This document shows, piece after piece, positions 1 through 64,000 of a stretch of DNA of 64,000 nt. Under the pieces are notes generated by a model. It made no database searches, was not told the DNA's origin, and saw only the letters and a program-made list of their open reading frames with translations. The stretch comes from an uncultured Oscillospiraceae bacterium. Lineage in GTDB: Bacteria; Bacillota; Clostridia; Oscillospirales; Oscillospiraceae. The translations under genes were made by a program, and so were the position numbers. The stretch spans positions 62,001-126,000 of the forward strand of contig CATMVA010000004.1 in the NCBI GenBank assembly GCA_950075865.1, read 5' to 3'. How positions within the stretch are numbered: position 1 is the stretch's first letter; every line of letters begins with the position of its first letter.

Positions 1-131
1 GGGGCCTCTACGATCAGCTTCTGCTGCATGAAGCTGACAGTGGCGGTGACGCCGTCGATCTTGTTGATGGCGTCCTCCATCTTTTGGGCGCAGTTGGCGC
101 AGTCGACCTCGATGGCAAATTTCTTTTTCAT
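1..131 (-). CDS. Heavy-metal P-type ATPase, N-terminal fragment (HMA domain)
   Basis: Partial gene: the ATG is at 129-131 and the frame runs off the window edge. The 43 visible residues begin MKKKFAIEVDCANCAQKM and match the start of a heavy-metal-associated (HMA) domain. The metal-binding pair is C-A-N-C, the CxxC of the domain. It lies 16 bases downstream of the ArsR gene in the same direction, with an AGGAGG ribosome site before the ATG. An HMA domain directly after a CzrA/CadC-like repressor usually opens a zinc/cadmium/lead-exporting P1B ATPase (CadA/ZntA). A free-standing metallochaperone of about 70 residues is the alternative; the window is too short to decide. Confidence 0.75.
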   Translation of the reverse strand, partial: MKKKFAIEVDCANCAQKMEDAINKIDGVTATVSFMQQKLIVEA

Positions 132-147
132 CACAATTTTCCTCCTT

Positions 148-519
148 TTATTCTTCAATATGCTCCATGCCTTGGGCCAATATGGTCACCACATGGTCGT
201 CGGCCAGAGAGTAGAAAATGGTCTTACCCTCCCGGCGGTACTTCACCAGCTTGGCTCCCCGCAGGGCCCGGAGTTGGTGGGACACCGCCGACTGGGTCAT
301 GCCCAGGGCCTGGGTGATAGCTCCCACGCACAGCTCAGACTCGTAGAGGGCGTACAGGATCTTGATGCGGCTGGAATCGGCGAAAATGCGAAACAGGTCA
401 GCCAGGTCGTAGAGAATGCCGTCGTCAGGCAACCTGGAACGGACCTTCGCCACCGCCGCGGTGTGGTCGTGGCCCTTCTCCCCCTCCCACAGCTCCAGCT
501 CTTCCTCCATGTGGTCCAT
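148..519 (-). CDS. ArsR/SmtB-family metal-sensing repressor (CzrA/CadC-like)
   Basis: A 123-residue winged-helix repressor that should release its operator when it binds metal. The helix-turn-helix lies around residues 63-86 (GAITQALGMTQSAVSHQL). The C-terminal helix carries D-x-H, then a second His 11 residues later and Glu three further on (DDHVVTILAQGMEHIEE). That spacing equals the alpha-5 zinc site of CzrA/SmtB, with Glu in place of the last His. A GAAAGGAG site precedes the ATG. The HMA-domain gene follows 16 bases downstream, so the pair forms a metal-export operon. A single Cys sits in the ELCVG motif, so a CadC-type thiolate site is less likely than the alpha-5 zinc site. Confidence 0.9.
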   Translation of the reverse strand: MDHMEEELELWEGEKGHDHTAAVAKVRSRLPDDGILYDLADLFRIFADSSRIKILYALYESELCVGAITQALGMTQSAVSHQLRALRGAKLVKYRREGKTIFYSLADDHVVTILAQGMEHIEE

Positions 520-527
520 CTCCTTTC

Positions 528-553
528 AACATATGAATACTTGTTCATATGTT
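528..553. promoter_or_regulatory. ArsR-family operator, 12-2-12 palindrome
   Basis: An inverted repeat of two 12-base arms around a 2-base centre, 11 of 12 positions matching (core AACATATGAA / TTCATATGTT). This is the classic arrangement of SmtB/CzrA/CadC operators. It lies just upstream of the repressor start codon and downstream of the promoter. Confidence 0.85.
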
Positions 554-565
554 TTTCTATTCCCT

Positions 566-593
566 ATTATACTCCTCTGCCTTCAGTTGTCAA
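566..593 (-). promoter_or_regulatory. Sigma-A promoter of the arsR-ATPase operon
   Basis: On the minus strand TTGACA (588-593) and TATAAT (566-571) are separated by 16 bases. Both hexamers are perfect. The start site would fall just before the ArsR operator, so bound repressor would block promoter clearance. Confidence 0.8.
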
Positions 594-675
594 TACCCCC
601 GCCAAAATTTTTTCATGAGATGGCGGAGGGGGGAAATACTATATAGCAAATCCAGTGCAAAAGGAGTGTTTTTCT

Positions 676-1620
676 ATGGTCAATATTCAAAAAGCCGCCG
701 TCATCGGCTGCGGGTTCGTGGGCTCCTCCTCGGCCTTCGCCATGATGCGCTCGGGCATCTTTTCCGAGCTGGTCCTTCTGGACGCCAACCAGGCCAAGGC
801 CGAGGGAGAGGCCATGGACATCGCCCACGGGCTCCCCTTCTCCCGGCCCATGAAGATCTATGCCGGAGGCTATAGCGACCTGCGGGACTGCGCCCTTGTG
901 GTCATCACCGCCGGGGCCAACCAGAAGCCGGGGGAGACCCGGCTGGATCTGGTGAAGAGGAATGTGTCCATTCTGGGCTCCATCATCCCGGAGATCGTGA
1001 AGGTCAACCGGGAAGCCATCCTGCTCATCGTCTCCAACCCGGTGGATATTCTGACCTGGGCGGCCCAGAAGCTTTCCGGCCTGCCCAAAAGCCAGGTGCT
1101 GGGCTCGGGCACCGTGCTGGACACCGCCCGGCTCAAGTACCTGCTGGGAGAGCATCTCAGTGTGGACAGCCGGAGCGTCCACGCCGTCATCATCGGCGAG
1201 CACGGGGACAGCGAGCTGGCGGTGTGGAGCGGAGCCAACGTGTCCGGGGTGGATCTGGACCACTTCTGCGCCCTGTGCGGAGAGGAGGAGCATCGCGCCA
1301 TGATGGAACGCATCTACACCGACGTGCGGGATTCGGCCTATGAGATCATCGAGCGGAAGGGAGCCACCTACTACGGCATTGCCGCCGCCGTGACCCGGAT
1401 CGCCCAGTGCATTGTCCGGGACGAGCACTCGGTACTGCCGGTGTCGGTGAACCTCGGGGGGCTTTACGGCGTGGAGGACCTGTGTATGAGCGTCCCGGCG
1501 GTGGTGGGCCGGCAGGGGGTGGAGAAGGTCCTGGAGATCGAACTGAGCGACGGGGAGTGCGCCGCCTTTCGGAAGTCGGCCGGGACCCTGAAAGAGGTGG
1601 CGGACAGTCTGGGGCTGTAA
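676..1620 (+). CDS. ldh: L-lactate dehydrogenase
   Basis: NAD-dependent enzyme interconverting pyruvate and L-lactate in the cytoplasm at the end of fermentation. The N-terminus carries the Rossmann motif GCGFVGSS. Gln83 in GANQKPGETR is the substrate-specificity position; Gln marks lactate rather than malate dehydrogenase, which has Arg there. The catalytic His is H176 in IGEHGDSE, and the substrate Arg lies in DTARLKY. The ATG at 676 was chosen over one at 655 because AAGGAG lies 10 bases before it. At 314 residues it has normal family length. It stands alone, with a strong hairpin immediately after the stop. Confidence 0.95.
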   Translation: MVNIQKAAVIGCGFVGSSSAFAMMRSGIFSELVLLDANQAKAEGEAMDIAHGLPFSRPMKIYAGGYSDLRDCALVVITAGANQKPGETRLDLVKRNVSILGSIIPEIVKVNREAILLIVSNPVDILTWAAQKLSGLPKSQVLGSGTVLDTARLKYLLGEHLSVDSRSVHAVIIGEHGDSELAVWSGANVSGVDLDHFCALCGEEEHRAMMERIYTDVRDSAYEIIERKGATYYGIAAAVTRIAQCIVRDEHSVLPVSVNLGGLYGVEDLCMSVPAVVGRQGVEKVLEIELSDGECAAFRKSAGTLKEVADSLGL

Positions 1621-1660
1621 AAAACGCGGGGGCCGGTGAAAACACCGGCCCCCGCGTTTT
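1621..1660. terminator. Bidirectional intrinsic terminator
   Basis: Perfect 18-base stem (1621-1638 with 1643-1660) around an AAAA loop, GC-rich in the middle and with A/T runs at both ends. It serves ldh on the plus strand and the convergent lipase-like gene on the minus strand, whose stop codon overlaps it. Confidence 0.95.
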
Positions 1661-2795
1661 ATCCTTTTTTCCTGACTTGCACCGCCGCCGGAGGATCCTC
1701 CCCAGGGCCTTCCAGCAGCTCAGGGAAATTCTTTACCCCCAAGGCTACCAGGGCCATCCCCGTCTGGAACAGGAATTCCTTTGTGTCCGGATCCAACTGG
1801 GACGCGGCCTTCAGAATGGCCGGGATGCTCTCCTGCCACTGGGCACGCAACTGGGCGAGGGTCTCGATATGGGCGGCATCCACCAGAGCGTACAGGGAAT
1901 CCACGAACCGCTCCCGCTCGGCTGTCGTGAGGGAGCTGATCCAGCGGTTCAGGGTCTTATCCAGGTACTGAGCGTCCGGGGTCAGCTCCTCCTGGAGGAG
2001 GAAGTCGTTCCCCTCCACCAGCCAGGAGAAAGGATCGTGCTGCCAAAGGCCCACCCGGTCGCTCTTTACGATCCGGAAATTCTCCTGCTGCTCCAGAAGC
2101 ATCCCCACCAGGGAGGACTGGGGCAGGGTCTTATCCAGCTTGGGCGCGATGGTCTGAAATTCCCCGCTCTGAAGCACGGCCGCCAGAAAGCCCGGCCCAT
2201 CGTGGGAATAGACCCGGACAAGCCGCTCCTGAATCTCCTGGGCGCTGTGGGCCGCGGCATAGACCGCCAGGTTGCCCCCCTTGGAGTGTCCGCCCACCCG
2301 AAGCTCGCCCTTGCAGTGTTTGGCGGCCTGGGCCAGGTACCGCTGGGCCGCCTCCTGGGAGGGGACAGGGTACTGGAAGGCCATATTGAAGTCCTCCTTC
2401 CACCCCACCAGGGTGGAGTCGGTGCCCCGAAAGGCGATATAGCCCCACCGGTCCTCCCACTGGAGGGTCACCGCCGCAAACTGCTTTTCCAGCCCGGCGT
2501 CCATCTGCTGGGTATAGCCCATCACCCGAATATCCCGGAACCTGGGGCTGGCAGCCACGGCGGTAAGGAGCTGCCGGCTGCCGGGAACATCCCAGTGCCG
2601 CTGGAAAAGGCAGCCGAAGTCTTCGGCCCGGAAGAGATCCCCCAGCCTCACACCCCGCCAGTCATAGGCCTCCAGCCGCTCCTCGGGCAGGCGCAGATAG
2701 GCCGCCCAGGAAAGGATCAGGCTGTCCACCCGGTTAAAGGGCAGGCGGTCAAAGTTGGCCAGGGTCTCCTCCGCATATGTGATGATATTGCGCAT
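1659..2795 (-). CDS. Alpha/beta-hydrolase (lipase-like) protein, DUF2974/Mbeg1 family
   Basis: A 378-residue predicted alpha/beta hydrolase. The nucleophile elbow is G-H-S-K-G-G (in VGGHSKGGNLAVYAA), preceded by IAFRGTDSTLVGWKEDF, a pattern typical of lipase-class-3-like folds. These features match the DUF2974 family, whose substrates are unknown. No signal peptide is visible, so the protein is probably cytoplasmic. The ATG at 2795 was chosen because GAGGGGG precedes it; a longer frame to 2918 would cover the neighbouring terminator. The first 30 residues (NIITYAEETLANFDRLPFNRVDS) are characteristic of the family. The gene is monocistronic, between two terminators. Confidence 0.8.
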   Translation of the reverse strand: MRNIITYAEETLANFDRLPFNRVDSLILSWAAYLRLPEERLEAYDWRGVRLGDLFRAEDFGCLFQRHWDVPGSRQLLTAVAASPRFRDIRVMGYTQQMDAGLEKQFAAVTLQWEDRWGYIAFRGTDSTLVGWKEDFNMAFQYPVPSQEAAQRYLAQAAKHCKGELRVGGHSKGGNLAVYAAAHSAQEIQERLVRVYSHDGPGFLAAVLQSGEFQTIAPKLDKTLPQSSLVGMLLEQQENFRIVKSDRVGLWQHDPFSWLVEGNDFLLQEELTPDAQYLDKTLNRWISSLTTAERERFVDSLYALVDAAHIETLAQLRAQWQESIPAILKAASQLDPDTKEFLFQTGMALVALGVKNFPELLEGPGEDPPAAVQVRKKG

Positions 2796-2856
2796 AATGC
2801 TTTCCCCCTCTACCCAGAGTATGCCCGACCCATCCCGGCGGACCGCCCTTCCGCAA

Positions 2857-2884
2857 ACAGGACGGCCCTTTTGGGCCGTCCTGT
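2857..2884 (-). terminator. Intrinsic terminator after the nucleoside phosphorylase gene
   Basis: A 12-base perfect stem (2857-2868 with 2873-2884) and a four-base loop, just beyond the stop codon of the minus-strand phosphorylase gene. The following T-run on the minus strand is short. Confidence 0.75.
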
Positions 2885-2892
2885 CTGATCGG

Positions 2893-3669
2893 TCATTCTT
2901 TTTTCCGGTCTTCCTCAATGAGCAGCTTGAGGGCTTCCACCCCCACCTGTATGGCGGCCGAGAGATCGTGGCTCTCCTCCTGGTCCAGGCCGGCCTCCTC
3001 CCGTTCCTGGTTCCAGATCACATGGAAGCAGGAGCCGCACCGCACCCCCAGGGCGGCGGCGCAGCAGAAGAGGGCGGCCGACTCCATCTCGGAGGCCAGG
3101 ACCCCCAAGCGCTTCCAGGCTTCCCACTTGTAGAGGAGCTCCCCGCTCACCGGCATCCGGCCGGGGGAGTGCTGGCCGTAGAAGGAATCCTTACACTGGA
3201 CCACCCCGGCGTGCCAGGGCTTGCCCAGGTTTTTGGCCGCCCGGATCAAGGCATCCTGCACCGTGTAGTCGCTGACGGCAGGGAACTCCATGGGGGCATA
3301 TTCCCGGCTGGTCCCCTCGTGGCGGACGGCTCCGGTGGCGACAACCACGTCGTCGGCCTTCACCTTCAGGGCGATGCCGCCGCAGGTGCCCACCCGGACA
3401 AAGGTGTCCGCCCCGATGTTGTGGAGCTCTTCCATGGCGATGACCGCGCTGGGCCCGCCGATGCCGGTGGAGCAGACGCTGACCTTCTCCCCCAGCAGGG
3501 TCCCGGTGTAGATGGTGTACTCCCGGTTGGAATGGACAAAATGGGGCTCGTCGAAATATTGGGCAATGACCTCGCACCGGCCAGGGTCGCCGGGCAGGAT
3601 CACATACCGGCCCACATCCCCCTCTTTACATTGAATATGAAACTGTACTTCCCGCTCCTGCTCCTTCAT
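2893..3669 (-). CDS. Uridine phosphorylase-type nucleoside phosphorylase
   Basis: A 258-residue member of the PNP/UDP superfamily, cleaving a nucleoside with phosphate to the free base and ribose-1-phosphate. Visible motifs in order are the phosphate-binding GDPGR near residue 24, RVGTCGG around 85, and the ribose/base segment [10 protein letters not shown] around 190. The E-M-E-S motif and overall order resemble uridine phosphorylase more than purine nucleoside phosphorylase, but substrate cannot be fixed from motifs. The ATG at 3669 has GAGGTGAG before it. The gene has its own promoter, divergent from the pyrophosphatase-like gene, suggesting a salvage role outside an operon. Confidence 0.85.
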
Positions 3670-3687
3670 TTTTCTCACCTCGAAAAT

Positions 3688-3716
3688 ATTATACCATTTT
3701 TCCTTTTCCGCCGCAA
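3688..3716 (-). promoter_or_regulatory. Promoter of the nucleoside phosphorylase gene
   Basis: TTGCGG (3711-3716) and a perfect TATAAT (3688-3693) on the minus strand, spacing 17. Confidence 0.7.
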
Positions 3717-3732
3717 GGGGCGAATATTTCTC

Positions 3733-3761
3733 TTGCATATTTGTCGGATCGTTGCTAATAT
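3733..3761 (+). promoter_or_regulatory. Promoter of the pyrophosphatase-like gene
   Basis: TTGCAT (3733-3738) and TAATAT (3756-3761) on the plus strand with a 17-base spacer, 37 bases before the chosen start codon. Confidence 0.65.
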
Positions 3762-3797
3762 TGTAGTAAACATATGTCCGCAAAGGAGCGTAAAACA

Positions 3798-5906
3798 ATG
3801 CAGAACGCGGAAAACCTTTTCTGGATCGCCTTTGTTGCCGCAGGCGCGGCCATCCTGTTCGCCCTGATCCAAAGCTGGCAGATCCGGAATCTTCCCCGGC
3901 GGCTCCAGGAGGATGACCCTTCCCAGGCCGCCCTCCTCGGCAGCATAAAGACATACTGCCTGCGCCAATACGGTGCCGCGGTCCTGGCCGTGGCCCTGCT
4001 CTTCGGCGGGCTTTGGGGGCTGTCCCGGATCGGTATGACGGACCGGTTCCTCCCCTACGCCTTTCTCTCGGGGAGCCTTCTTCCCATTCTGACCGGCCTT
4101 TTGGGACTATGGGTCTCGGCCATGGCCCAGCTCCGTACCGCCGAGGCGGTGGAGGAGAGCCTGGACAAGGCCCTCAAAACCGCCCTCTCCGCGGGTACTG
4201 TCACCGGCTTTCTGGGCATCGGCCTGGCCCTTTTGGAGCTGACCGCCTGGTTCTTCGTGCTCCGGTATTCCATGGGCTATGAGGCCGCCCGGATCGCCCA
4301 GATCATGCTCTCCTTCGGCCTGGGCGCCGCTTTCCTCTCCCTGTTCTCCCGCATCAGTGTGGGTGTTTTCTCCTCGGGGGCCGATCTGGCCGCCGGCGCC
4401 GCCTCCAAGGGGAGCGTGACCCTCTCTCTGGATCATTTTCACAACCCCGCCGCCATGGCTCGGCTGACCGGAGAGACGGCGGGCGGCAGTTCGGGCCTGA
4501 GCGCCGACCTGTACAGTTCCTTCTCCCTGGCCGTCCTCTGTGCCTTCGCCCTGAGCGGCCCCGCCTTTGCCGGGGAGGGCCTGCTCTGGAGCGGTATGCT
4601 CCTCCCCCTGGCCGTGGCCGCGGCGGGGGTGCTCAGTTCTCTCATCTCGGTCTTCCTCATCCGGGTCCGTGAGGGGGAACCCCTGCTGAACAGCGTCCGT
4701 CTGGCCGGCTTCTGCGCGGCCGGTCTCACCGCCGCTATCGCCGCCCCCCTCACCTTTTTCCTGATGGGCACCTGGGAGCTCTGGTTCTCCGCGGCGGCGG
4801 GCTGTCTGGCCGGCTTCGTCCTCCCCCTCTGGTCCCAGTGGTCGGTCTCGGGCGCCCACAAGCCCATCCAACGCCTGGCCGCTCCTACCGAGACCGACCC
4901 CGCCTCCTCCCTGTTGGCAGGGCTCTCCCTGGGGATGCGCGCCGCCGTCCTCCCCTTTCTTCTGATGGGCGCCGTCCTTCTGTTCGCCTTTCTGTCTGCC
5001 GGCGGATCCCTGGTCCTTCCCCTCTATGAGGCCTCCTACGCCAAGGGAGTCTATGGCGTGGCCCTGTGCGCCGTAGGCTTCCTCTCCACCGCCGCCATGA
5101 CCCTGAGTCTGAGCGCCTGCGGCAGCGTCACCGGTAACGCCCTGGGTCTGATCCTCATGTCTGACCGGGACAACGGTGCCAAGGCCCGGGCCACCCTGCT
5201 CAGCGATCTGGGGGCCTCGACCGTTTCGGTGGGCAAAGCCCTGTCTGGAACCGGCTCCGCTCTGACTGCCATGACCCTTCTCATCTTCTGGGTCATCCTC
5301 CTGCACCGGGAGAACGCCCTGCCCGGGGAGGCCCTGATCTCCCCCCAGCTTATGACCGGGCTGCTGCTGGGGGCCCTTCTGGCCTTCCTGTTCGCCTCGC
5401 TGATCCTCTCGGCGGTCCAGCGGACCGGCCGTACGGCCACCAAGGAGCTCCGCCAGCAGCTGCGGACCACCAAGGGCATCCTGTCCGGCAAAACCCTTCC
5501 CGACCACACCAGATGCACCGCCGCCTGCGCCAATGCCACACTCTGGAATATCCTCCTGCCCCTTCTGCTGGCCCTGGCCGTCCTCCCTCTGACCGGCGTT
5601 CTCCTGGGGCCCGCCGGAGCCGCCGGCCTGCTGATAGGCCTGATCGCCGCCGGCCTTGCCCTCTCGGTCTTCCTCACTGGCGCCGGCAGCATCTGGAACA
5701 ATGTCCGCCGGCTGCTCCGCGCCGACCCCCACGCCGACGAGGAGTCCGACCGCACCAGGGCCGCCGCCCTCAGCGACACGGTGGGCGCCCCCCTCCGGAA
5801 CGCCGCGGGCCCCTCTCTCACCAGTCTCATCAAGTTGTGCGCCGCCCTGGCGGTGGCTCTGTCCACCCTGATGATCCAGTGGAACCTGCCCGCCCTTCTG
5901 GGCTGA
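3798..5906 (+). CDS. Degenerate membrane pyrophosphatase homologue (HppA-like, predicted inactive)
   Basis: A 702-residue, highly hydrophobic protein with about 15-16 membrane segments, the length and pattern of membrane H+/Na+-translocating pyrophosphatase. Homology is clear without gaps over the core: [14 protein letters not shown] and HNPAAMAR near 173-222, [16 protein letters not shown] near 375, and [15 protein letters not shown] near 660. The catalytic residues are mostly gone. In the canonical DNVGDNVGD the three Asp are R222, E226 and G230. In the signature DVGADLVGKVE the first Asp (196) and the Lys survive but the second Asp and Glu are lost. The late DTVGDPFKD reads DTVGAPLRN. The Asp of SDNAGG is Gly446 and the Asn of GNTT is Ala473. 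The ATG at 3798 has AAGGAG 10 bases upstream. The frame is intact, so it is maintained, but pyrophosphate hydrolysis is not expected. Confidence 0.85.
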
Positions 5907-5916
5907 TTTTTCCATG

Positions 5917-5951
5917 AAAAAAGCCCTCCGTCACTTGACGGCGGGCTTTTT
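5917..5951. terminator. Bidirectional terminator
   Basis: Stem of AAAAAGCCC/GGGCTTTTT plus CCGTC/GACGG with small mismatches. It lies between the convergent pyrophosphatase-like gene and amidase gene and has A/T tracts on both sides. Confidence 0.85.
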
Positions 5952-5955
5952 CATG

Positions 5956-7125
5956 TTACATCTTGTTCAGTAAGTAATCCTCGATCCCCAGGGCGATCCC
6001 CCAGGCCAGCTTCTCCTGGTACACCGGGTCGGCCAGCTTCATCAACTCCTCATGGCAGGTCATGAAGCCCAGCTCCACCAGGGCGGCCGGCATGGAGGTC
6101 TCTTTGACCACCACCAGATTGTCCTGCATCACCCCCCGGTCCCTGGACCCCGCCGAGGAGGTCACGGCGGTCTGGAGACACTGGGCCAAGGTCTTGCCCC
6201 GGCTGCTGCCCGGGCAATAGTAGGTGTAGGTCCCCTGGATACTGGAACTGGCCGTGCTGGCGTTGGAGTGGATGGAGACAAAGATGTCGGTACCCCTCTT
6301 GTTGGCCATGGAGGCCCGGTCATGGATGTCCACGAAGGTGTCGTCGGTCCGGATCATGTACACCTCGCAGCCCATCTCCTTCAGGATCCGCTCGGCCCGC
6401 AGGGCAACCGCCAGGTCGATATCCTTCTCCATGATTTCCTCGTAGACCGCACCGCTGGACCAGCCGCCGTGGCCCGCGTCCAGGGTCACCGAGTACCCCG
6501 TCAGGGTCTTTTGAATCTCAGAGGGCGGGGTGACTTCGGGCGCCGGAGGCGCCGGAGGTGTCTCGGGCGCGGGGGTGTTTTCGGGTTCCGGAGTGTTCTC
6601 GGGCTCGGGCGGCGTGGCGGTAGACGTGGTGTCCACCAGGGCCGTGTAGGTCTCCCCATCCCATCCCACCGAGGCGTGGAGCTGCTGGGATACAAAGAGC
6701 AGGGGGACCATGGTCCGCTCCACCCCGCCGTACTCGGCGATGTCGGCGCTGACCCCGTCGGGCAGAGAGATCAACTCCCCGTTCACTGTGGCCACCGAGG
6801 AGCCCAGGGTGAGGACGATGGTGTCCTCCCCCTGGAAGAGGATGACCTGCCGGTTCTCCTCCACCCACAGCACCTGGGCACCCAGAGCCAGGGCGATAGG
6901 CGCCACCGGCACCATGGTCCGGTCCGACCGGGTGACGGCGGGCACGTCCAGGGCCAGCTCCTCCCCGTCCAGGACCACACTCACCAGGCTGGCCTGGGTC
7001 ACCGGACCGTAGAGGCCAGCCGCCTCGTCATAAAACCGGATCCCTGCCTTGTTTACCGCTCCGGCGGTGGGGATCACGCTGAATATCAGGAGCAGCGCAC
7101 AAAACAGCGCGGCGGTCTTTTTCAT
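5956..7125 (-). CDS. Secreted N-acetylmuramoyl-L-alanine amidase with copper-amine-oxidase-type N-terminal domain
   Basis: A 389-residue exported cell-wall hydrolase. A signal peptide occupies residues 1-23 (ends PTAGAV). A copper-amine-oxidase N-terminal-like beta domain follows (about 30-160), then a Pro/Glu/Thr-rich linker with ENTPEPENTPAPE repeats, then an Amidase_3 domain (about 210-389). The amidase zinc ligands are visible: His in LDAGHGG, Glu in YEEIMEKD and His in SIHSNAS, with the catalytic Glu in VELGFM. It cuts the bond between MurNAc and L-Ala of peptidoglycan. The N-terminal domain and linker probably hold it at the wall. It is monocistronic, with its own promoter at 7161-7189. 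Confidence 0.93.
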   Translation of the reverse strand: MKKTAALFCALLLIFSVIPTAGAVNKAGIRFYDEAAGLYGPVTQASLVSVVLDGEELALDVPAVTRSDRTMVPVAPIALALGAQVLWVEENRQVILFQGEDTIVLTLGSSVATVNGELISLPDGVSADIAEYGGVERTMVPLLFVSQQLHASVGWDGETYTALVDTTSTATPPEPENTPEPENTPAPETPPAPPAPEVTPPSEIQKTLTGYSVTLDAGHGGWSSGAVYEEIMEKDIDLAVALRAERILKEMGCEVYMIRTDDTFVDIHDRASMANKRGTDIFVSIHSNASTASSSIQGTYTYYCPGSSRGKTLAQCLQTAVTSSAGSRDRGVMQDNLVVVKETSMPAALVELGFMTCHEELMKLADPVYQEKLAWGIALGIEDYLLNKM

Positions 7126-7160
7126 GGGAAAAACTCCTTACGGGTACAGATTTCCCCATT

Positions 7161-7189
7161 ATTCTACTCCATTCGACAAAATCCGTCAA
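7161..7189 (-). promoter_or_regulatory. Promoter of the amidase gene
   Basis: TTGACG (7184-7189) and TAGAAT (7161-7166) on the minus strand, spacing 17. Confidence 0.7.
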
Positions 7190-7217
7190 TGCCCCAGCTC
7201 CTGAGAATTTATGGAAA

Positions 7218-7243
7218 AGGCCCTGCCGCAGTCGGCAGGGCCC
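7218..7243 (-). terminator. Intrinsic terminator after the SDR gene
   Basis: GGCCCTGCCG / CGGCAGGGCC stem with a short loop, downstream of the minus-strand SDR stop, followed on that strand by CTTTTCC. Confidence 0.8.
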
Positions 7244-7250
7244 TATTTAT

Positions 7251-8018
7251 TCACATGCTCCGGAGCCTGTCCCACAGGGCCATGACCGCCGCCGTGGGCA
7301 GGACCTTGCTCCCCACCCGGAGGAGGGCTGACGCCGGATTGCAGGCGGCCACCGCGCCGCCACGGCGGCTCACCGTCAGGGACCAGGCCGACACCGCCTC
7401 GGGCCGCATGGCAAAGGGGGTATGGCGCACCGCCTCCGGGTTGGCGGTATCCCTGGCCACCGCCATAAACTCGGTCTTGACCCAAGTGGGGCATACCGCC
7501 GTCACTGTGATCCCCCGGCCTTTGAGCTCCACCCCCAGAGCCCGGGCGTAATGGAGCAGAAAGGCCTTAGTGGCCGCGTACAGGTTCAGCCCCGGCAGTG
7601 GCTGGAACCCGGCGCAGGAGGCGATCTCCAGAATGTGGCTCCCCCGTCTCATCCAGGGGATGCACAGCCGGGTCACCTCCACCGCCGCATGGCAGTTGAG
7701 CTCGATCATGTCCCCGGTCTCCTCCCCCGTCAGGTCCTCAGCCCGGCCAAACTTGCCGAAGCCGGCGGCGCAGACCAAGTATTGCACCAGGGGCCGCTCC
7801 TCCTCCAGCAGGTCCCGCAGGAGGGTCATGCTCTCCTCCCCCGTCAGGTCCAGGGCCAGGATCCGGCAAGGTTTTTCCAGGCTGTCGGCCAACTGGGTCA
7901 GCCGCTCCTCCCGCCGGGCGATGAGCCAAAGCTCTTCCACCTCGCCGCTTTTGTCCAACCGTTTGGCATAGGCCCTCCCCAGCCCTGAGGACGCTCCGGT
8001 CACGATCCCCACCCGCAT
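7251..8018 (-). CDS. Short-chain dehydrogenase/reductase
   Basis: A 255-residue classical SDR oxidoreductase. The cofactor motif GASSGLG is at residues 8-14 and an Arg pair at LIARREERL suggests NADP(H). The NAG-equivalent CAAGFG, the catalytic Ser in IASCAGF and Y-A-A-T-K are all present. The C-terminal 60 residues (RRGGAVAACNPASALLRVG) resemble the DltE/YqjQ-type subgroup often annotated as SDR of unknown substrate. The ATG at 8018 was preferred over one at 8051: AAGGGTGG lies before it, whereas an upstream start would sit almost at the predicted transcription start. It is a single-gene unit. Confidence 0.88.
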   Translation of the reverse strand: MRVGIVTGASSGLGRAYAKRLDKSGEVEELWLIARREERLTQLADSLEKPCRILALDLTGEESMTLLRDLLEEERPLVQYLVCAAGFGKFGRAEDLTGEETGDMIELNCHAAVEVTRLCIPWMRRGSHILEIASCAGFQPLPGLNLYAATKAFLLHYARALGVELKGRGITVTAVCPTWVKTEFMAVARDTANPEAVRHTPFAMRPEAVSAWSLTVSRRGGAVAACNPASALLRVGSKVLPTAAVMALWDRLRSM

Positions 8019-8060
8019 GCGAACCACCCTTTCCGTTTTTGATTTTGACATAGTATATCC

Positions 8061-8089
8061 ATTCTACCATCTTCTCTTCCCCGGTACAA
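8061..8089 (-). promoter_or_regulatory. Promoter of the SDR gene
   Basis: TTGTAC (8084-8089) and TAGAAT (8061-8066), spacing 17, minus strand. Confidence 0.55.
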
Positions 8090-8136
8090 GTAAAATCAAA
8101 GGCAGCCCCCTTTTCCAAGACAATTTCATCCCGGCA

Positions 8137-8165
8137 TTGCTTTTTTGGGCGGAATGCGATACAAT
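8137..8165 (+). promoter_or_regulatory. Promoter of the apbE operon
   Basis: TTGCTT (8137-8142) and TACAAT (8160-8165) with a 17-base spacer, 36 bases ahead of the TTG start of the ApbE gene. Confidence 0.7.
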
Positions 8166-8201
8166 AAGAAAAACCATTTTTTTGACAAAGGTGGCATTCC
8201 C

Positions 8202-9242
8202 TTGAAACGACCCTTCCTTCTGGCCTTGGCCTGTGCCCTTCTGCTTACGGGCTGCACCGGGCCGGCCCAGCCTACACACACCCCGACCTCCGATCCCACA
8301 GCCGAGTCCACCACCTTCGCCATGGACACTGTGATGACCTTCAGGCTCTATGGCGGCACCGAGGAGGACCTGACCGCCGTCACCTCCCGGATCCTCTCCC
8401 TGGAACAGGACCTGTCCGTGACCCTGGAGGACAGCCAGGTCTATGCCCTGAACCACAGCGGCGGGGAGCCGGTGACCGCGGGGGAGGACTTCCTCGCCCT
8501 CCTGGCTCTGGCCAAAGAGCTGGGGAACCGGACAGGGGGTGCCCTGGACGTGACCATGTATCCGGTGGTGAAGGCCTGGGGCTTCACCACCAGCGAGTAC
8601 CATATCCCGGACGAGGATACTTTGTCCGCTCTACTGGCCAATGTGGATTACACCTCCGTCACGGTGGAGGGGGATCAGGTCACCCTGCCGGCGAAGATGG
8701 AGCTGGACCTGGGCGCCATCGCCAAGGGCTACGCCGGCGAGATGGCCGCCAACCTTCTTCGGGAGCGGGGAGTGACCTCGGCGATCCTCAACCTGGGAGG
8801 CAACGTCCAGACCGTGGGCAGCAAGGCGGATGGCTCGCCCTGGAGGATCGGCGTCCAGGACCCCCAGCAGACCACCGGCGGCTATCTGGGCGTTCTGGAG
8901 ATCAGGGACCAGGCCATGGTGACCTCAGGGGGCTATGAGCGGTACTTTGAGGAGGACGGGGTGCGTTACTGGCACATCATGGACCCCCACACCGGCGCCC
9001 CCGCCCGGAGCGGTCTGGTCTCGGTCACCATCGTGGGGGATAAGGGTGGGCTCTGCGACGGCCTGTCCACCTCCCTCTTCGTCCTGGGACGGGAGAAAGC
9101 ACTGGACTACTGGCGCACTTACGGCGGCTTTGAGGCCATCCTCATTGACGACCAGAACAACATCTGGGTCACCGGGGGGCTGAAGAACAACTTCACCCTT
9201 GTCGCGGACAGCCCCTATACCCTGAACATCGTGGAGGAATAG
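8202..9242 (+). CDS. apbE: FAD:protein FMN transferase (ApbE), lipoprotein
   Basis: A 346-residue lipoprotein that transfers FMN from FAD to a Ser/Thr of target proteins outside the cytoplasmic membrane. The signal peptide ends in the lipobox LLTGC. Family motifs follow: MDTVMTFRLYG near residue 45, ELDLGAIAKGYA, LNLGGNVQ, HIMDPHTGAPAR and the Mg-binding DGLSTSLFVLG near 290. The start is TTG at 8202 with AAAGGTGG upstream; the longer ATG frame has no good site and would bury the signal peptide. It starts a tight three-gene run with a NusG-II protein (1-base gap) and a Gx-type membrane protein. Predicted substrates in this window are the two FMN-bind domains of the LysM flavoprotein at 34-38 kb. 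Confidence 0.95.
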   Translation: MKRPFLLALACALLLTGCTGPAQPTHTPTSDPTAESTTFAMDTVMTFRLYGGTEEDLTAVTSRILSLEQDLSVTLEDSQVYALNHSGGEPVTAGEDFLALLALAKELGNRTGGALDVTMYPVVKAWGFTTSEYHIPDEDTLSALLANVDYTSVTVEGDQVTLPAKMELDLGAIAKGYAGEMAANLLRERGVTSAILNLGGNVQTVGSKADGSPWRIGVQDPQQTTGGYLGVLEIRDQAMVTSGGYERYFEEDGVRYWHIMDPHTGAPARSGLVSVTIVGDKGGLCDGLSTSLFVLGREKALDYWRTYGGFEAILIDDQNNIWVTGGLKNNFTLVADSPYTLNIVEE

Positions 9243-9243
9243 C

Positions 9244-9648
9244 ATGAATATCAAATCCAACAAATTCTGGGTGATCGTCATCGCCGCCGTGCTGGCCCTG
9301 TGCCTGGTCGCCGTCGGGATCTGGACCTGGTGGAGGAACAGTCAGCCTGAAGAGGAGGGCCTCATCGCCGTGGTCCGGCTGGACGGCCGGATCGTGGCCG
9401 CCGTGGACCTGAACAAGGTGACCGAAAATTACACCCAGACCTTCTCCGGCGAGAGCGGCAACTCCAACACGGTGGAGTTCGCCCCCGGTCAGGTCCGGGT
9501 CCATGACGCCACCTGTCCCGACCAGATCTGCGTCAGCCAGGGCTGGGCCGACAGGACCACCTTGCTCCCCATCGCCTGCCTGCCCAATTCCCTTATCGTC
9601 GAGGTCGCCGCCGCCCAGGATCTGGGACTGGACTCCATCTCGAGGTAA
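9244..9648 (+). CDS. Membrane-anchored NusG domain II protein
   Basis: A 134-residue protein with one N-terminal membrane helix (residues 8-28) and an extracytoplasmic domain of the NusG domain II type. It includes the Cys pair in HDATCPDQICVSQGW and a third Cys in PIACLPNSL. Such proteins recur beside ApbE and Gx-transporter genes in Firmicutes and, as I recall, in extracellular electron transfer loci, where their biochemical role is not settled. It begins one base after the apbE stop, so translation is probably coupled. The domain name reflects fold similarity only; nothing suggests a role in transcription. Confidence 0.82.
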   Translation: MNIKSNKFWVIVIAAVLALCLVAVGIWTWWRNSQPEEEGLIAVVRLDGRIVAAVDLNKVTENYTQTFSGESGNSNTVEFAPGQVRVHDATCPDQICVSQGWADRTTLLPIACLPNSLIVEVAAAQDLGLDSISR

Positions 9649-9652
9649 GCCC

Positions 9653-10150
9653 ATGAATGTCAAACGCCTGACCTTCTGCGCCCTGCTCACCGCCATCGCC
9701 CTCACCATCTTTATGGTGGAGGCCCAGATCCCCCTGCCCGCCCCCATCCCGGGCCTGAAGCTGGGGCTGGCCAACATCGTGACGGTGTACGCCATGTTCG
9801 CTTTGGGTCCCAGGGATACCCTGCTCATCCTCATCAGCCGGGTGTTTCTGGGCAGCCTCTTCGCCGGGGGCAGCACCCTGCCCTATTCCATGGCGGGCGG
9901 TCTGTGCTGCTACCTCATCATGCTCCTGCTGCGGAAGCTCCTGACGGTAAAGCAGCTCTGGGTCTGCGGAGCCGTCAGCTCCATCTTTCACAACATCGGC
10001 CAGGTGGCCATGGCCATTTTCATCACCAAGACCCCCAGCCTGATCCTATACCTGCCCTTCCTTCTCATCCCAGGCATCGTGGCCGGTACTTTCACCGGCC
10101 TGGCGGCCCAATTCCTGCTCCAGCGCCTGGGCAGCCGGATCAAGCTGTAA
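9653..10150 (+). CDS. Gx transporter family membrane protein (heptaprenyl diphosphate synthase component I-like)
   Basis: A 165-residue integral membrane protein with five or six helices. The pattern PIPGLKLGLANIVTVYAMF followed by RVFLGSLFAGGST is characteristic of the family annotated Gx transporter or HepT/component I. The fold resembles ECF-transporter substrate-binding (S) components, so a role in moving a small substrate is plausible. A prenyl-transfer role is unproven. It starts 4 bases after the NusG-II gene with GAGGTAAG before the ATG, completing the apbE operon. The operon context hints at flavin or quinone-related extracytoplasmic redox maturation; this is inference. Confidence 0.8.
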   Translation: MNVKRLTFCALLTAIALTIFMVEAQIPLPAPIPGLKLGLANIVTVYAMFALGPRDTLLILISRVFLGSLFAGGSTLPYSMAGGLCCYLIMLLLRKLLTVKQLWVCGAVSSIFHNIGQVAMAIFITKTPSLILYLPFLLIPGIVAGTFTGLAAQFLLQRLGSRIKL

Positions 10151-10217
10151 CCGGGAACCTTTTTTCTCCTTGCATACATATGATGGAGGGAAACCCCATT
10201 TCAAGGAGGGACCTGCC

Positions 10218-10478
10218 ATGGCGGAGAACCCGCGCGAGAAGGAACGGGCCAGGAAGCTGGCCGAGGATGTGGTATCCAAGGTGAAGAATGTGGTCAAAAA
10301 GGGTAACGTCACCAAGATCCTGGTCTCTAAAAACGGGGAGACCGTGGCCAGCTTTCCCCTGACCGTAGGCGTAGTGGGCGTAGTGGCCGCCGCCCCCTGG
10401 GCCCTGCTGCTGACCGCCATCGCCACCTTTGGCCTGGACGTGCTCAAGGAGGACGGCCAGGTGGTCCATATCGTCTGA
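10218..10478 (+). CDS. DUF4342 small protein
   Basis: An 86-residue protein of the DUF4342 type. A charged helical N-terminus (about 1-40, REKERARKLAEDVVSKVKNVVKKG) leads into KILVSKNGETVASFPLTVGVVG and one hydrophobic stretch (VVAAAPWALLLTAIATFGL, about 57-75) that could insert in the membrane. A related gene order, with an N-terminal UBA-like helix bundle and a C-terminal membrane helix, is common in clostridia, but no function is known. CAAGGAGGG precedes the ATG. It lies 67 bases after the apbE operon and ends at a terminator shared with ftsZ. Confidence 0.75.
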   Translation: MAENPREKERARKLAEDVVSKVKNVVKKGNVTKILVSKNGETVASFPLTVGVVGVVAAAPWALLLTAIATFGLDVLKEDGQVVHIV

Positions 10479-10496
10479 ACCGGGTCACACAGAAAC

Positions 10497-10533
10497 AAAA
10501 AGGAACCCCACGGAAAACCGTGGGGTTCCTTTT
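10497..10533. terminator. Bidirectional terminator between the DUF4342 gene and ftsZ
   Basis: Near-perfect 16-base stem (AAGGAACCCCACGG and its complement) with an AAAA loop and A/T flanks on both sides. Confidence 0.92.
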
Positions 10534-10544
10534 GCTTTCCATTC

Positions 10545-11669
10545 TTAATTGTCCTTGTTGAAGATGTTGAAGATGGTCCGCCACTGCTCGTCGTCTTCCT
10601 CTTCCTCGGGGGCCTTGGGCGTCTCGCTCCCTGCCATGGGAACATCGGCCTTCTTCTCGCTCTCCACCTTCTCGGCAGCCTTGGTAAAGAGGGCGTCGGT
10701 ATTCACCGCGGCGGTCTCGTCATAGCCGGTGGCGATAACGGTGACCTTGATCTCGTCCTCCAGGCTCTCGTCAAAGCCGGCGCCGAAGATCACGTTGCAC
10801 TCGGGGTGGACGGCCTGGCGCACCATATCGGCGGCCAGCTCCACCTCCTCCAGACCGATGTCCATAGAGCCGGCCACGTTCAGCAGCACGCCCCGGGCGC
10901 CGTTAATGGAGGTCTCCAGCAAGGGGCTGGAGATGGCCATCCGGGCAGCCTCCTCGGCCTTGTTTTTGCCGGCGGCCCGGCCCACACCCATGTGGGCCAT
11001 GCCCGCGTCCCGCATGACGGCCGAGACGTCGGCGAAGTCCAGGTTGATGAAGCCGGTGTCGTTCACCAGGTCGGAGATGGACTGGACGGCCTGCTTGAGC
11101 ACGTCGTCGGCGATGCCGAAGGCGTTGGCGAAGGTGATCTTCTGGTCGGTGGCGAACTTGAGCCGCTCATTGGGAATGATGACCAAGGAGTCCACCTTGG
11201 CCTTCAGCTCCTCGATGCCCAGCTCAGCCTGAGTCATGCGGCGCTTGCCCTCGAAGTTGAAGGGCTTGGTCACCACGCCCACGGTAAGAATACCGGCCTC
11301 ACGGGCGATGTCGGCCACGATGGGCGCCGCTCCGGTGCCCGTGCCGCCGCCCATACCGGCGGTGATAAAGACCATGTCGGTGTTCTCCAGCACCTTGGCG
11401 ATCTGGGCCCGGCTCTCCTCGGCGGACTTCTTGCCCACCTCGGGATCGCTGCCCGCACCCCGGCCGCCGGTGAGCTTCTCCCCGATCTGGATCTTCTGCT
11501 CGGCGCTGGAGATGCTCAGCGCCTGCTTGTCCGTATTGACGCCGATAAACTCGACGCCCTTGATCCCCGAACGCACCATGCGGTTGACCGCATTGTTGCC
11601 GGCGCCGCCTACTCCGATCACCTTGATGTTGACCACAGACTCCTGGCCCATATCCAATCCAAACGGCAT
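10545..11669 (-). CDS. ftsZ: Cell division protein FtsZ
   Basis: A 374-residue tubulin-like GTPase that polymerises into the division ring. Residues 12-30 carry [17 protein letters not shown], the tubulin signature [10 protein letters not shown] is near 105, and the synergy-loop NLDFADV is near 205. The ATG has AGGAGG seven bases upstream. The C-terminus ends [14 protein letters not shown] after an acidic stretch and does not show the usual D-(I/V)-P-x-F-L-R-type tail that binds FtsA, ZapA or SepF. There is no ftsA between ftsQ and ftsZ. A separate promoter lies in the 177-base gap upstream. Confidence 0.97.
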
Positions 11670-11758
11670 ATCAGTTCCTCCTATGTATGAAGTTCTCGTT
11701 TTCCGCGGGAACGTGTCATGTTGTGTCGAACCTATAAAGGCTCACTATATCTTGTACT

Positions 11759-11787
11759 ATTTTATCGCTCTTTTGTCCGCAGGTCAA
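11759..11787 (-). promoter_or_regulatory. Separate ftsZ promoter
   Basis: TTGACC (11782-11787) and TAAAAT (11759-11764) on the minus strand with a 17-base spacer, about 90 bases upstream of the ftsZ start. It would allow ftsZ expression apart from the upstream dcw operon. Confidence 0.7.
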
Positions 11788-11846
11788 TAGTTTCCCGGAG
11801 ATTTCTTTCAACTTTTCCCCGATTTCTTTTTCGGGGGGGACGGTTT

Positions 11847-12755
11847 TCACTCCCCAGTGCCCCCCTCGGGAGGCTGGGAGGGCTCCCCTTCCGGGGTCTG
11901 GGCCGGGTCGGGCTCCCCCGTCTCCGTGGGGACCGGCGTCGGGTCGGACGCGGTGGGCCGCAGGGCCTCGGGGATCCAGCGTTCGGTGCTGCGCACCCTG
12001 GCCTCGTTGTCCCCGTAGGTCAGGTCCAGGGTGCCCACCACACGCTCCCCCTGCTCCTGATAGACCTCCAGCACCCGCTGAAGGGAGAAGACCCGCCGGT
12101 CAAAATCCCCCGACATGGGGACCACCACGGTCAGGTCGTCGCCGTAATTGAACCGGATCAGGTTGGAGGCACTCAGGTCGACGAAGGAGCTCACCCCTTC
12201 CAGCATCCCCCGCTGCTCCAGAGCGGAGAGCAGTGACCGGAGCCCCTCCAGCTTGACCTGATCGGTCATCTCCACGGTCAGCCGGGCACCCAAGGTGGGG
12301 GTGATGGGGGTGAGGCCGAACACCTGGGGCACCCCCTCCCCCGCCTCTGCAGTCAGCTCCACCAGCTTCCCGCCGGAGTTGATGAGCCACCAGCCGTCAG
12401 CCGTCTCCAGGCGAGCGGCGGCCACGGTCTCGGTGATCCGCAGCTCCAGGGTGTCGGGCAGGCGACGGATAGGGGAGACGGTCTCCACATAGGGCAGGAG
12501 GCGGTTGATGTTCCGGGCGGTCTGAGGCTTGTTCACCAGAAGCAGGTTGTCCCCCAGCGCCACTCCCGAGGCGTCGATGATCTCCTGGGCGGTATAGCGG
12601 GAGTTGCCCGTCACGGTCACCTGGTTGACCCGGAAAAAGACCACGCAGCCCACCAGCAGGGCGGTAAAAATGACAAGAAAGGACAGCAGCTTATAGAGGA
12701 TGCCAAAGCGTCCCCTTCTCCGCCGCTGTCCTGTCCGCCGCCTGTTGGCCGCCAT
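11847..12755 (-). CDS. ftsQ: Cell division protein FtsQ/DivIB
   Basis: A 302-residue bitopic divisome protein. A short Arg-rich cytoplasmic tail (NRRRTGQRRRRGR) precedes one membrane helix (about 24-44). A POTRA domain follows at once (VNQVTVTGNSRYTAQEIIDASGV), then the beta domain (LPDTLELRITETVAAARLE). The last 40 residues are Pro/Glu/Thr-rich and disordered (DPTPVPTETGEPDPAQT). ATG at 12755 has GGGGAGGG before it; a GTG five codons earlier overlaps that site and was rejected. Its place between murA and ftsZ is the usual dcw order. DivIB works with FtsL and DivIC, and an FtsL-like gene is present upstream. Confidence 0.92.
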   Translation of the reverse strand: MAANRRRTGQRRRRGRFGILYKLLSFLVIFTALLVGCVVFFRVNQVTVTGNSRYTAQEIIDASGVALGDNLLLVNKPQTARNINRLLPYVETVSPIRRLPDTLELRITETVAAARLETADGWWLINSGGKLVELTAEAGEGVPQVFGLTPITPTLGARLTVEMTDQVKLEGLRSLLSALEQRGMLEGVSSFVDLSASNLIRFNYGDDLTVVVPMSGDFDRRVFSLQRVLEVYQEQGERVVGTLDLTYGDNEARVRSTERWIPEALRPTASDPTPVPTETGEPDPAQTPEGEPSQPPEGGTGE

Positions 12756-12843
12756 GGTCTCCCTCCCCACTTATCTTTTGTTGTTTTTTATTTTACCACA
12801 AGGGAAGGGAAAAATCGTTACATTTTGGTTAAAAAAGTATGAT

Positions 12844-14103
12844 TTATTCTGTTATTTCCCGTCGTGTGATGTGAGCCCCCAGAGCGGTCAGGTCCCCCTC
12901 CAGGTCGGCGTAGCCCCGGTCAATATGGCCCAGACCGGAGAGAAAACTCTCCCCCTCGGCCCCCAGGGCGGCCACCGCCAAGGCAGCCCCGCCCCGCAGA
13001 TCGGTGGAGCGGACCCTGGCTCCGGTGAGCCGGGGCACTCCGTAGACCACCGCCACCTTGCCCTCCACCCGGATGTCGGCCCCCATGCGGGAGAGCTCAT
13101 CCACGTGGCGGTAGCGGCTGTCGAACATGTTCTCCACAAAGACCGTGGCCCCCTCGGCCTTGCACAGGGCGGCCATGACCAGCGCCTGGGCGTCGGTGGG
13201 AAAGCCGGGGTAAGGGGCGGTGCGGATCTGCCGGGTGGCCCGAAGCCGCCGGGGGGCGGCGATGTGGATGGTATCCTCCGTGCTGTGGACGGCGCAGCCC
13301 GCCTCAGCCAGCACGGTGGTCACCGGGGAGATCTGCCGCCAGTCGGCGCCGGTCACTTCCCCCTCCCCACCGGCGGACGCTACCGCTGCAAGGTAGGTGG
13401 CGCAGACAATGCGGTCGGCCATGGCGGTGTGCTCCCCGCCGTGGAGGGATTTCCCGCCCCGGACCGAGATCACCGAGCTGCCCGCCCCGCGGACGTCGGC
13501 CCCCATGGTGTTGAGAAAGGTCTGCAGGTCCACGATCTCAGGCTCCCGGGCGGCGTTGGTGATGGTGGTGGTCCCGTCGGCACAGATGGCGGCCAGAATG
13601 GCGTTCTCGGTGGCCCCTACGCTGGGCAGGGACAGGGTGATGTCGGCCCCGGTGAGCCTCCCCGAGAAGAAGAGCCTCCCGTTCTGCTCACTGATCTCAG
13701 CCCCCAGGGCCCGCAGGGCGTGGAGGTGCAGGTCGATGGGCCGGGGGCCCAGCTCGCAGCCCCCGGGATAGCTCAGCTCGGCCCTTCCCATACGACCCAG
13801 GATGGGGCCCAGGAAAATGACCGAGGAGCGCATCTCCCGCATCAGGTCGTCTGGGATGGAGCAGCCGGTGGGCGCCGAGGCATCCACCGTCACGGTGTCC
13901 CCCTCCCGCTGGGCCCGGCAGCCCAGACATCGCAGGATGTCCAGGGTATGGACCACATCGGTGAGGTCGGGACAGTTATGTACGGTACAGGTCCCATGAG
14001 CGAGGACGGTAGCGGCCAGAATGGGCAGCACGCTGTTTTTGGCCCCCTGGATCCGGACTGTGCCGGACAGAGGGCGGCCTCCCTCGATTTGCAAAACTTT
14101 CAT
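12844..14103 (-). CDS. murA: UDP-N-acetylglucosamine 1-carboxyvinyltransferase (MurA)
   Basis: A 419-residue cytoplasmic enzyme that adds enolpyruvate from PEP to UDP-GlcNAc, the first committed step of peptidoglycan synthesis. The N-terminus reads QIEGGRPLSGTVRIQGAKNSVLP with the catalytic Lys-Asn pair. The catalytic-loop Cys is in SYPGGCELGPRPIDLH; because it is Cys rather than Asp the enzyme should be of the fosfomycin-sensitive type. It is full length for the family. It follows murG after a 173-base spacer that carries a repeat pair and precedes ftsQ, matching dcw context. Confidence 0.96.
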   Translation of the reverse strand: MKVLQIEGGRPLSGTVRIQGAKNSVLPILAATVLAHGTCTVHNCPDLTDVVHTLDILRCLGCRAQREGDTVTVDASAPTGCSIPDDLMREMRSSVIFLGPILGRMGRAELSYPGGCELGPRPIDLHLHALRALGAEISEQNGRLFFSGRLTGADITLSLPSVGATENAILAAICADGTTTITNAAREPEIVDLQTFLNTMGADVRGAGSSVISVRGGKSLHGGEHTAMADRIVCATYLAAVASAGGEGEVTGADWRQISPVTTVLAEAGCAVHSTEDTIHIAAPRRLRATRQIRTAPYPGFPTDAQALVMAALCKAEGATVFVENMFDSRYRHVDELSRMGADIRVEGKVAVVYGVPRLTGARVRSTDLRGGAALAVAALGAEGESFLSGLGHIDRGYADLEGDLTALGAHITRREITE

Positions 14104-14174
14104 AGAATGAGCCCTCCCTGAGGAATTCTGGGCTATCCTATGCAGAAATGGGGAATATGGTCAAAAGCCGGAAC

Positions 14175-14260
14175 GGATTGCCGTGGGGCCTGCGCCCCCT
14201 CGCAATGACCCTCTTTCAGGCCGTCATTCCGAGCCGGCCCCGGGCCGGCGTGGGAATCCC
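14175..14260. repeat. Inverted pair of REP-like palindromic repeats between murG and murA
   Basis: Two related palindromes lie head to head. Unit A (14175-14210) runs GGATTGCC...GCAATGACC around GGGGC/GCCCC arms. Unit B (14221-14260) runs CCGTCATTCC...GGGAATCCC around GCCGGCCC/GGGCCGGC. The edge sequences of B are a variant of the reverse complement of those of A. This layout, GTCATT(G/C)C plus a GC-rich stem plus G(C/G)AATCC, is a dispersed intergenic repeat seen in several anaerobe genomes. Confidence 0.7.
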
Positions 14261-14276
14261 TCTCCCGTTAATACCT

Positions 14277-15389
14277 TCAGCGCAGCAGCCCCTTCAGGGT
14301 CTCGTAGATCCTCTCGTTGGCATCGGTTACGGCCAGGCGGGACAGACTGCGGCTCATCTCTTGGCGGCGGGGCTCATCGGCCAATAGCCCGGAAACCACC
14401 TCGTAGAGCTTCTCCCCCGAGCACTCGCTCTCGGGCAGGAGGACGGCGCCCCCCGATTCGGAGAGAATTTTGGCGTTCTTGGTCTGGTGGTCGGCCGTCA
14501 CGTTGGGAGAGGGCACCAGCACGGCCGGCTGGGCGATGGCGGCCAACTCCGAGATGGTGGAGGCTCCGGACCGGCAGAGCACCAGGTCAGCGGCGGCCAT
14601 CACCAGGGGCATGTCGAAGATGTACTCCCGGACCTCCACCCCCGGACAGGCCAACATCCCAGCCTGAGCCAGGTCCTGGGTCATGGAGGCAAAGTCCCGG
14701 CCGGCGCCGTGGATGTGGCGGTAAGGGGCGCCCAGGTCGTTCTCTCGGAGGATCAGCTCGGCGGTATAGCCGTTCATCACCTTGGCTCCCAGGCTCCCCC
14801 AGTAGCTCAGCAGCATGGGTCGGTCGTCGGTGAAGCCCAGGCGCTCCCGGGCCTCCTTCCGGGTATAAACGAAGAAGTCCCCCCGGACAGGAGTGCCGGT
14901 GACCACCACCTTGTCGGGGTCGTCATAGTGCTTTTTGCTCTCGGCAAAGCCCACCATCACCACGTTGCAGACTTTGGAGAGGGCCTTGGTGGTCAGACCG
15001 GGGACGGCATTTGACTCGTGGACAGCAGTGGGGATCCCCCGCCTGGCAGCCGCCTTCACCACCGGGAAGGAGGCATAGCCTCCGGTGCCCACCACCAGGT
15101 CGGGGCGGAATTCGTTCAGGATGGTCTTGGCCTGGAGGTCGGCGCGCAGAACGTTCACCGCCGTCTTGGCGTTGTGGGCCACCGCCTCGGGGGCCATGGA
15201 GCGGCGGAAGTTGGTGATGGTCACGGTCTTGAGGGGAAAGCCTTCTTTAGGTACCAGACGGGTCTCCATCCCCCCGTCAGCCCCCACAAAGAGGATCTCG
15301 GCCCCATCCCGCTGGGCAAACATATGGGCCAGGGCCACGGCGGGATTGATATGGCCGGCGGTCCCGCCGCAGGTGAAAAGAATTTTCAT
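14277..15389 (-). CDS. murG: Lipid II synthase MurG (UDP-GlcNAc:lipid I GlcNAc-transferase)
   Basis: A 370-residue membrane-associated GT-B glycosyltransferase that converts lipid I to lipid II. The N-terminal loop FTCGGTAGHINPAVALA replaces the commoner GGTGGH with GGTAGH. Other landmarks are VVGTGGYASFPVVKAA near residue 95, HESNAVPGLTTK, and the donor site LVLCRSGASTISELAAI near 260. The ATG at 15389 has AAAGGAGG before it; the open frame extends upstream into ftsW but those residues are a shadow. It is separated from ftsW by a 155-base spacer with a long imperfect palindrome. Confidence 0.95.
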   Translation of the reverse strand: MKILFTCGGTAGHINPAVALAHMFAQRDGAEILFVGADGGMETRLVPKEGFPLKTVTITNFRRSMAPEAVAHNAKTAVNVLRADLQAKTILNEFRPDLVVGTGGYASFPVVKAAARRGIPTAVHESNAVPGLTTKALSKVCNVVMVGFAESKKHYDDPDKVVVTGTPVRGDFFVYTRKEARERLGFTDDRPMLLSYWGSLGAKVMNGYTAELILRENDLGAPYRHIHGAGRDFASMTQDLAQAGMLACPGVEVREYIFDMPLVMAAADLVLCRSGASTISELAAIAQPAVLVPSPNVTADHQTKNAKILSESGGAVLLPESECSGEKLYEVVSGLLADEPRRQEMSRSLSRLAVTDANERIYETLKGLLR

Positions 15390-15461
15390 AAAACGCCTCC
15401 TTTGAGCCGCATTGTCACGTTCCGGGATGGTCAGAGCAGTCGCTCCACTTCCCTCCGACTC

Positions 15462-15513
15462 GGACTGGTCTCCGGGCCGCTTTGCGGCCCTACGCTCGTT
15501 CTCGCTCCAGTCC
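15462..15513. repeat. Long imperfect palindrome between ftsW and murG
   Basis: Outer arms GGACTGG (15462-15468) and CCAGTCC (15507-15513) enclose inner arms GGGCCGC / GCGGCCC around a TTT loop (15474-15490). There is no T-run, so it is not a simple terminator. It may be an RNA processing site or a dispersed repeat. Confidence 0.55.
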
Positions 15514-15544
15514 AGTGCCGCTTCTTGCCCATCCCTCCACGCTT

Positions 15545-16753
15545 CTACCCCTGTTTGGGCGCAGGTATCTGTCTGGAAACGCCCAGCACGATGCCCATCT
15601 CCATCAGCTGGATCATTAGGGCCGTGCCGCCATAGCTGAAGAAGGGCAGAGACACGCCAGTGGTGGGCAGCAGGTTGGTCACCACTGAGATGTTCAGAAA
15701 GACCTGGACGGCCATCAGGGTGATGATACCCACCACCAGAAGGGAGCCGAACCGATCCCTGGCGTGGAGGGCGATCCAGTAGCCCCTCAGGATCAGCAGG
15801 GCGAAGAGGATCAGCACCAGAATGCCGCCCACAAGGCCCATCTCCTCGCACCAGACGGAAAAGATGAAGTCGTTCTCCGCCTCGGGCAAAAAGAGCTGCT
15901 TCTGACGGCTCTGCCCAAAGCCCAGGCCGAACAGCCCCCCCGAGCCGATAGCGTATAGGGACTGGATGATCTGGTAGCCGCCGTCCCGGGGGTAGGCCCA
16001 GGGATCTTGCCAGACCAGGATCCGGGTGGCCTGGTAGGAGTGGCCGTTCAGCATAATGAACAGGGCGCCCAGCACCAGCGCGCCGCCGGCGCCCACCATC
16101 CACATGGGGATGCCGCCGGCAAAGAGGATAGCGGCGGCCGGAACCATAATGAGGATCATGCCCGACATATGGGGCTCGAAATACATCAGAACAAAGATGA
16201 CCACAAGGATGGCCCCGTAGGGGACCATCTCCAGGAGCCCCAGATTTTCCGCCGCCTGAAGGATCTTGCCCAGGGGGTGGCGGACATCAAAGCGGCGCTT
16301 TTTCTCGGTGTCCCGCTTGCACATCCGGGCGGCGAAATAGAGAATCACCCCCAATTTGGCCACCTCGGAAGGCTGGAAGGAGGGAATGGGGCCAATCCCC
16401 CTGAGCCAACGCCTGACGCCGTCGCTCCGGACGGTGTGGAAGCCGGGGACCAGCACCAGCACCAGAAGCAGCAAGGCAAAGCCCAGCACAAAGACCGACA
16501 TCCAGCGGTAGTTCTGGTAATTGATTTTAGAGGCGAAGTACATAACGGCCACACCCATACCGGCAAAAATGGCCTGCCGGATGAAGTAGTAGGTGGCGCT
16601 CCGGCCCTCGTCGATCGCAGTTGCGTAGGAAGCCGAAAAGACGGCGATGACGCCTATAACGGTGAGCATAAGCACCAGCATCAGGAAGGGCAGATCCATG
16701 GGACCCCGGGCAAGCTGCTGCTCCATGGTAAGGTCCCGCTTCAGTGTAGGCAT
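15545..16753 (-). CDS. ftsW: Lipid II polymerase of the FtsW/RodA/SpoVE family
   Basis: A 402-residue SEDS protein with ten predicted membrane helices that polymerises lipid II at the septum. The N-terminal PFLMLVLMLTVIGVIAVFSAS, the loop region DGVRRWLRGIGPIPSFQPSEVAKLG (near 120-145) and the C-terminal NLLPTTGVSLPFFSYGG are diagnostic. The ATG at 16753 follows GGGAGGTGGAG; a start five codons earlier overlaps that site. Its dcw position next to the PASTA transpeptidase supports FtsW (or sporulation SpoVE) rather than RodA. Sequence alone cannot separate FtsW from SpoVE. Confidence 0.93.
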   Translation of the reverse strand: MPTLKRDLTMEQQLARGPMDLPFLMLVLMLTVIGVIAVFSASYATAIDEGRSATYYFIRQAIFAGMGVAVMYFASKINYQNYRWMSVFVLGFALLLLVLVLVPGFHTVRSDGVRRWLRGIGPIPSFQPSEVAKLGVILYFAARMCKRDTEKKRRFDVRHPLGKILQAAENLGLLEMVPYGAILVVIFVLMYFEPHMSGMILIMVPAAAILFAGGIPMWMVGAGGALVLGALFIMLNGHSYQATRILVWQDPWAYPRDGGYQIIQSLYAIGSGGLFGLGFGQSRQKQLFLPEAENDFIFSVWCEEMGLVGGILVLILFALLILRGYWIALHARDRFGSLLVVGIITLMAVQVFLNISVVTNLLPTTGVSLPFFSYGGTALMIQLMEMGIVLGVSRQIPAPKQG

Positions 16754-16798
16754 GGCTCCACCTCCCATTCAGGATAGCCCTCCCCTGAGGGCCTGTTG

Positions 16799-17803
16799 TT
16801 ACATAGCGTACCGGCTCATCACGCCAAACCAGGCGAGGATGCAGCCCAGAGCTGACACGGCGGCAAAGACCGCCACCACCTTGTTCTCCTTCCACCCGCA
16901 CAGCTCAAAGTGGTGGTGGAGAGGGGCCATCTTGAAGAACCGCTTGCCGTGGGTGACTTTGAAGTAGATCACCTGGATAATGTCCGAAAGGGTCTCGGCA
17001 ATGTAGACGATGCCCACCGGGATCAGGATCAGGGGCATATCAGTGGCGAAGGCCAGGCCGCAGACCGCACCCCCCAGAAAAAGGGAGCCGGTGTCCCCCA
17101 TAAATACCTTGGCGGGGTGGTGGTTATAGACCAGAAAGCCCAAAAGGCCGCCCAGCAGAGCATAAGAGAAAACCGACAGTTCCCGCTGGCCCCAGAGGAG
17201 GGTAATCGCCGTAAAGAAGATGGCCACGGGCACGGTCACCGAGGAGGAAAGTCCGTCCAGACCGTCGGTGATGTTTACGGCGTTCACCGTGCCCACCATG
17301 ACGAAGGCGGCAAAGACCATATAGACCGGCCAAGGCAGGACCAGATGGCTCTGGAAGAAAGGAATGTAGAGATTTGGAGTCAGATATCCCTCGTACCGCA
17401 GAAGAACGATCATCAGAATGGCTGCCGAGAGCTGGAGCAGGAACTTCCACCCGGCAGTAAGGCCGGTATTCTGGTGATGGACCACTTTCATGTAGTCGTC
17501 CACAAAGCCAATGCAGCCAAAGACCAGAGCGAAGGCAAACACATAGAGCCCGCCCCGCTGCTGGTTGGCCAGGTCCCGCCAGGAGCACACCAGGACGGTG
17601 ATGCCGATGGCGAAGATGAACATGAGTCCGCCCATGGTGGGGGTCCCCTGCTTGGACATGTGCCAGGTGGGGCCGATCTCCTTGATGGACTGCCCTGCCT
17701 TCAGGGCCCGTAGGGCGGGGATCAGGAACCACCCGATAACAAGGGTGAGTACAAAACTAATGATCCCGGGCAGGGACAGAATGGTGTCGATGATCGTTTT
17801 CAT
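16799..17803 (-). CDS. mraY: Phospho-MurNAc-pentapeptide translocase MraY
   Basis: A 334-residue polytopic enzyme that transfers phospho-MurNAc-pentapeptide to undecaprenyl phosphate, giving lipid I. Key segments are GTPTMGGLMF near residue 54, FVDDYMKVVHHQNTGL near 106, VNITDGLDGL near 182 and HHHFELCGWKE near 305, carrying the conserved Asp and His residues. GGAGGG lies seven bases before the ATG. It sits between murE (20-base gap) and ftsW (45-base gap), as in most dcw clusters. Length and residues look normal, so it should be functional. Confidence 0.97.
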   Translation of the reverse strand: MKTIIDTILSLPGIISFVLTLVIGWFLIPALRALKAGQSIKEIGPTWHMSKQGTPTMGGLMFIFAIGITVLVCSWRDLANQQRGGLYVFAFALVFGCIGFVDDYMKVVHHQNTGLTAGWKFLLQLSAAILMIVLLRYEGYLTPNLYIPFFQSHLVLPWPVYMVFAAFVMVGTVNAVNITDGLDGLSSSVTVPVAIFFTAITLLWGQRELSVFSYALLGGLLGFLVYNHHPAKVFMGDTGSLFLGGAVCGLAFATDMPLILIPVGIVYIAETLSDIIQVIYFKVTHGKRFFKMAPLHHHFELCGWKENKVVAVFAAVSALGCILAWFGVMSRYAM

Positions 17804-17823
17804 GTGGATCCCTCCGCTTTTGT

Positions 17824-19260
17824 TTATCCTTCCTGGGCTTTGGGGAAGCAGGCACGGACCAGCTCGCGCTCATCCATGTGGTGCTTTTCCCCGTTTACTT
17901 CCTGATAGGTCTCGTGGCCCTTGCCGGCCAGAAGGAGCACATCCCCTTCTCCCAGAAGGGATAGCGCCTTTCGGATGGCGGTGGGACGGTCAGGTTCCAC
18001 CAGCCGGGGAGCGTCTTTTTTCATTCCATCTAAAATGTTCTCAATAATGGCGTTTGGCTCCTCCGTTCTTGGGTTATCGGAAGTAATAATGCAGAAATCG
18101 GCCAACCCGGAGGCGATGGAACCCATGATGGGACGCTTGGTCTTATCCCGGTCGCCGCCGCAGCCGAAGAGGCAGAACAAACGGCCAGAAGTGTTGGGGC
18201 GCAAAGCCTTTAGGGCATTTTCCAGGGCATCTGGAGTATGGGCGTAGTCGATGAGGACGGCGCCGGGGGCGGGAATGGGAACCACCTCCATGCGGCCCTT
18301 GACCCCGTGAGCCGTTGCGAGATAATCACTTGCGGCTTTTAGGGGGATGCCAAGGGCCATGGCGCAGGAGAGGGTGCACAGGGCGTTATAGACCGAGAAA
18401 TCGCCGGGTATAGGCAGTTTGACGGCAACTTTCTCATGCCCGGAAATTGCGTCAAATTGTATCCCGTGTGCAAAAAGTTGCACGTTCTCAGCTTTCAGAT
18501 CCAGCGTTTTGGAGCCTTTTCCGTAGGTTTTGACCTCATTTTTTACGGTTTTGGCGTAATATTGGCCTGCGGGGTCGTCCAGGTTCAGAACCGAGACGTC
18601 GCTTTGTGCAAAAAGGCGGCCTTTTGCCTCCCGGTATGCCTCCATGGTCTTGTGAAAATCCAGGTGGTCCTGGGTCAGGTTGGAGAAGGCCCCCACGGCG
18701 AAGCGAATGCCGTCCACCCGGTGGAGACACAGGGCGTGGGAGGAGACCTCCATGACCACATGGGTGCAGCCGGCGTCGGCCATCTCCCGCAGGAGCTTCT
18801 GGAGCTCAAAGATGTCGGGGGTGGTGCGCTCGGCGGGAAGGAGCTCCTCTCCGATCCGGTTCTCGTTGGTGCCGATAAGGCCCACCTTGGTGTTCAGGCA
18901 CCGGCTGATCAGACCCCACAGCAGGGTGGTCGTGGTGGTCTTGCCGTTAGTGCCCGTGACCCCGATGAAGGTCATCTCCCGGGCCGGGTGACCAAACCAG
19001 TTGGCGCAGACCGTGGCCATGGCGGCGCGGGTATCGGAGACCAGAAGGACCCCCTCCCCCTCCTCGGCCAGGATGGCCCCGGCCCCCTTGGCTATGGCGT
19101 CGGGGATATAGTTGTGGCCGTCGGTCTTGTAGCCCCGGAGGGCCACGAAAAGCTCCCCCGGCTTCAAAACGGCGGTATTGGAGGATACTCCGGTGATCTC
19201 CGGGTCCTCCGCGAGGACTCCCCGGTAGCCGGTCCCCTCCAGCAGCTTGCTCAGACGCAT
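17824..19260 (-). CDS. murE: UDP-MurNAc-tripeptide synthetase MurE (meso-DAP adding)
   Basis: A 478-residue ATP-dependent Mur ligase adding the third stem-peptide residue. The P-loop is TGTNGKTTTT near residue 113, the carbamylated-Lys region lies around MEAYREAKGRLF, and SDNPRTEEP near 400 carries the D-N-P-R motif that selects meso-diaminopimelate over lysine. The organism therefore should have DAP-type wall. GAGGTG precedes the ATG. The gene has more A/T-rich codons in its 3' half (around 17.9-18.6 kb) than its neighbours, but the frame is intact. It lies 35 bases after the transpeptidase gene. Confidence 0.96.
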   Translation of the reverse strand: MRLSKLLEGTGYRGVLAEDPEITGVSSNTAVLKPGELFVALRGYKTDGHNYIPDAIAKGAGAILAEEGEGVLLVSDTRAAMATVCANWFGHPAREMTFIGVTGTNGKTTTTTLLWGLISRCLNTKVGLIGTNENRIGEELLPAERTTPDIFELQKLLREMADAGCTHVVMEVSSHALCLHRVDGIRFAVGAFSNLTQDHLDFHKTMEAYREAKGRLFAQSDVSVLNLDDPAGQYYAKTVKNEVKTYGKGSKTLDLKAENVQLFAHGIQFDAISGHEKVAVKLPIPGDFSVYNALCTLSCAMALGIPLKAASDYLATAHGVKGRMEVVPIPAPGAVLIDYAHTPDALENALKALRPNTSGRLFCLFGCGGDRDKTKRPIMGSIASGLADFCIITSDNPRTEEPNAIIENILDGMKKDAPRLVEPDRPTAIRKALSLLGEGDVLLLAGKGHETYQEVNGEKHHMDERELVRACFPKAQEG

Positions 19261-19295
19261 AGGAACACCTCTTTTGAAAAAAGATGGCCGGACCT

Positions 19296-21740
19296 TTAAT
19301 CCAACATCGTATTATCCGAGAACAGGCACTCGATGACCGTACCCCGCTCCACCTTGGTGCCGGCCGTGATGGACTGGCTGGCCACGGTGGCGTTGGCCGA
19401 CATATAGCGGCTGGTACCTCCCACCCGGAGGTAGAGGCCGGCCTGGGCCAGGACGGCCTGGGCTTCGGCAGCCGTTTTTCCCCAGAGGCTGGGGACCGTG
19501 ACCTGGTCGGTGGGCTTCTCCTCTCCCAGGTAGAGGACCACCTGGCTCTTGCTGGGGATCACGGCACCACCCACCGGGATCTGAGCGGTGACCGTATCCC
19601 CCTCCCCCACCGTGCGGACGGTGAAGCCGCTGTCCGCCAGGGCGCTCTTGGCCACATCCAGGCCCTGGCCCACAAGGTTGGGAACGGTAATGTCGATGAA
19701 GGCCCGCTGCTCCTCGGTGTAGACCTTTTCCACACCCTTATACTCCAGGATGTCCTCGATGAGCTCTCCGGCCAGCACGGCAGCCATGTTTCCCCCCGAG
19801 ATGTAGTAGCCTTTCTCGGTCAGGCGGCCTTTGGGGGTGGCGGGCTGGGGCTTGTCGAAAGCCAGAAGGACCACCACTTGGGGATCGTCCACAGGGGCGA
19901 AGCCGATGAAGGAGACGATGGCCCGATCCTCGCCACGGCGGCTCTCCAGAGTCTCGGAGGTGCCGGTCTTGCCGCCGATCTGGTAGCCAGGGACATAGGC
20001 CCGCTTGCCGCTGCCGCCGTCCACCACCCCCTCCAGGATGGCCCGGCAGCGGGCGCTGGTCTCCTCGCTGATGACCTGGCGGACCTCGGTGGGCTGGGTC
20101 TGGGAGATCACGCTGCCCGCGCCGTCGGTGATGGAGCTCATCACATAGGGCTGCATCAGGTGGCCGCCGTTGACCACCGCCGAGAATGCGGTGATGAGCT
20201 GGATGGGGGTGATCTGAAGGCCCTGGCCGAAGGAGGCGGTGGCCAGGTTGGTGATGCCGTTGGCCGAGGTGAAGAGGCTCCGGGGCCAGATCAGGTTGGG
20301 CACTGGGTTCAGCTTGGACTCCCCCTGCATGTCGATGTTGGTGGCCTCCAGGAAGCCGAAGTCCTCCAGGTAGTCATAGAACTTCTCGGCCCCCAGGGCC
20401 TGGCCGATGGCGATAAAGGACACGTTGCAGGAGTTGGCCACCGCCTTGGCCAGGGTCTGGCTGCCGTGGGCCGTGTTGCCAAAGCAGCTGATCCGCTTGT
20501 CGGCCACGATGGTGGAGCCCGGGCAGAAAAAGGTGGTGCTCTCGCTGACCACTCCCTCCTCCAGAGCGGCGGCCAGGACGATGGATTTGAAGGTGGAGCC
20601 CGGCTCGTAGGAGTCGCTGATGGCCTTGTTCCGCCACTGGCGGTTCTGCATGTTTCCTAAGGCGGTGTTGTAAGCCTTTTTCTTTTCCTCCTCGGTCAGG
20701 GTCCCGTCCTCCCCCGCGGCGGCTTTCACGCTTTCCAGGTACTCGCTGAGCACCGGGTCGCTCACCGTCCAGGGGGAGTTGAGGTCGTAGGTGGGGGAGT
20801 TAGCCCAGGCCAGGATGGAGCCGGTCTTGGGGTCCATGGCGATGACAAAGCCGCCGTTCTGCACGTCGAACATCTCCACCCCCTTCTCCAGCACCCGCTC
20901 GCAGTAGAACTGGATGGTGGCGTCCAGGGTGAGGGTCAGGTCGTTGCCGTCGGTGGCGTCGTAGTAGTCCTGGAAGGAGTACTTCATCTCGGTGCCGTCT
21001 CCCTTCTTGGCGGTGACCACCCGCCCGGTCTGGCCGGCCAGCTCGCTTTCATAGAGAGCCTCCATGCCGTAGGCGCCGGTGTTCTCCAGGTTGGGGTTGA
21101 CCCAACCGATGACCTGGGCGGCCAGGGAGCCGTAAGCGTAATACCGCTTGGTGGTGGGATTGGTATAGAGGCTGTTGGACAGGCGCATGTCGCTGATGAG
21201 CTGCCAGATCTGCTCAGCCACCTCCCGCTCAACCCGGGAGGCCGCCACCTCGTACTTGGAGTTTTTCTCCAGTAGCTTCTGCATTTTCTCTGGGGTGGAG
21301 CCCAGGATCTCGGCCAGAGCATTGGCCACCGTGACCACCTCGGGCCGGGCGTAGTATCCCTTTGCCGAGGTCAGGATGTTCCCGTCATCATCCCTGAACT
21401 TTTTGTCCCAGTTCTCCTGAACCATTTTAAAGTCGTTGGGGGAAATGATCACGTCGTACACCGTGCCCGAGGTGGCCAGCACCTTGCCGGTGACGTCGGT
21501 GATCTTCCCTCGGCTGGCCGACACGGCGTTGTCCCGGGTCTGCTGGGTAATAGCCCGCTGCTGGTAAAAGTCGTGATCCCGGATCTGGATCTCCCAGAGT
21601 TTATAGCACAAAGGCAAAAAGGTCGCCACACCGAAAAGAACCAACAGGATCACGGTCCGGTAAAGGATGGTCCGGTTGGCCTTTCGGTCGACGGCCTTGG
21701 TATGCTCACGCTGTTCTCCCTGATGCCTGCGGTCCCGCAA
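19296..21740 (-). CDS. Division transpeptidase (class B PBP, FtsI/SpoVD-like) with two PASTA domains
   Basis: An 814-residue class B penicillin-binding protein that cross-links septal peptidoglycan. A cytoplasmic tail and one membrane helix (about 28-46) precede the dimerisation domain (50-330). The transpeptidase has S-T-F-K with Ser382, S-C-N with Ser437 and K-T-G with Lys591. Two PASTA domains occupy about 680-814 (VTVPSLWGKTAAEAQAVLAQAGL). The start was set at TTG 21740, six bases after AAAGGGGAG; an ATG at 21782 lies inside an upstream hairpin. PASTA-bearing copies in this position are either FtsI/Pbp2B or the spore-cortex SpoVD, which motifs do not distinguish. Confidence 0.93.
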   Translation of the reverse strand: MRDRRHQGEQREHTKAVDRKANRTILYRTVILLVLFGVATFLPLCYKLWEIQIRDHDFYQQRAITQQTRDNAVSASRGKITDVTGKVLATSGTVYDVIISPNDFKMVQENWDKKFRDDDGNILTSAKGYYARPEVVTVANALAEILGSTPEKMQKLLEKNSKYEVAASRVEREVAEQIWQLISDMRLSNSLYTNPTTKRYYAYGSLAAQVIGWVNPNLENTGAYGMEALYESELAGQTGRVVTAKKGDGTEMKYSFQDYYDATDGNDLTLTLDATIQFYCERVLEKGVEMFDVQNGGFVIAMDPKTGSILAWANSPTYDLNSPWTVSDPVLSEYLESVKAAAGEDGTLTEEEKKKAYNTALGNMQNRQWRNKAISDSYEPGSTFKSIVLAAALEEGVVSESTTFFCPGSTIVADKRISCFGNTAHGSQTLAKAVANSCNVSFIAIGQALGAEKFYDYLEDFGFLEATNIDMQGESKLNPVPNLIWPRSLFTSANGITNLATASFGQGLQITPIQLITAFSAVVNGGHLMQPYVMSSITDGAGSVISQTQPTEVRQVISEETSARCRAILEGVVDGGSGKRAYVPGYQIGGKTGTSETLESRRGEDRAIVSFIGFAPVDDPQVVVLLAFDKPQPATPKGRLTEKGYYISGGNMAAVLAGELIEDILEYKGVEKVYTEEQRAFIDITVPNLVGQGLDVAKSALADSGFTVRTVGEGDTVTAQIPVGGAVIPSKSQVVLYLGEEKPTDQVTVPSLWGKTAAEAQAVLAQAGLYLRVGGTSRYMSANATVASQSITAGTKVERGTVIECLFSDNTMLD

Positions 21741-21764
21741 GTGCTTCTCCCCTTTCGTCACGCA

Positions 21765-21797
21765 AAGGGCGTAAGAAAACACATTTCTTACGCCCTT
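21765..21797 (-). other. Perfect 14-bp hairpin just upstream of the transpeptidase gene
   Basis: Arms AAGGGCGTAAGAAA (21765-21778) and its exact complement (21784-21797) flank a five-base loop, between ftsL and the transpeptidase gene and about 25 bases before its TTG start. No T-run follows on the minus strand. It could be an RNA processing or stability element, or a weak attenuator inside the dcw transcript. Confidence 0.6.
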
Positions 21798-21843
21798 CCC
21801 CTGTGTGGTCTGTTCGGCTCTTTGGTATCCCCGTCAACCGATT

Positions 21844-22398
21844 TTATGACCCTTCCCCCCGGAAATATGCCAGGGTATTCGCGATGGTCTCCTCCAGCGC
21901 GTCCAGGAAACCGGCCGGGCCCTCGGCCCCGGCCGAGTAGAGGACCACGCTGTCGGGCTCGGTCATGTCCACATAGATGATCTGTCCCGCCTGAGGCCGG
22001 CCCATGGAACCGTCGGCCGTGACGGCGTTCTCGATGGCTCCCAGGTCGTAGGCCAGCTCGTACCGGGCCAGAAGGGTGGCCTCCTCGTCCTTGAGCTGGC
22101 TCATCTGGGTATCCAGGGCCACCACCTCACCCGACACAGTGGAGAGGGTGACAAAGCTCATCAGGATCAGGACGGCCATGACGGCCACGGCGGCAAAGCC
22201 CACCACGGCGAAGGGGGAGACCTTGCCGGCCGGCCGGGCCTCCACCTTGGGGCGGACCATCGCCCGCTGACGGGGGCGGACCCGGGGGCGGGACTTAAGG
22301 GACTCCTCCCCCTCCAGGACCCGGGCGGCCGAGCCGTCGTAGGCGTATCTTACATTGCGGTAGGGGTCGTAGCTACCCCGTTTGACTGCCTCGGCCAT
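21844..22398 (-). CDS. ftsL: FtsL-like divisome protein
   Basis: A 184-residue bitopic membrane protein in the ftsL position between rsmH and the transpeptidase gene. A basic cytoplasmic tail of about 60 residues, one helix (about 62-82, FAVVGFAAVAVMAVLILMSF) and a short coiled coil (about 85-120, GEVVALDTQMSQLKDEEATLLAR) are as expected. The C-terminal 60 residues, ending in ALEETIANTLAYFRGEGS, are longer than typical FtsL. FtsL partners with FtsQ/DivIB and DivIC. The assignment depends on architecture and position because FtsL sequences diverge strongly. GAAAGGAG precedes the ATG. Confidence 0.8.
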   Translation of the reverse strand: MAEAVKRGSYDPYRNVRYAYDGSAARVLEGEESLKSRPRVRPRQRAMVRPKVEARPAGKVSPFAVVGFAAVAVMAVLILMSFVTLSTVSGEVVALDTQMSQLKDEEATLLARYELAYDLGAIENAVTADGSMGRPQAGQIIYVDMTEPDSVVLYSAGAEGPAGFLDALEETIANTLAYFRGEGS

Positions 22399-22433
22399 GG
22401 TCTGGCTCCTTTCTCACATCCGTTCCGGACGGC

Positions 22434-23372
22434 TTATAGCTTCTCGGCGATCCGCAGCTTGGCGCTGCGGGAGCGCGGGTTTTCCTCCAGCTCCCTCCCG
22501 GTGGGAAGGATGGGTTTGCGTGTCACAAGTTTGATCCTGGGCTTCTTGCCGCAGACACAGACCGGGAAATCCGGGGGGCAGGTGCAGCCCTTTGCCGCGG
22601 CGGCATAGCCGGTCTTGACCAGCCGGTCCTCCAGGGAGTGAAAGGTGATGATACACAACCTTCCGCCGGGGGAGAGCAGGTCGATGGCCTGGTCCACCAC
22701 CCGCTCCACCGCCGTGAGCTCGTCATTGACGGCGATACGGATGGCCTGAAAGGTCCGCTTGGCCGGATGCTGCTTTTCCCGGAGGGCGGCCCGCGGCATG
22801 GCCGAACGGATCACGTCCACCAGCTCCAGGGTGGTCTCGATGCTCTTTTGTCCCCTGACCCGGACGATGGCTCCCGCGATGGCGGGGGCATACCGTTCCT
22901 CCCCGTAGTCGGTGAGGATCCGCCGCAGCTCCTCCTGGGGCCACTCGTTCACCACCGTCCGGGCCGTAAGGGTTTGCGTCTGGTCCATGCGCATATCCAA
23001 AGGGGCGTCGTGCATGTAGGAGAATCCCCGCTCAGGGTCGTCCAGCTGGGGGGAGGATACTCCCAGGTCGAAGAGCATACCGTCGGCGGCCGAGATCCCC
23101 GCCCCAGTCAGCAGCTCCGAAAGGTCGGTAAAGTTGCCGTGGAGGGGGGTGAACCGGTCCCCGAAGGGGGAGAGCTTCTCCCGGGCGGCTTCGATGGCGG
23201 CCAAGTCCCGGTCGATGCCGTAGAGCCGGCCGGCGGTCAGGCGTTTGGCGATCTCCAGGGAGTGACCCGCCCGGCCCAGGGTGCCGTCCACATAGGTTCC
23301 TTCCGGCTTGATATTCAGCCCCTCGATACACTCGTCCAGAAGGACCGGACAGTGGGTATATGTCTCGCTCAT
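22434..23372 (-). CDS. rsmH: 16S rRNA (cytosine-1402-N4)-methyltransferase RsmH (MraW)
   Basis: A 312-residue SAM-dependent methyltransferase acting on C1402 in the 30S decoding centre. Landmarks are the N-terminal HCPVLLDECIEGL, the SAM site VDGTLGRAGHS, LFDLGVSSPQLDDPERGFSY near 105-125 and HSLEDRLVK near 245. The gene begins four bases after mraZ ends, so it depends on mraZ translation. Length is normal. The order mraZ-rsmH-ftsL-PBP is the standard dcw opening. Confidence 0.97.
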   Translation of the reverse strand: MSETYTHCPVLLDECIEGLNIKPEGTYVDGTLGRAGHSLEIAKRLTAGRLYGIDRDLAAIEAAREKLSPFGDRFTPLHGNFTDLSELLTGAGISAADGMLFDLGVSSPQLDDPERGFSYMHDAPLDMRMDQTQTLTARTVVNEWPQEELRRILTDYGEERYAPAIAGAIVRVRGQKSIETTLELVDVIRSAMPRAALREKQHPAKRTFQAIRIAVNDELTAVERVVDQAIDLLSPGGRLCIITFHSLEDRLVKTGYAAAAKGCTCPPDFPVCVCGKKPRIKLVTRKPILPTGRELEENPRSRSAKLRIAEKL

Positions 23373-23376
23373 CGGC

Positions 23377-23793
23377 TTAGAAGCCCAAGGCTTCCATGCA
23401 GGCCGACATCTTCTCGGGGGTCATCTCTTCCTCCTCCTGGCTGTTCCAGGCCTCGTGGGCCCAGATCTCAGCCCGGTCGTTGACCCCGATGATGACCACG
23501 TCCTTGTCCAGGTTGGCGTACTGCCGCAGCTTCTGAGGCACCACGATCCGGCCCTGGGAATCCAGCTCGCATTTGGAGGCGTTGGCAAAGAGGGGACGCA
23601 TGGCCTTGGACTGGCTCATGGGGAGGGAGGCGAACTTCTCGGTGAAGCGGTCCCAGGTAGCCTGGGGGTAGATGGCCAGGCAGGCGTCCACGCCCATGGC
23701 CAGGTAGAAGGTGACCCCCAGCTCCTCCCGCAGCTTGGCAGGGATGAAGAGGCGGCCCTTGCCGTCGATACTGTGTTCATAGGTCCCGGTCAC
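23377..23793 (-). CDS. mraZ: Transcriptional regulator MraZ
   Basis: A 138-residue protein with two AbrB-like halves that forms ring oligomers and controls the dcw operon. Each half has its D-(G/S)-(K/Q)-G-R motif: SIDGKGRLFIPAKLR near residue 8 and ELDSQGRIVVPQKLR near 80. The start is taken as GTG 23793, giving the typical opening VTGTYEHSIDGKGR, with GGGGTGAG just upstream. The longer frame to 23808 would overlap that site. It is the first gene of the dcw operon and has its own probable binding repeats in the promoter region. Confidence 0.93.
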   Translation of the reverse strand: MTGTYEHSIDGKGRLFIPAKLREELGVTFYLAMGVDACLAIYPQATWDRFTEKFASLPMSQSKAMRPLFANASKCELDSQGRIVVPQKLRQYANLDKDVVIIGVNDRAEIWAHEAWNSQEEEEMTPEKMSACMEALGF

Positions 23794-23832
23794 GCTCTCA
23801 CCCCCCACTTATATGGGATTTTGTGGTTTAAC

Positions 23833-23852
23833 GCTCCACTTTGCTCCACTTT
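23833..23852 (-). promoter_or_regulatory. Direct repeats, probable MraZ operator
   Basis: Two exact copies of a 10-base unit, AAAGTGGAGC on the minus strand, lie directly after the mraZ -10 box. MraZ binds several short direct repeats with a 10-base period in its own promoter region, and an AAAGTG-type core is known from mycoplasma. The fit in sequence, period and place supports autoregulation. Confidence 0.7.
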
Positions 23853-23860
23853 GCTTTTTT

Positions 23861-23889
23861 AGTATAGCGGGTCTGTAACCAAATTGCAA
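23861..23889 (-). promoter_or_regulatory. Promoter of the dcw (mra) operon
   Basis: TTGCAA (23884-23889) and TATACT (23861-23866) on the minus strand with a 17-base spacer, immediately upstream of the direct repeats. Confidence 0.8.
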
Positions 23890-23924
23890 TACTTTTTTTG
23901 AATTTTTCCACAAGAAATGTGGAC

Positions 23925-23967
23925 AAAAAAATCCCCTCAAATGGTCGGTTGTGACCACTTGAGGGGG
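23925..23967 (-). terminator. Terminator after the coiled-coil gene
   Basis: CCCCTCAA-A-TGGTC pairs with GACCA-C-TTGAGGGG around a short loop, followed on the minus strand by a run of seven T. It ends the coaD-side transcript before the dcw promoter. Confidence 0.88.
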
Positions 23968-23994
23968 GTATCACAATATGTTGTGCCGGGGCTC

Positions 23995-24516
23995 TTAATC
24001 CTCGTCGGCCTCGGCGTCGTAGATGCGGCTCTGGGCGCTGCTCTGGGGGGGATCCATGCCGGCAGCGGCCGCCCGGAACCGGGTCCGGGACTTCTTGATC
24101 TCGTCATAGGCCTCGGCCACGGCCTCCTCGGTGCGGCGGAGGGCATCGTCGCAGTAGCGGTTGGCCGCCAGCCTCAGTTCCCGGGCTTTGGCCTCGGCTG
24201 CGCGGCGCATCTCCTCGCTCTCCCGCTTGGCGGCGGCCAGGAGCTGATCCTCGGCCACCAGCTGTTCGGCCTTCTCCTTGGCCTGCTGGATGATCAGGTC
24301 GCCCTCCCGCTTGGCGGAGGCCAGGTAGTCGTTCCGGGCCGAGATGATCTTCCGGGCCTCGGCCAGCTCCATGGGGAAGGCGTTGCGGATCTCGTCGATG
24401 AGGTCCAGGGCTTCGGACCGCTCCACCATGCAACGGTCCCCCGAGAGAGGCACATTCTTGGCCTCCTCGATCATATCAAAGAGCATATCCAGCAGTTCGT
24501 TGACTCCGCTCGCCAT
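23995..24516 (-). CDS. Coiled-coil protein of unknown function
   Basis: A 173-residue, strongly charged helical protein. After a short N-terminal motif (VNELLDMLFDMIEEAKNVPL) nearly all of residues 35-145 is predicted coiled coil rich in Ala, Glu and Arg (AKREGDLIIQQAKEKAEQLV). Proteins of this type are often labelled ATPase or ATP synthase-subunit-like, but no nucleotide-binding motif is present. It follows coaD by 49 bases and ends at a terminator before the dcw promoter. Resemblance to DivIVA or ATP synthase stator subunits is only compositional. AGGAGG precedes the ATG. Confidence 0.7.
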   Translation of the reverse strand: MASGVNELLDMLFDMIEEAKNVPLSGDRCMVERSEALDLIDEIRNAFPMELAEARKIISARNDYLASAKREGDLIIQQAKEKAEQLVAEDQLLAAAKRESEEMRRAAEAKARELRLAANRYCDDALRRTEEAVAEAYDEIKKSRTRFRAAAAGMDPPQSSAQSRIYDAEADED

Positions 24517-24565
24517 GGTCGTTTCCTCCTGTTTTTGTGTAAGGGCCGCGGGCCCGCTTTTTTCT

Positions 24566-25069
24566 TCAATATGGTGCTTTGCGGCTTTCGGCGATCTTCC
24601 GCTCCACGTCGGCGATGATCTCTCTGGGGACGAAGTCGCTGAGATCGGCGCCGTAGGAGGCCATCTCCTTCACCACACTGGAGCTGATGTAGGTGTACTT
24701 GGCGCTGGAGGGGATGAACAGGGTCTCCAGCCGGGGGTTCAGCTTCCGGTTGATAAGGGCCATCTGGAGCTCGTACTCGTAGTCGGACACGGCCCGCAGG
24801 CCCTTGACCAGGGTGCAGGCACCCTTCTGCCGGGCGTACTCGGCCACCAGGATGGAGGAGTGCTCCACCTCCACGTTGGGAAAGCGCTCCACCGTTTTAC
24901 GGATGAGCTCCACCCGCTCCTCGGGGGTGAAGAGGCCGGAATCCCGCTTTTCGGCGTTCACCATGACGGCCACGATGAGCCTGTCGAAGCACATGGCGGC
25001 CCGCTTGATGATGTTCAGGTGCCCCAGGGTGATGGGGTCGAAGGAACCAGGGTAGATGGCGGTTTTCAT
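24566..25069 (-). CDS. coaD: Phosphopantetheine adenylyltransferase CoaD
   Basis: A 167-residue enzyme that makes dephospho-CoA from 4'-phosphopantetheine and ATP. The N-terminal GSFDPITLGHLNII contains the T-x-G-H nucleotidyltransferase motif. VKGLRAVSDYEYELQMA near residue 88 and YTYISSSVVKE near 125 (the I-S-S-S motif) complete the signature. The first four bases overlap the end of rsmD, the usual rsmD-coaD pair, implying coupled translation. Length and motifs are normal. Confidence 0.96.
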   Translation of the reverse strand: MKTAIYPGSFDPITLGHLNIIKRAAMCFDRLIVAVMVNAEKRDSGLFTPEERVELIRKTVERFPNVEVEHSSILVAEYARQKGACTLVKGLRAVSDYEYELQMALINRKLNPRLETLFIPSSAKYTYISSSVVKEMASYGADLSDFVPREIIADVERKIAESRKAPY

Positions 25070-25626
25070 GGACGCGCCTCCTCAGGACGCCTGTGGTAGA
25101 GGGTCACCTTGATCTTCCCGTACCGGTACTCCCGGCCCATCTCGTAGGGCGGGGGAAGCTGGGGGAGAATTTTGTCGAAAGCGCTCTCACAGACGATTAT
25201 ACCATTTTCGGTCATAATGTCAATCTCCGCCATCCGATTTAATGCTTTTTCCAGAAGTTCCCCGCTATAAGGCGGGTCCAGGAAGGCCAGGGAGAACTTT
25301 TCCCGGCAGGAGGTGAGGAAGCTGAGGGAATCTCCCTGGACCACACGGGCTTGGTTCGTGAAGCCGGTGTGCTCCAGGTTCTCCCGGACCACACGGGCGG
25401 CCTCCCGGTTCTGGTCCACGAAAACACAACCTGACGCGCCCCGGGACAGGGCCTCGATGCCCAGCTGGCCTGTGCCGGCGAAAAGGTCCAGGACGCGGCG
25501 GCCCTCCACGTCGAACTGGACGATGCTGTACATGGCCTCCTTCACCTTGTCGGTGGTGGGCCGGGTGTCCAGGCCGGGCAGGTCCTTCAGTTTCCGCCCG
25601 CGGGCAGTGCCGGTGATGACGCGCAT
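25066..25626 (-). CDS. rsmD: 16S rRNA (guanine-966-N2)-methyltransferase RsmD
   Basis: A 186-residue SAM-dependent methyltransferase of the small-subunit rRNA. It opens MRVITGTARGRKLKDLPG, has the SAM motif LDLFAGTGQLGIEALSRGA near 45-65 and the catalytic D-P-P-Y near 117. Length is typical. It overlaps coaD by four bases and lies 25 bases from the unknown gene upstream, so it may be expressed with the toxin-antitoxin-side genes or from a promoter not seen by eye. Confidence 0.95.
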   Translation of the reverse strand: MRVITGTARGRKLKDLPGLDTRPTTDKVKEAMYSIVQFDVEGRRVLDLFAGTGQLGIEALSRGASGCVFVDQNREAARVVRENLEHTGFTNQARVVQGDSLSFLTSCREKFSLAFLDPPYSGELLEKALNRMAEIDIMTENGIIVCESAFDKILPQLPPPYEMGREYRYGKIKVTLYHRRPEEARP

Positions 25627-25650
25627 GGGGATCCATCCTTTCGTGAGAAA

Positions 25651-26220
25651 TCAGTGATGCCATGTGGGAACTCTGTCCTGAGGAGGTTCAATGGGGAGAA
25701 AAGCCCCCTCCTCCCGGTTCCAGAGAAACCAATGGCCGTCAACGACGACTTTTTCCGCGGATATGGTCAGCGCGGAAGCCGTAAAGTCGATCACAATGTT
25801 CTGATCTGCGTTATAGTAGGGGGAAGGAGCCTCCTCCCGAGCACAATTGAATTTGAAGAAAACCTTTACCCTTGCTTCGCCGGGTTCGGCGGCTTGAATC
25901 TCCTCCAGCATCAGATTTGTCCCGCTGTAGGCGAATTCCTTCAGAAAATCGGCATACCCCTCAGCAAAGCATCTATCCGGAAGATCTTCCCTCTCGCGGA
26001 ACGATTCCGGAAAGACAGACCGCTCTGCCCTGTCGCCATAGCAGTCGTCCGTCGCAAAAGAAAACATACGGACATTGTAGATATCGACCCGGTGCCATAC
26101 CCCACCATTGTCTCCTGCATACAGTTTAAAATGTATCGAGTTGTACCGCAGATCGATCTTGTAGTCGGCAATGGTATAACCCCACAGCGGAAACAAGAAC
26201 TGTTGATTGATGTCATCCAT
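25651..26220 (-). CDS. Unknown protein, 189 residues
   Basis: Not recognised. The protein has no signal peptide or membrane segment and looks like a beta-rich cytoplasmic domain with many aromatics (LFPLWGYTIADYKIDLRYNS, GHWFLWNREEGAF). It is clearly lower in GC than its neighbours, with codons such as GAA, AAA and ATA common. The ATG at 26220 was chosen because AAGGAG lies nine bases before it. Its start overlaps the end of the decayed ParE-type toxin, so it once followed the toxin in the same transcript. A cargo or immunity-like role is possible but unsupported by any motif. Confidence 0.65.
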   Translation of the reverse strand: MDDINQQFLFPLWGYTIADYKIDLRYNSIHFKLYAGDNGGVWHRVDIYNVRMFSFATDDCYGDRAERSVFPESFREREDLPDRCFAEGYADFLKEFAYSGTNLMLEEIQAAEPGEARVKVFFKFNCAREEAPSPYYNADQNIVIDFTASALTISAEKVVVDGHWFLWNREEGAFLPIEPPQDRVPTWHH

Positions 26221-26550
26221 CCGAATCATCTCCTTCGGGTCTGTCCTCAAAGAGGACCCGCAGGTAGTCCCGGCGGCCGCAGAGGACCCGGTCGATATAG
26301 ACCTCCGCGGCGCGGATATGGTAAAAGATCATGTAGCTGCCGCTGACCAGGTAGCGGAAATCCCGGTCCGGGTCGGCGGAGGGAACGGGGGTGCCTGCGA
26401 GGGAAAGCTTTCCAGGGCGTCAACAGTCTCCATGATCCTGTCAATGACCTTCCCGGCGGCGACAGGGTTTTGCAGCTCCGCCACAATGTAGTCCCAGATG
26501 TCGTCCATATCCCCCTAGGCCAGGTCTGAATAGTGTATTTTATTTTTCAT
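26213..26550 (-). pseudogene. ParE/RelE-family toxin, disrupted by a stop and a frameshift
   Basis: Read on the minus strand, the frame starts at ATG 26550, which overlaps the end of the antitoxin gene, and gives MKNKIHYSDLA before an in-frame TAG at 26515-26517. After that it continues DMDDIWDYIVAELQNPVAAG and KVIDRIMETVDALESFP, a typical ParE N-terminal half. A one-base-type frameshift near 26395-26405 then separates this from DPDRDFRYLVSGSYMIFYHI and VYIDRVLCGRRDYLRVLFED, the typical ParE C-terminal half, which ends at TGA 26213-26215. Both halves are well conserved in spite of the two lesions, so decay is recent or the sequence contains errors. Confidence 0.82.
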
Positions 26551-26803
26551 TCTTCGCACGCTCCCGGAAGTGCGCCCGCACCTCGTCCACCGTCAGCCAG
26601 CCCTCCTCCTCGCCGGAGCGGCGGCCCTTTTCCAGCTCGACCATGAGCTTGATGGTGGCCTGGAGCTTTTCATACTCCCGCAGGTCCACGATGGCGTACT
26701 TGCCCCGTCCGTTTTTGGTGAGGAAGACCGGCGAGCCCTCCTCCACGTCGTGAAGGACCTCGGTATAGTTGCGCAGGTCAGAGATGGGTTTGATATTCGG
26801 CAA
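26540..26803 (-). CDS. Phd/YefM-family antitoxin
   Basis: An 87-residue antitoxin whose N-terminal half (PNIKPISDLRNYTEVLHDV, then SPVFLTKNGRGKYAIVDLREY) is the Phd/YefM DNA-binding fold. The C-terminal half is the charged toxin-binding tail. The TTG start at 26803 follows AAAGGAG; earlier in-frame ATG codons lie upstream of the predicted transcription start. It overlaps the toxin start. The gene is intact although the toxin carries two lesions, so it may now act only as an autorepressor or as a neutraliser of related toxins elsewhere. Confidence 0.88.
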   Translation of the reverse strand: MPNIKPISDLRNYTEVLHDVEEGSPVFLTKNGRGKYAIVDLREYEKLQATIKLMVELEKGRRSGEEEGWLTVDEVRAHFRERAKNEK

Positions 26804-26827
26804 AGGGAACAGCTCCTTTCTGGATCT

Positions 26828-26872
26828 ATGATACCCCAAGGCGCTGTAAAATTCAACAGCAAATTTTACAGC
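26828..26872 (-). promoter_or_regulatory. Promoter and operator of the toxin-antitoxin locus
   Basis: TTGAAT (26851-26856) and TATCAT (26828-26833), spacing 17, minus strand. An inverted repeat, GCTGTAAAATT (26843-26853) with AATTTTACAGC (26862-26872), covers the -35 box, as expected for autorepression by a Phd/YefM antitoxin. Confidence 0.75.
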
Positions 26873-26914
26873 AAAGCGGCCCATGTTTTTTTCCCTGGAA
26901 GGAGGGCTTCCCTT

Positions 26915-27355
26915 TTATACCTCCCGCCGGCGTTTGTAGAGTACGATCTCCGGGTCGGCGCCGCAGGCGTATTCGCAGACCAGAATGTATCCGGCGTCGG
27001 CCGCCACGCCGTAGCAGCGGTCGCCAAAGGGGCGTTCGATCTGACCACCGAAATAGATATTTTCATCCCGCAGCAGCTTTACCGTCTGTCCGTTGGGGAG
27101 TGGGTATTCCAGATTGACGTAGTACCCCGGGAGCAGATTGAGGTCATCCACATGAAGGTCCGGGATACCCAGGCCGTTGATCTCCCCGATCAGGGCGGCC
27201 TTCAGGGCCGCGAGGCCCTCGGGGCCCTCTGCCTTGACCCGCTCGGCAGCCACGCAGTCACCGCCCAGAGGGCGGCCTCCGGTCTCGGAGCAGCCGGGAC
27301 ACTCCGCCCACCGGGGACAGTTCTTGCAGCAGTCCATTTTACAGAGCTCGGCCAT
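26915..27355 (-). CDS. Unknown protein with N-terminal cysteine cluster
   Basis: A 146-residue protein, not assigned. The first 25 residues hold six cysteines (CKMDCCKNCPRWAECPGC), followed by another at position 34. This pattern is compatible with a zinc knuckle or an Fe-S cluster. The rest (LHVDDLNLLPGYYVNLEYPL, YILVCEYACGADPEIVLYKRR) looks like a small beta domain. It has no signal peptide. AGGAGG precedes the ATG and the gene follows the transglutaminase lipoprotein by 18 bases, so they are probably co-transcribed with uvrC. I cannot name a function. Confidence 0.7.
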   Translation of the reverse strand: MAELCKMDCCKNCPRWAECPGCSETGGRPLGGDCVAAERVKAEGPEGLAALKAALIGEINGLGIPDLHVDDLNLLPGYYVNLEYPLPNGQTVKLLRDENIYFGGQIERPFGDRCYGVAADAGYILVCEYACGADPEIVLYKRRREV

Positions 27356-27373
27356 GACAGATCCTCCTGTTTC

Positions 27374-28555
27374 TTAGTTCGGCTTTTTACCGAAGCCGTT
27401 CCAGTAAAAGCGGGTAGCGGTGGCCTCGGGGACGTTCTCGTAGTCCCACTGGTGATCGGTCCGGCGCATATAGTCGCTGGTCACGTTGAAATAGTTGTAG
27501 GCACCGTCTATGTCCCAGGTGGTGTCCACGCAGTACCACTCCCCCTCCAGCTTCACCATGTTCCAGGCGTGGTCCTCGGTAGATTTATAGGCCGCCCCTA
27601 CTACGGTGACGCACTCCACCCCGGCCAGGTCCATCAAAAGCTGGAAGGTGGAGGCATAACCAAAGCAGATCCCGTAACCCCGCACCAGATAGCCGTACGG
27701 ATTGATGCTGTCTATCCGGCCAAGGCGGGACTCGCCGCTGAGGACGCTTTCATCATAGCTTCCCTGCTGGAGCATCCAGTCCCGGAGGGCCAGTTCCTTC
27801 CCAAAATCGGACATATCCCCGGTAATACGCTCCAGCCCCTCCTTGCACCGGGCCAGGATGGCGGCATCCCGTTTGCTCAGCCCGCTCTCGTCCTCCGATG
27901 CGTAGGCCTCCAGGATGGCCGTGGTGTCGTACGGCCTCACATAGTATCGGTTGGGGGGATCAAAAGGCACATAGTTACTGATATCCAAGGTGGGGATCGG
28001 TTCATCCTCGAAAGGGGGCGAAGGAGTAGGCGTTGGCAAGGGGGTAGGCGTTGGCTGGGGGATCGGCTCCCCTTTCAGGACGGCCTGAAGAGCGCCGACC
28101 GCGCCGGCGGGATCCTCGCAGATCACCAGGGCGGCGTAGCCCTCCAGCTCCACCACTTGTCCCTTCTCCACCAGAGCGGCCTGGGCGGGAAAATAGCCGC
28201 AAAAATCGCCTTGCCGGACTTCTCGGTATTCCTCCAGGGCGGCAGTCACAGTTTCGGTGTACTCCCCGCCGGAAAGGCGCAGGATCACCAGCTCCCGGGC
28301 GTCCGCACCCTCGGCGGCGTAGATGGTCGCCTCGGTCCAGGAGCCCTCCTCCAGCCAATACATATAGCTCAGATAGAAGTCACGGAGCTTCTGCTCCAGG
28401 GGAGACAGGTCCTCCCAGCCCAGGTAGCCGGCCACCGCCTGGGCGGCTTCCGATGTGGAGACATAGACCGCAGGCGCTGACTCAGCGGCGCTTCTCTCCC
28501 CGCAGGCGGTGAGAAACACCAGGAAAAGGGCTAACAAGAGGGCGGTCTTCTTCAT
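27374..28555 (-). CDS. Lipoprotein with DUF4358-like and transglutaminase-like domains
   Basis: A 393-residue exported lipoprotein, with lipobox FLTAC at residues 14-18. Residues 30-165 resemble DUF4358. A Pro/Thr linker (PTPTPLPTPTPSP) leads to a transglutaminase-like domain (about 215-375) with the papain-type triad visible: Cys in GYGICFGYAS, His in DHAWNMV and Asp in DTTWDID. It may cleave or cross-link peptides at the cell surface, but such domains often have no known substrate. It overlaps uvrC by four bases, which ties its expression to a DNA-repair gene without obvious logic. Confidence 0.85.
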   Translation of the reverse strand: MKKTALLLALFLVFLTACGERSAAESAPAVYVSTSEAAQAVAGYLGWEDLSPLEQKLRDFYLSYMYWLEEGSWTEATIYAAEGADARELVILRLSGGEYTETVTAALEEYREVRQGDFCGYFPAQAALVEKGQVVELEGYAALVICEDPAGAVGALQAVLKGEPIPQPTPTPLPTPTPSPPFEDEPIPTLDISNYVPFDPPNRYYVRPYDTTAILEAYASEDESGLSKRDAAILARCKEGLERITGDMSDFGKELALRDWMLQQGSYDESVLSGESRLGRIDSINPYGYLVRGYGICFGYASTFQLLMDLAGVECVTVVGAAYKSTEDHAWNMVKLEGEWYCVDTTWDIDGAYNYFNVTSDYMRRTDHQWDYENVPEATATRFYWNGFGKKPN

Positions 28556-30378
28556 GTTTTCTCCCCCTTGAAATAGTCGTACACCACTTTGCCGGTGGAC
28601 TTGCCCACGGCCTCCTCCAGTTCTACAAGACTGGCGGCCTTGATGTTTTTCAGGCTTTTGAAGTGTTTGAGCAGCTGGTTGCGGCGCTTTTCACCGATGC
28701 CGGGGATCTTGTCCAGCTCGGATGTTTTCACCCGCTGGGACTGCTGCTGGCGGTGGAACTCGATGGCGAAGCGGTGGGTCTCCTCCTGGATCTGGCCCAC
28801 CAGGGCGAAGACCGCAGGGATGCGCTGGATACCGATCTCGGCGCCCTCGGGGGTCACCAAAGCCCGGGTACGGTGGCGGTCGTCCTTCACCATGCCGAAG
28901 ACCGGGATGTGAAGCCCCAGCTTCTCCTCCACCCCCACGGCCACGCGGGAATGCTCCACGCCGCCGTCGATGAAGAGGACATCGGGCAGGTCGCCGAATT
29001 TCTCGTCCCCGTCCAGATACCGCCGGAACCGGCGGGTGAGCACCTGGTCCATGGAGGCGTAGTCGTTGGGACCCTCCATGTCCTTGAGCTTGAAGTGGCG
29101 GTAGTCCCGCTTCAGGGGCTTGCCGTCCACATAGACCACCATGGAGGCCACGATGTCGTCGGCTCCCTGGTTGGAGATGTCGTAGGATTCAATACGCTTG
29201 GGGGGCTTGTCCAGCCCCAGCATCTCCCCCAGGAGCTCCAGCAGCTTGGACTGGCGCTCCGCCTTGGTGGTGGCCCGGACCACCTCCTCCACGGCGTTTT
29301 TGTTGGCCAGCTTGATGAGATCCATCTTGGCTCCCCGCTGGGGGGTGACCAGGGTGACCCGGTGCCCGCAGGCCTCGGACAAAAGCCGGGTGAGGGCCAC
29401 CTCGTCCTCCAGCTCGCAGGGGAGCAAAATTTGCTTGGGCAGCCGGGAGCGGCCGGCGTAATACTGGCCCAGAAGGGCCGAGACCGCCTCCCCCTCCTCC
29501 CCCTCCATAGGGGTCTCGATGAGGTCCATGTCCTTGGCGGCCAGGTCCCCCTCCACATAGTGGAGGACCACGAAGCAGCTTTTGGCCTCCCCCCGGTGGT
29601 AGCCCACCACGTCGGTGTCAGCCAGGGAGCCGGCCACCACCTTCTGCCGCTTACCCAGAAGCTCGATAGCCTTCACCCGGTCCCGAAGCTCGGCGGCCTT
29701 CTCGAAGCGCATCTCCCCGGCGGCAAGCTCCATCTCAGCGGTCAGGTCGGCCTTGACCTCCTTAAATTGGCCCTCCAAAAGCCGGATAGCCTGGTCCATG
29801 GCCTCCTTATGGCGGGCAGGGTCCATGTCCACACGGCAGTAGCCGTCGCACAGGCCCATGTGGTAGTTGAGGCAGGGCCGCTCCTTCCCCACGTCCCGGG
29901 GGAATTTTTTGTTGCAGGAGGGCAGCTTGAGGGCCGAGCGAAGAGCCGAGAGCAGCCCCCAGGTCTCGTGGCGGCTGCCGTAGGGGCCGAAATACCGGGC
30001 CCCGTCCTCGGCCACCCGGTTCACCAGGGAGAACCGGGGGTAGTCGGCCTTCACGTCCAGGCGGATGTAGGGGTAGCCCTTGTCGTCCTTCAGAAGAATG
30101 TTGTAGTGGGGCTGGTGGCGCTTGATGAGGGAGTTCTCCAGCACCAGGGCCTCGAATTCGCTGTCGGCCACGATGACATCAAAGTGGTCGATGGAGGACA
30201 CCATGGCCCTGGTCTTTTCGGTGTGGGAGCTGAGGTTGGCGAAATACTGGGAGACCCGGTTCTTCAGGGCCTTGGCCTTGCCCACGTAGATGACGGTATT
30301 TTTGGCGTCCTGCATAATGTAGACGCCCGGCTTCAAGGGCAGGGCGTGGGCTTTTTCTTTCAGCTCGTCAAAGGTCAT
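28552..30378 (-). CDS. uvrC: Excinuclease ABC subunit C (UvrC)
   Basis: A 608-residue nucleotide excision repair nuclease making both incisions around a lesion marked by UvrAB. The GIY-YIG domain is at residues 15-95 (PGVYIMQDAKNTVIYVGKA), the UvrB-binding UVR motif near 205-240, the RNase H-like endonuclease domain at about 370-530 (ESYDISNQGADDIVASMVV, DGGVEH) and the C-terminal helix-hairpin-helix pair near 560-600 (LDKIPGIGEKRRNQLLKHF). Length is standard. It heads a run with the transglutaminase lipoprotein and the Cys-rich protein, and follows the mazG-like gene by 38 bases. Confidence 0.97.
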   Translation of the reverse strand: MTFDELKEKAHALPLKPGVYIMQDAKNTVIYVGKAKALKNRVSQYFANLSSHTEKTRAMVSSIDHFDVIVADSEFEALVLENSLIKRHQPHYNILLKDDKGYPYIRLDVKADYPRFSLVNRVAEDGARYFGPYGSRHETWGLLSALRSALKLPSCNKKFPRDVGKERPCLNYHMGLCDGYCRVDMDPARHKEAMDQAIRLLEGQFKEVKADLTAEMELAAGEMRFEKAAELRDRVKAIELLGKRQKVVAGSLADTDVVGYHRGEAKSCFVVLHYVEGDLAAKDMDLIETPMEGEEGEAVSALLGQYYAGRSRLPKQILLPCELEDEVALTRLLSEACGHRVTLVTPQRGAKMDLIKLANKNAVEEVVRATTKAERQSKLLELLGEMLGLDKPPKRIESYDISNQGADDIVASMVVYVDGKPLKRDYRHFKLKDMEGPNDYASMDQVLTRRFRRYLDGDEKFGDLPDVLFIDGGVEHSRVAVGVEEKLGLHIPVFGMVKDDRHRTRALVTPEGAEIGIQRIPAVFALVGQIQEETHRFAIEFHRQQQSQRVKTSELDKIPGIGEKRRNQLLKHFKSLKNIKAASLVELEEAVGKSTGKVVYDYFKGEKT

Positions 30379-30416
30379 GGTGATCCTCCTTTCCCGTGTT
30401 TTCTAAAAACAGGATC

Positions 30417-30725
30417 TCAGCTATCCGACGGTGTTTCCTTGATCAGTGTGCCGTCCACCAGCTTATAGACCCGGTCCTGATTGACCGCCATCTTTTTTTC
30501 GATCTCGCTTTCCAGGTCAATGCCCAGAATTTCCGACAGGCCCATGAGGTAGATGGCGATGTCGGCCAGCTCCTCCCCCACGTCCGTCTTCTTTTTCCGC
30601 CACGCGTCGTAGGCCTCTGCCACCTCGCCGTAGAGCAGACAGAATTCCTTGTTCACATCGGTGACGTTGAAGCCCTTATTCAGCTTGTTTTGGTAGACGG
30701 CCTTTTGCATTTCGTTTATTTTCAT
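30417..30725 (-). CDS. MazG-like nucleotide pyrophosphohydrolase
   Basis: A 102-residue single-domain MazG/iMazG-type protein, hydrolysing NTPs or dNTPs to monophosphate and pyrophosphate. The metal site appears as E-V-A-E (GEVAEAYDAW) followed by E-E-L-A-D (VGEELADIAIYLMGL), the EExxE..ExxD-type pattern in its short form. The ATG at 30725 follows GGAGG with nine bases spacing; longer frames extend into noncoding DNA. It probably cleans the nucleotide pool or has a housekeeping role beside uvrC, though no functional link is proven. Confidence 0.85.
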   Translation of the reverse strand: MKINEMQKAVYQNKLNKGFNVTDVNKEFCLLYGEVAEAYDAWRKKKTDVGEELADIAIYLMGLSEILGIDLESEIEKKMAVNQDRVYKLVDGTLIKETPSDS

Positions 30726-30813
30726 GTTGGGGGTTCCTCCGAATCGTGGTTTGTGTTTATGTCGGAAAGGCGGGGGCGGCACAAAAGACCGGCCCCCTGT
30801 CTTGGGCCTGTCC

Positions 30814-31164
30814 TCAAAGGTCAGTAAAGTAGTCTTGTGCTGCAGTGCCCAAAAGATGCCCCAAATTAGCCATCTCAAACAGTTCTTCCGAATCTTTATT
30901 CAGATATTCCTTCAATTCAATCCATAGCTCATTAATCGTAAAGAGAATAAAACCATCCCGCTCAATATGAGTGTCAGGATAAATATATTCCTTATATGCA
31001 ACAAAAGTACAGTCGCTTAACTTTCGAATTACATATTCGTTTCCTTCGTACTCTCCGCCCCGGATATTGCTGAACAGCAGAAAAAACAGAATTGCCTGCT
31101 GAGCTTCCTTAAAAGAAAACTCTATTTCGAATAAATCATTAAACTTGTTTTCTTGCTTTTTCAA
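30814..31164 (-). CDS. Unknown low-GC protein, 116 residues
   Basis: Not recognised. The protein is mostly helical and rich in Glu, Phe and Leu (LFEIEFSFKEAQQAILFFLL), with no signal peptide. Its DNA is far lower in GC than the rest of the window (near 40 percent by eye), a strong sign of foreign origin. The start is TTG 31164 after GAGGAG. It stands between the mazG-like gene and tdk with about 90 bases on each side. Small acidic proteins of this kind often act as immunity partners or phage genes, but nothing here proves it. Confidence 0.6.
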   Translation of the reverse strand: MKKQENKFNDLFEIEFSFKEAQQAILFFLLFSNIRGGEYEGNEYVIRKLSDCTFVAYKEYIYPDTHIERDGFILFTINELWIELKEYLNKDSEELFEMANLGHLLGTAAQDYFTDL

Positions 31165-31253
31165 GGCATTTCACTCCTCATTTTGGTCAACCAACTGGGG
31201 CAGACAAGGGGACGGTCTTTGGGTTTCCCATCTGGCAGGTTTGGAACCCGCCC

Positions 31254-31838
31254 CTACGAGGGACGGGGAGCGTCCGGGCCCAGGTTGCCCTCCTTCCAGT
31301 GCTTACGGCAGAGGCCGATGTATTTATCATTTGCGCCCAATACCACCTGCTCCCCCTCCTTGAGGACACGTCCGTGCTCGTCGAAGCGGGCGTTGCAGGT
31401 GGCCTTTTTACCGCACCAGCAGATGGTCTTGATCTCCTCGATGATGTCGGCGCAGGCCAGCAGGGCCTGGGAGCCGGGGAAAAGCTCCCCCTTGAAGTCG
31501 GCGCGGAGACCGTAGCAGATCACGGGAACCTTCCAGTCGTCCACGATGTGGGTCAGGCAGTCCACCTCGTCCCGGGTGAGGAACTGGGCCTCGTCCACGA
31601 TGATGCATTGGTAAGTACGGACCTGGGCCTCGGCCATGGCGCGCAGCTCATGGAACCAGACACAGGGGTGGCTCAGCCCGATGCGGGAGTTGATGATGGC
31701 CGCCCCCTCCCGCTGGTCGATGACCGGCTTGACCATCAGGGCCCGCTGGCCCCGCTCCTCGTAGTTATACCGCACCATCAGGGCGTTGGCCGTTTTGCTG
31801 GAGCCCATGACACCGTATCGGAAATAGAGCTTTGCCAT
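31254..31838 (-). CDS. tdk: Thymidine kinase
   Basis: A 194-residue type II thymidine kinase that salvages thymidine with ATP. The P-loop is GVMGSSKT near residue 10, the Walker B-like DEAQF near 82 and the zinc lid uses C-W-C-G-K-K-A-T-C with a further Cys in LCRKHW near 180. Length is normal. It lies 63 bases after mutY and could share its transcript. The stop lies in an imperfect GC hairpin that may end transcription. Confidence 0.95.
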   Translation of the reverse strand: MAKLYFRYGVMGSSKTANALMVRYNYEERGQRALMVKPVIDQREGAAIINSRIGLSHPCVWFHELRAMAEAQVRTYQCIIVDEAQFLTRDEVDCLTHIVDDWKVPVICYGLRADFKGELFPGSQALLACADIIEEIKTICWCGKKATCNARFDEHGRVLKEGEQVVLGANDKYIGLCRKHWKEGNLGPDAPRPS

Positions 31839-31901
31839 CTGTCATTCCACCTTTTCTCTTTTGTGTTGAAGGGCACGGGCGGGAAACGCTGAACGGGAGC
31901 G

Positions 31902-32924
31902 TCATTTCAGGGACTCCTCCACGATATGGGAGAAGGGGGCAAAGGCGCTGGGCACCGAGTAGGTCTCCCCCAGCTCCCGCCGGCCGGCCCAGACCCAGCC
32001 CGGGGGGAGCTCTTCACTCTCTGCCCGGACCGTATAGGCCGTCATGTGCCACTCGATGTGGGTAAAGATGTGCCTGCCCGCGGCGGCGAAGGCTACCTCC
32101 CCCTCCACCGGGCTGGGCCAGGGGGCAAGATCGTTGGGGTACTCCCACAACCCGGCCAGCAGGCCCCGCTCCGGCCGCTTCCGGAGGGCCACCTTTCCCT
32201 GATGGAAAATGAGGTACACCATCCGTTCCTCCACCCGGCGGGCCTTTTTGGGGGGCTTCACGGGGAAAGCGGTCTCCTGCCCCAAGCGGTGGGCGGCGCA
32301 GAGGTCACGGGCGGGGCATTTGTCACAGAGGGGGGCGCCGTTGGGAAGGCAGACGGTGGCCCCCAGCTCCATGAGGGCCTGGTTGAAGTCCCCCGGGCAG
32401 TCCAAGGGCATAAGGTTCCGAAGGGCCTCGGTCACGACCTTTTTTGTCTCGGGCTTGGTCACGTCGGAGGGGTCGGCGGTAAGCCGGGTGACCACCCGGA
32501 GCACATTCCCATCCACGGCAGGCTCAGGGAGCCCGAAAGCAATGGAGGAGACGGCCCCGGCGGTATAGTCCCCGATGCCCGGGAGGGCCCGGATAGAGCC
32601 GTAGTCGGCGGGGAACTTCCCGCCGAAGTCCTCCATGATCTGCCGGGCCGCCTTTTGGAGGTTCCGGGCCCGGCTGTAATAACCCAGGCCCTGCCACAGC
32701 TTCATGAGCCGCTCCTCGGGGCACCCGGCCAGGGCCTCCACCGTGGGGAGCGCCTTCAGAAACCGCCGGTAATAGTCCAGCACGGCGCTCACCCGGGTCT
32801 GCTGGAGCATGATCTCGGAGACCCAGACATGGTATGGGGTGGGGTCGCTCCTCCAGGGGAGGATTCGGGCGTTCTCCCGGTACCAGGTCAGCAGAGGAAA
32901 GACCAGCTCCTCCAGTTCCGTCAT
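31902..32924 (-). CDS. mutY: A/G-specific adenine glycosylase MutY
   Basis: A 340-residue base-excision glycosylase removing A opposite 8-oxoG. The helix-hairpin-helix is ALPGIGDYTAGAVSSIAFG near 115, with the catalytic Asp in PAVDGNVLRV near 140. Four cysteines (C-x7-C-x2-C-x5-C, in VCLPNGAPLCDKCPARDLC) can bind the 4Fe-4S cluster; the first gap is seven residues rather than the usual six. A NUDIX-like MutT-related C-terminal domain (about 225-340) recognises 8-oxoG. The ATG follows AAAGGGGGG, and a sigma-A promoter lies upstream. Confidence 0.95.
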   Translation of the reverse strand: MTELEELVFPLLTWYRENARILPWRSDPTPYHVWVSEIMLQQTRVSAVLDYYRRFLKALPTVEALAGCPEERLMKLWQGLGYYSRARNLQKAARQIMEDFGGKFPADYGSIRALPGIGDYTAGAVSSIAFGLPEPAVDGNVLRVVTRLTADPSDVTKPETKKVVTEALRNLMPLDCPGDFNQALMELGATVCLPNGAPLCDKCPARDLCAAHRLGQETAFPVKPPKKARRVEERMVYLIFHQGKVALRKRPERGLLAGLWEYPNDLAPWPSPVEGEVAFAAAGRHIFTHIEWHMTAYTVRAESEELPPGWVWAGRRELGETYSVPSAFAPFSHIVEESLK

Positions 32925-32956
32925 GCCCCTCCCCCCTTTCTTCGGTGTTGAACCTT

Positions 32957-32985
32957 ATTATAATGGTTCCGGGGACAAATTTCAA
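32957..32985 (-). promoter_or_regulatory. Promoter of mutY
   Basis: TTGAAA (32980-32985) and a perfect TATAAT (32957-32962) on the minus strand, spacing 17. Confidence 0.75.
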
Positions 32986-33005
32986 TCTCCCGGACAGGAA
33001 AAACA

Positions 33006-33031
33006 GCGGCCCCGTGAGGACACGGGGCCGC
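33006..33031 (-). terminator. Terminator after the C39-like peptidase gene
   Basis: Eleven-base stem GCGGCCCCGTG / CACGGGGCCGC with an AGGA loop, followed on the minus strand by TGTTTTTCC. Confidence 0.9.
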
Positions 33032-33046
33032 CTGGGGTCTAATCTG

Positions 33047-33967
33047 TTATGCCGGGACGTCGGCCTGCATGGCCCAGAGGTTGCGGATCTGGGGGCTGAG
33101 CCGCTCGTAGGTCCAGGTCTTCTTGGTGTTCTCCGGGTTGTTGGGGTCCAGGATTTGGAAACCGGTGTTGTCATACCCGGTGATGACCATGTAATGGCCG
33201 CTGAAGGTGAAGTCCCCGGGACCCACGATAATAATGATGGGATGGCCGTCCCGCAGGTGGTTCTTCATGACCCCTTCACTGAGGGGGATCTCCTTGGGCA
33301 GAAGGCCCAACTGCTTGGCTCCCTCGCTCATAAGGGTCCAGGCCGTACCGTTGCCCGGCACGCAGTAGCCATTGTCGGTGGCAAATTTGGCCACCTCCAC
33401 CGGGTTCCATGTGGCGTCCCCGGTGAGACCAATGGCCACCATGGACAGGCACACCGGCCCACAGCCGGTATAGCCAATCAGACCGGAGCCGTAAGGTTCA
33501 TAGCCCCAACGCTCGTCCCACTGGATCAGGTTGGGGATCTCGCCCGCCGCGGCTTCGGCGGAAAGGTCGATGGTATGCTCCAGGTCCTTTTTCTCAGGGT
33601 AGGCCAGCACGTAATCCACCACCTGGGGGTACTTCTGGGCAAACTCCAGCATATCCCGGGGATAGGACAGGTCTTCCTCGATGTAGGCCAGCTTCTCCTC
33701 GTAGTTCAGCGCCAACAGGGGCGTTGGGGTGGGATCGGGGGTGGGCGTTGGGTCCGTGCTGGGCTGGACGCTATTCTCCGCCAGGGGGGGATCGTTCTCC
33801 AGGGGCACGCCAAAAAAGAGGCTCTTGACCCCCAGGGCCGTCAGGAAAATGACTAGGGAGACCGCCAGGAGCAGCATCATCCGCTGCTGCTGATGCCGCC
33901 GGCGACCGTAGCTGGACCGGCGGGTGGAGGGACGGTCGGCCACCCGGCTCTGTCTTTCGTATGACAT
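33047..33967 (-). CDS. Membrane-anchored C39-like papain-fold peptidase
   Basis: A 306-residue protein with a basic cytoplasmic tail, one membrane helix (about 30-50), a Thr/Pro linker (TDPTPTPDPTPTP) and an extracytoplasmic Peptidase_C39_2-type domain (about 140-300). The triad is visible as Cys in GYTGCGPVCLSM, His in FSGHYMVITG and Asp in ILDPNN. Such proteins are cell-surface peptidases or inactive binding domains; the intact triad favours activity. The ATG at 33967 follows AAAGGTGGG. It is a single-gene unit with promoter and terminator. Confidence 0.87.
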   Translation of the reverse strand: MSYERQSRVADRPSTRRSSYGRRRHQQQRMMLLLAVSLVIFLTALGVKSLFFGVPLENDPPLAENSVQPSTDPTPTPDPTPTPLLALNYEEKLAYIEEDLSYPRDMLEFAQKYPQVVDYVLAYPEKKDLEHTIDLSAEAAAGEIPNLIQWDERWGYEPYGSGLIGYTGCGPVCLSMVAIGLTGDATWNPVEVAKFATDNGYCVPGNGTAWTLMSEGAKQLGLLPKEIPLSEGVMKNHLRDGHPIIIIVGPGDFTFSGHYMVITGYDNTGFQILDPNNPENTKKTWTYERLSPQIRNLWAMQADVPA

Positions 33968-34058
33968 AAGGATCCCACCTTTTTCTATGTCTGGGATATA
34001 GCAGCCCCGCCGCTCTGCGGCCGGCGAGAGGGCTGCACATCTTTTCATCTGGTTTTTC

Positions 34059-34087
34059 AGTATAATACATCCGCGTGGAAATTGCAA
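34059..34087 (-). promoter_or_regulatory. Promoter of the C39-like peptidase gene
   Basis: TTGCAA (34082-34087) and TATACT (34059-34064) on the minus strand, spacing 17. Confidence 0.7.
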
Positions 34088-34157
34088 TTGCCTTCCGGAG
34101 AATTAATAAAATCTCAAAATTTCTGTTACATTTTTGTCATTTTTCTCTTCAACCCCC

Positions 34158-34186
34158 TTGTTTCTTTCTTGACAATGTGATATAGT
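34158..34186 (+). promoter_or_regulatory. Promoter of the LysM flavoprotein gene
   Basis: TTGTTT (34158-34163) and TATAGT (34181-34186), spacing 17. A perfect TTGACA also occurs at 34169-34174, but its best -10 lies only 15 bases on. Either would give a leader of 60-70 bases. Confidence 0.6.
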
Positions 34187-34254
34187 TGCTATGGATGGAA
34201 ACCTGTGGAAAAACTCTTCCATCCAAAAACACTTTGAGAAGGAGCATCAAGGAC

Positions 34255-37200
34255 ATGAAGAAGAAAATTCTCAGCATTTCCCTGGCCTTCGTCATGATCC
34301 TGGCCATGGCCGTACCCGCGTTCGCCAGCGAGTACACCGTCAAGGCCGGGGACTCCCTTTGGGGCATCGCCCAGCAGCAGCTGGGCAGCGGTCTCAAATG
34401 GAATGACATTTACGAGGCCAACAAGGACACCGTCAAGGATCCCAGCCTGATCTATGTGGGTCAGAAGCTGAACATCCCCGACGGCCAGACCACCGAGCCC
34501 GAGGTGACCGGCTTTGCCGGCGGCACCTTCGAGGGCCAGGGCACCGGCTACGGCGGCGCCAACCAGCCCATCACGGCCAAGGTCACCATCTCGGCTAACA
34601 AGAAGATCACCGCCATTGACGTGACCGCTCCCGGCGAGACCGCCGCTGTCGGTGGCCTGTCTGTGAAGACCTACGCCGACTCCATTGTGGCCGCCCAGTC
34701 CATCCGGGTGGATACCGTGGCCGGCGCCACCGCCACCTGCGTGGGCATCCGGCAGGCTGTCCAGAACGCCCTCAAGGCCGCCGGCCTCTCGGCCAACGAC
34801 TTGACCGCCGTTGATGTGGCCAAGACCCCTGTCACCGACATGACCGTGGATGTGGTAGTCGTGGGCGCCGGCGGCGCCGGTATGACCGCCGCCATCACCG
34901 CCGCCCAGGCCGGCAAGAACGTGGTCATCCTGGAGAAGCTGGGCATCGCCGGCGGCAACACCTCCCGGTCCACCGGAGGCATGAACGCCACCGAGACCGA
35001 GTATCAGCAGATGAACACTTTCGCCAAGGGCGAGGACGACGGCATCGCCGCTATGCTGGAGAGCGCCAAGGCATACCCTCAGCTGGCCGAGCTGGCCGCC
35101 ACTGTCCAGAAGGAGTATGACGCGTGGAAGACTGCCGGTTCTAACGGCTACTTCGACTCGGTCAGCCTGTTCATGCTGGACACCATGGTAGGCGGCAAGG
35201 GGCTTAATGACCTTGACCTGGTCAAGGTCATGGCCGAAAATTCGGCCAGTGCTATCGACTGGCTGGAGGAGGGCGTCGGCGCCGTTCTCCACGACGTGGC
35301 CTCCTTCGGCGGTGCCTCGGTCAAACGGATCCATCGGCCCGTGAACGCTGCCGGCAACTCCATCCCCGTGGGCAACTACATCGTGCCCATCCTCCTGAGA
35401 GCTTGCGAGACCAACGGCGTGAAGATCCTCTACAACACCGCCGCTACCGAGATCGTGATGGACAACGGCAAGGCCACGGGCGTCAAAACCGCCGGCGGCG
35501 CCACCATCAGCGCCAAGAGCGTGATCCTGGCTTCCGGCGGCTTCGGCGGCGACCTGAAATGGGTGGCTGAGATGCAGCCCTCTCTGGACGGATTTGTTAC
35601 CACCAACTCCCTGGGCTGCACCGGCGACGGCATCAAGATGGCTCAGAATGTGGGGGCTGCTCTGGTGGACATGGAGCAGATCCAGATCCATCCCACCGTG
35701 GAGCAGAAGACCTCCGCTCTGATCACCGAGGGCATCCGGGGTGACGGCTCCATCCTGGTCAACCAGGAGGGCGTCCGTTTCTGCAACGACACCGGTACCC
35801 GTGACGCCGTGTCGGCCGCTGAGCTAGCCCAGACCGGCGGCTATGCTTACCTGATCATCGACCAGCGGATGATGGATGGCTCCGCCACCTACCGCGGCTA
35901 CATCACCAAGGGCTTCACCGTTCAGGGCAACACCTACGCCGAGCTGGCCGCCGCCATCGGCGTCCCCGCCGACGCTTTCGAGGCCACCATGGCCAAGTGG
36001 AACGCCGCCGTGGCCGCTCAGACTGACGACGAGTTCCATCGGACCAGCTTCAAGGCCCCTCTGGATACCGCTCCCTACTATGCCATCAAAATCGCCCCGG
36101 GCGTCCACCACACCATGGGCGGCGTAAAGATCAACACCGAGGCTCAGGTCCTGAAGGCCGACGGTTCCATCATTCCCGGCCTCTTCGCCGCCGGCGAGGT
36201 CACCGGCGGCGTCCACGGCGCCAACCGTCTGGGCGGCAACGCCGTGTGCGACATTGTGGTCTTTGGCCGCATCGCCGGCCAGAATGCGGCCGACAACTGC
36301 AACGTGTACACCGGCTCCTCCGTGGGTATGCAGGGCACCGTCACCGTGGCCCTGACCGTGGAGAACGGCAAGATCATCGATGCTGAGATCACCGAGTGCC
36401 ACGAGACCGTGGGCGTGGCCGATGTGGCCATCGAGCGCATCCCCGTCCAGATCGTGGAGCATCAGACCACCACCGTGGACACCGTCACCGGTGCCACCCT
36501 GGCCTCCAACGCCATTATGCGGGCCGCCACCCAGGCTGCCCGGGCCGCCGGTCTGGACACCAACGCCCTGAAGGCCAACGCCTATCACGCTCAGCCCGGC
36601 GCTGACGAGACCTGGAACACCGAGGTCCTGGTCATCGGCGGCGGCGGTGCCGGCCTCTCTGCCGCTATCTCTGCGGCTCAGAACGGCGCCAAGGTCACCC
36701 TGATCGAGAAGGCCGCTGTTCTGGGCGGCAACTCCTTCCACGCCGGCGGCGCCTTCAACGCCGTGGACCCCGAGGGCCAGGCCTCTGTCATCATGGCCAA
36801 GGCCACCAAGGACACCCTGGACAGCTACCTGACCGTGAACAAGGATACCCCCGAGCTTCACCTGGACCTGTTCCCCGAGTGGATCCCCGTCCTGGAGGCT
36901 CTTCAGGAGGAGATCAAGGCCTTTGACGCCGTCAACGCGGGAAAGACCCCCGGCGTGGATCTGCCCGGCTTTGACTCCATCAACCTGGCCATGTGGCACA
37001 TGTACATCGGCGGTCTGCGCCAGATGAACGACGGCACCTGGACCGCTTCCGATGTCAACATGGCTCGCAGCCTGGCCTCCAACGGTCTGGACGCTTACAA
37101 GTGGCTGGGCACTCTGGGTGTGGGCGGCATCTCCTACGGCACCGGCCTGACCCGGCTCAACACCGTTCTGGGCGCCATGTGGCCCCGGACCCACGGCTAT

Positions 37201-38250
37201 GCCGCCGGCAACGGCCTGATCCAGCCCCTGAAGGCGGCTGCCGAGAAGGCCGGCGTGACCATCGTCACCGAGACCGAGGGCACCGAGCTGCTGGTCAACG
37301 CCGGCGGCAAGGTGGTGGGCGCCAAGGCTGAGAAAGCTGACGGCACCAAAATCACCATCAATACCTCCAAGGGCGTGGTCCTGGCCACCGGCGGTTATTG
37401 CGCCAACCCTGCCATGGTCAAGGAGTACGACAAGTACTGGGGTGAGAACCTTTCGGCCACCACTCTGAGCACTAACGCCGGCACCAACGAGGGTGACGGC
37501 ATCAAGATGGCCATGGCCATCGGCGCCGATACCCGGGACCTGGGCGTTTCTCAGATGATGCCCTCCTCCTCCCCCGTCAAGGGCACCATGACTGACGGCC
37601 TGTGGGCCTCCGCCGAGTCCCAGCTCTGGATCGGCGCTGACGGCAAGCGGTTCGTGGACGAGTACGCCGAGCGTGACGTGCTGGCCATCGCTTCCATGGC
37701 CCAGAAGGACGGCATCTTCTACATCATCTACGCCGGCGGCGCCGACGCCGAGGGCGTCTGCCACGGTGTCAACGGCGCCAACGATTTCCGTCTGAAGGGC
37801 GCCCTCAGCGGCGGCCACGTCTGGTACGGCTCCACCCTGGCCGAGCTGGCCGAGGCCACCAAGAAGCCCGCCGGCGGCGCTACCTCCTCCTTCACTGAGG
37901 AGCAGCTGCGCGCCGCCATTGAGAACTACAACAAGATCGTGAAGGACCAGTATGATCCCGACTTCCACAAGGGCAACATTACCGGCTACATCGATCTGGC
38001 TGCCATCGAGGCCGATCCCAATCTGGGCATCTGCATCACCCCGCGGAAGGCCTCCCTGCACCACACCATGGGCGGTGTGGTCATCAACCCCAACACTGAG
38101 GTCATCAGTGAGAGCGGCAATGTGATCCCCGGCCTGTGGGCCGCGGGCGAGGTCACCGGCGGCATCCACGCCGGCAACCGTCTGGGCGGCAACGCCGTGG
38201 CTGATATCTTCACACACGGCCGTATCGCCGGCGCCAACGCCGCGAAATAA
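34255..38250 (+). CDS. Secreted LysM flavoprotein with two tandem FMN-bind / FAD-dependent reductase units
   Basis: A 1331-residue exported protein. Signal peptide 1-24 (ends AFA) and one LysM domain (about 26-71) should hold it to peptidoglycan. Then come FMN-bind 1 (about 86-177) with predicted flavinylation Thr159 in DTVAGAT, FAD_binding_2 unit 1 (about 196-680), FMN-bind 2 (about 686-770) with Thr748 in DTVTGAT, and FAD_binding_2 unit 2 (about 790-1331). Unit 1 keeps the fumarate-reductase-type residues: His479 in QIHPT, Arg516, His618/619 in HHTMGG and Arg658 in NRLGGNA. Unit 2 keeps Arg1140, His1269/1270 and Arg1309 but has MMPSSS in place of the HPT segment. It is thus probably a two-substrate or diverged respiratory reductase of the FccA/UrdA family. 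Codon use is strongly biased, suggesting high expression. The ATG at 34255 has AAGGAG ten bases upstream. Confidence 0.92.
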
Positions 38251-38264
38251 GCTCCTTCTCAAAT

Positions 38265-38307
38265 CAAAAAAGGACTCCCGCACCGTATGGTGCGGGAGTC
38301 CTTTTTT
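38265..38307. terminator. Strong terminator after the flavoprotein gene
   Basis: Nineteen-base perfect stem (AAAAAAGGACTCCCGCACC with its complement) around a three-base loop, with T and A runs at both ends. It can also serve the convergent NYN gene. Confidence 0.95.
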
Positions 38308-38356
38308 GTGCCGGGATCGGCGCCCTCTGTCTTCCGGGAATGGAAGAAATATTTTT

Positions 38357-39115
38357 TCAATTTCCGTGGGTCTTTTTGTCCCGGACGTAGATGTGCTTGA
38401 CGCCGGGGGCGCTGGTGGGACGGGCGTCGATCTCGAACCGGTCGATGGATTTCACCAGAGTGGTCAGCTTCTCGAAACCGTAGTTCCTGGGGTCGAAGTC
38501 GGGCTGGCGGCGGGGCAGGATGTTACCCAGCTCGCCCATGAAGGCCCAGCCCTCCTCGTCCGAGGCGTCCTGGACCGAGGCGGCGATGAGGGAAACCACC
38601 TTGGCTGGGACCTGTTTCCGGGTGGAAGTGGGGACGGCCTTGCCGCTCTTCTCCTTCTCCTCGCTCTTGGTCATGTCCTTGCCCCGGAGGACCTCCACAT
38701 AGATGAACTTGTCGCAGGCCACGATGAAGGGGTTTGGAGTCTTCTTTTCCCCGATGCCATAGACCCTCTTCCCCGCCTCCCGGAGGCGGAGGGCCAGCCG
38801 GGTGAAGTCGGAGTCGCTGGACACCAGCACAAAACCGTCCACCGGCTGGGAGTAGAGAATGTCCATGGCGTCGATGATCATGGCCGAGTCGGTGGAGTTC
38901 TTCCCGGTGGTGTAACTGTACTGCTGGACCGGGATGAGGGCGTTCTCCAGCATCAGGGGCTTCCAGGAATCCATGTTGTTCATGGCCCAGTCCCCATAGA
39001 TCCGCTTGATGGTGGGGGTGCCGTACTTGACGCACTCCTCCATGATCTCCTTGATAGCGGTACGGGGGGCGTTGTCGCCGTCAATGAGAACGGCAAGGCG
39101 AAAATCCTGCTCCAT
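38357..39115 (-). CDS. NYN-domain nuclease with C-terminal OST-HTH/LOTUS domain
   Basis: A 252-residue LabA/DUF88-type protein. The NYN (PIN-like) domain covers about 1-145, with acidic metal-binding residues in LAVLIDGDNAPRTA, TDSAMIIDAMD and LVSSDSDFTRLA. A Lys/Glu-rich linker leads to an OST-HTH/LOTUS RNA-binding domain (about 170-250, FMGELGNILPRRQPDFDPRN). The combination suggests an RNA-directed nuclease whose target is unknown. The ATG at 39115 follows GGGAGGG. It is the third gene of an operon with an M55 peptidase and a nucleotidyltransferase, 13 bases after the peptidase. Confidence 0.88.
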   Translation of the reverse strand: MEQDFRLAVLIDGDNAPRTAIKEIMEECVKYGTPTIKRIYGDWAMNNMDSWKPLMLENALIPVQQYSYTTGKNSTDSAMIIDAMDILYSQPVDGFVLVSSDSDFTRLALRLREAGKRVYGIGEKKTPNPFIVACDKFIYVEVLRGKDMTKSEEKEKSGKAVPTSTRKQVPAKVVSLIAASVQDASDEEGWAFMGELGNILPRRQPDFDPRNYGFEKLTTLVKSIDRFEIDARPTSAPGVKHIYVRDKKTHGN

Positions 39116-39128
39116 AGCTGTCCCTCCC

Positions 39129-39938
39129 TTAATCACTGAGCACAAAATGGCAGAACCGGAGCATCTCGAACCAGTCGTCGCTGGAGTAGAGGACGTTCTT
39201 GTCGCTCTCCAGGACGGCGCCGGGATAGAAGCTCTTGGAATAGGCCACCTTGTGGTCCTTAAACCGGACGGTCATCTCAAAGAAGTCGGGCAGGATGACC
39301 ATGCAGTTTTTGGCGTTCTTCATGGCCCTTTTTGCCCCATCCTTAACGGCGTTCACCGCCAGATCCGGGTGCATGGAGACCACCGCGCCCCCTCTCCCCT
39401 CGTTCACCGCCACGGTGGTGATGCCGGGGATCATGCCGGAGGCGAACTCACACAGGGCCCGGTCCCCGGAGAGGAAGACCACGGGGACCCCGTAGTAGCC
39501 GGCGGTGTAGGCGTTCATCATAAACTCGTTCATCCGCGTCCCGTTGAGGATGACGTACTCGTTTTGCAGGTTCATGGTGTGGCTCAAGGGATTCCCCGGA
39601 CTGGAGGCCCCGGCGTGGTAGCCGGTAAAGAGGACGGCGCCGTAGTCCCCACTGTCGATGCCAGCCATCATGGAGAGGGGATCCCCGGTCCAGCCCCGCA
39701 TGACCCGGACCTTTTGGGGCAGGACAGCGGGGTCCAGGTTCCGGGCCGAGTCGTGGGCGTCCTTCACCAGGATCTCGGCCCCCTTATCCGCGGCCAAAAT
39801 GCCCTCGCAGGCAGCTGCCACCTCCCGTGTCATCTGGCGGCGGAAAGGCTCGTAATCACGGGGGGTGGCGCGCTCGGTCTCGGCCCAGTCGGCAATGCCG
39901 CAGGTGCCCTCGATGTCGGCGCTGATGAATACGTTCAT
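39129..39938 (-). CDS. M55-family D-aminopeptidase (DppA-like)
   Basis: A 269-residue zinc peptidase of the DppA family, which release D-amino acids from D-Ala-containing peptides. Zinc ligands are visible in SADIEGTCG (Asp and Glu near residues 8-10), KDAHDSARN (His near 62) and FTGYHAGAS (His near 107), with N-E in MNEFMMNAY. It overlaps the preceding nucleotidyltransferase gene by four bases and precedes the NYN gene. A role in recycling peptidoglycan stem peptides is likely from the family, and would fit a GlmU-like neighbour. Confidence 0.92.
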   Translation of the reverse strand: MNVFISADIEGTCGIADWAETERATPRDYEPFRRQMTREVAAACEGILAADKGAEILVKDAHDSARNLDPAVLPQKVRVMRGWTGDPLSMMAGIDSGDYGAVLFTGYHAGASSPGNPLSHTMNLQNEYVILNGTRMNEFMMNAYTAGYYGVPVVFLSGDRALCEFASGMIPGITTVAVNEGRGGAVVSMHPDLAVNAVKDGAKRAMKNAKNCMVILPDFFEMTVRFKDHKVAYSKSFYPGAVLESDKNVLYSSDDWFEMLRFCHFVLSD

Positions 39939-40687
39939 CCCTCACCCCTCCGTCTCTTGATGATCTCCTCCACCTGGCGGAGCTGCTCCACGTCGTTGAC
40001 GCCGATCATGTCTTCGGCGGTGCAGGCGGCGCATACCCCCACCTTCTCCCCCTGCTTCCGGAGCCAGGAGGGGGCGTCGGTGATGTAGTACTCCCCCTGG
40101 GCGTTGTCAGGCCGCAGGGTGGTGAGGGCCCGCCAGAGCTGGGCGGCGTCGAAAATGTAATCGCCGGTATTCAGTTCCCTGATCTTCCTCTCCTCCTCGG
40201 TGCAGTCCCGGTCCTCCACGATGCGGAGAAAGCCGCCCTCCTCATCCCGGAGGATGCGGCCATAAGGCAGGGGCTCTTCGGTGACCCCCGCCATGAGGGT
40301 GCAGGCGTTGCCCTGCTCCAGGTGCTCCCGGACCAGCTTCTCGTAGGCGCTTCTGGGCAGGAGGGGCATGTCGCCGTTGCAGATCAGGATGTGGCCCCCG
40401 AAGCCCTTAAAGGCGCTCTCGGCGCACTGGACGGCGTGGCCGGTGCCCAACTGGGGGCACTGGTAGACCTTGGGGTAGCCGGGGAAAGCGGCCGTGACCT
40501 TCTCCCCCTCGTACCCCACCACCAGGGTGATGTCCTCAGGAGGCAGGAAGGAAAGCCCCTCCAGCACATAGCTGAGCAGGGGCCGGTCGGCGGCCTCCCG
40601 CAGGACCTTGGGCAGCTCGATCCCCTCGGTGCGCAGCCGGGTGCCCTTCCCGGCGGCCAGGACGATGGCTTTTAACTGTTCAGACAT
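39935..40687 (-). CDS. GlmU-type nucleotidyltransferase, N-terminal domain only
   Basis: A 250-residue sugar-phosphate nucleotidyltransferase related to the pyrophosphorylase half of GlmU. It has LAAGKGTRL near residue 11, CPQLGTGHAVQCAE near 77, NGDMPLL near 104, LPYGRILRDE near 142 and LNTGDYIF near 172. The left-handed beta-helix acetyltransferase domain of GlmU is absent, so if it makes UDP-GlcNAc the acetyl step must be done elsewhere. It leads an operon with the M55 peptidase (four-base overlap) and the NYN nuclease. Other activated sugars are possible. Confidence 0.85.
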   Translation of the reverse strand: MSEQLKAIVLAAGKGTRLRTEGIELPKVLREAADRPLLSYVLEGLSFLPPEDITLVVGYEGEKVTAAFPGYPKVYQCPQLGTGHAVQCAESAFKGFGGHILICNGDMPLLPRSAYEKLVREHLEQGNACTLMAGVTEEPLPYGRILRDEEGGFLRIVEDRDCTEEERKIRELNTGDYIFDAAQLWRALTTLRPDNAQGEYYITDAPSWLRKQGEKVGVCAACTAEDMIGVNDVEQLRQVEEIIKRRRGEG

Positions 40688-40743
40688 GGGTATGATCCCC
40701 TTTTTTCAAAATTGAGCAGAAGGTATCTTTTCATTTCCTTTCT

Positions 40744-40771
40744 ATCATAGCACATTTCGCCCCGTTTGCAA
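40744..40771 (-). promoter_or_regulatory. Promoter of the nucleotidyltransferase operon
   Basis: TTGCAA (40766-40771) and TATGAT (40744-40749) on the minus strand, spacing 16. Confidence 0.65.
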
Positions 40772-40798
40772 ATGGGGAAAAGGGGGAAATATGGAAAA

Positions 40799-40822
40799 GA
40801 GGGCCGGGTGTCCCCGGCCCTC
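40799..40822 (-). terminator. Terminator after hpf
   Basis: GAGGGCCGGG pairs with the complementary CCCGGCCCTC around a short loop. On the minus strand it is followed by TTTTCC. Confidence 0.8.
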
Positions 40823-40839
40823 TGGAGCGCTTTTGATGC

Positions 40840-41382
40840 TCAGGTGTCGTCCTCGATGAGACCGTAGCCGCCGTTCTGCCGCTTGTAGACCACGGAGAAG
40901 GCGCCGCCGGCGTCCTCGTTTCGGAAGGCAAAGAAGGTGTGGCCCACCAGGTTCATCTGAAGGATAGCCTCCTCCACCGACATGGGCTTGATGGGGAAAC
41001 GCTTGGCGCGGACCACAGCGTACTCCTCCTCGGGCTCGTCAGGGACAAAGGAGGTCTCGTCCACCTCAGGAGCACGGACAAAGGCACCCTTCTTTAACCG
41101 CTTCTCCAGGCGGGCCTTATTCTTCCGGAGCTGCCGCTCGATATCGGCCACGGCGGCGTCGATGGAGGCAAACATGTCGGGGGTGCTCTGGGCCGAGCGG
41201 AGGATGGTCCCGCCCGCGCGAACGGTCACCTCCACATTGTTGCGGTCCTTCTCCACGCTGAACACCACCGAGGCGTCGGCCTCGCCATCGAAATAGCGGT
41301 CCAGCTTGCCCACCTTCTTCTCGGCGTACGCGTGGACGGACTTGGGCAGAGTGACCTTCTTGTCAGTAAACGAAAACTTCAT
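40840..41382 (-). CDS. hpf: Ribosome hibernation promoting factor, long form
   Basis: A 180-residue long-form HPF that dimerises 70S ribosomes into inactive 100S particles. The N-terminal S30AE/YfiA domain (about 1-100, DKKVTLPKSVHAYAEKKVGK) is joined by an acidic linker to the C-terminal dimerisation domain (about 120-180, KRFPIKPMSVEEAILQMNLVGHTFFAFRNE). The long form is the rule in Gram-positive bacteria. GAAGGAG lies upstream of the ATG. It is monocistronic, and its promoter faces away from that of the small RNA candidate. Confidence 0.96.
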   Translation of the reverse strand: MKFSFTDKKVTLPKSVHAYAEKKVGKLDRYFDGEADASVVFSVEKDRNNVEVTVRAGGTILRSAQSTPDMFASIDAAVADIERQLRKNKARLEKRLKKGAFVRAPEVDETSFVPDEPEEEYAVVRAKRFPIKPMSVEEAILQMNLVGHTFFAFRNEDAGGAFSVVYKRQNGGYGLIEDDT

Positions 41383-41431
41383 AACGTTGTCAACTCCTTC
41401 CGGGTGTATGGAGGGCTTTCCCTCTGGTTAA

Positions 41432-41460
41432 AGTATACCACAGAAGGGTGAGAATGTCAT
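41432..41460 (-). promoter_or_regulatory. Promoter of hpf
   Basis: ATGACA (41455-41460) and TATACT (41432-41437) on the minus strand, spacing 17. Confidence 0.7.
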
Positions 41461-41498
41461 CAGCTTTTAGCGAAGTTTTCTAAATGTTCAAAAAGTAG

Positions 41499-41527
41499 TT
41501 GACATTTTCTGGAAATTATGGTATAAA
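41499..41527 (+). promoter_or_regulatory. Strong promoter of the candidate small RNA
   Basis: Perfect TTGACA (41499-41504) and TATAAA (41522-41527) with a 17-base spacer on the plus strand, in a 300-base gap that has no plus-strand gene. Confidence 0.85.
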
Positions 41528-41533
41528 CAGGTT

Positions 41534-41628
41534 GTGGTCAACGGTGGGTATTACCCGCCGATACCCGTGTTCATTCCATTCTCCCCGTCCCCCGCACCGG
41601 ACGTCCCTTCTGGGACGTCCCTTTTTTT
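41534..41628 (+). ncRNA. Candidate small RNA between hpf and htrA
   Basis: From the predicted start at about 41534 to the end of the T-run at 41628 the transcript would be about 95 bases. Near the 5' end GGTGGGT and ACCCGCC can pair (41544-41560). A C-rich, unpaired middle follows. The 3' end is an intrinsic terminator: GGACGTCCC (41599-41607), TTCT loop, GGGACGTCC (41612-41620), then seven T. No ribosome site or convincing reading frame is present. It does not match 6S RNA, SRP RNA, tmRNA or RNase P by motifs I know. The unpaired C/T-rich stretch could pair with G-rich SD sites. Confidence 0.65.
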
Positions 41629-41645
41629 GCCCCTAAGGTGCAAAA

Positions 41646-41675
41646 ACACCGCGGAGCCCTGCGGACTCCGCGGTG
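41646..41675 (-). terminator. Terminator after htrA
   Basis: CACCGCGGAG and CTCCGCGGTG pair around a nine-base loop; on the minus strand GTTTTTGC follows. It ends the response regulator / kinase / protease operon. Confidence 0.88.
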
Positions 41676-41684
41676 TCCGATGTT

Positions 41685-43040
41685 TCAGCCCTCCTCGGCC
41701 TGCCGGGTACTCATCATGATCACGGTGACCGTCCGCACATCCTCGCCGGAGCGGAGCTCCAGGACCAGCTCCTCCCCCAGCTTCAGGCCCTGCTTGGCCT
41801 TCAAAAGGTCGTCCACGCAGGTGACGGCGGTGGCGTTGGCCGAGACGATCACCTCTCCGGGAAGGACCCCGGCCAGCTCGGCCCCCAGACCGGGCTCTAC
41901 GCTCACCACCTGGGCCCCGTCGGGGGTGTTGTCTTCGTCGAAGTGGTTCTGCACCGTGACCCCCAGCATGGGCGCCCCGGCGTAGCGGCCGGTGGAAATA
42001 ATCTGCTCGGCCACATCCTTCACCAGGGTGCTGGGGATGGCGAAGCCCAGGCCCTCGATGGTCTCCTCCTCGGACATCATCTTCATGTTGGTGATGCCGA
42101 TGACCTCCCCGGCGGCGTTGACCAGGGCCCCTCCCGAGTTGCCCGGATTGAGGGCGGCAGTGGTCTGGATCAGGCTCATGCTGCCGTTCCGGGCGCTGAC
42201 CGAGCGGTCGATGGCCGAGATGATGCCGTCGGTCATAGTGCCCCGCAGTTCCTCCCCCAAGGGGTTGCCGATGGCGTAGGCCGGCTCCCCCACCCGGAGG
42301 ACCGAGGAGTCCCCGAACCGGACGGCGGGCAGGTCGGCGGCCTTGATCTTCAGCACGGCCAGGTCGGTCTCCCGGTCGTAGCCCACCAGGGAAGCGGCCA
42401 CCAGGGCGTTGTTGGGAAAGAGCACATCGGCCCGCTGGCCTCCGGCGACCACGTGGGCGTTGGTGACGATATAGCCGTCAGAAGTCAGGATGATCCCGGT
42501 GCCCGTGCTGATCCCCAGGGTGCCGGTGGTACGGACCCCCACGATGGAGGGATTGACCTTTTCGTAGATCTCCACGGGAGCCAGAGTCTCACCACTCTCT
42601 GGGCACAGCTCCAAAGTCACCTGGGCCCCGGCGGGGAAAGAACGAATGGAGGTCTTCTCCAGAAGGTCCACCCAGTCGTCCTGACCGAAATGCCACTGGT
42701 CCCCGTCGCTCCCGTCGCCGCCGAAGCCCCAGGGGGTGTCTCCCCCAGGGAACCACCTGTCCTGGCCGCCGGGCAGCTGGAACAGGGGCAACTCCCGGAC
42801 CGCGAAGATGGAGCCGGTCATGCCCAGGATCAGGGCGAAAAAGAGGAGGAAGCCCAGCACACCGCTGCGGCGGCGGCCCTGACGGCGGCCCGAGGTCCGC
42901 TGCCGGACGTAAGGGGTCCGCCGGACCTTGTCCTCCTCCGTCACGGGCGTCCGGGGCGACCCGGCGGGAGGCTCCGGAAGGGCGGGGGACTGGACCGGGC
43001 CCAAACGCTTCCAGGGCGCCTCGTAGTAATCGTTTCGCAT
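41685..43040 (-). CDS. Membrane-anchored HtrA/DegP-type serine protease
   Basis: A 451-residue surface quality-control protease. A basic cytoplasmic tail (about 1-60), one membrane helix (about 61-81), a Gly/Asp/Trp-rich spacer and a trypsin-like domain (about 150-345) are followed by one PDZ domain (about 355-445). The catalytic triad is His196 (TNAHVV), Asp226 (ETDLAVLK) and Ser302 (GNSGGAL). It degrades or refolds damaged exported proteins. It is the last gene after a response regulator and histidine kinase with a 16-base gap, resembling the CssRS-HtrA stress arrangement. Confidence 0.94.
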   Translation of the reverse strand: MRNDYYEAPWKRLGPVQSPALPEPPAGSPRTPVTEEDKVRRTPYVRQRTSGRRQGRRRSGVLGFLLFFALILGMTGSIFAVRELPLFQLPGGQDRWFPGGDTPWGFGGDGSDGDQWHFGQDDWVDLLEKTSIRSFPAGAQVTLELCPESGETLAPVEIYEKVNPSIVGVRTTGTLGISTGTGIILTSDGYIVTNAHVVAGGQRADVLFPNNALVAASLVGYDRETDLAVLKIKAADLPAVRFGDSSVLRVGEPAYAIGNPLGEELRGTMTDGIISAIDRSVSARNGSMSLIQTTAALNPGNSGGALVNAAGEVIGITNMKMMSEEETIEGLGFAIPSTLVKDVAEQIISTGRYAGAPMLGVTVQNHFDEDNTPDGAQVVSVEPGLGAELAGVLPGEVIVSANATAVTCVDDLLKAKQGLKLGEELVLELRSGEDVRTVTVIMMSTRQAEEG

Positions 43041-43056
43041 GGCTTCTCCTTCTCTC

Positions 43057-44502
43057 TCAGGCGATGGTCAGGGTAAAGGTGAATTCGGTCACGCCGTTCT
43101 CACTGGTGACCGTGATGGTCTCATGGTGGCTGTTGAGAATGGATCTGACAATATAGAGCCCCAGGCCCACCCCGTCCCGGTCCTCGCTGCGGGAGCGGTC
43201 GGTCTTATGGAAGCGGTCGAAGATCCGGTCCAACTCCTCGGGGGGGATGGTCTCCCCCGTATCCCGCACCGACACGTAGGCCTTCTCCCCCTTGACCCGG
43301 ATCCCCAGATGGAGGGCGGCGCCGGGGGTGGCGAACTTGATGGCGTTGTCCAGCAGGTTGTAGCACACCTGAGTGATGCCGTCCGGGTCCCCCCAGACGT
43401 TGACAGTCTCCTCGGGCAGGTCGGTCTCCACATCCAAGCCCCGGTCAGTGATCTTGCCCTCCAAGCTCACCAGGACCCGGAGGAGCAGCTCGGAGATATC
43501 GAATCGCTCCTGGGCGGTGACATTCTCGGCCGAGCGGAGCTTGGACAGGTCCAGCATCCGTCGGACCAGACGGGAAAGACGGCGGGTCTCGGAGGAAATG
43601 GTGCGCAGGGCAGCCTCCTGCTTCTCCGGAGGGATGGTGCCGTCCAGGATACCGTCGGAAAAGCCGGCGATGGTGGTCATGGGGGTCTTCAGCTCATGGG
43701 AGACGTTGGCGATGAACTCCCGGCGGCGGGCCTCGCTCTGGGCCAGGGAGTCGGCCATGGAGTTGAAGGCCTCGGCCAGCTCGCCCACCTCGTCCTTCCG
43801 GTTCTCATAGCCCGTGACACGGGCTTCCAGCTCCCCCCGGCCGAACTTCCGGGCGGTCTCTGCCATCTCCTTCAGAGGGCGGGTCTGCTGGAGGGAGGTC
43901 ACCGAGCTGACCAGGGAGGCCAGCAGCAGCACCGCGATGGCCGAGACCATAAAGATAGCGGCCAGGTCCTGCCACATACTGATGAGGGCGGTGTTGTCGC
44001 TGGCCACGATCACCACCCCACGCTGGTAGGTGGTGCCTGAGTATCTGGAATGCTGGAGGATGGGCACGGCGGCGACGATATTGTCCTCGGGCAGGATCCC
44101 CCCCAGGCTGCTCCGCTGGGCCGAGATCTCTCCCCGGCCCGCCCGGTCCAGCACGCTCTGGGGGACACTCTTGCCCAGAAGGCCCCGGTCGGCCCCGCCC
44201 CCCGCCGAGACAAAGACGATCTCACCGGTGTTCTCAGCCAGCAGGACGGTGGAGTCCGAGATGCTGGACAGGGAGGCGATGTAGAGCTGATACTGGGAGT
44301 CATTGATGCTGGAACCCATGCCCTCGGCCAGATAGGTGCCGGTAAAGGTGGCGATAAAGCCTGCGTTGCGCTCCAGGGACTCGGTCTTCTCCCGGACGAT
44401 ATACTGGTAGCTCAGGGCCACGAAAGCCCCGCCCAGCAGCAGCAGAGCCACCAGGATCACCGCGGCCATCATGGAGAACTGCCGGCGGTAGAGGCTTTTC
44501 AC
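43057..44502 (-). CDS. Sensor histidine kinase
   Basis: A 481-residue membrane kinase. Two helices (about 12-34 and 183-203) flank an extracytoplasmic sensor domain of about 145 residues. A HAMP domain (about 204-256) leads to HisKA with phospho-acceptor His269 in VSHELKTPMTTIAG. The catalytic domain has NLLDNAIKFA, VRDTGETIPPEEL and the G2-type DGVGLGLYIVRSI. It should phosphorylate the response regulator encoded just upstream, with which it overlaps by four bases. The htrA gene next to it suggests that the signal is envelope or protein-secretion stress. Confidence 0.95.
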   Translation of the reverse strand: MKSLYRRQFSMMAAVILVALLLLGGAFVALSYQYIVREKTESLERNAGFIATFTGTYLAEGMGSSINDSQYQLYIASLSSISDSTVLLAENTGEIVFVSAGGGADRGLLGKSVPQSVLDRAGRGEISAQRSSLGGILPEDNIVAAVPILQHSRYSGTTYQRGVVIVASDNTALISMWQDLAAIFMVSAIAVLLLASLVSSVTSLQQTRPLKEMAETARKFGRGELEARVTGYENRKDEVGELAEAFNSMADSLAQSEARRREFIANVSHELKTPMTTIAGFSDGILDGTIPPEKQEAALRTISSETRRLSRLVRRMLDLSKLRSAENVTAQERFDISELLLRVLVSLEGKITDRGLDVETDLPEETVNVWGDPDGITQVCYNLLDNAIKFATPGAALHLGIRVKGEKAYVSVRDTGETIPPEELDRIFDRFHKTDRSRSEDRDGVGLGLYIVRSILNSHHETITVTSENGVTEFTFTLTIA

Positions 44503-45191
44503 GTCCCGGTCACCTCAAATTTGTAACCCACGCCCCAGACCGTCTTGAGGCTCCAGGCCTCGCTGACCCCCTCCAGCTTCTCCCGCAGGCGCTTGATGTG
44601 GACGTCCACCGTCCGGGAGTCGCCGAAGTAGTCAAAGCCCCACACCTCGTCCAGAAGCTGGTTGCGGGTAAAGACCCGGTTGGGGGCCGAGGCCAGGTGG
44701 TAGAGAAGTTCCAGCTCCTTGGGCGGGGTGTCGATCTTCTTGCCGTCCACGGTCAGCTCGTAAGCGTCCAGGTTGATGACCAGCTTGTCAAAGGAGAGCT
44801 TCTTCTCCTCCGAGTTCTCCCCCTCCCCCGACGTGCGGCGGAGGACGGCCCGGATCCGGGCCAGGACCTCCTTGGTCTCGAAGGGCTTGACGATGTAGTC
44901 GTCCGCCCCCTGCTCCAGGCCGGTGACCCGGTCGTCGGTCTCTCCCTTGGCGGTGAGCATGATGACCGGGGTCTTGCTCTCGGAGCGGATCTTTTTCAGC
45001 ACCGACCAGCCGTCCATCACGGGCAACATGATGTCCAGCAGCACCAGATCGGGACCAAAAGAACGGAAAAGCTCCACCCCCTTGCCCCCGTTGTCGGCGA
45101 TCTGGGTCTCGAAGCCCTCCTTCTCCAGATAGAGGTGGAGCAGCTCGGCGATGTTGCCGTCATCCTCCACAATAAGTATCTTTTGTGCCAT
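44499..45191 (-). CDS. OmpR/PhoB-family response regulator
   Basis: A 230-residue two-domain regulator. The receiver domain (about 1-120) has the acidic pocket in IVEDDGN, phospho-Asp near 53 in LVLLDIMLPVMDG, the Thr in VIMLTAKGE and Lys in DDYIVKPFE. The winged-helix domain (about 130-228) ends RTVDVHIKRLREKLEG and VWGVGYKFEV. It overlaps the kinase gene by four bases and starts the operon with htrA. On the minus strand a TATAAT box lies upstream at about 45216-45221, but no clear -35 is seen, which fits a promoter needing activation. Confidence 0.95.
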   Translation of the reverse strand: MAQKILIVEDDGNIAELLHLYLEKEGFETQIADNGGKGVELFRSFGPDLVLLDIMLPVMDGWSVLKKIRSESKTPVIMLTAKGETDDRVTGLEQGADDYIVKPFETKEVLARIRAVLRRTSGEGENSEEKKLSFDKLVINLDAYELTVDGKKIDTPPKELELLYHLASAPNRVFTRNQLLDEVWGFDYFGDSRTVDVHIKRLREKLEGVSEAWSLKTVWGVGYKFEVTGT

Positions 45192-45267
45192 AGAATGGCC
45201 CCCTTTTGCGCATTATGATCTCATTATAATGGGATACGAGCCCTTTTCGGTGAATGAAATGTAAATT

Positions 45268-46437
45268 TTAATTCACAAACGGATGGTCGATCTGGATGAC
45301 CGTGTAAAAGGTAGGGTCCAGCTCCCTGGCCCGGCGGAACATCTCCTTCCGGACCTCCTCGTCAGAGAGAGGACAGGACCGGGGTACCATCAGGTCGAAA
45401 ATCAGGTTGGTGTGGGTGCTGCCCTCGGTCATGCGGAAATCGTGGAGGGTGATCTCCGGATCGATGTCCTGGGCCAGGGCCAGCATCTGGGCCTTCCGGG
45501 CGTTCACACGCTCGTCGTTGGTGGCGATGGGGTCCATATGTATGGTGGTCAGCACCCGGTACTTGGCCATGATCTCCCGCTCCACGTCGTCGATAACGTC
45601 ATGGGTGTCCGCCATGTTGGCATCCAGAGAGACCTCGGCGTGGAGGGTAGCCATCACATGGCCCGGACCGTAGTCGTGGACCATCATATCGTGGACCCCC
45701 AGGATCTCGGGATGGCTGAGAACGGTGTCCTGGATGTTTTTCACCAGCTCAGGGTCTGGGGCCTGACCCAGCAGGGGGTCGATGGTATCACGGGCGGCCT
45801 CCCAGCCGGCGCGAAGAACGAAGGCGGCCACCAGGATGCCCACCCAGCCGTCAATGACGACGTGGGCAAAGTGGGCCACCAGCAGCCCCGCCAGCACCGC
45901 CAGGGTAGCCACGCAGTCGCTGAGGGAGTCGGCGGCGGTGGCCGCCATGGCCGCCGAGCTGATCCGCCGGGACAGGTCCCGGTTAAAGAGGTACATCCAC
46001 AGCTTCACCAGGATGGAGACACACAGAATGGCCGCCGAAGTCCAGGAAAACAGGACCTCTTCGGGGTGGAGGATCTTGTCCACCGCCCCCCTGGCCAGTT
46101 CCAGGCCCACCAGCAGGATGGCCGCAGAAACCGCCAGACCGGCCAGATACTCCATCCGGCCGTGGCCGTAAGGGTGGTCGTCGTCGGCCTTCTGCCCGGC
46201 CAGACGGAAGCCCAGCAGGGTCACCAAGGAGGAGGCCGCGTCGGACAGGTTGTTGAAGGCGTCGGCCGTCACCGACACCGCCCCGGTCAGCAGCCCGGCC
46301 CCGAACTTGCTCAAGGAGATCAGGAGGTTCAGCACGATCCCCACGATCCCCGACAGGGTGCCATAGCGCTCTCGCACCTCTGGGTCCTTCACATCCTCAT
46401 AGCCGCAGACAAAGCGGCGCAACAAAAATTCAGTCAA
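45268..46437 (-). CDS. Cation diffusion facilitator transporter
   Basis: A 389-residue CDF-family metal/proton antiporter exporting a divalent cation such as Zn, Mn or Fe. Six helices occupy about 30-225. Metal-site residues are visible in ADAFNNLSDAASSLV (helix 2) and ADSLSDCVATLA (helix 5), and the motif DDHPYGHGRMEYLAGL precedes helix 3. The cytoplasmic C-terminal domain (HDMMVHDYGPGHVMATLHAEV) is extended by about 90 residues (ITLHDFRMTEGSTHTNLIFDL) compared with minimal CDFs; this longer form is common in clostridia. It has its own promoter. Confidence 0.92.
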   Translation of the reverse strand: MTEFLLRRFVCGYEDVKDPEVRERYGTLSGIVGIVLNLLISLSKFGAGLLTGAVSVTADAFNNLSDAASSLVTLLGFRLAGQKADDDHPYGHGRMEYLAGLAVSAAILLVGLELARGAVDKILHPEEVLFSWTSAAILCVSILVKLWMYLFNRDLSRRISSAAMAATAADSLSDCVATLAVLAGLLVAHFAHVVIDGWVGILVAAFVLRAGWEAARDTIDPLLGQAPDPELVKNIQDTVLSHPEILGVHDMMVHDYGPGHVMATLHAEVSLDANMADTHDVIDDVEREIMAKYRVLTTIHMDPIATNDERVNARKAQMLALAQDIDPEITLHDFRMTEGSTHTNLIFDLMVPRSCPLSDEEVRKEMFRRARELDPTFYTVIQIDHPFVN

Positions 46438-46478
46438 GACGATCCCTCCCGGCGATCCATGATAGGAAAGGTTATGTT

Positions 46479-46507
46479 ATTATGGCACGAAAAAGTCCGA
46501 ACGTCAA
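46479..46507 (-). promoter_or_regulatory. Promoter of the CDF transporter gene
   Basis: TTGACG (46502-46507) and CATAAT (46479-46484) on the minus strand, spacing 17. Confidence 0.6.
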
Positions 46508-46585
46508 CAAATACCGCCTCCGGCACGGTGAAAAACCAAGCCGCCCTCCCCTTCCGGGAGGACGGCTCAGGCTGGGTCGGTCCTT

Positions 46586-47356
46586 TCACTCCACGTCGCC
46601 GTAGACATAGCGCCCGGGCGGCAGCAGCGGAGAGAACTCCACCAGGAGCTGGGAGAAACCTCCGGTGCGGTCACAGCGGGCCCCCTCCTCCCGGAGAAGC
46701 CCGCCCTCCTCAGGCGTGCGGACGGGCAGGGACAGGATGGCCCGGACGCCGGGGGCTCCGTCCTCCAGCATCAGGACGCCGCCGTGGAGGTTTGCCGAGC
46801 GCCGGGCAGCCTCCAGGCCCAGGCCCAGGCCGCCCGGCCGCTTCACCAGCGGGTCAGCGCCGGTCTCGGACGGGGGCAGGCCGGGGCCGTCGTCCTGCAC
46901 GGTCACGGTGAACCGTTCCCTGCTCCCGCCGCACCGCAGCTTCACATGGCCGCCTTTGCCGGCCTGCTGGCAGGCGTTGGTCAGCATATTCAGAATGGCC
47001 TGCTCCAGAAGGGTCTCGTCGGCCATGGAGAGGATGCCCTCCCGGTCGATCTCCCACCAGAAGGAGATCCCCAGGTCGGCGGCGATCCCCTCCACCTGCC
47101 TGCCGATGTCCCGGCACAGGCCGGCCAGGTCCACCGCCCGGGGGCGGAAGACCGGATCCCCGTTTTGGCAGAGATCCAGGTGGCTCACGGTCCGAATCAT
47201 CCGGTATAGGCCCTGGGTCAGATAGGCCAGGTTTTTCTCGTCCCGCTGCTCCCCCCGCTCCCGCACCAATGGGGTCAGCAGCTGGACTGCAGCCAGCAGG
47301 TCGTTCACCTGGCCGCGCAGCTCCATGATCAGGTTTTCCTCTCTCTGTTGATCCAC
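46586..47356 (-). CDS. GHKL ATPase (histidine-kinase-like) without an H-box
   Basis: A 256-residue soluble protein ending in a kinase-type ATPase domain: N-box NMLTNACQQAG near 146, G1 VQDDGPGLPPSE near 177 and G2 GGLGLGLEAARRSA near 197. The N-terminal helices (ELRGQVNDLLAAVQLLTPLV, about 10-60) sit where HisKA should be but contain no phospho-acceptor His in the right context. No membrane or sensor segment is present. The start is GTG 47356 after GGGGGAG. It may be an orphan ATP-binding regulator, an anti-sigma-type kinase or a kinase that lost autophosphorylation. No response regulator lies beside it. Confidence 0.8.
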   Translation of the reverse strand: MDQQREENLIMELRGQVNDLLAAVQLLTPLVRERGEQRDEKNLAYLTQGLYRMIRTVSHLDLCQNGDPVFRPRAVDLAGLCRDIGRQVEGIAADLGISFWWEIDREGILSMADETLLEQAILNMLTNACQQAGKGGHVKLRCGGSRERFTVTVQDDGPGLPPSETGADPLVKRPGGLGLGLEAARRSANLHGGVLMLEDGAPGVRAILSLPVRTPEEGGLLREEGARCDRTGGFSQLLVEFSPLLPPGRYVYGDVE

Positions 47357-47400
47357 GCCGGTCTCCCCCGCTTTCTCTCTGTCGCCCGGATATCGATCAT

Positions 47401-47429
47401 AGTATACCAAAATACCGCTCTGAGAACAA
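47401..47429 (-). promoter_or_regulatory. Promoter of the GHKL ATPase gene
   Basis: TTGTTC (47424-47429) and TATACT (47401-47406) on the minus strand, spacing 17. Confidence 0.65.
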
Positions 47430-47546
47430 GTCGATCCGCCCATTATTTTTCCTCTTTTCTCTCCGAAAGGCCCCTGGTCAGGGGCCAGTCTAAAAAATTT
47501 TTTTAAAAACCGCATTTTCCCTCTTCCATATTTGGGTAAAATAGGC

Positions 47547-47552
47547 TATAAT
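47547..47552 (+). promoter_or_regulatory. -10 box of gapA
   Basis: A perfect TATAAT 47 bases before the gapA start. The best -35 at spacing 17 is TTCCAT, a weak match. Confidence 0.55.
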
Positions 47553-47598
47553 TATCACTGGCAGTTCCTGTTATTTTAATGACAAAGGAGTAGTAAAC

Positions 47599-48615
47599 AT
47601 GAGCATCAAAGTAGCAATCAATGGCTTCGGCCGGATCGGCCGTCTGGCTTTCCGTCAGATGTTCGGCGCCGAGGGGTACGAGATCGTAGCGATCAACGAT
47701 CTGACCAGCTCCAAGATGCTGGCCCACCTGCTGAAGTACGACACCGCCCAGGGCAACTATGCCCGCAACCACACTGTCACCTATAACGAGGGTGAGGGCG
47801 AGGACAACTATATCGTGGTGGACGGCAAGAAGATCACTATCTACAAGCTGGCCGATGCCTCCGAGTGCCCCTGGGGCAAGCTGGGCGTGGATGTGGTGCT
47901 GGAGTGCACCGGCTTCTACACCTCCAAGGAGAAGGCTCAGGCTCACATCAAGGCCGGTGCCCGCAAGGTAGTTATCTCCGCCCCCGCCGGCAATGATCTG
48001 CCCACCATCGTCTTCGGCGTCAACCACACCGAGCTGAAGCCCGAGGACACCATCATCTCCGCCGCCTCCTGCACCACCAACTGCCTGGCCCCCATGGCCA
48101 AGGCCCTCAATGACCTGGCCGGCATCGAGAGCGGCATCATGACCACCGTCCACGCCTACACCGGCGACCAGATGATCCTGGACGGCCCCCAGCGCAAGGG
48201 TGACCTCCGCCGTGCCCGGGCCGGCGCCCAGAACATCGTCCCCAACTCCACCGGCGCCGCCAAGGCCATCGGCCTGGTCATCCCCGAGCTCAACGGCAAG
48301 CTCATCGGCTCTGCCCAGCGGGTGCCCACTCCCACCGGCTCCACCACCATCCTGGTGGCCAAGGTGAAGAAGCCTGTCACCAAGGACGAGATCAACGCCT
48401 ATATGAAGTCGGTCGCCAGCGACAGCTTCGCCTACAACGAGGATCAGATCGTCTCCTCCGACATCATCGGCGAGACCCACGGTTCCATCTTCGATGCCAC
48501 CCAGACCATGGTGGGCGAGGAGAACCTGGTCCAGGTCGTGTCCTGGTACGACAACGAGAACTCCTACACCAGCCAGATGGTCCGCACCATCAAGTACTTT
48601 GCCGAGCTGAAGTAA
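47599..48615 (+). CDS. gapA: Glyceraldehyde-3-phosphate dehydrogenase
   Basis: A 338-residue NAD-dependent glycolytic enzyme making 1,3-bisphosphoglycerate. The Rossmann start is [13 protein letters not shown], the catalytic Cys lies in [12 protein letters not shown] near residue 155 and the catalytic His in VHAYTGDQ near 182. The C-terminus [15 protein letters not shown] is typical. Codon use is strongly biased toward C-ending codons, as expected of a highly expressed gene. AAAGGAG precedes the ATG. It is monocistronic, with a strong terminator and no pgk downstream. Confidence 0.98.
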
Positions 48616-48645
48616 GTTCCCTCAGTACGACAACGAGATGGGTCC

Positions 48646-48680
48646 AACAAGGTGCTCCGCTTCGTGCGGGGCACCTTGTT
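48646..48680 (+). terminator. Terminator of gapA
   Basis: AACAAGGTGC-x-CCGC pairs with GCGG-x-GCACCTTGTT around a TTCGT loop, followed by TATA. Confidence 0.88.
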
Positions 48681-48740
48681 TATACCACGATTTGGAAATT
48701 ATTTTTGTCGTATATTGTCGATTGTGTAAAATTAATTTCG

Positions 48741-48773
48741 ATTTGTGATGAAATTACATTTTTAATCACAAAT
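48741..48773. promoter_or_regulatory. Inverted repeat, probable operator of the XRE repressor
   Basis: Perfect nine-base arms ATTTGTGAT (48741-48749) and ATCACAAAT (48765-48773), 15 bases apart, in the AT-rich DNA just upstream of the XRE gene. Confidence 0.65.
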
Positions 48774-48803
48774 TGTTCATGATTGTTCTTGAGGTGATGA
48801 CTC

Positions 48804-49133
48804 TTGGAACTTCATGAACGAATGAAAGGTATCCAAACAGACAACGATGTCAAAGTCAAAGCTCTTGCCGCTGAATTTTCTATCGGACAAACCGCCATGA
48901 GCAACTATCTCAACGGGAACCGGTCCATTCCCTATGATGTGCTGGTTCGCTTTGCCCAATATTTTCATGTCACCACCGACTATCTGCTGGGGCTCACCGA
49001 TACCCCCGAGCCGCCCTTCCCGGTCTCGGCCGCGGAGCGGGAGCTGCTCTCCCTTTTCCGGACCCTGAGCAAGGAGCAGAAGGAGCTCATCGCCCAGAAC
49101 ATCGACCTGATGGTCAAGCAGAACCAGAGGTGA
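48804..49133 (+). CDS. XRE-family repressor, 109 residues
   Basis: A small DNA-binding protein with an N-terminal helix-turn-helix domain (about 1-66: VKALAAEFSIGQTAMSNYLNG, then TTDYLLGLTD) and a helical tail (about 72-109: ERELLSLFRTLSKEQKELIAQ) that probably dimerises. The start is TTG 48804 after GAGGTGAT. An inverted repeat directly upstream is a likely operator, so it should regulate itself. The lower-GC first half differs from the GC-rich tail. It stands alone between gapA and a MATE gene, both of which have separate terminators. Confidence 0.88.
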   Translation: MELHERMKGIQTDNDVKVKALAAEFSIGQTAMSNYLNGNRSIPYDVLVRFAQYFHVTTDYLLGLTDTPEPPFPVSAAERELLSLFRTLSKEQKELIAQNIDLMVKQNQR

Positions 49134-49143
49134 CGCAAGGCCT

Positions 49144-49172
49144 GGGAAGCTCCGCCTAAGGCGGAGCTTCCC
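49144..49172 (+). terminator. Terminator of the XRE repressor gene
   Basis: GGGAAGCTCCGCC and GGCGGAGCTTCCC form a 13-base stem with a tiny loop, then TTTTTT. Confidence 0.92.
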
Positions 49173-49253
49173 TTTTTTATCCCCATTTGACACCTTTCCC
49201 AAAATCGACTACAATGGTGCCATCATCTTCATCTTTTCCGAGGTCGATACGCC

Positions 49254-50606
49254 ATGAATCAAGATCTGACCCGGGGCCCGGTGATGGGCTCCATGCTTCG
49301 CTTTGCCCTGCCCATGATCCTGGGCAACCTGCTCCAGCAGTGCTACAACATCGCCGACACCCTCATCGTGGGCCGGTATCTGGGCCAGGGCGCCCTGGCG
49401 GCGGTGGGCTCCTCCTTCACCCTGATGACCTTCCTCACCTCCATCCTGCTGGGGCTGTGTATGGGCTCAGGGGCGGTGTTCTCCATCCGCTTTGGCCAAC
49501 GGGACCAGAATGCCCTGGGGGAGAGCGTATCCGCCTCCTTTGTCCTCATTGGTGTTCTGACCGTGGCCCTCAATCTTTTGGCCTTCGCCCTGCTGGACTG
49601 GGTGAGGGTCTTTCTCCGTGTGCCCGGAGAGGTCTGGCCCCTGATGCGGGAGTATCTGGCCGTCATCTTCCTGGGGATCGCCGCCACCTTCCTCTACAAC
49701 TACTTTGCCTCCTTCCTCCGCTCAGTGGGCAACTCGGTGATCCCCCTGCTCTTTCTGGGTCTCTCGGCTGGACTGAACATCGCTCTGGACCTTTGGTTTG
49801 TGCTGGGGCTCCGCCGGGGGGTGGCCGGGGCGGCTGAGGCCACTGTCATCGCCCAGTACGTCTCGGGGGTGGGCATCGCCCTCTATGCCCTTTTCCGCGC
49901 CCCCCAGCTCCGGACCCTGCGGGGCACGCTCCGCCTCCGCTGGAGCCGGGTCCGGGAGATCGCCGGGTTCTCCATCCTCACCTGCGTACAGCAGTCGGTA
50001 ATGAACCTGGGCATCCTCATGGTCCAGGGGCTGGTGAACAGCTTTGGCCCCGTGGTCATGGCCGCCTTCGCCGCCGCTGTGAAGATCGACGCCTTCGCCT
50101 ACATGCCGGTCCAGGACTTCGGCAACGCCTTCTCCACCTTCATCGCCCAGAACTACGGCGCCCGGCAGAAGGAGCGCATCCAGGCCGGGCTTCGGGGGGC
50201 GGTGGCCGCCTCGGTGGCCTTCAGCCTGGCGGTATCCGCCCTGGTCTTTGTCTTTGCCGCCCCCCTCATCGGTCTCTTTGTGGACCCCGCCGAGCCGGCG
50301 GCGGCCCAGATCATCGCCGAGGGGGTCCGCTACCTCCGCATCGAGGGGTCCTTCTACTGCGGCATCGGGTGCCTGTTCCTCCTCTACGGCCTGTACCGGG
50401 CTCTGGGCCGTCCGGGTATGAGCGTGGTCCTGACCGTCATTTCCCTGGGCACCCGTGTGGCCCTGGCCTATCTCCTCTCCGCCATCCCCGCCATCGGGGT
50501 GGTGGGCATCTGGTGGTCGGTGCCCATCGGCTGGTTTTTGGCCGACTTGGCCGGGACAGTCTATTACCTCCGCCGGAAGGACAGGCTCTTTGACTGGAAT
50601 ATATGA
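49254..50606 (+). CDS. MATE-family efflux transporter
   Basis: A 450-residue, 12-helix multidrug/toxin extrusion transporter of the DinF/NorM superfamily. The family start FALPMILGNLLQQCYNIADTLIVGRYLG, the repeat-like NLGILMVQGLVNSFGPVVMAAF in the second half and GNAFSTFIAQNYGA are diagnostic. It probably exports organic cations or metabolites using Na+ or H+. GAGGTCG lies nine bases before the ATG. It ends at a bidirectional terminator shared with the XRE gene that follows. A second, unrelated-subgroup MATE is at 57.6 kb. Confidence 0.92.
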   Translation: MNQDLTRGPVMGSMLRFALPMILGNLLQQCYNIADTLIVGRYLGQGALAAVGSSFTLMTFLTSILLGLCMGSGAVFSIRFGQRDQNALGESVSASFVLIGVLTVALNLLAFALLDWVRVFLRVPGEVWPLMREYLAVIFLGIAATFLYNYFASFLRSVGNSVIPLLFLGLSAGLNIALDLWFVLGLRRGVAGAAEATVIAQYVSGVGIALYALFRAPQLRTLRGTLRLRWSRVREIAGFSILTCVQQSVMNLGILMVQGLVNSFGPVVMAAFAAAVKIDAFAYMPVQDFGNAFSTFIAQNYGARQKERIQAGLRGAVAASVAFSLAVSALVFVFAAPLIGLFVDPAEPAAAQIIAEGVRYLRIEGSFYCGIGCLFLLYGLYRALGRPGMSVVLTVISLGTRVALAYLLSAIPAIGVVGIWWSVPIGWFLADLAGTVYYLRRKDRLFDWNI

Positions 50607-50607
50607 A

Positions 50608-50640
50608 AAGACCGCTTTCCCTCTTGGGAAAGCGGTCTTT
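50608..50640. terminator. Bidirectional terminator
   Basis: AAGACCGCTTTCCC pairs with GGGAAAGCGGTCTT around TCTT and is flanked by A and T runs, between the convergent MATE and XRE genes. Confidence 0.93.
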
Positions 50641-50641
50641 T

Positions 50642-50866
50642 TTATTGCCGGCTTCTGGGGTATGGCTCCCTCACATCGGTCCTCCCCAGCAGGTAGTCCA
50701 CGCTGGTCTCATGGAACTCGGCCAGCTTGATGAGCACGTCGGTGGGAATATCCCGCTTGCCCAACTCGTAGGAGGAATAGCACACCTGGGTACACCTGAG
50801 ATAGGCCGCCAGGTCCTTCTGCAAAAGGTCCTTATCCTCCCGCAAGTCCCGGATCCGCTGATACAT
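50642..50866 (-). CDS. XRE-family repressor, 74 residues
   Basis: A minimal helix-turn-helix protein. MYQRIRDLREDKDLLQKDLAAYL starts the five-helix XRE domain, and ETSVDYLLGRTD ends it, leaving only a short basic tail (REPYPRSRQ). It is transcribed away from the NatAB-like transporter genes, and an inverted repeat lies over the transporter's promoter in the gap between them. The likely role is repression of that transporter and of itself. The ATG is at 50866; a GGGGCGC stretch precedes it but no strong SD is seen. Confidence 0.88.
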   Translation of the reverse strand: MYQRIRDLREDKDLLQKDLAAYLRCTQVCYSSYELGKRDIPTDVLIKLAEFHETSVDYLLGRTDVREPYPRSRQ

Positions 50867-50916
50867 CTCTGCGCCCCCCGCTCTTTCTTAAGTCTTTATG
50901 AAGAGTATACGCAAAG

Positions 50917-50957
50917 CAAAATGTTTTATTGACTTATAAAGCATTTTGTTTTATAAT
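50917..50957 (+). promoter_or_regulatory. Promoter with overlapping operator upstream of the ABC transporter genes
   Basis: TTGACT (50929-50934) and a perfect TATAAT (50952-50957), spacing 17. Inverted arms CAAAATG (50917-50923) and CATTTTG (50942-50948), extendable to 10 of 11 positions, straddle the -35 and spacer. This is the expected place for the divergent XRE repressor to bind. Confidence 0.7.
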
Positions 50958-51011
50958 GGCCGGGTGACCAGAGGACCCAACAAAAATTTTTCGGAAAAAT
51001 GTAAAATACGC

Positions 51012-51040
51012 TTGATATTTCCTCTGCTCCGGTCTATACT
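51012..51040 (+). promoter_or_regulatory. Second promoter of the ABC transporter genes
   Basis: TTGATA (51012-51017) and TATACT (51035-51040), spacing 17, about 50 bases before the ATPase start. Confidence 0.65.
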
Positions 51041-51092
51041 TTGTTGAGTAAAGCGAGCTTTACATTTTATCCGGATAAAAAGGAGAATGACT

Positions 51093-51884
51093 ATGGCCTT
51101 ATCGGAACAACAGGAGCTGCTTCAGGTCAAGGGCCTGACCAAGACCTTCCAGCTCTCGGCCAAGCAGCAGAAGCTGGAAAAGACAAAAGAGAAGGTCCGC
51201 ACCGCGGTGAACGACCTGAGCTTCACCGCATACAAGGGGGAGATCTTCGGCCTTTTGGGCCCCAACGGCGCGGGCAAAACCACCACCCTGCGGATGCTCT
51301 CCACCCTCATCCGCCCCGACAGCGGCGATGCTCTGGTGGACGGCTTCAGCGTGGTGAAGGAGCCGGACAAGGTGCGCTCCCGCATCGGCTTTCTCACCAG
51401 CGAGCTGAAGCTGGAGGACTGCTTCACCCCCAACTACCTGTTTGACTTCTTCTCCGACCTCCACGGAGTGGACCCGGCGGTGCGGAAGGAGCGGAAGGCC
51501 GCCCTTTTCGCCCGGTTTGGCATCGACAAGTTCGCCGAGGTGAAGGTGGTCAACCTGTCCACTGGCATGAAACAGAAGGTCTCCCTGGTGGTGTCCATCG
51601 TCCACGACCCGGATATCATCATCTTCGACGAGCCCACCAACGGCCTGGATGTCATCACCGCCAAGGTGGTCACCGACTTTCTGAAGGAGCTGAAAAGCGA
51701 GGGCAAGACCATCATCGTCTCCACCCACATTTTCAGCCTCATTGAGAAGCTCTGCGACCGGGTGGGCATCATCATCAGCGGCAAAATGATCCTCTGCGAC
51801 ACCCTGGAAAATGTCTGCGGCGGGATGAATCTGGAAGACAGGTTCTTTGAGATCTATAAGGAAACGGTAGGTGACGGGGAATGA
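51093..51884 (+). CDS. ABC transporter ATPase, NatA-like
   Basis: A 263-residue ATP-binding subunit. Walker A is LGPNGAGKTTTLR near residue 55, the signature VNLSTGMKQKVSL near 150 and Walker B IIIFDEPTNGLD near 170, with the switch His in IIVSTHIFSL. The closest family pattern is NatA, the ATPase of sodium or antibiotic/peptide exporters. The ATG at 51093 was chosen because AAGGAG ends seven bases before it; an ATG two codons earlier is too close. It overlaps the permease gene by four bases. Confidence 0.93.
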   Translation: MALSEQQELLQVKGLTKTFQLSAKQQKLEKTKEKVRTAVNDLSFTAYKGEIFGLLGPNGAGKTTTLRMLSTLIRPDSGDALVDGFSVVKEPDKVRSRIGFLTSELKLEDCFTPNYLFDFFSDLHGVDPAVRKERKAALFARFGIDKFAEVKVVNLSTGMKQKVSLVVSIVHDPDIIIFDEPTNGLDVITAKVVTDFLKELKSEGKTIIVSTHIFSLIEKLCDRVGIIISGKMILCDTLENVCGGMNLEDRFFEIYKETVGDGE

Positions 51885-53053
51885 GAAACGGTATCATCAC
51901 CATTATGAAAAAGGAGCTTGCCCGTTTCTTCGGAGACAAGCGCCTTGTGGTCAGTATTTTGCTCCCCGGCGTACTCATCTACGTCATGTACTCCTTCATG
52001 GGCTCGGCCATGAAGAACAATTTCGGGGTGGACGAGCGCTACACCCCCACTGTTCAGGCAGTGAACCTGCCCGTCTCCATGGAGGCCCTGTTGCCTCAAA
52101 CGGGCTTTGCCGTCATCACCGGCACCGATGTGGCCGCCGCCAAGGAGGCCGTCACCGCCCAGGAGCTGGACCTGCTGCTGGTCTTCCCCGCGGACTTTGA
52201 TGCCCAGGTGGCCGCCTACCAGGCCGCCTCCGGGCAGACCGCCCCCAATGTGGCGCTCTACCACAACTCGGCCTCCACCAACTCCACCTTTACTTACCAG
52301 ACCGTGGTGGCCCTGCTGGATGCCTACGAGGCCGGAATGGTCAACAAGTTCGACGTGAACGCCGGGGGCGAGAGCTACGACCTGGCCACCGCCCAGGACT
52401 CCATGGGCAGCCTCTTCGCCATGCTCATGCCCATGCTTCTCATGACCTTCCTCTACTCAGGCTGCGCCGCCGTGGCCCCCGAGTCCATCGCCGGGGAAAA
52501 GGAGCGGGGCACCATCGCCACCATGCTCATCACCCCCATCCGCCGCAGCGACATCGCCCTGGGCAAGATCCTGGCCCTGGGGATCATCTCCACCATCTCG
52601 GCGGCGGCCAGCGCCGTGGGCTCCATCCTGGCCATGCCCAAGCTCATGGGAGCAGCCATGGAGGACATGAACGCCAGCATCTACGGCATTACTGACTATC
52701 TCCTTCTGGCCGCTGTGATCTTCTCCACCGTATTGGTGCTGGTGACCCTCATCTCCATCCTGTCCGCTTTCGCCAAGACCATCAAGGAGGCCCAAACCTA
52801 TGCCATGCCCGTCATGATCCTGGTGATGGCCCTGGGCATCTCCGGTATGTTCGGCGGCGGGGCCTCCTCAGAGCTGTGGGCCTACTCCATCCCCCTCTAC
52901 AACAGCGTGCAGTGCATGACCGGGGTATTCTCCTTCTCCATTCTCCCCGTGGGGGTGGCCGTCACCGTGGCGGCGAACGCCGCCGTCACCCTGCTGGGGG
53001 TGTTCGTCCTGGCAAAGATGTTCAACAGCGAGAAGATCATCTTCGCCCGGTGA
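51881..53053 (+). CDS. ABC-2 type permease, NatB-like
   Basis: A 390-residue membrane subunit. One helix near the N-terminus (about 24-40) is followed by a large extracytoplasmic domain (about 45-185) and then five or six helices. TLFYSGCAAVAPESIAGEKERGT-type sequence near 195-215 is the ABC-2 coupling region (ESIAGEKERGTIATMLITPI). This architecture matches NatB/YhaP-type exporters. It forms a complete transporter with the ATPase upstream; a sodium or peptide/antibiotic substrate is possible and unproven. Confidence 0.92.
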   Translation: MRNGIITIMKKELARFFGDKRLVVSILLPGVLIYVMYSFMGSAMKNNFGVDERYTPTVQAVNLPVSMEALLPQTGFAVITGTDVAAAKEAVTAQELDLLLVFPADFDAQVAAYQAASGQTAPNVALYHNSASTNSTFTYQTVVALLDAYEAGMVNKFDVNAGGESYDLATAQDSMGSLFAMLMPMLLMTFLYSGCAAVAPESIAGEKERGTIATMLITPIRRSDIALGKILALGIISTISAAASAVGSILAMPKLMGAAMEDMNASIYGITDYLLLAAVIFSTVLVLVTLISILSAFAKTIKEAQTYAMPVMILVMALGISGMFGGGASSELWAYSIPLYNSVQCMTGVFSFSILPVGVAVTVAANAAVTLLGVFVLAKMFNSEKIIFAR

Positions 53054-53076
53054 CAGGAAACAAGCATAGATACACA

Positions 53077-53107
53077 AAGGCCGGGAGCGGTTTCCGCTCC
53101 CGGCCTT
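53077..53107. terminator. Bidirectional terminator
   Basis: GGCCGGGAGCGG pairs with CCGCTCCCGGCC around TTT, flanked by AAA and TTTT. It serves the permease gene and the convergent acetyltransferase gene. Confidence 0.92.
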
Positions 53108-53126
53108 TTGCTGTCCATGTTCTTCC

Positions 53127-53579
53127 TCACAGCCTGCACACCAGATTGAGGGCATCGGGAACCTCCGGGTCCACATAGCCGGAATCCACAAACCCCGCCT
53201 TCTCATAGACCCGCAAGGCGGGGGCATCCGCCTTTTTGACACACACCTCCACGGTGGGCCAGCGGCCCTCTTGACGCAGCCGGTCCAGCACCAGTCCCAG
53301 AGCCGCCGTGCCTACCCCCCGGCCCTGCTCCCGCTTGTCGATAAAAAACTGCTGGAGTTCATACCCAAGAGGCTCGTCGTCAAACTCCCGGACCATGGCA
53401 AGGCCCACCACCCGGCCGTCCTCCTGGATGGTCCACACCTGCGCCCGGCAATCCCGGTAAACATAGGCCCGGGCCAAAACGCCCATGGGGTTGGCCACAA
53501 AAGCCAGTTGTTCCTCGGCCAGCTGCAGCCGTATTGCCTCCAGCCAGTTTTCCTGCGTGATTTCACCCAAACTGATCAT
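53127..53579 (-). CDS. GNAT-family N-acetyltransferase
   Basis: A 150-residue acetyl-CoA-dependent transferase. The acetyl-CoA loop is the R-x-x-G-x-G-type REQGRGVGTAAL near residue 84 and the final strand LRVYEKAGFVDSG near 120. The opening EITQENWLEAIRLQLAEEQLAFVA resembles spermine/spermidine acetyltransferases such as BltD and PaiA, so a polyamine is a candidate substrate. It overlaps the AAA+ ATPase gene by four bases, so the pair is translated together. Confidence 0.9.
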   Translation of the reverse strand: MISLGEITQENWLEAIRLQLAEEQLAFVANPMGVLARAYVYRDCRAQVWTIQEDGRVVGLAMVREFDDEPLGYELQQFFIDKREQGRGVGTAALGLVLDRLRQEGRWPTVEVCVKKADAPALRVYEKAGFVDSGYVDPEVPDALNLVCRL

Positions 53580-55078
53580 ACGCGTTCCTCATCCTCTTTT
53601 GGTTCCCCGGTCTCAGGCTCGGCGGGTTTTTCCTCCTCGTCCTCCCCGGCGGCCTTTTTCAAATCGGCGGTGTCCAGGGCCATGAGGGCCTCCTTGGTGA
53701 CCTCCTCCAGGAAGGCCACACGGTCGGACTGGGCGGCCACGCTGCGCTCAAAGAAATTCCGCACATCCCGGGCGTTGCCGAAGTTCTCGTCCCGGCAGGC
53801 GTACATCTCAGAGAGGAACTCCTTGGCGTAATCCAGAGCCTTCTTGTCCAGCTCGTAGCCGTTCTTTTTACACATGGACTGGAAGATCTGGAGCATCTGC
53901 TCCCCATCATAGTCGTCAAAGTAGAAGTACTTGTTGAAACGGCTCTCCAAACCGGGGTTGGAGTGGATGAAGTCGGTCATCAGGTCGGTGTAGCCCGCCA
54001 CAATGACAATCAAATCATCCCGGTGGTCCTCCATGTTCTTGAGAATGACCTCCACCGCCTCCTGGCCAAAGTCGTTCTGCCCGGTGTGACTGGTGAGGGC
54101 GTAGGCCTCGTCGATGAAGAGCACGCCGCCGATGGCTTTCGTGATGACCTCCTGGGTCTTGAGGGCGGTCTGGCCCACGAACCCGGCCACCAGCCCGGAG
54201 CGGTCCACCTCCACCAGTTGACCCTTGGAGAGGACCCCCACGGCATGGTAGATTTTCGCCAACAGCCGGGCCACCGTGGTCTTGCCGGTGCCAGGGTTGC
54301 CCAGGAACACCAGGTGGAGGGAAAGGGGCGGCACGGGGAGACCCTGCTCCTGCCGCAGCTTGCGCACCTTCACCAGATTGATAAGGCTCTTCACATCGGT
54401 CTTTACCTTCTCCAGGCCGCATAGCTCGTCCAGCTGGGCCAGAAGCTCCTCCAGGGTGGGCTCTGGCTCGGCAGGCTTTTCGGGCTCCTCCTCAGCCTTG
54501 TCCTCCCCGGTGACAGGGGCAGTGGTCTGAGGGCCGCCGGTACCGGCGGCGGGCTTCAAGGTCACGAAGTCCTTGGCGTCCAGGGGGGACTTTCCGCCGG
54601 GGATGCCGTCCTTGTCGCACAAGCGGGTCAGGGTATCGGCGCAGGAATTGACGAACCCGGCCTCCCGGTCGCTCACCACCCCGTCCACCGAGGAAAAGAG
54701 CAGAGCCACCAGGGTGAAAACGTCGATAAACCGGCGGGACAGATCGCTTTTGGAGACCTTGTCCACCGCCCGCATCCGGGCAAAAAACTCGGGGACCGTG
54801 AAGCCGGGGTAGTTGGCTACACTGGTGGTCAGCTCCCAGTAGAGGATGGAGGGGGTGGGGTTGCCCGGGCGGTAGATGGCGTTATAGTACTCCACATATC
54901 CCGTGGTCAGCAGCCCGCCGTCGGCGTGCCAGACTCCCAGGGCGCAGGCGCGGAAGAAGTCGTCGGCCTCCCTCTGGAGCCGCAGGCGCAGGGTGGCGTC
55001 GGGAATGGTCTTGAGATAGGCCGCCAGGGTCTCCTGGTACTGCTTGTGGACCTCGGCGGAGGAAAGGGGCGTTTTCAT
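53576..55078 (-). CDS. AAA+ ATPase, CbxX/CfxQ/SpoVK type, with N-terminal helical domain
   Basis: A 500-residue cytoplasmic ATPase. Residues 1-175 form a helical, TerB-like region (FIDVFTLVALLFSSVDGVVSDREA). A Glu/Pro-rich linker follows (about 185-215), then the AAA+ module (about 220-460): Walker A FLGNPGTGKTTVA, pore-loop region VGQTALKTQEV, Walker B VLFIDEAYAL, sensor-1 VIVAGYTD and arginine finger in NPGLESRF. The tail is acidic and Pro-rich. The CbxX branch includes Rubisco activase and sporulation SpoVK, so a remodelling role is expected but the client is unknown. ATG 55078 follows GAGGTGA. Confidence 0.9.
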   Translation of the reverse strand: MKTPLSSAEVHKQYQETLAAYLKTIPDATLRLRLQREADDFFRACALGVWHADGGLLTTGYVEYYNAIYRPGNPTPSILYWELTTSVANYPGFTVPEFFARMRAVDKVSKSDLSRRFIDVFTLVALLFSSVDGVVSDREAGFVNSCADTLTRLCDKDGIPGGKSPLDAKDFVTLKPAAGTGGPQTTAPVTGEDKAEEEPEKPAEPEPTLEELLAQLDELCGLEKVKTDVKSLINLVKVRKLRQEQGLPVPPLSLHLVFLGNPGTGKTTVARLLAKIYHAVGVLSKGQLVEVDRSGLVAGFVGQTALKTQEVITKAIGGVLFIDEAYALTSHTGQNDFGQEAVEVILKNMEDHRDDLIVIVAGYTDLMTDFIHSNPGLESRFNKYFYFDDYDGEQMLQIFQSMCKKNGYELDKKALDYAKEFLSEMYACRDENFGNARDVRNFFERSVAAQSDRVAFLEEVTKEALMALDTADLKKAAGEDEEEKPAEPETGEPKEDEERV

Positions 55079-55108
55079 GGGGGTCACCTCGGTTGGTTGG
55101 TGAGGTCT

Positions 55109-55136
55109 ATTATAGCATATCGTGGGGAGAAAACAA
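55109..55136 (-). promoter_or_regulatory. Promoter of the AAA+ ATPase / acetyltransferase genes
   Basis: TTGTTT (55131-55136) and a perfect TATAAT (55109-55114), spacing 16, on the minus strand. Confidence 0.65.
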
Positions 55137-55204
55137 GAAAAAGAAAATGGTGGGGTAAGGGTGGCTCTTATAGTGGCTTTTTAAATTCTTTTCCCCCTGC
55201 CGGG

Positions 55205-55232
55205 GCCTTCCTTTCCCGTGTGGGAAAGGAAG
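55205..55232. repeat. Inverted repeat in the gap before the RHH gene
   Basis: Arms of 11 bases, CTTCCTTTCCC and GGGAAAGGAAG, around GTGT. The T-poor flanks make a terminator unlikely. The surrounding 55137-55314 holds no recognised gene. Confidence 0.5.
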
Positions 55233-55314
55233 CGAAAGGACACCAGAGGGAAAGCATTTCGCCTCTCTCCTTCTGGCCTCCTCTCAACGACCAAAGGGGG
55301 TTGAGGCGATTGAT

Positions 55315-55479
55315 ATGCAGAAACCATATCAAAATTTTACTTTCTGTACCCCGGAAAAACTGCTCCAAAAATTGAGATATATTGCTCAATACGAATGCCG
55401 AAGCACCGGGAGCGCGATCCGGATCCTCATTCGGAATCGTGTGGTGCAGTTTGAAAAGGAGCATGGGGAGATCCTGTAA
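55315..55479 (+). CDS. Small Arc-type ribbon-helix-helix protein (54 residues)
   Basis: A short gene, ATG at 55315 and TAA at 55477-55479, giving 54 residues. The pattern matches an Arc/MetJ-type ribbon-helix-helix: a strand with alternating residues (NFTFCTPEKLL), helix A (QKLRYIAQYECRS), the turn and helix B (TGSAIRILIRNRVVQFEKEHGE). Such proteins bind DNA as dimers with the beta ribbon in the major groove. GGGGGTTGAGG lies upstream. Lower GC than its neighbours and an isolated position suggest it was acquired, perhaps as half of a toxin-antitoxin or plasmid-type module. No partner gene is adjacent. A longer frame on the other strand was rejected in its favour. Confidence 0.72.
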   Translation: MQKPYQNFTFCTPEKLLQKLRYIAQYECRSTGSAIRILIRNRVVQFEKEHGEIL

Positions 55480-55482
55480 CTC

Positions 55483-55511
55483 TTGAACCTGACGGCGGAT
55501 TTTGCTATAAT
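55483..55511 (+). promoter_or_regulatory. Promoter of the PHP phosphatase gene
   Basis: TTGAAC (55483-55488) and a perfect TATAAT (55506-55511), spacing 17, starting four bases after the RHH gene stop. Confidence 0.75.
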
Positions 55512-55544
55512 ATTCGTTGATTGAAATGAGGGAGGAATCATACC

Positions 55545-56270
55545 ATGCTGCCAAAATTTGAACTGGACATCCACACCCACACCATTGCCAGCGGACATGC
55601 CTTCGGTACCATCCGGGAGATGGCCCAGGCCGCCGCGGAGCAGGAGCTGAAGATCTTGGGCATCACCGAGCATGCCCCGGGCATCCCGGGCACGGTGGAC
55701 CCGGTCTACTTTGTCAACCTGCACGCGGTCCCCTCTCACCTTTACGGGGTCAGGATCATTCACGGCAGCGAGATCAACGTGATGAACGACGGCACCCTCT
55801 CCCTAAGCGAATACCATATGAAGTATCTGGACTACGGCATCGTGGGCATCCACCGCACCTGCTACACCGACGCCGGGCGGGAGAAGAACACCGAAAACCT
55901 GATCTCCTGTATGCGCCACCCCAAGGTCTTTTTTGTCTCCCACCCTGACGATGATCACACTCCTCTGGACTATAAGAAGCTGGTCCCCGCCGCCAAGGAG
56001 CTCCACGTGGCTCTGGAGGTGAACAACAGCTCCTTCGCCAAACCGGACTACCGGCTGAACTGCGTGGCCAACTACGAGACCATGCTCCCCCTGTGCATGG
56101 AGTACCGGGTCCCCATCATCGTGGATTCGGACGCCCACGATCCTTCGGCTGTGGGCACCTTCGAGGCGGCACGGGCCCTGCTGGAGCGTCTGGACTTTGA
56201 CCCAGAGCTGATCCTCAACACCAGCGTAGACAAATTCTTCGATTTCATCGGGTACACCCCCAACGACTGA
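55545..56270 (+). CDS. PHP-domain phosphatase (YcdX-like)
   Basis: A 241-residue metal-dependent phosphoesterase of the PHP superfamily. Metal ligands are visible in order: H-x-H in DIHTHTIASGH, His in ILGITEHAPG, Glu in IIHGSEINV, His in VSHPDDDHT, and the D-x-H in VDSDAHDPS near residue 190. The closest pattern is YcdX. The natural substrate is unknown; histidinol phosphate is only a family hint. A GAGGGAGG site precedes the ATG. Confidence 0.9.
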   Translation: MLPKFELDIHTHTIASGHAFGTIREMAQAAAEQELKILGITEHAPGIPGTVDPVYFVNLHAVPSHLYGVRIIHGSEINVMNDGTLSLSEYHMKYLDYGIVGIHRTCYTDAGREKNTENLISCMRHPKVFFVSHPDDDHTPLDYKKLVPAAKELHVALEVNNSSFAKPDYRLNCVANYETMLPLCMEYRVPIIVDSDAHDPSAVGTFEAARALLERLDFDPELILNTSVDKFFDFIGYTPND

Positions 56271-56308
56271 GACGGAACACAGCGGCCCTTTCTTTTTTGT
56301 GCCTTCCC

Positions 56309-56337
56309 TTGACTTTCCACTTTACAACCTTTACAAT
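56309..56337 (+). promoter_or_regulatory. Promoter of the cysteine desulfurase gene
   Basis: TTGACT (56309-56314) and TACAAT (56332-56337), spacing 17. Confidence 0.7.
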
Positions 56338-56339
56338 GA

Positions 56340-56368
56340 GCAGGGCCGCCCGACTGTGGCGGCCCTGC
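56340..56368 (+). terminator. Hairpin between the PHP and cysteine desulfurase genes
   Basis: Eleven-base stem GCAGGGCCGCC / GGCGGCCCTGC with a seven-base loop, then ATTTCATATTTT. It can end transcription from the PHP gene. It also begins at about the predicted start site of the next gene and might instead cap that transcript's 5' end. Confidence 0.6.
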
Positions 56369-56394
56369 ATTTCATATTTTGGGAGGGAATTGCC

Positions 56395-57522
56395 ATGATC
56401 TATCTGGACCACGCGGCCACCACCCCGGTGTGCCCCGAGGCCGCCCGGGCGGCTTTGGAGGCCATGACGGGGGGCTTCGGCAACCCCTCCTCCCAATATT
56501 CTCTAGGCCGGGAGGCCGCCAAGGCCAGGGAGGCCCACCGGGCTGTCATCGCCCGGGCCCTGGGCTGTGAGCCGGGGGAGTTGGTCTTCACCTCCTGCGG
56601 CACCGAGGGAGACAACTGGGCCATCCGCTCCGCCGTGGAGCTGAACCGAAAAAAGGGCAGCCATATCGTCACCACCGCCATCGAGCACGACGCGGTGCTG
56701 GGACCCATGAAGGCTCTGGAAAAGGAGGGCTTCGAGGTCACCTGGCTGAAACCGGACGCCGGGGGGCACATTGACCCGGAGGAGGTCCGGGCGGCGGTGC
56801 GGGCCGACACCATTCTGGTCTCCATGATGCTGGTGAACAACGAGGTAGGCACCCGCCTGCCTGTGGAGGCGGCGGCCCAAGCCATCAAGGCCGCGGGCTC
56901 CCCCACCCTGCTCCATACCGACGCGGTGCAGGGCTTTCTGAAGGTGCCCTTCACCCCCAAGGGGCTGGGGGCCGACCTGGTGACCCTCTGCGGTCACAAG
57001 ATCCGGGGGCCCAAGGGCATTGGGGCGCTGTACATCAAAAAGGCCCTCATTCCAAAAATCAAGCCCCTTCTGCTGGGTGGCGGACAGGAGAACGGCCTCC
57101 GGCCAGGCACCGAGCCCACGGCTCAGATCGCCGCTTTTGCTGCCGCCGTGGGGGCCTGGGGGGCTGACTTCAATGACCGCATCCGGGCAGTGAAGGACTA
57201 TGCCGCTAACATTCTCCCAGCTATCGAGGGGGTCACCCTCATCAGCCGGGGAGACGCCCCCCACATCCTGGCCCTCTCCCTCCCCGATTTCTCGGGGCAG
57301 ACGCTGGTGGAGGCCTTGGGGAGCCAAGGGGTGTGCGTCTCCTCTGGCTCGGCCTGCCACCGGGGGAAGCCCAGCCATGTGTTCGAAGCCATGCCTCTGC
57401 CCTCCAAGGTAAAGTACGGAGCCATCCGGGTATCCTTTGGACCGGAGAGCACCACACGGGAGGTGGATGAGCTGGCGGGGCTTCTCAGGCACATTTGCGG
57501 GAAAAAGACGTTATTATTCTGA
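56395..57522 (+). CDS. Cysteine desulfurase (NifS/IscS-like)
   Basis: A 375-residue PLP enzyme that removes sulfur from cysteine for Fe-S clusters or thiolated cofactors. It starts MIYLDHAATTPVCPEA, has the PLP Lys202 in CGHKIRGPKG and the persulfide-forming Cys321 in SSGSACHRG. Length and motifs fit class I (NifS/IscS). The ATG at 56395 follows GGGAGGG; the open frame upstream covers a hairpin and is not coding. No iscU or thiI lies beside it, so its sulfur acceptor cannot be told from context. A MATE transporter gene follows by 56 bases. Confidence 0.94.
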   Translation: MIYLDHAATTPVCPEAARAALEAMTGGFGNPSSQYSLGREAAKAREAHRAVIARALGCEPGELVFTSCGTEGDNWAIRSAVELNRKKGSHIVTTAIEHDAVLGPMKALEKEGFEVTWLKPDAGGHIDPEEVRAAVRADTILVSMMLVNNEVGTRLPVEAAAQAIKAAGSPTLLHTDAVQGFLKVPFTPKGLGADLVTLCGHKIRGPKGIGALYIKKALIPKIKPLLLGGGQENGLRPGTEPTAQIAAFAAAVGAWGADFNDRIRAVKDYAANILPAIEGVTLISRGDAPHILALSLPDFSGQTLVEALGSQGVCVSSGSACHRGKPSHVFEAMPLPSKVKYGAIRVSFGPESTTREVDELAGLLRHICGKKTLLF

Positions 57523-57578
57523 CGCGGCGCGTCAGGGCTGCCGCACCCTACCAAATATTCCTTCTCTGGAGGAGCGCA

Positions 57579-58955
57579 ATGTTTTCCTACATGAACCGGG
57601 GGCGGGCCTTCTACCGGGACGTGATCCTGCTGGCCATCCCCATCATTCTGCAAAATCTCATTACAAACTCCCTGGGGCTGCTGGACACCTTTATGGTGGG
57701 GATGCTGGGGGAGGGCCCCATGGCCGCCGTCACCCTGGCCAACATCCCCATCTTTGTGGTCCAGCTGATGACCTTCGGTCTTCAGAGCGGGGCCAGCGTT
57801 CTCATCAGCCAGTATTACGGCAAGGGGGACAAGGACTCCATCAATCAGGTCCTGGGCATCGGCTTTGCCGTAGCGGGGGGCATCACCCTGATCTTCGGGT
57901 GCGTCATGTTCTTCCTCCCTGTCCCCTTCATGTCCCTGTTCGGCAACGACCCGGAGGTGGTGGTCCTGGCCGCCGAGTACGCCCGGGTCGTGGCCTTCTC
58001 CTTCCTCTTTGACTCCCTGGCCCAGGTCTACATCGCCGCCCACCGCTCCATGGGCAACCCCATGCTGGGGCTTTATATCCTGGGCTCCTCCATGGTGAGC
58101 AACACCCTGCTCAACTGGGTCTTTATCTTCGGCAGGCTGGGGGCCCCCGCCATGGGGGTGCGGGGGGCGGCTCTGGCCACCTTCCTGTCCCGTGTGCTGG
58201 AGCTGGTCATTGCCGGGGGGCACATGGCCCTGGGCAGGCGGTTCCGCCTCCAGCCCCATCAGTTCTTCCGCCCCAGCCCCGCCATGCTGAACAAGTACAT
58301 CAGCTTCGCCACCCCGGTACTCTTCAACGAGACCCTCTGGGGCCTGGGGACCTCCCTCTACCCCACCATCATGGGCCACATGGACTCCTCCCAGGCCATC
58401 CTGGCCGCCTACGGCATCGTGGGCAACCTGGTGAATGTCTCCACCGTCATGGTCTTCGCCGTGGGCGGCACTACCGCCATCATCATCGGCCGGGAGATCG
58501 GGGGCGGCCGGAAGGAGGGGGTCTACGGGATCGGGCTGTGCTTGGATACCCTGGCCTTCCTGCTGGGGCTGGTGGTGGGGCTGGTCTTTATCGGCCTGAC
58601 CTATACCGTTTTCGAGCCGGTGGTCTACCCCATCTTCTCCCTGTCCCCCGAGGCCGCCCGGATCGCCACCATGATGAGCGTGGTCTCCTTCGCCTTCCTT
58701 TCGGCCCGGTCCTTCAACACCACCAACGTGGTGGGGGTCCTCCGGGGCGGCGGGGACGTGAAGATGGCCTCCTTCATCGACCTGGCGCCCATGTGGCTGC
58801 TCTCCCTCCCTCTGGCCGCCCTGGCCGGGCTGGTGTTCCGGTGGGGGATATTGCCCGTGTACCTGTGCATGTCCCTGGACAATGTGGTCAAGATGTTCCT
58901 GGGGCTGCGGCGGCTCCGGTCGGGGAAATGGATCCGGGACCTGACCGTGTCCTGA
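57579..58955 (+). CDS. MATE-family efflux transporter
   Basis: A 458-residue, 12-helix transporter. The first half begins AIPIILQNLITNSLGLLDTFMVG and GLQSGASVLISQYYGKGD; the second half has YISFATPVLFNETLWGLGTSLY and TTAIIIGREIGGG. It belongs to the bacterial MATE group distinct from that of the copy at 49.3 kb. Substrate unknown. The ATG at 57579 follows GGAGGAG. It may share the cysteine desulfurase transcript. Downstream lies a truncated gene remnant. Confidence 0.92.
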   Translation: MFSYMNRGRAFYRDVILLAIPIILQNLITNSLGLLDTFMVGMLGEGPMAAVTLANIPIFVVQLMTFGLQSGASVLISQYYGKGDKDSINQVLGIGFAVAGGITLIFGCVMFFLPVPFMSLFGNDPEVVVLAAEYARVVAFSFLFDSLAQVYIAAHRSMGNPMLGLYILGSSMVSNTLLNWVFIFGRLGAPAMGVRGAALATFLSRVLELVIAGGHMALGRRFRLQPHQFFRPSPAMLNKYISFATPVLFNETLWGLGTSLYPTIMGHMDSSQAILAAYGIVGNLVNVSTVMVFAVGGTTAIIIGREIGGGRKEGVYGIGLCLDTLAFLLGLVVGLVFIGLTYTVFEPVVYPIFSLSPEAARIATMMSVVSFAFLSARSFNTTNVVGVLRGGGDVKMASFIDLAPMWLLSLPLAALAGLVFRWGILPVYLCMSLDNVVKMFLGLRRLRSGKWIRDLTVS

Positions 58956-58991
58956 ATACCGGAAGGGATTTTATTAAGTATGATCATCTAA

Positions 58992-59288
58992 TTTCCAGCT
59001 ATTAAGGCCATTTATCTTGCTTTAACACAGGCGGAACTGGAGACAGTAAACACCGTAATCAATGATCGTGACTTTTGGACTCACGCTGAAAACTGTGCAC
59101 GGTTTGCTATGGAAGTATGGAACTCAGTAGCTCCTGCCTCAGAACAACTATGCGGATGGACTCCCGACCCGCTTTGTGAAAGCATTGGCAAGTTATCCCG
59201 GGGCTCCTTCACTTTCGATGCATCTCTTTACGCCAAATCAATAAATTCTATTGCGTATCACACATCTACATCCTACGTGAGTGGGTGA
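58992..59288 (+). pseudogene. 3' remnant of a gene for an unknown secreted-type protein (N-C-x-x-F-A motif)
   Basis: An open stretch of 98 codons lies between a TAA (58989-58991) and a TGA (59286-59288), without a start codon or ribosome site near its beginning. It reads coherently, with the segments YLALTQAELETVNTVINDRD, FWTHAENCARFAMEVWNSVA and ending KSINSIAYHTSTSYVSG. The motif E-N-C-A-R-F-A-M-E-V-W looks like the active-site helix of an NlpC/P60- or LRAT-like papain fold seen in clostridial hypothetical proteins. GC content is much lower than in the surrounding DNA. It seems to be the end of a gene whose 5' part was deleted. Confidence 0.68.
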
Positions 59289-59384
59289 TACTCTAAAAAA
59301 GTTGCTGCTCTGGGCCATCGGAGTGGAGATCGCGGAGTTCATCCAAAACCACAGACGAGGTTGGCAATCCCCTTCCCATTCCGC

Positions 59385-59423
59385 TAAAAACCGTCCTTCC
59401 CGCCGGGGGAGGGCGGTTTTTTG
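59385..59423 (+). terminator. Terminator before the hrcA promoter
   Basis: AAAACCG-x-CC-x-TCCC pairs with GGGGAGGGCGGTTTTTT, followed by TTTTTTG. The 59289-59384 interval upstream shows no gene. Confidence 0.85.
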
Positions 59424-59454
59424 CTTGTTCATATTTAATTTACAACCCCAACTA

Positions 59455-59483
59455 TTGACTTTCCTGACCGTTAGTGGTAAATT
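59455..59483 (+). promoter_or_regulatory. Promoter of the hrcA operon
   Basis: TTGACT (59455-59460) and TAAATT (59478-59483), spacing 17, directly ahead of the CIRCE element. Confidence 0.75.
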
Positions 59484-59486
59484 GTA

Positions 59487-59513
59487 TTAGCACTCAATAA
59501 ACAGGAGTGCTAA
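59487..59513. promoter_or_regulatory. CIRCE element (HrcA operator)
   Basis: Exact TTAGCACTC - nine bases - GAGTGCTAA, the universal CIRCE sequence bound by HrcA. It lies between the promoter and hrcA, so HrcA controls its own operon, including grpE and dnaK. Confidence 0.98.
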
Positions 59514-59535
59514 AGATAAACGTGAGGTGAACGGT

Positions 59536-60612
59536 TTGGAACTGAGCGAACGGAAAAAGAAAATACTCCGGGCCGTCATCGAGTGCTATGTCCAGAACGC
59601 CGAGCCGGTGGGCTCCAAGGCGGTGGCCCAGTGGGCCGGGCTGGACGTGTCCAGCGCCACCATCCGCAACGAGATGGCCGAGCTTAGCGAGCTGGGCTAT
59701 CTGGAGCAGCCCCACACCTCGGCGGGACGGATCCCGTCGGCCAAGGGCTACCGGCTCTATGTCAACGAGCTGATGGATGATTACAAGCTCTCCCTTCAGG
59801 AGACCGAGCGGATCAACGAGGCCCTGCACACCAAGATGAAAGCCCTGGATCAGGTCATCGACGAGGCGGGCAAAATGGTGGCGAAGCTCACCCAGTACCC
59901 TGCCTTTGCCCTGGCCGCCGCTCCTGAGACCACCACCATCCGGCGGTTCGACCTCCTTCTGGTGGATGAGACCTCCTTCATCGCGGTGATCCTGACCGAC
60001 GCCAACGTGATCCGGAACAAGCTCTTCCACTTCCCGGATTCTGTCAGCCAGACCCAGCTCCAGATGCTGGGCACTCTGCTGAACACCAGCTTCACCGGCT
60101 TGACCCTGGAGGAGATCGGCCCCCAGCGGCAGAAGGCCGCCAGCCACTCCTCCCCCGAGGCCTTCTCCCTTATCGAGCCGGTGGTGGAGTTTGCCACCGA
60201 GGTGCTGGAGGAGCTCTCCCGCCAGGCTGTCCACACCGCCGGCATCGCCAACCTGCTGGAGCACCCCGAGTACCAATCCCTGGAGAAGGCCCAACCCTTG
60301 ATGAGCTTCCTGTCCGACGCCGAATTCTCCACCCTCCCCGCCAAGCCGGGGGATGTGGGACCCAGCATCGTCATCGGCCCGGAGAATGTGAACGAGGCTT
60401 TGAAAGATTCCAGCGTCATCATGGCAAGCTATGACCTGGGAGACGGCATGAAGGGCCTGATCGGCGTGGTGGGCCCCACCCGGATGGACTACGCAAAGAT
60501 CTCCGCCCGGCTTTCCTATGTGGCCAAGGGCCTGTCCTGGATCGTCAGCCAGGGCGGCCTGCCTCCCAACGGACTGCCCGGCGAGTGTGATACAAAGGAG
60601 GAACCCTCTTGA
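59536..60612 (+). CDS. hrcA: Heat-inducible transcription repressor HrcA
   Basis: A 358-residue repressor of class I heat-shock genes. The N-terminal winged helix opens LELSERKKKILRAVIECYVQ and carries VSSATIRNEMAELSELGYLE. PHTSAGRIPSAKGYRLYVNEL near residue 70 is the family signature. The C-terminal GAF-like region has VVGPTRMDYAKI. The TTG start at 59536 follows GTGAGGTGA; a GTG three codons earlier lies inside that site. It heads hrcA-grpE-dnaK with CIRCE upstream and overlaps grpE by four bases. Confidence 0.96.
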   Translation: MELSERKKKILRAVIECYVQNAEPVGSKAVAQWAGLDVSSATIRNEMAELSELGYLEQPHTSAGRIPSAKGYRLYVNELMDDYKLSLQETERINEALHTKMKALDQVIDEAGKMVAKLTQYPAFALAAAPETTTIRRFDLLLVDETSFIAVILTDANVIRNKLFHFPDSVSQTQLQMLGTLLNTSFTGLTLEEIGPQRQKAASHSSPEAFSLIEPVVEFATEVLEELSRQAVHTAGIANLLEHPEYQSLEKAQPLMSFLSDAEFSTLPAKPGDVGPSIVIGPENVNEALKDSSVIMASYDLGDGMKGLIGVVGPTRMDYAKISARLSYVAKGLSWIVSQGGLPPNGLPGECDTKEEPS

Positions 60613-61160
60613 ACAAGGAAGAAGAAAAGAAGCTCCCCGAAAACGAGGCCATCCAGGAGGAGCCCACCGAGACCCCCGGCGAAGCCGAAGCTCCGGTCAC
60701 CGAGGAGGAAGATCCCCTTCTCCGGGAGCTGGAGGCCATGAAGGACCAGGCCGCCGCCCAGGAGGAGAAGTTCCTCCGGCTGTGCGCCGAGTACGACAAC
60801 TTCCGTCGCCGCTCCAAGCAGGAGAAGGATGCCGTCTGGTCCGACGCCACCGCCAACGCGGTCAGCGCCCTTCTCCCGGTCTACGACAATCTGGAGCGGG
60901 CCCTGAAGCAGGAGACCGCCGACGAGGCCTACAAGAAGGGTGTGGAGATGACCATGGCCGGGCTTCGCAAGGCCTTTGAGTCTTTGGGTGTCACCGAGAT
61001 CGACGCCGCCGGGCAGCCCTTCGACCCCAACGTCCACAACGCGGTCATGCACGTGGAGAACGAGAATTTCGGGGAAAACACCGTCTGCGAGGTCTTTCAG
61101 GCCGGCTTCATGCTGGGCGAGAAGGTCATCCGGTTTGCGATGGTCAAAGTCGCCAACTAA
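60609..61160 (+). CDS. grpE: Nucleotide exchange factor GrpE
   Basis: A 183-residue DnaK co-chaperone. After an acidic disordered start, residues 45-75 form the long helix (AAAQEEKFLRLCAEYDNFRRRSKQE), and the C-terminal beta domain has FDPNVHNAVMHVEN and VFQAGFMLGEKVIRFAMVKV. It starts at TTG, overlapping the hrcA stop (TTGA), with AAAGGAGG upstream. It is followed by dnaK after 42 bases. Confidence 0.96.
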   Translation: MNKEEEKKLPENEAIQEEPTETPGEAEAPVTEEEDPLLRELEAMKDQAAAQEEKFLRLCAEYDNFRRRSKQEKDAVWSDATANAVSALLPVYDNLERALKQETADEAYKKGVEMTMAGLRKAFESLGVTEIDAAGQPFDPNVHNAVMHVENENFGENTVCEVFQAGFMLGEKVIRFAMVKVAN

Positions 61161-61202
61161 CAAAGTATAAAACAAATTTACAATATTTTGGAGGCAAACA
61201 TT

Positions 61203-63059
<1,857 letters not shown>

Positions 63060-63067
63060 ATAGGGAT

Positions 63068-63165
63068 GGCGGGCCGAGGGCGGCCCGCCCCACAGAGCAG
63101 CACTCTATGCCCTGCACGGGTCGGGTCACCCCTGTGGGGCGGGGTGCCCTCGCCCCGCCGCCCTT
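63068..63165 (+). terminator. GC-rich hairpins after dnaK, including a probable terminator
   Basis: Two stem-loops follow dnaK: GGCGGGCCG / CGGCCCGCC (63068-63089) and GGCGGGG / CCCCGCC (63138-63159), the second leading into CCCTTTACTTT. The interval looks like a composite of GC-rich intergenic repeats. A small palindrome, GCAACT-AAT-AGTTGC (63178-63192), lies just beyond, ahead of the next gene. Confidence 0.6.
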
Positions 63166-63262
63166 TACTTTCCCCACGCAACTAATAGTTGCCCCCCGGT
63201 TGGTAGATTGTTCCGAGGAAATCCCGTACCATAAAGCCATCTTTCAGAAAGAGGTGATCTGT

Positions 63263-64000
63263 ATGGATCTCGGGACCTACATCCAACAATTGCGGAAGGA
63301 GCGGGGGATCTCCCAGGAGTCCCTGGCTGAACAGGTGGGGGTAAGCCGACAAGCTGTGGGCAAATGGGAACAGGGGCTCAGCTACCCCAGCACAGAAAAC
63401 CTGCTGGCCCTGGCCCAGATCTTCGGGGTGTCGGCTGACGACCTGATCGGCCTGACCCCGGCGGCCCCGGCCCCCAAAAAGGCATTCAGCCCCCTGTGGC
63501 TCATTCCCCTGGCCCTTCTGTGCATGGTGATCGGGTGGGCCCTCCCCCACCCTTCCGCACAGCCTGTGGAACCCATCCCGACCCCCGCGCCGTCCAAACC
63601 TCCTGTGGCCGAGACCGGGGAATTCTCCCTCCTCCGGCTGACCGAAGGTGGCTGGGAGTATCTGCTCCCCGGCCGGCAGAAGGAAGCCTTCCCCTTCGGC
63701 ACCTCCCTTCTGCCCACCGCCATGGAGGAGGTCGCCAAGCCGGACTACCGCTTCGGGCTTCTCCACGACGTGCCCTGCGGCGAGGTGTCCCTGTCCTATA
63801 CCACCCACCCGGAGGGCCCGTGGATCGACTTGGTCACCACCATCGTCCCCGGCTGGGAGACCCCACGGGGCATCGCCGTGGGCAGCACCGAGGAGGATCT
63901 GATGGCGGCCTACGGGGATACGCTGATCTATGTGGTCAAGGACAGGGGCTGGGACATTCTGTGTCCCCACGACTACCAATATTACTATACCGCTCAATCC
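63263..64000 (+). CDS. Membrane-anchored XRE-type regulator, partial at window end
   Basis: An open frame from ATG 63263 through the last base of the window (246 codons, no stop). Residues 1-66 are an XRE helix-turn-helix domain (YIQQLRKERGISQESLAEQV, SRQAVGKWEQGLSYPSTENL). A short Pro/Ala linker leads to one membrane helix (about 79-95, PLWLIPLALLCMVIGWAL). Residues 115-246 are extracytoplasmic and look like a small sensor domain (YGDTLIYVVKDRGWDI). GAGGTGAT precedes the ATG. This is a one-component transmembrane regulator whose signal and targets are unknown. Confidence 0.85.
   Translation, partial: MDLGTYIQQLRKERGISQESLAEQVGVSRQAVGKWEQGLSYPSTENLLALAQIFGVSADDLIGLTPAAPAPKKAFSPLWLIPLALLCMVIGWALPHPSAQPVEPIPTPAPSKPPVAETGEFSLLRLTEGGWEYLLPGRQKEAFPFGTSLLPTAMEEVAKPDYRFGLLHDVPCGEVSLSYTTHPEGPWIDLVTTIVPGWETPRGIAVGSTEEDLMAAYGDTLIYVVKDRGWDILCPHDYQYYYTAQS

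What the first reader, a model, noticed from the sequence alone, without database searches (positions are those of the whole stretch)
3798..5906. Full-length membrane pyrophosphatase homologue stripped of its catalytic residues
Direct observation: the protein aligns with HppA without gaps through [14 protein letters not shown] to SADLYSSF and at both later catalytic regions, keeping structural glycines and helix pattern. The three Asp of DNVGDNVGD are Arg, Glu and Gly (R222, E226, G230), the DTVGDPFKD motif reads DTVGAPLRN (A664, R667, N668), the SDNAGG Asp is Gly446 and GNTT Asn is Ala473. Knowledge of the family says these residues bind Mg-pyrophosphate and drive ion pumping. Inference: this is a maintained pseudoenzyme, or a channel, sensor or carrier built on the M-PPase fold. 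Automated annotation would wrongly call it a sodium-translocating pyrophosphatase. It has its own promoter and no frame damage.
Basis: partly seen in the sequence, partly recalled or inferred. Interest (0 to 1): 0.82.

Follow-up and report, generated by a model that had tools for sequence, protein, structure and literature searches.

The report
Dead ion pump kept by selection
In a group of bacteria related to the gut genus Flavonifractor, a pyrophosphate-driven ion pump has lost its active site at its original place in the genome, yet the intact protein is still kept by natural selection, which points to a job that does not need the pump's chemistry.

Summary
Window 3798-5906(+) encodes a 702-residue, full-length homologue of the membrane pyrophosphatase HppA (PF03030, 392 bits). 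It keeps 3 of 16 catalytic-site residues; both water-activating aspartates are gone. It is not a one-off: 7 of the 16 genomes held for this genus carry such a protein (1-3 of 16 site residues). All seven lie divergent from uridine phosphorylase, where the genus's live enzymes lie, so it is the orthologue gone dead in place, not a duplicate. It is not a pseudogene: NG86 dN/dS is 0.28-0.36 in four dead pairs (four live pairs 0.07-0.15), and a codon model rejects neutrality on the window's own branch. In two dead pairs constraint is lifted mainly from the catalytic core (0.34-0.54, live 0.03-0.09), while cytosolic loops stay about as constrained as in live enzymes (0.13-0.17, live 0.06-0.22). Soluble pyrophosphatase genes were found in 6 of the 7 genomes. 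No full-length dead copy was seen outside the genus in sampled family and phylum genomes, within stated limits. Best reading: a maintained membrane pseudoenzyme, probably a scaffold or regulator acting through its cytosolic face. The function is inferred.

The parts
3798..5906 (+). Catalytically dead HppA (membrane pyrophosphatase) orthologue, 702 aa
3782..3788 (+). Ribosome-binding site AAAGGAG, 9 nt before ATG 3798
   Evidence: read
3733..3761 (+). Weak promoter-like pair TTGCAT-17-TAATAT (7/12), at the position of the TTGAAA-17-TAAAAT type promoter of relatives
   Evidence: my reading beside; below threshold; weak
4461..4487 (+). Former DNVGDNVGD Mg-PPi motif: R222, E226, G230 (G230 = water-activating D6.43, by counting from D6.50)
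   Evidence: role of D6.43 from PMC10897367 passages
4515..4517 (+). Former ion-gate glutamate 6.53, now S240
5133..5135 (+). Former SDNAGG aspartate, now G446
5214..5216 (+). Former GNTT asparagine, now A473
5697..5711 (+). Former AWDNAKK site: N634, R637, R638
5775..5801 (+). Former DTVGDPFKD motif: D660 kept; A664, R667, N668 (N668 = water-activating D16.39, by counting from K16.50)
5927..5945 (+). Terminator-like hairpin with T run after the gene
2893..3669 (-). Uridine phosphorylase (udp), divergent neighbour; synteny anchor for live and dead hppA
   Evidence: TIGR01718 309.7 bits over cut-off 280.3; synteny

Best explanation
The gene is the genus's hppA orthologue, which lost the PPi site, the water-activating pair and the gate glutamate in place, possibly once in an ancestor of seven related species (loss shown by sequence; single origin not shown). 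PPi is removed by a soluble pyrophosphatase, so catalysis became dispensable (gene presence shown, consequence inferred). The protein is still kept as an intact polytopic membrane protein under purifying selection (shown). In the subclade where it can be measured, selection now acts mostly on the cytosolic loops and the membrane scaffold rather than on the catalytic helix bundle (shown for two species pairs). I infer that it works as a non-catalytic membrane scaffold or regulator: the old pump fold presents its cytosolic loops to a partner protein or ligand, in the manner of rhomboid-derived pseudoproteases. The partner is unknown.
For: Site loss: 1-3 of 16 site residues in 7 of 7 dead proteins, 16 of 16 in the 6 live rows shown. 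Core acidic residues fall from 11 to 3-4 in 7 of 7, while core Lys/Arg stay 4-6. Same locus: udp (83-89% identical to the window's) divergent from hppA in all 7 dead and in the 8 live genomes whose contig covers it, about 5 kb apart in G010; G013 not assessable. Not a duplicate: one PF03030 match in G000, G001, G007, G008, G011 and G014; G012 also has a live copy of another subfamily. Maintenance: NG86 dN/dS 0.33 (95% 0.27-0.40) and 0.28 (0.23-0.33) in the two closest dead pairs; omega=1 on the G000 branch rejected with 2dlnL 68-100 under four length bounds, 806 for the four-species subclade. Constraint shift: core 0.54/0.34 against 0.03-0.09 in four live pairs; cytosolic loops 0.17/0.13 against 0.06-0.22 live; cytosolic loops more conserved than core, Fisher p 0.0006 and 0.0002. 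Soluble PPase: family I domain in G001, G007, G011, G014; DHHA2 (family II type) in G000, G012; none found in G008, 67% complete.
Against: No partner, structure or assay. The loop signal comes from two pairs of one subclade; in G000 itself the cytosolic loops are the part least like live enzymes (29% against 43-44% in helices), and G000 has no close relative to measure. Region borders were set by me from hydropathy and family topology, not from a structure. dN/dS is about 2-5 times that of live pairs, so part of the protein is relaxed; control genes also vary (FtsZ up to 0.27 in one live pair, Udp 0.06-0.17). Distant pairs give higher NG86 ratios (G000-G012b 0.61, G000-G011 0.52), probably through saturation. 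The G000 omega is not identifiable (0.03-0.31 by length bound) and G012b reaches 0.73 under the tightest bound. The window's promoter is poor.
Confidence: 0.5

Rival explanations
1. A PPi-independent channel or carrier built on the pump fold: the bundle, freed from Mg-PPi, now passes an ion or an anion down its gradient.
For: The core keeps 26-41 polar residues and 4-6 Lys/Arg while acidic residues drop from 11 to 3-4, so its net charge turns from about -6 to +1 to +3 in all 7. Arg242 (mung bean numbering) is kept in 5 of 7 and Lys 16.50 in 4 of 7.
Against: The core is, with the luminal loops, the least constrained part (core omega 0.34-0.54, luminal loops 0.43-0.44), the reverse of what a transport path needs. 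Gate Glu 6.53 is lost in 6 of 7 and Asp 6.50 in 5 of 7. The charged positions differ between lineages.
Confidence: 0.2
2. A gene on its way out: catalysis was lost, most constraint is gone, and what remains is weak selection (for example against toxic misfolding) that will end in pseudogenes.
For: dN/dS raised about 2-5 fold; very fast divergence (G000 against G012b 32% protein identity while Udp is 85%); core constraint erased; G012b more eroded (110.6 bits; omega up to 0.73 under a tight bound); weak promoter in G000.
Against: All 7 of 7 frames are intact over about 700 codons, although shared substitutions suggest that the loss precedes the split of four species with pairwise dS 0.6-1.1. 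Cytosolic loops are about as constrained as in live enzymes. A 10/12 promoter is retained in 5 of 7 dead genes. Real hppA decay elsewhere shows stops and fragments (G546, G613, G660).
Confidence: 0.22
3. Still a pyrophosphatase with a rebuilt active site.
For: Some site residues remain (D196, K204, D660 in G000) and homology is full length.
Against: Only D196, E226 and D237 are acidic in the G000 core helices as I drew them, against 11 in live enzymes; no dead protein keeps both water-activating Asp, two keep one; core constraint is strongly relaxed.
Confidence: 0.03
4. Plain pseudogene or assembly artefact.
For: Active site lost; the named dead records are metagenome assemblies.
Against: omega=1 rejected on the four dead branch classes tested one by one (the stem was not tested alone); intact frames in 7 genomes, the named ones from at least three sequencing projects by their titles; conserved gene neighbourhood.
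Confidence: 0.02

Closest known systems
Membrane pyrophosphatase HppA, sodium-translocating pyrophosphatase models of NCBIfam (PF03030; NF001954, NF001960)
   Same: Full-length homology; 38-41% identity to the 8 live orthologues at the same locus; glycines and prolines largely kept (28 of 46 and 4 of 7 live-invariant positions in G000)
   Different: Mg-PPi site, both water-activating aspartates and ion-gate Glu gone; below the NCBIfam equivalog cut-offs, as are the five other dead proteins scanned (G014 not scanned)
Polytopic membrane pseudoenzymes such as iRhoms (rhomboid pseudoproteases; PMC3149277, only the start of the abstract in the listing)
   Same: A membrane enzyme fold kept without its catalytic residues
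   Different: iRhoms exist beside active rhomboids (recalled); here 6 of 7 genomes show no live HppA. The fold is a primary ion pump, not a protease; no regulatory target is known here

Membership tests
Membrane pyrophosphatase (ion-pumping HppA) | Full-length sequence homology | tested here: met
   PF03030 392.4 bits, positions 3-643/645; PDB chains, best E 1.7e-61
Membrane pyrophosphatase (ion-pumping HppA) | Conserved Asp/Asn/Lys that bind Mg-PPi | tested here: not met
   3 of 16 in G000, 1-3 of 16 in all 7 dead proteins, 16 of 16 in 6 live rows; requirement from PMC10897367 passages; the list of 16 is partly recalled
Membrane pyrophosphatase (ion-pumping HppA) | Asp pair 6.43/16.39 that activates water | tested here: not met
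   G230 and N668; roles from passages
Membrane pyrophosphatase (ion-pumping HppA) | Ion gate with semi-conserved Glu on helix 6 | tested here: not met
   S240 in place of Glu 6.53; R185, D237 and K679 kept
Membrane pyrophosphatase (ion-pumping HppA) | Curated NCBIfam equivalog cut-off | tested here: not met
   399.7 against 546; a live relative passes with 959.6 against 894
Membrane pyrophosphatase (ion-pumping HppA) | 16 transmembrane helices, homodimer | tested here: inconclusive
   Hydropathy broadly like a live enzyme but helices not resolved; structure prediction switched off
Membrane pyrophosphatase (ion-pumping HppA) | PPi hydrolysis coupled to Na+ or H+ transport | not testable with these tools
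   needs an assay
Maintained pseudoenzyme | Catalytic residues lost while the chain stays homologous and intact | tested here: met
Maintained pseudoenzyme | Purifying selection after the loss | tested here: met
Maintained pseudoenzyme | A non-catalytic function | not testable with these tools
   only the pattern of constraint hints at one
Pseudogene | Broken frame or neutral evolution | tested here: not met
   open frames in 7 of 7; omega=1 rejected

The most novel reading that the evidence does not exclude
Membrane pyrophosphatases have a second, non-catalytic job carried by their cytosolic loops. In this clade pumping and hydrolysis were lost and that job alone remained, so the dead proteins are a natural separation-of-function experiment that also applies to live HppA.
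Probability: 0.25. Interest if true: 0.82.

Novelty: new variant of a known kind. Interest (0 to 1): 0.6.

Why it matters
Membrane pyrophosphatases are primary ion pumps with an almost invariant active site. A set of species that keeps the protein under selection without that site would show that the fold is useful without PPi. It offers a direct test of what the cytosolic loops do, and warns that Pfam-level annotation overstates PPi-driven energy conservation in these bacteria. I found no earlier report in the open-access library searched; most subscription papers are not held there.

Tried and rejected
A relative search in named genomes with the window protein found none; the neighbour udp was used as anchor instead and brought the best 80 of 237 confirmed loci. 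No dead HppA beyond five already known stood out there; this was judged by profile score, residues were not scored one by one, and contig-edge fragments were left aside. A first neighbour table from longest-ORF calling was unreliable in this GC-rich DNA and was replaced by tblastn. A first species tree used an antisense frame of rpoB by mistake and was redone with the right frame. The first dN/dS script stopped with an error after part of its pairs; its YN00 mode failed for many pairs; the main omegas quoted come. The codon-model run stopped at its iteration limit and was redone, which prints no convergence message; some branch lengths there sit at their bound.

G324's weak PF03030 match (E 2.5e-4) gave no hit with a profile of this family and reads like a polysaccharide flippase (my reading); dropped. 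Plain pseudogene, assembly artefact and second-copy explanations were considered and rejected for the reasons given. Two checks on a single origin are weak: HppA long branches attract each other, and the species tree does not resolve whether the seven form one clade (AU p 0.385).

Full report
WHAT IS THERE. Window 3798-5906(+) holds an intact 702-codon frame with a ribosome-binding site 9 nt upstream and a terminator-like hairpin after it. The protein matches PF03030 over its whole length (392.4 bits) and solved membrane pyrophosphatases (best E 1.7e-61). Against mung bean H+-PPase the first catalytic region aligns without gaps, and the later motifs line up clearly. Of 16 site residues it keeps 3. 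The list and mung bean numbering are partly recalled; the general role of Asp, Asn and Lys and of the pair D6.43/D16.39 comes from passages of PMC10897367 and PMC6882861. The pair that activates the attacking water is Gly230 and Asn668 (by counting from D6.50 and K16.50), and the helix-6 gate glutamate is Ser240.

IT IS A SET, NOT A SINGLE ODDITY. All 16 genomes held for the genus have a homologue. In 7 of 16 (G000, G001, G007, G008, G011, G012, G014) a copy is full length but divergent and keeps 1-3 of the 16 residues; the six live rows shown keep 16 of 16. Among the 80 best of 237 confirmed named udp loci no further dead copy stood out by score.

HOW FAR IT REACHES. In 400 sampled genomes of the family (277 with a match), every genome outside the genus whose best match was weaker than 1e-120 was looked at: 17, one (G033). 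All were partial matches, several at contig edges, or the spurious one in G324. Genomes with best matches between about 1e-120 and 1e-165 were not all followed, and a weak second copy behind a strong first one would be missed in that sample. In 398 sampled genomes of the phylum (329 with a match) I followed 43: 40 multi-match genomes picked from the table and three weak ones. The weakest full-length match there had 585.7 bits, against 392 for the window. So I know of no full-length dead copy outside the genus, within these limits.

IT DIED IN PLACE. In all 7 dead genomes, and in the 8 live genomes whose contig covers the spot, hppA lies divergent from a uridine phosphorylase that is 83-89% identical to the window's (about 5 kb away in G010, about 1 kb in G009 and in G004, closer in the others), often with lactate dehydrogenase and an ArsR-like gene (my reading, not searched) nearby. 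G013 is split by contig ends and not assessable. The dead genes are therefore orthologues, not spare duplicates. Six of the seven genomes show no other PF03030 copy (67-94% complete); G012 has a second, live-type copy of another subfamily. A species tree of four genes puts the dead set in two groups, (G000, G012) and (G011, ((G001, G014), (G007, G008))). One clade is not rejected (AU p 0.385) but not shown. The HppA tree joins all seven with 99/99 support, but on long branches.

IT IS NOT A PSEUDOGENE. Seven of seven frames are open over about 700 codons. In the two closest dead pairs NG86 dN/dS is 0.33 (0.27-0.40) and 0.28 (0.23-0.33); across four dead pairs 0.28-0.36, against 0.07-0.15 in four live pairs. 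Control genes in the same pairs gave 0.06-0.17 (Udp) and 0.01-0.27 (FtsZ), so the method scatters. More distant dead pairs give higher ratios, up to 0.61 for G000-G012b, where dS is near saturation. The G000 omega itself is not identifiable because the branch is saturated. A neutral simulation without indels, at distances I set, expects about 3-7 stops per gene; the fraction of 300 runs with none was 0.05 (G007), 0 (G001), 0.06 (G000) and 0.003 (G012b). Real decay of hppA exists in the phylum and looks different: fragments, most with stops, in G546, G613 and G660.

WHERE THE CONSTRAINT WENT. In live enzymes the six-helix core is the most conserved part (97% in the genus against 83% elsewhere); in the four-species dead subclade both are 58-59%. 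By region, the two dead pairs have core omega 0.54 and 0.34 (four live pairs 0.03-0.09), outer helices 0.27 and 0.32 (live 0.14-0.25), luminal loops 0.44 and 0.43 (live 0.14-0.35) and cytosolic loops 0.17 and 0.13 (live 0.06-0.22). Core acidic residues drop from 11 to 3-4 in all seven while Lys/Arg stay at 4-6. Glycine and proline positions are kept best. So the chemistry is gone, the scaffold remains, and in that subclade the cytosolic face is still guarded. Region borders are mine, from hydropathy and known topology. For G000 the within-lineage pattern cannot be measured, and its loops are the part least like live enzymes.

WHY CATALYSIS COULD GO. Family I soluble pyrophosphatase is present in G001, G007, G011 and G014 and in 7 of the 9 live genomes. 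G000 and G012, and live G013, have a DHHA2 protein of family II type instead (only the G000 protein was read). No soluble enzyme was found in dead G008 (67% complete) or live G005 (77%). The soluble enzyme would cover PPi removal; what the lineage lost is PPi-driven ion pumping (inference).

PROMOTERS. Five dead genes keep a TTGAAA-17-TAAAAT/TAGAAT promoter (10/12), a site also found in live G005; 2-9 of 200 mononucleotide shuffles reach the score in these six. The other live genes examined score 9/12, which shuffles reach often (40-127 of 200). G012b has 9/12 (72 of 200). G000 has only a 7/12 pair at that place by my reading, and the scan lists none.

INTERPRETATION. That it is dead, in place and maintained is shown by sequence (about 0.9). 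That it now acts as a scaffold or regulator through its cytosolic face is inference (about 0.4). A channel or carrier is less likely because the core is poorly constrained and the gate is not conserved. Slow decay remains a serious rival, above all for G000 and G012b. Searches of the open-access library found no report of a catalytically dead membrane pyrophosphatase. Passages of three papers were seen (PMC11210485, PMC10897367, PMC6882861); for the rest only listings.

Noticed in passing
L038 (G012:C342) 1506-3767 and L040 (G013:C3) 7185-9392: Two genus members carry a second, catalytically complete HppA of a distant subfamily (29% and 27% identical to the window protein); in G012 it coexists with the dead one.
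   Followed up: partly
L213 (G000), 1483-3150 minus; also L212 (G013) and L214 (G012): Three genus members have a DHHA2-domain protein of family II pyrophosphatase type (open frames 572-594 aa) and no detectable family I enzyme, an apparent swap of soluble pyrophosphatase type inside the genus.
   Followed up: partly
G546:C1:2107068-2109205, G613:C4:92551-92890, G660:C1:2422031-2422222: Fragments of hppA, most with in-frame stops: ordinary hppA pseudogenes elsewhere in the phylum, useful as contrast.
   Followed up: no
L096, L109, L123, L128, L130, L134 (Intestinimonas-named loci): The uridine phosphorylase is present with no hppA in the held flank, suggesting hppA loss or relocation in Intestinimonas; some flanks are cut short by contig ends.
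   Followed up: no
window 4107-5915 minus: A 602-aa antisense ORF runs through most of the hppA gene; most likely a mechanical result of high third-position G+C.
   Followed up: no
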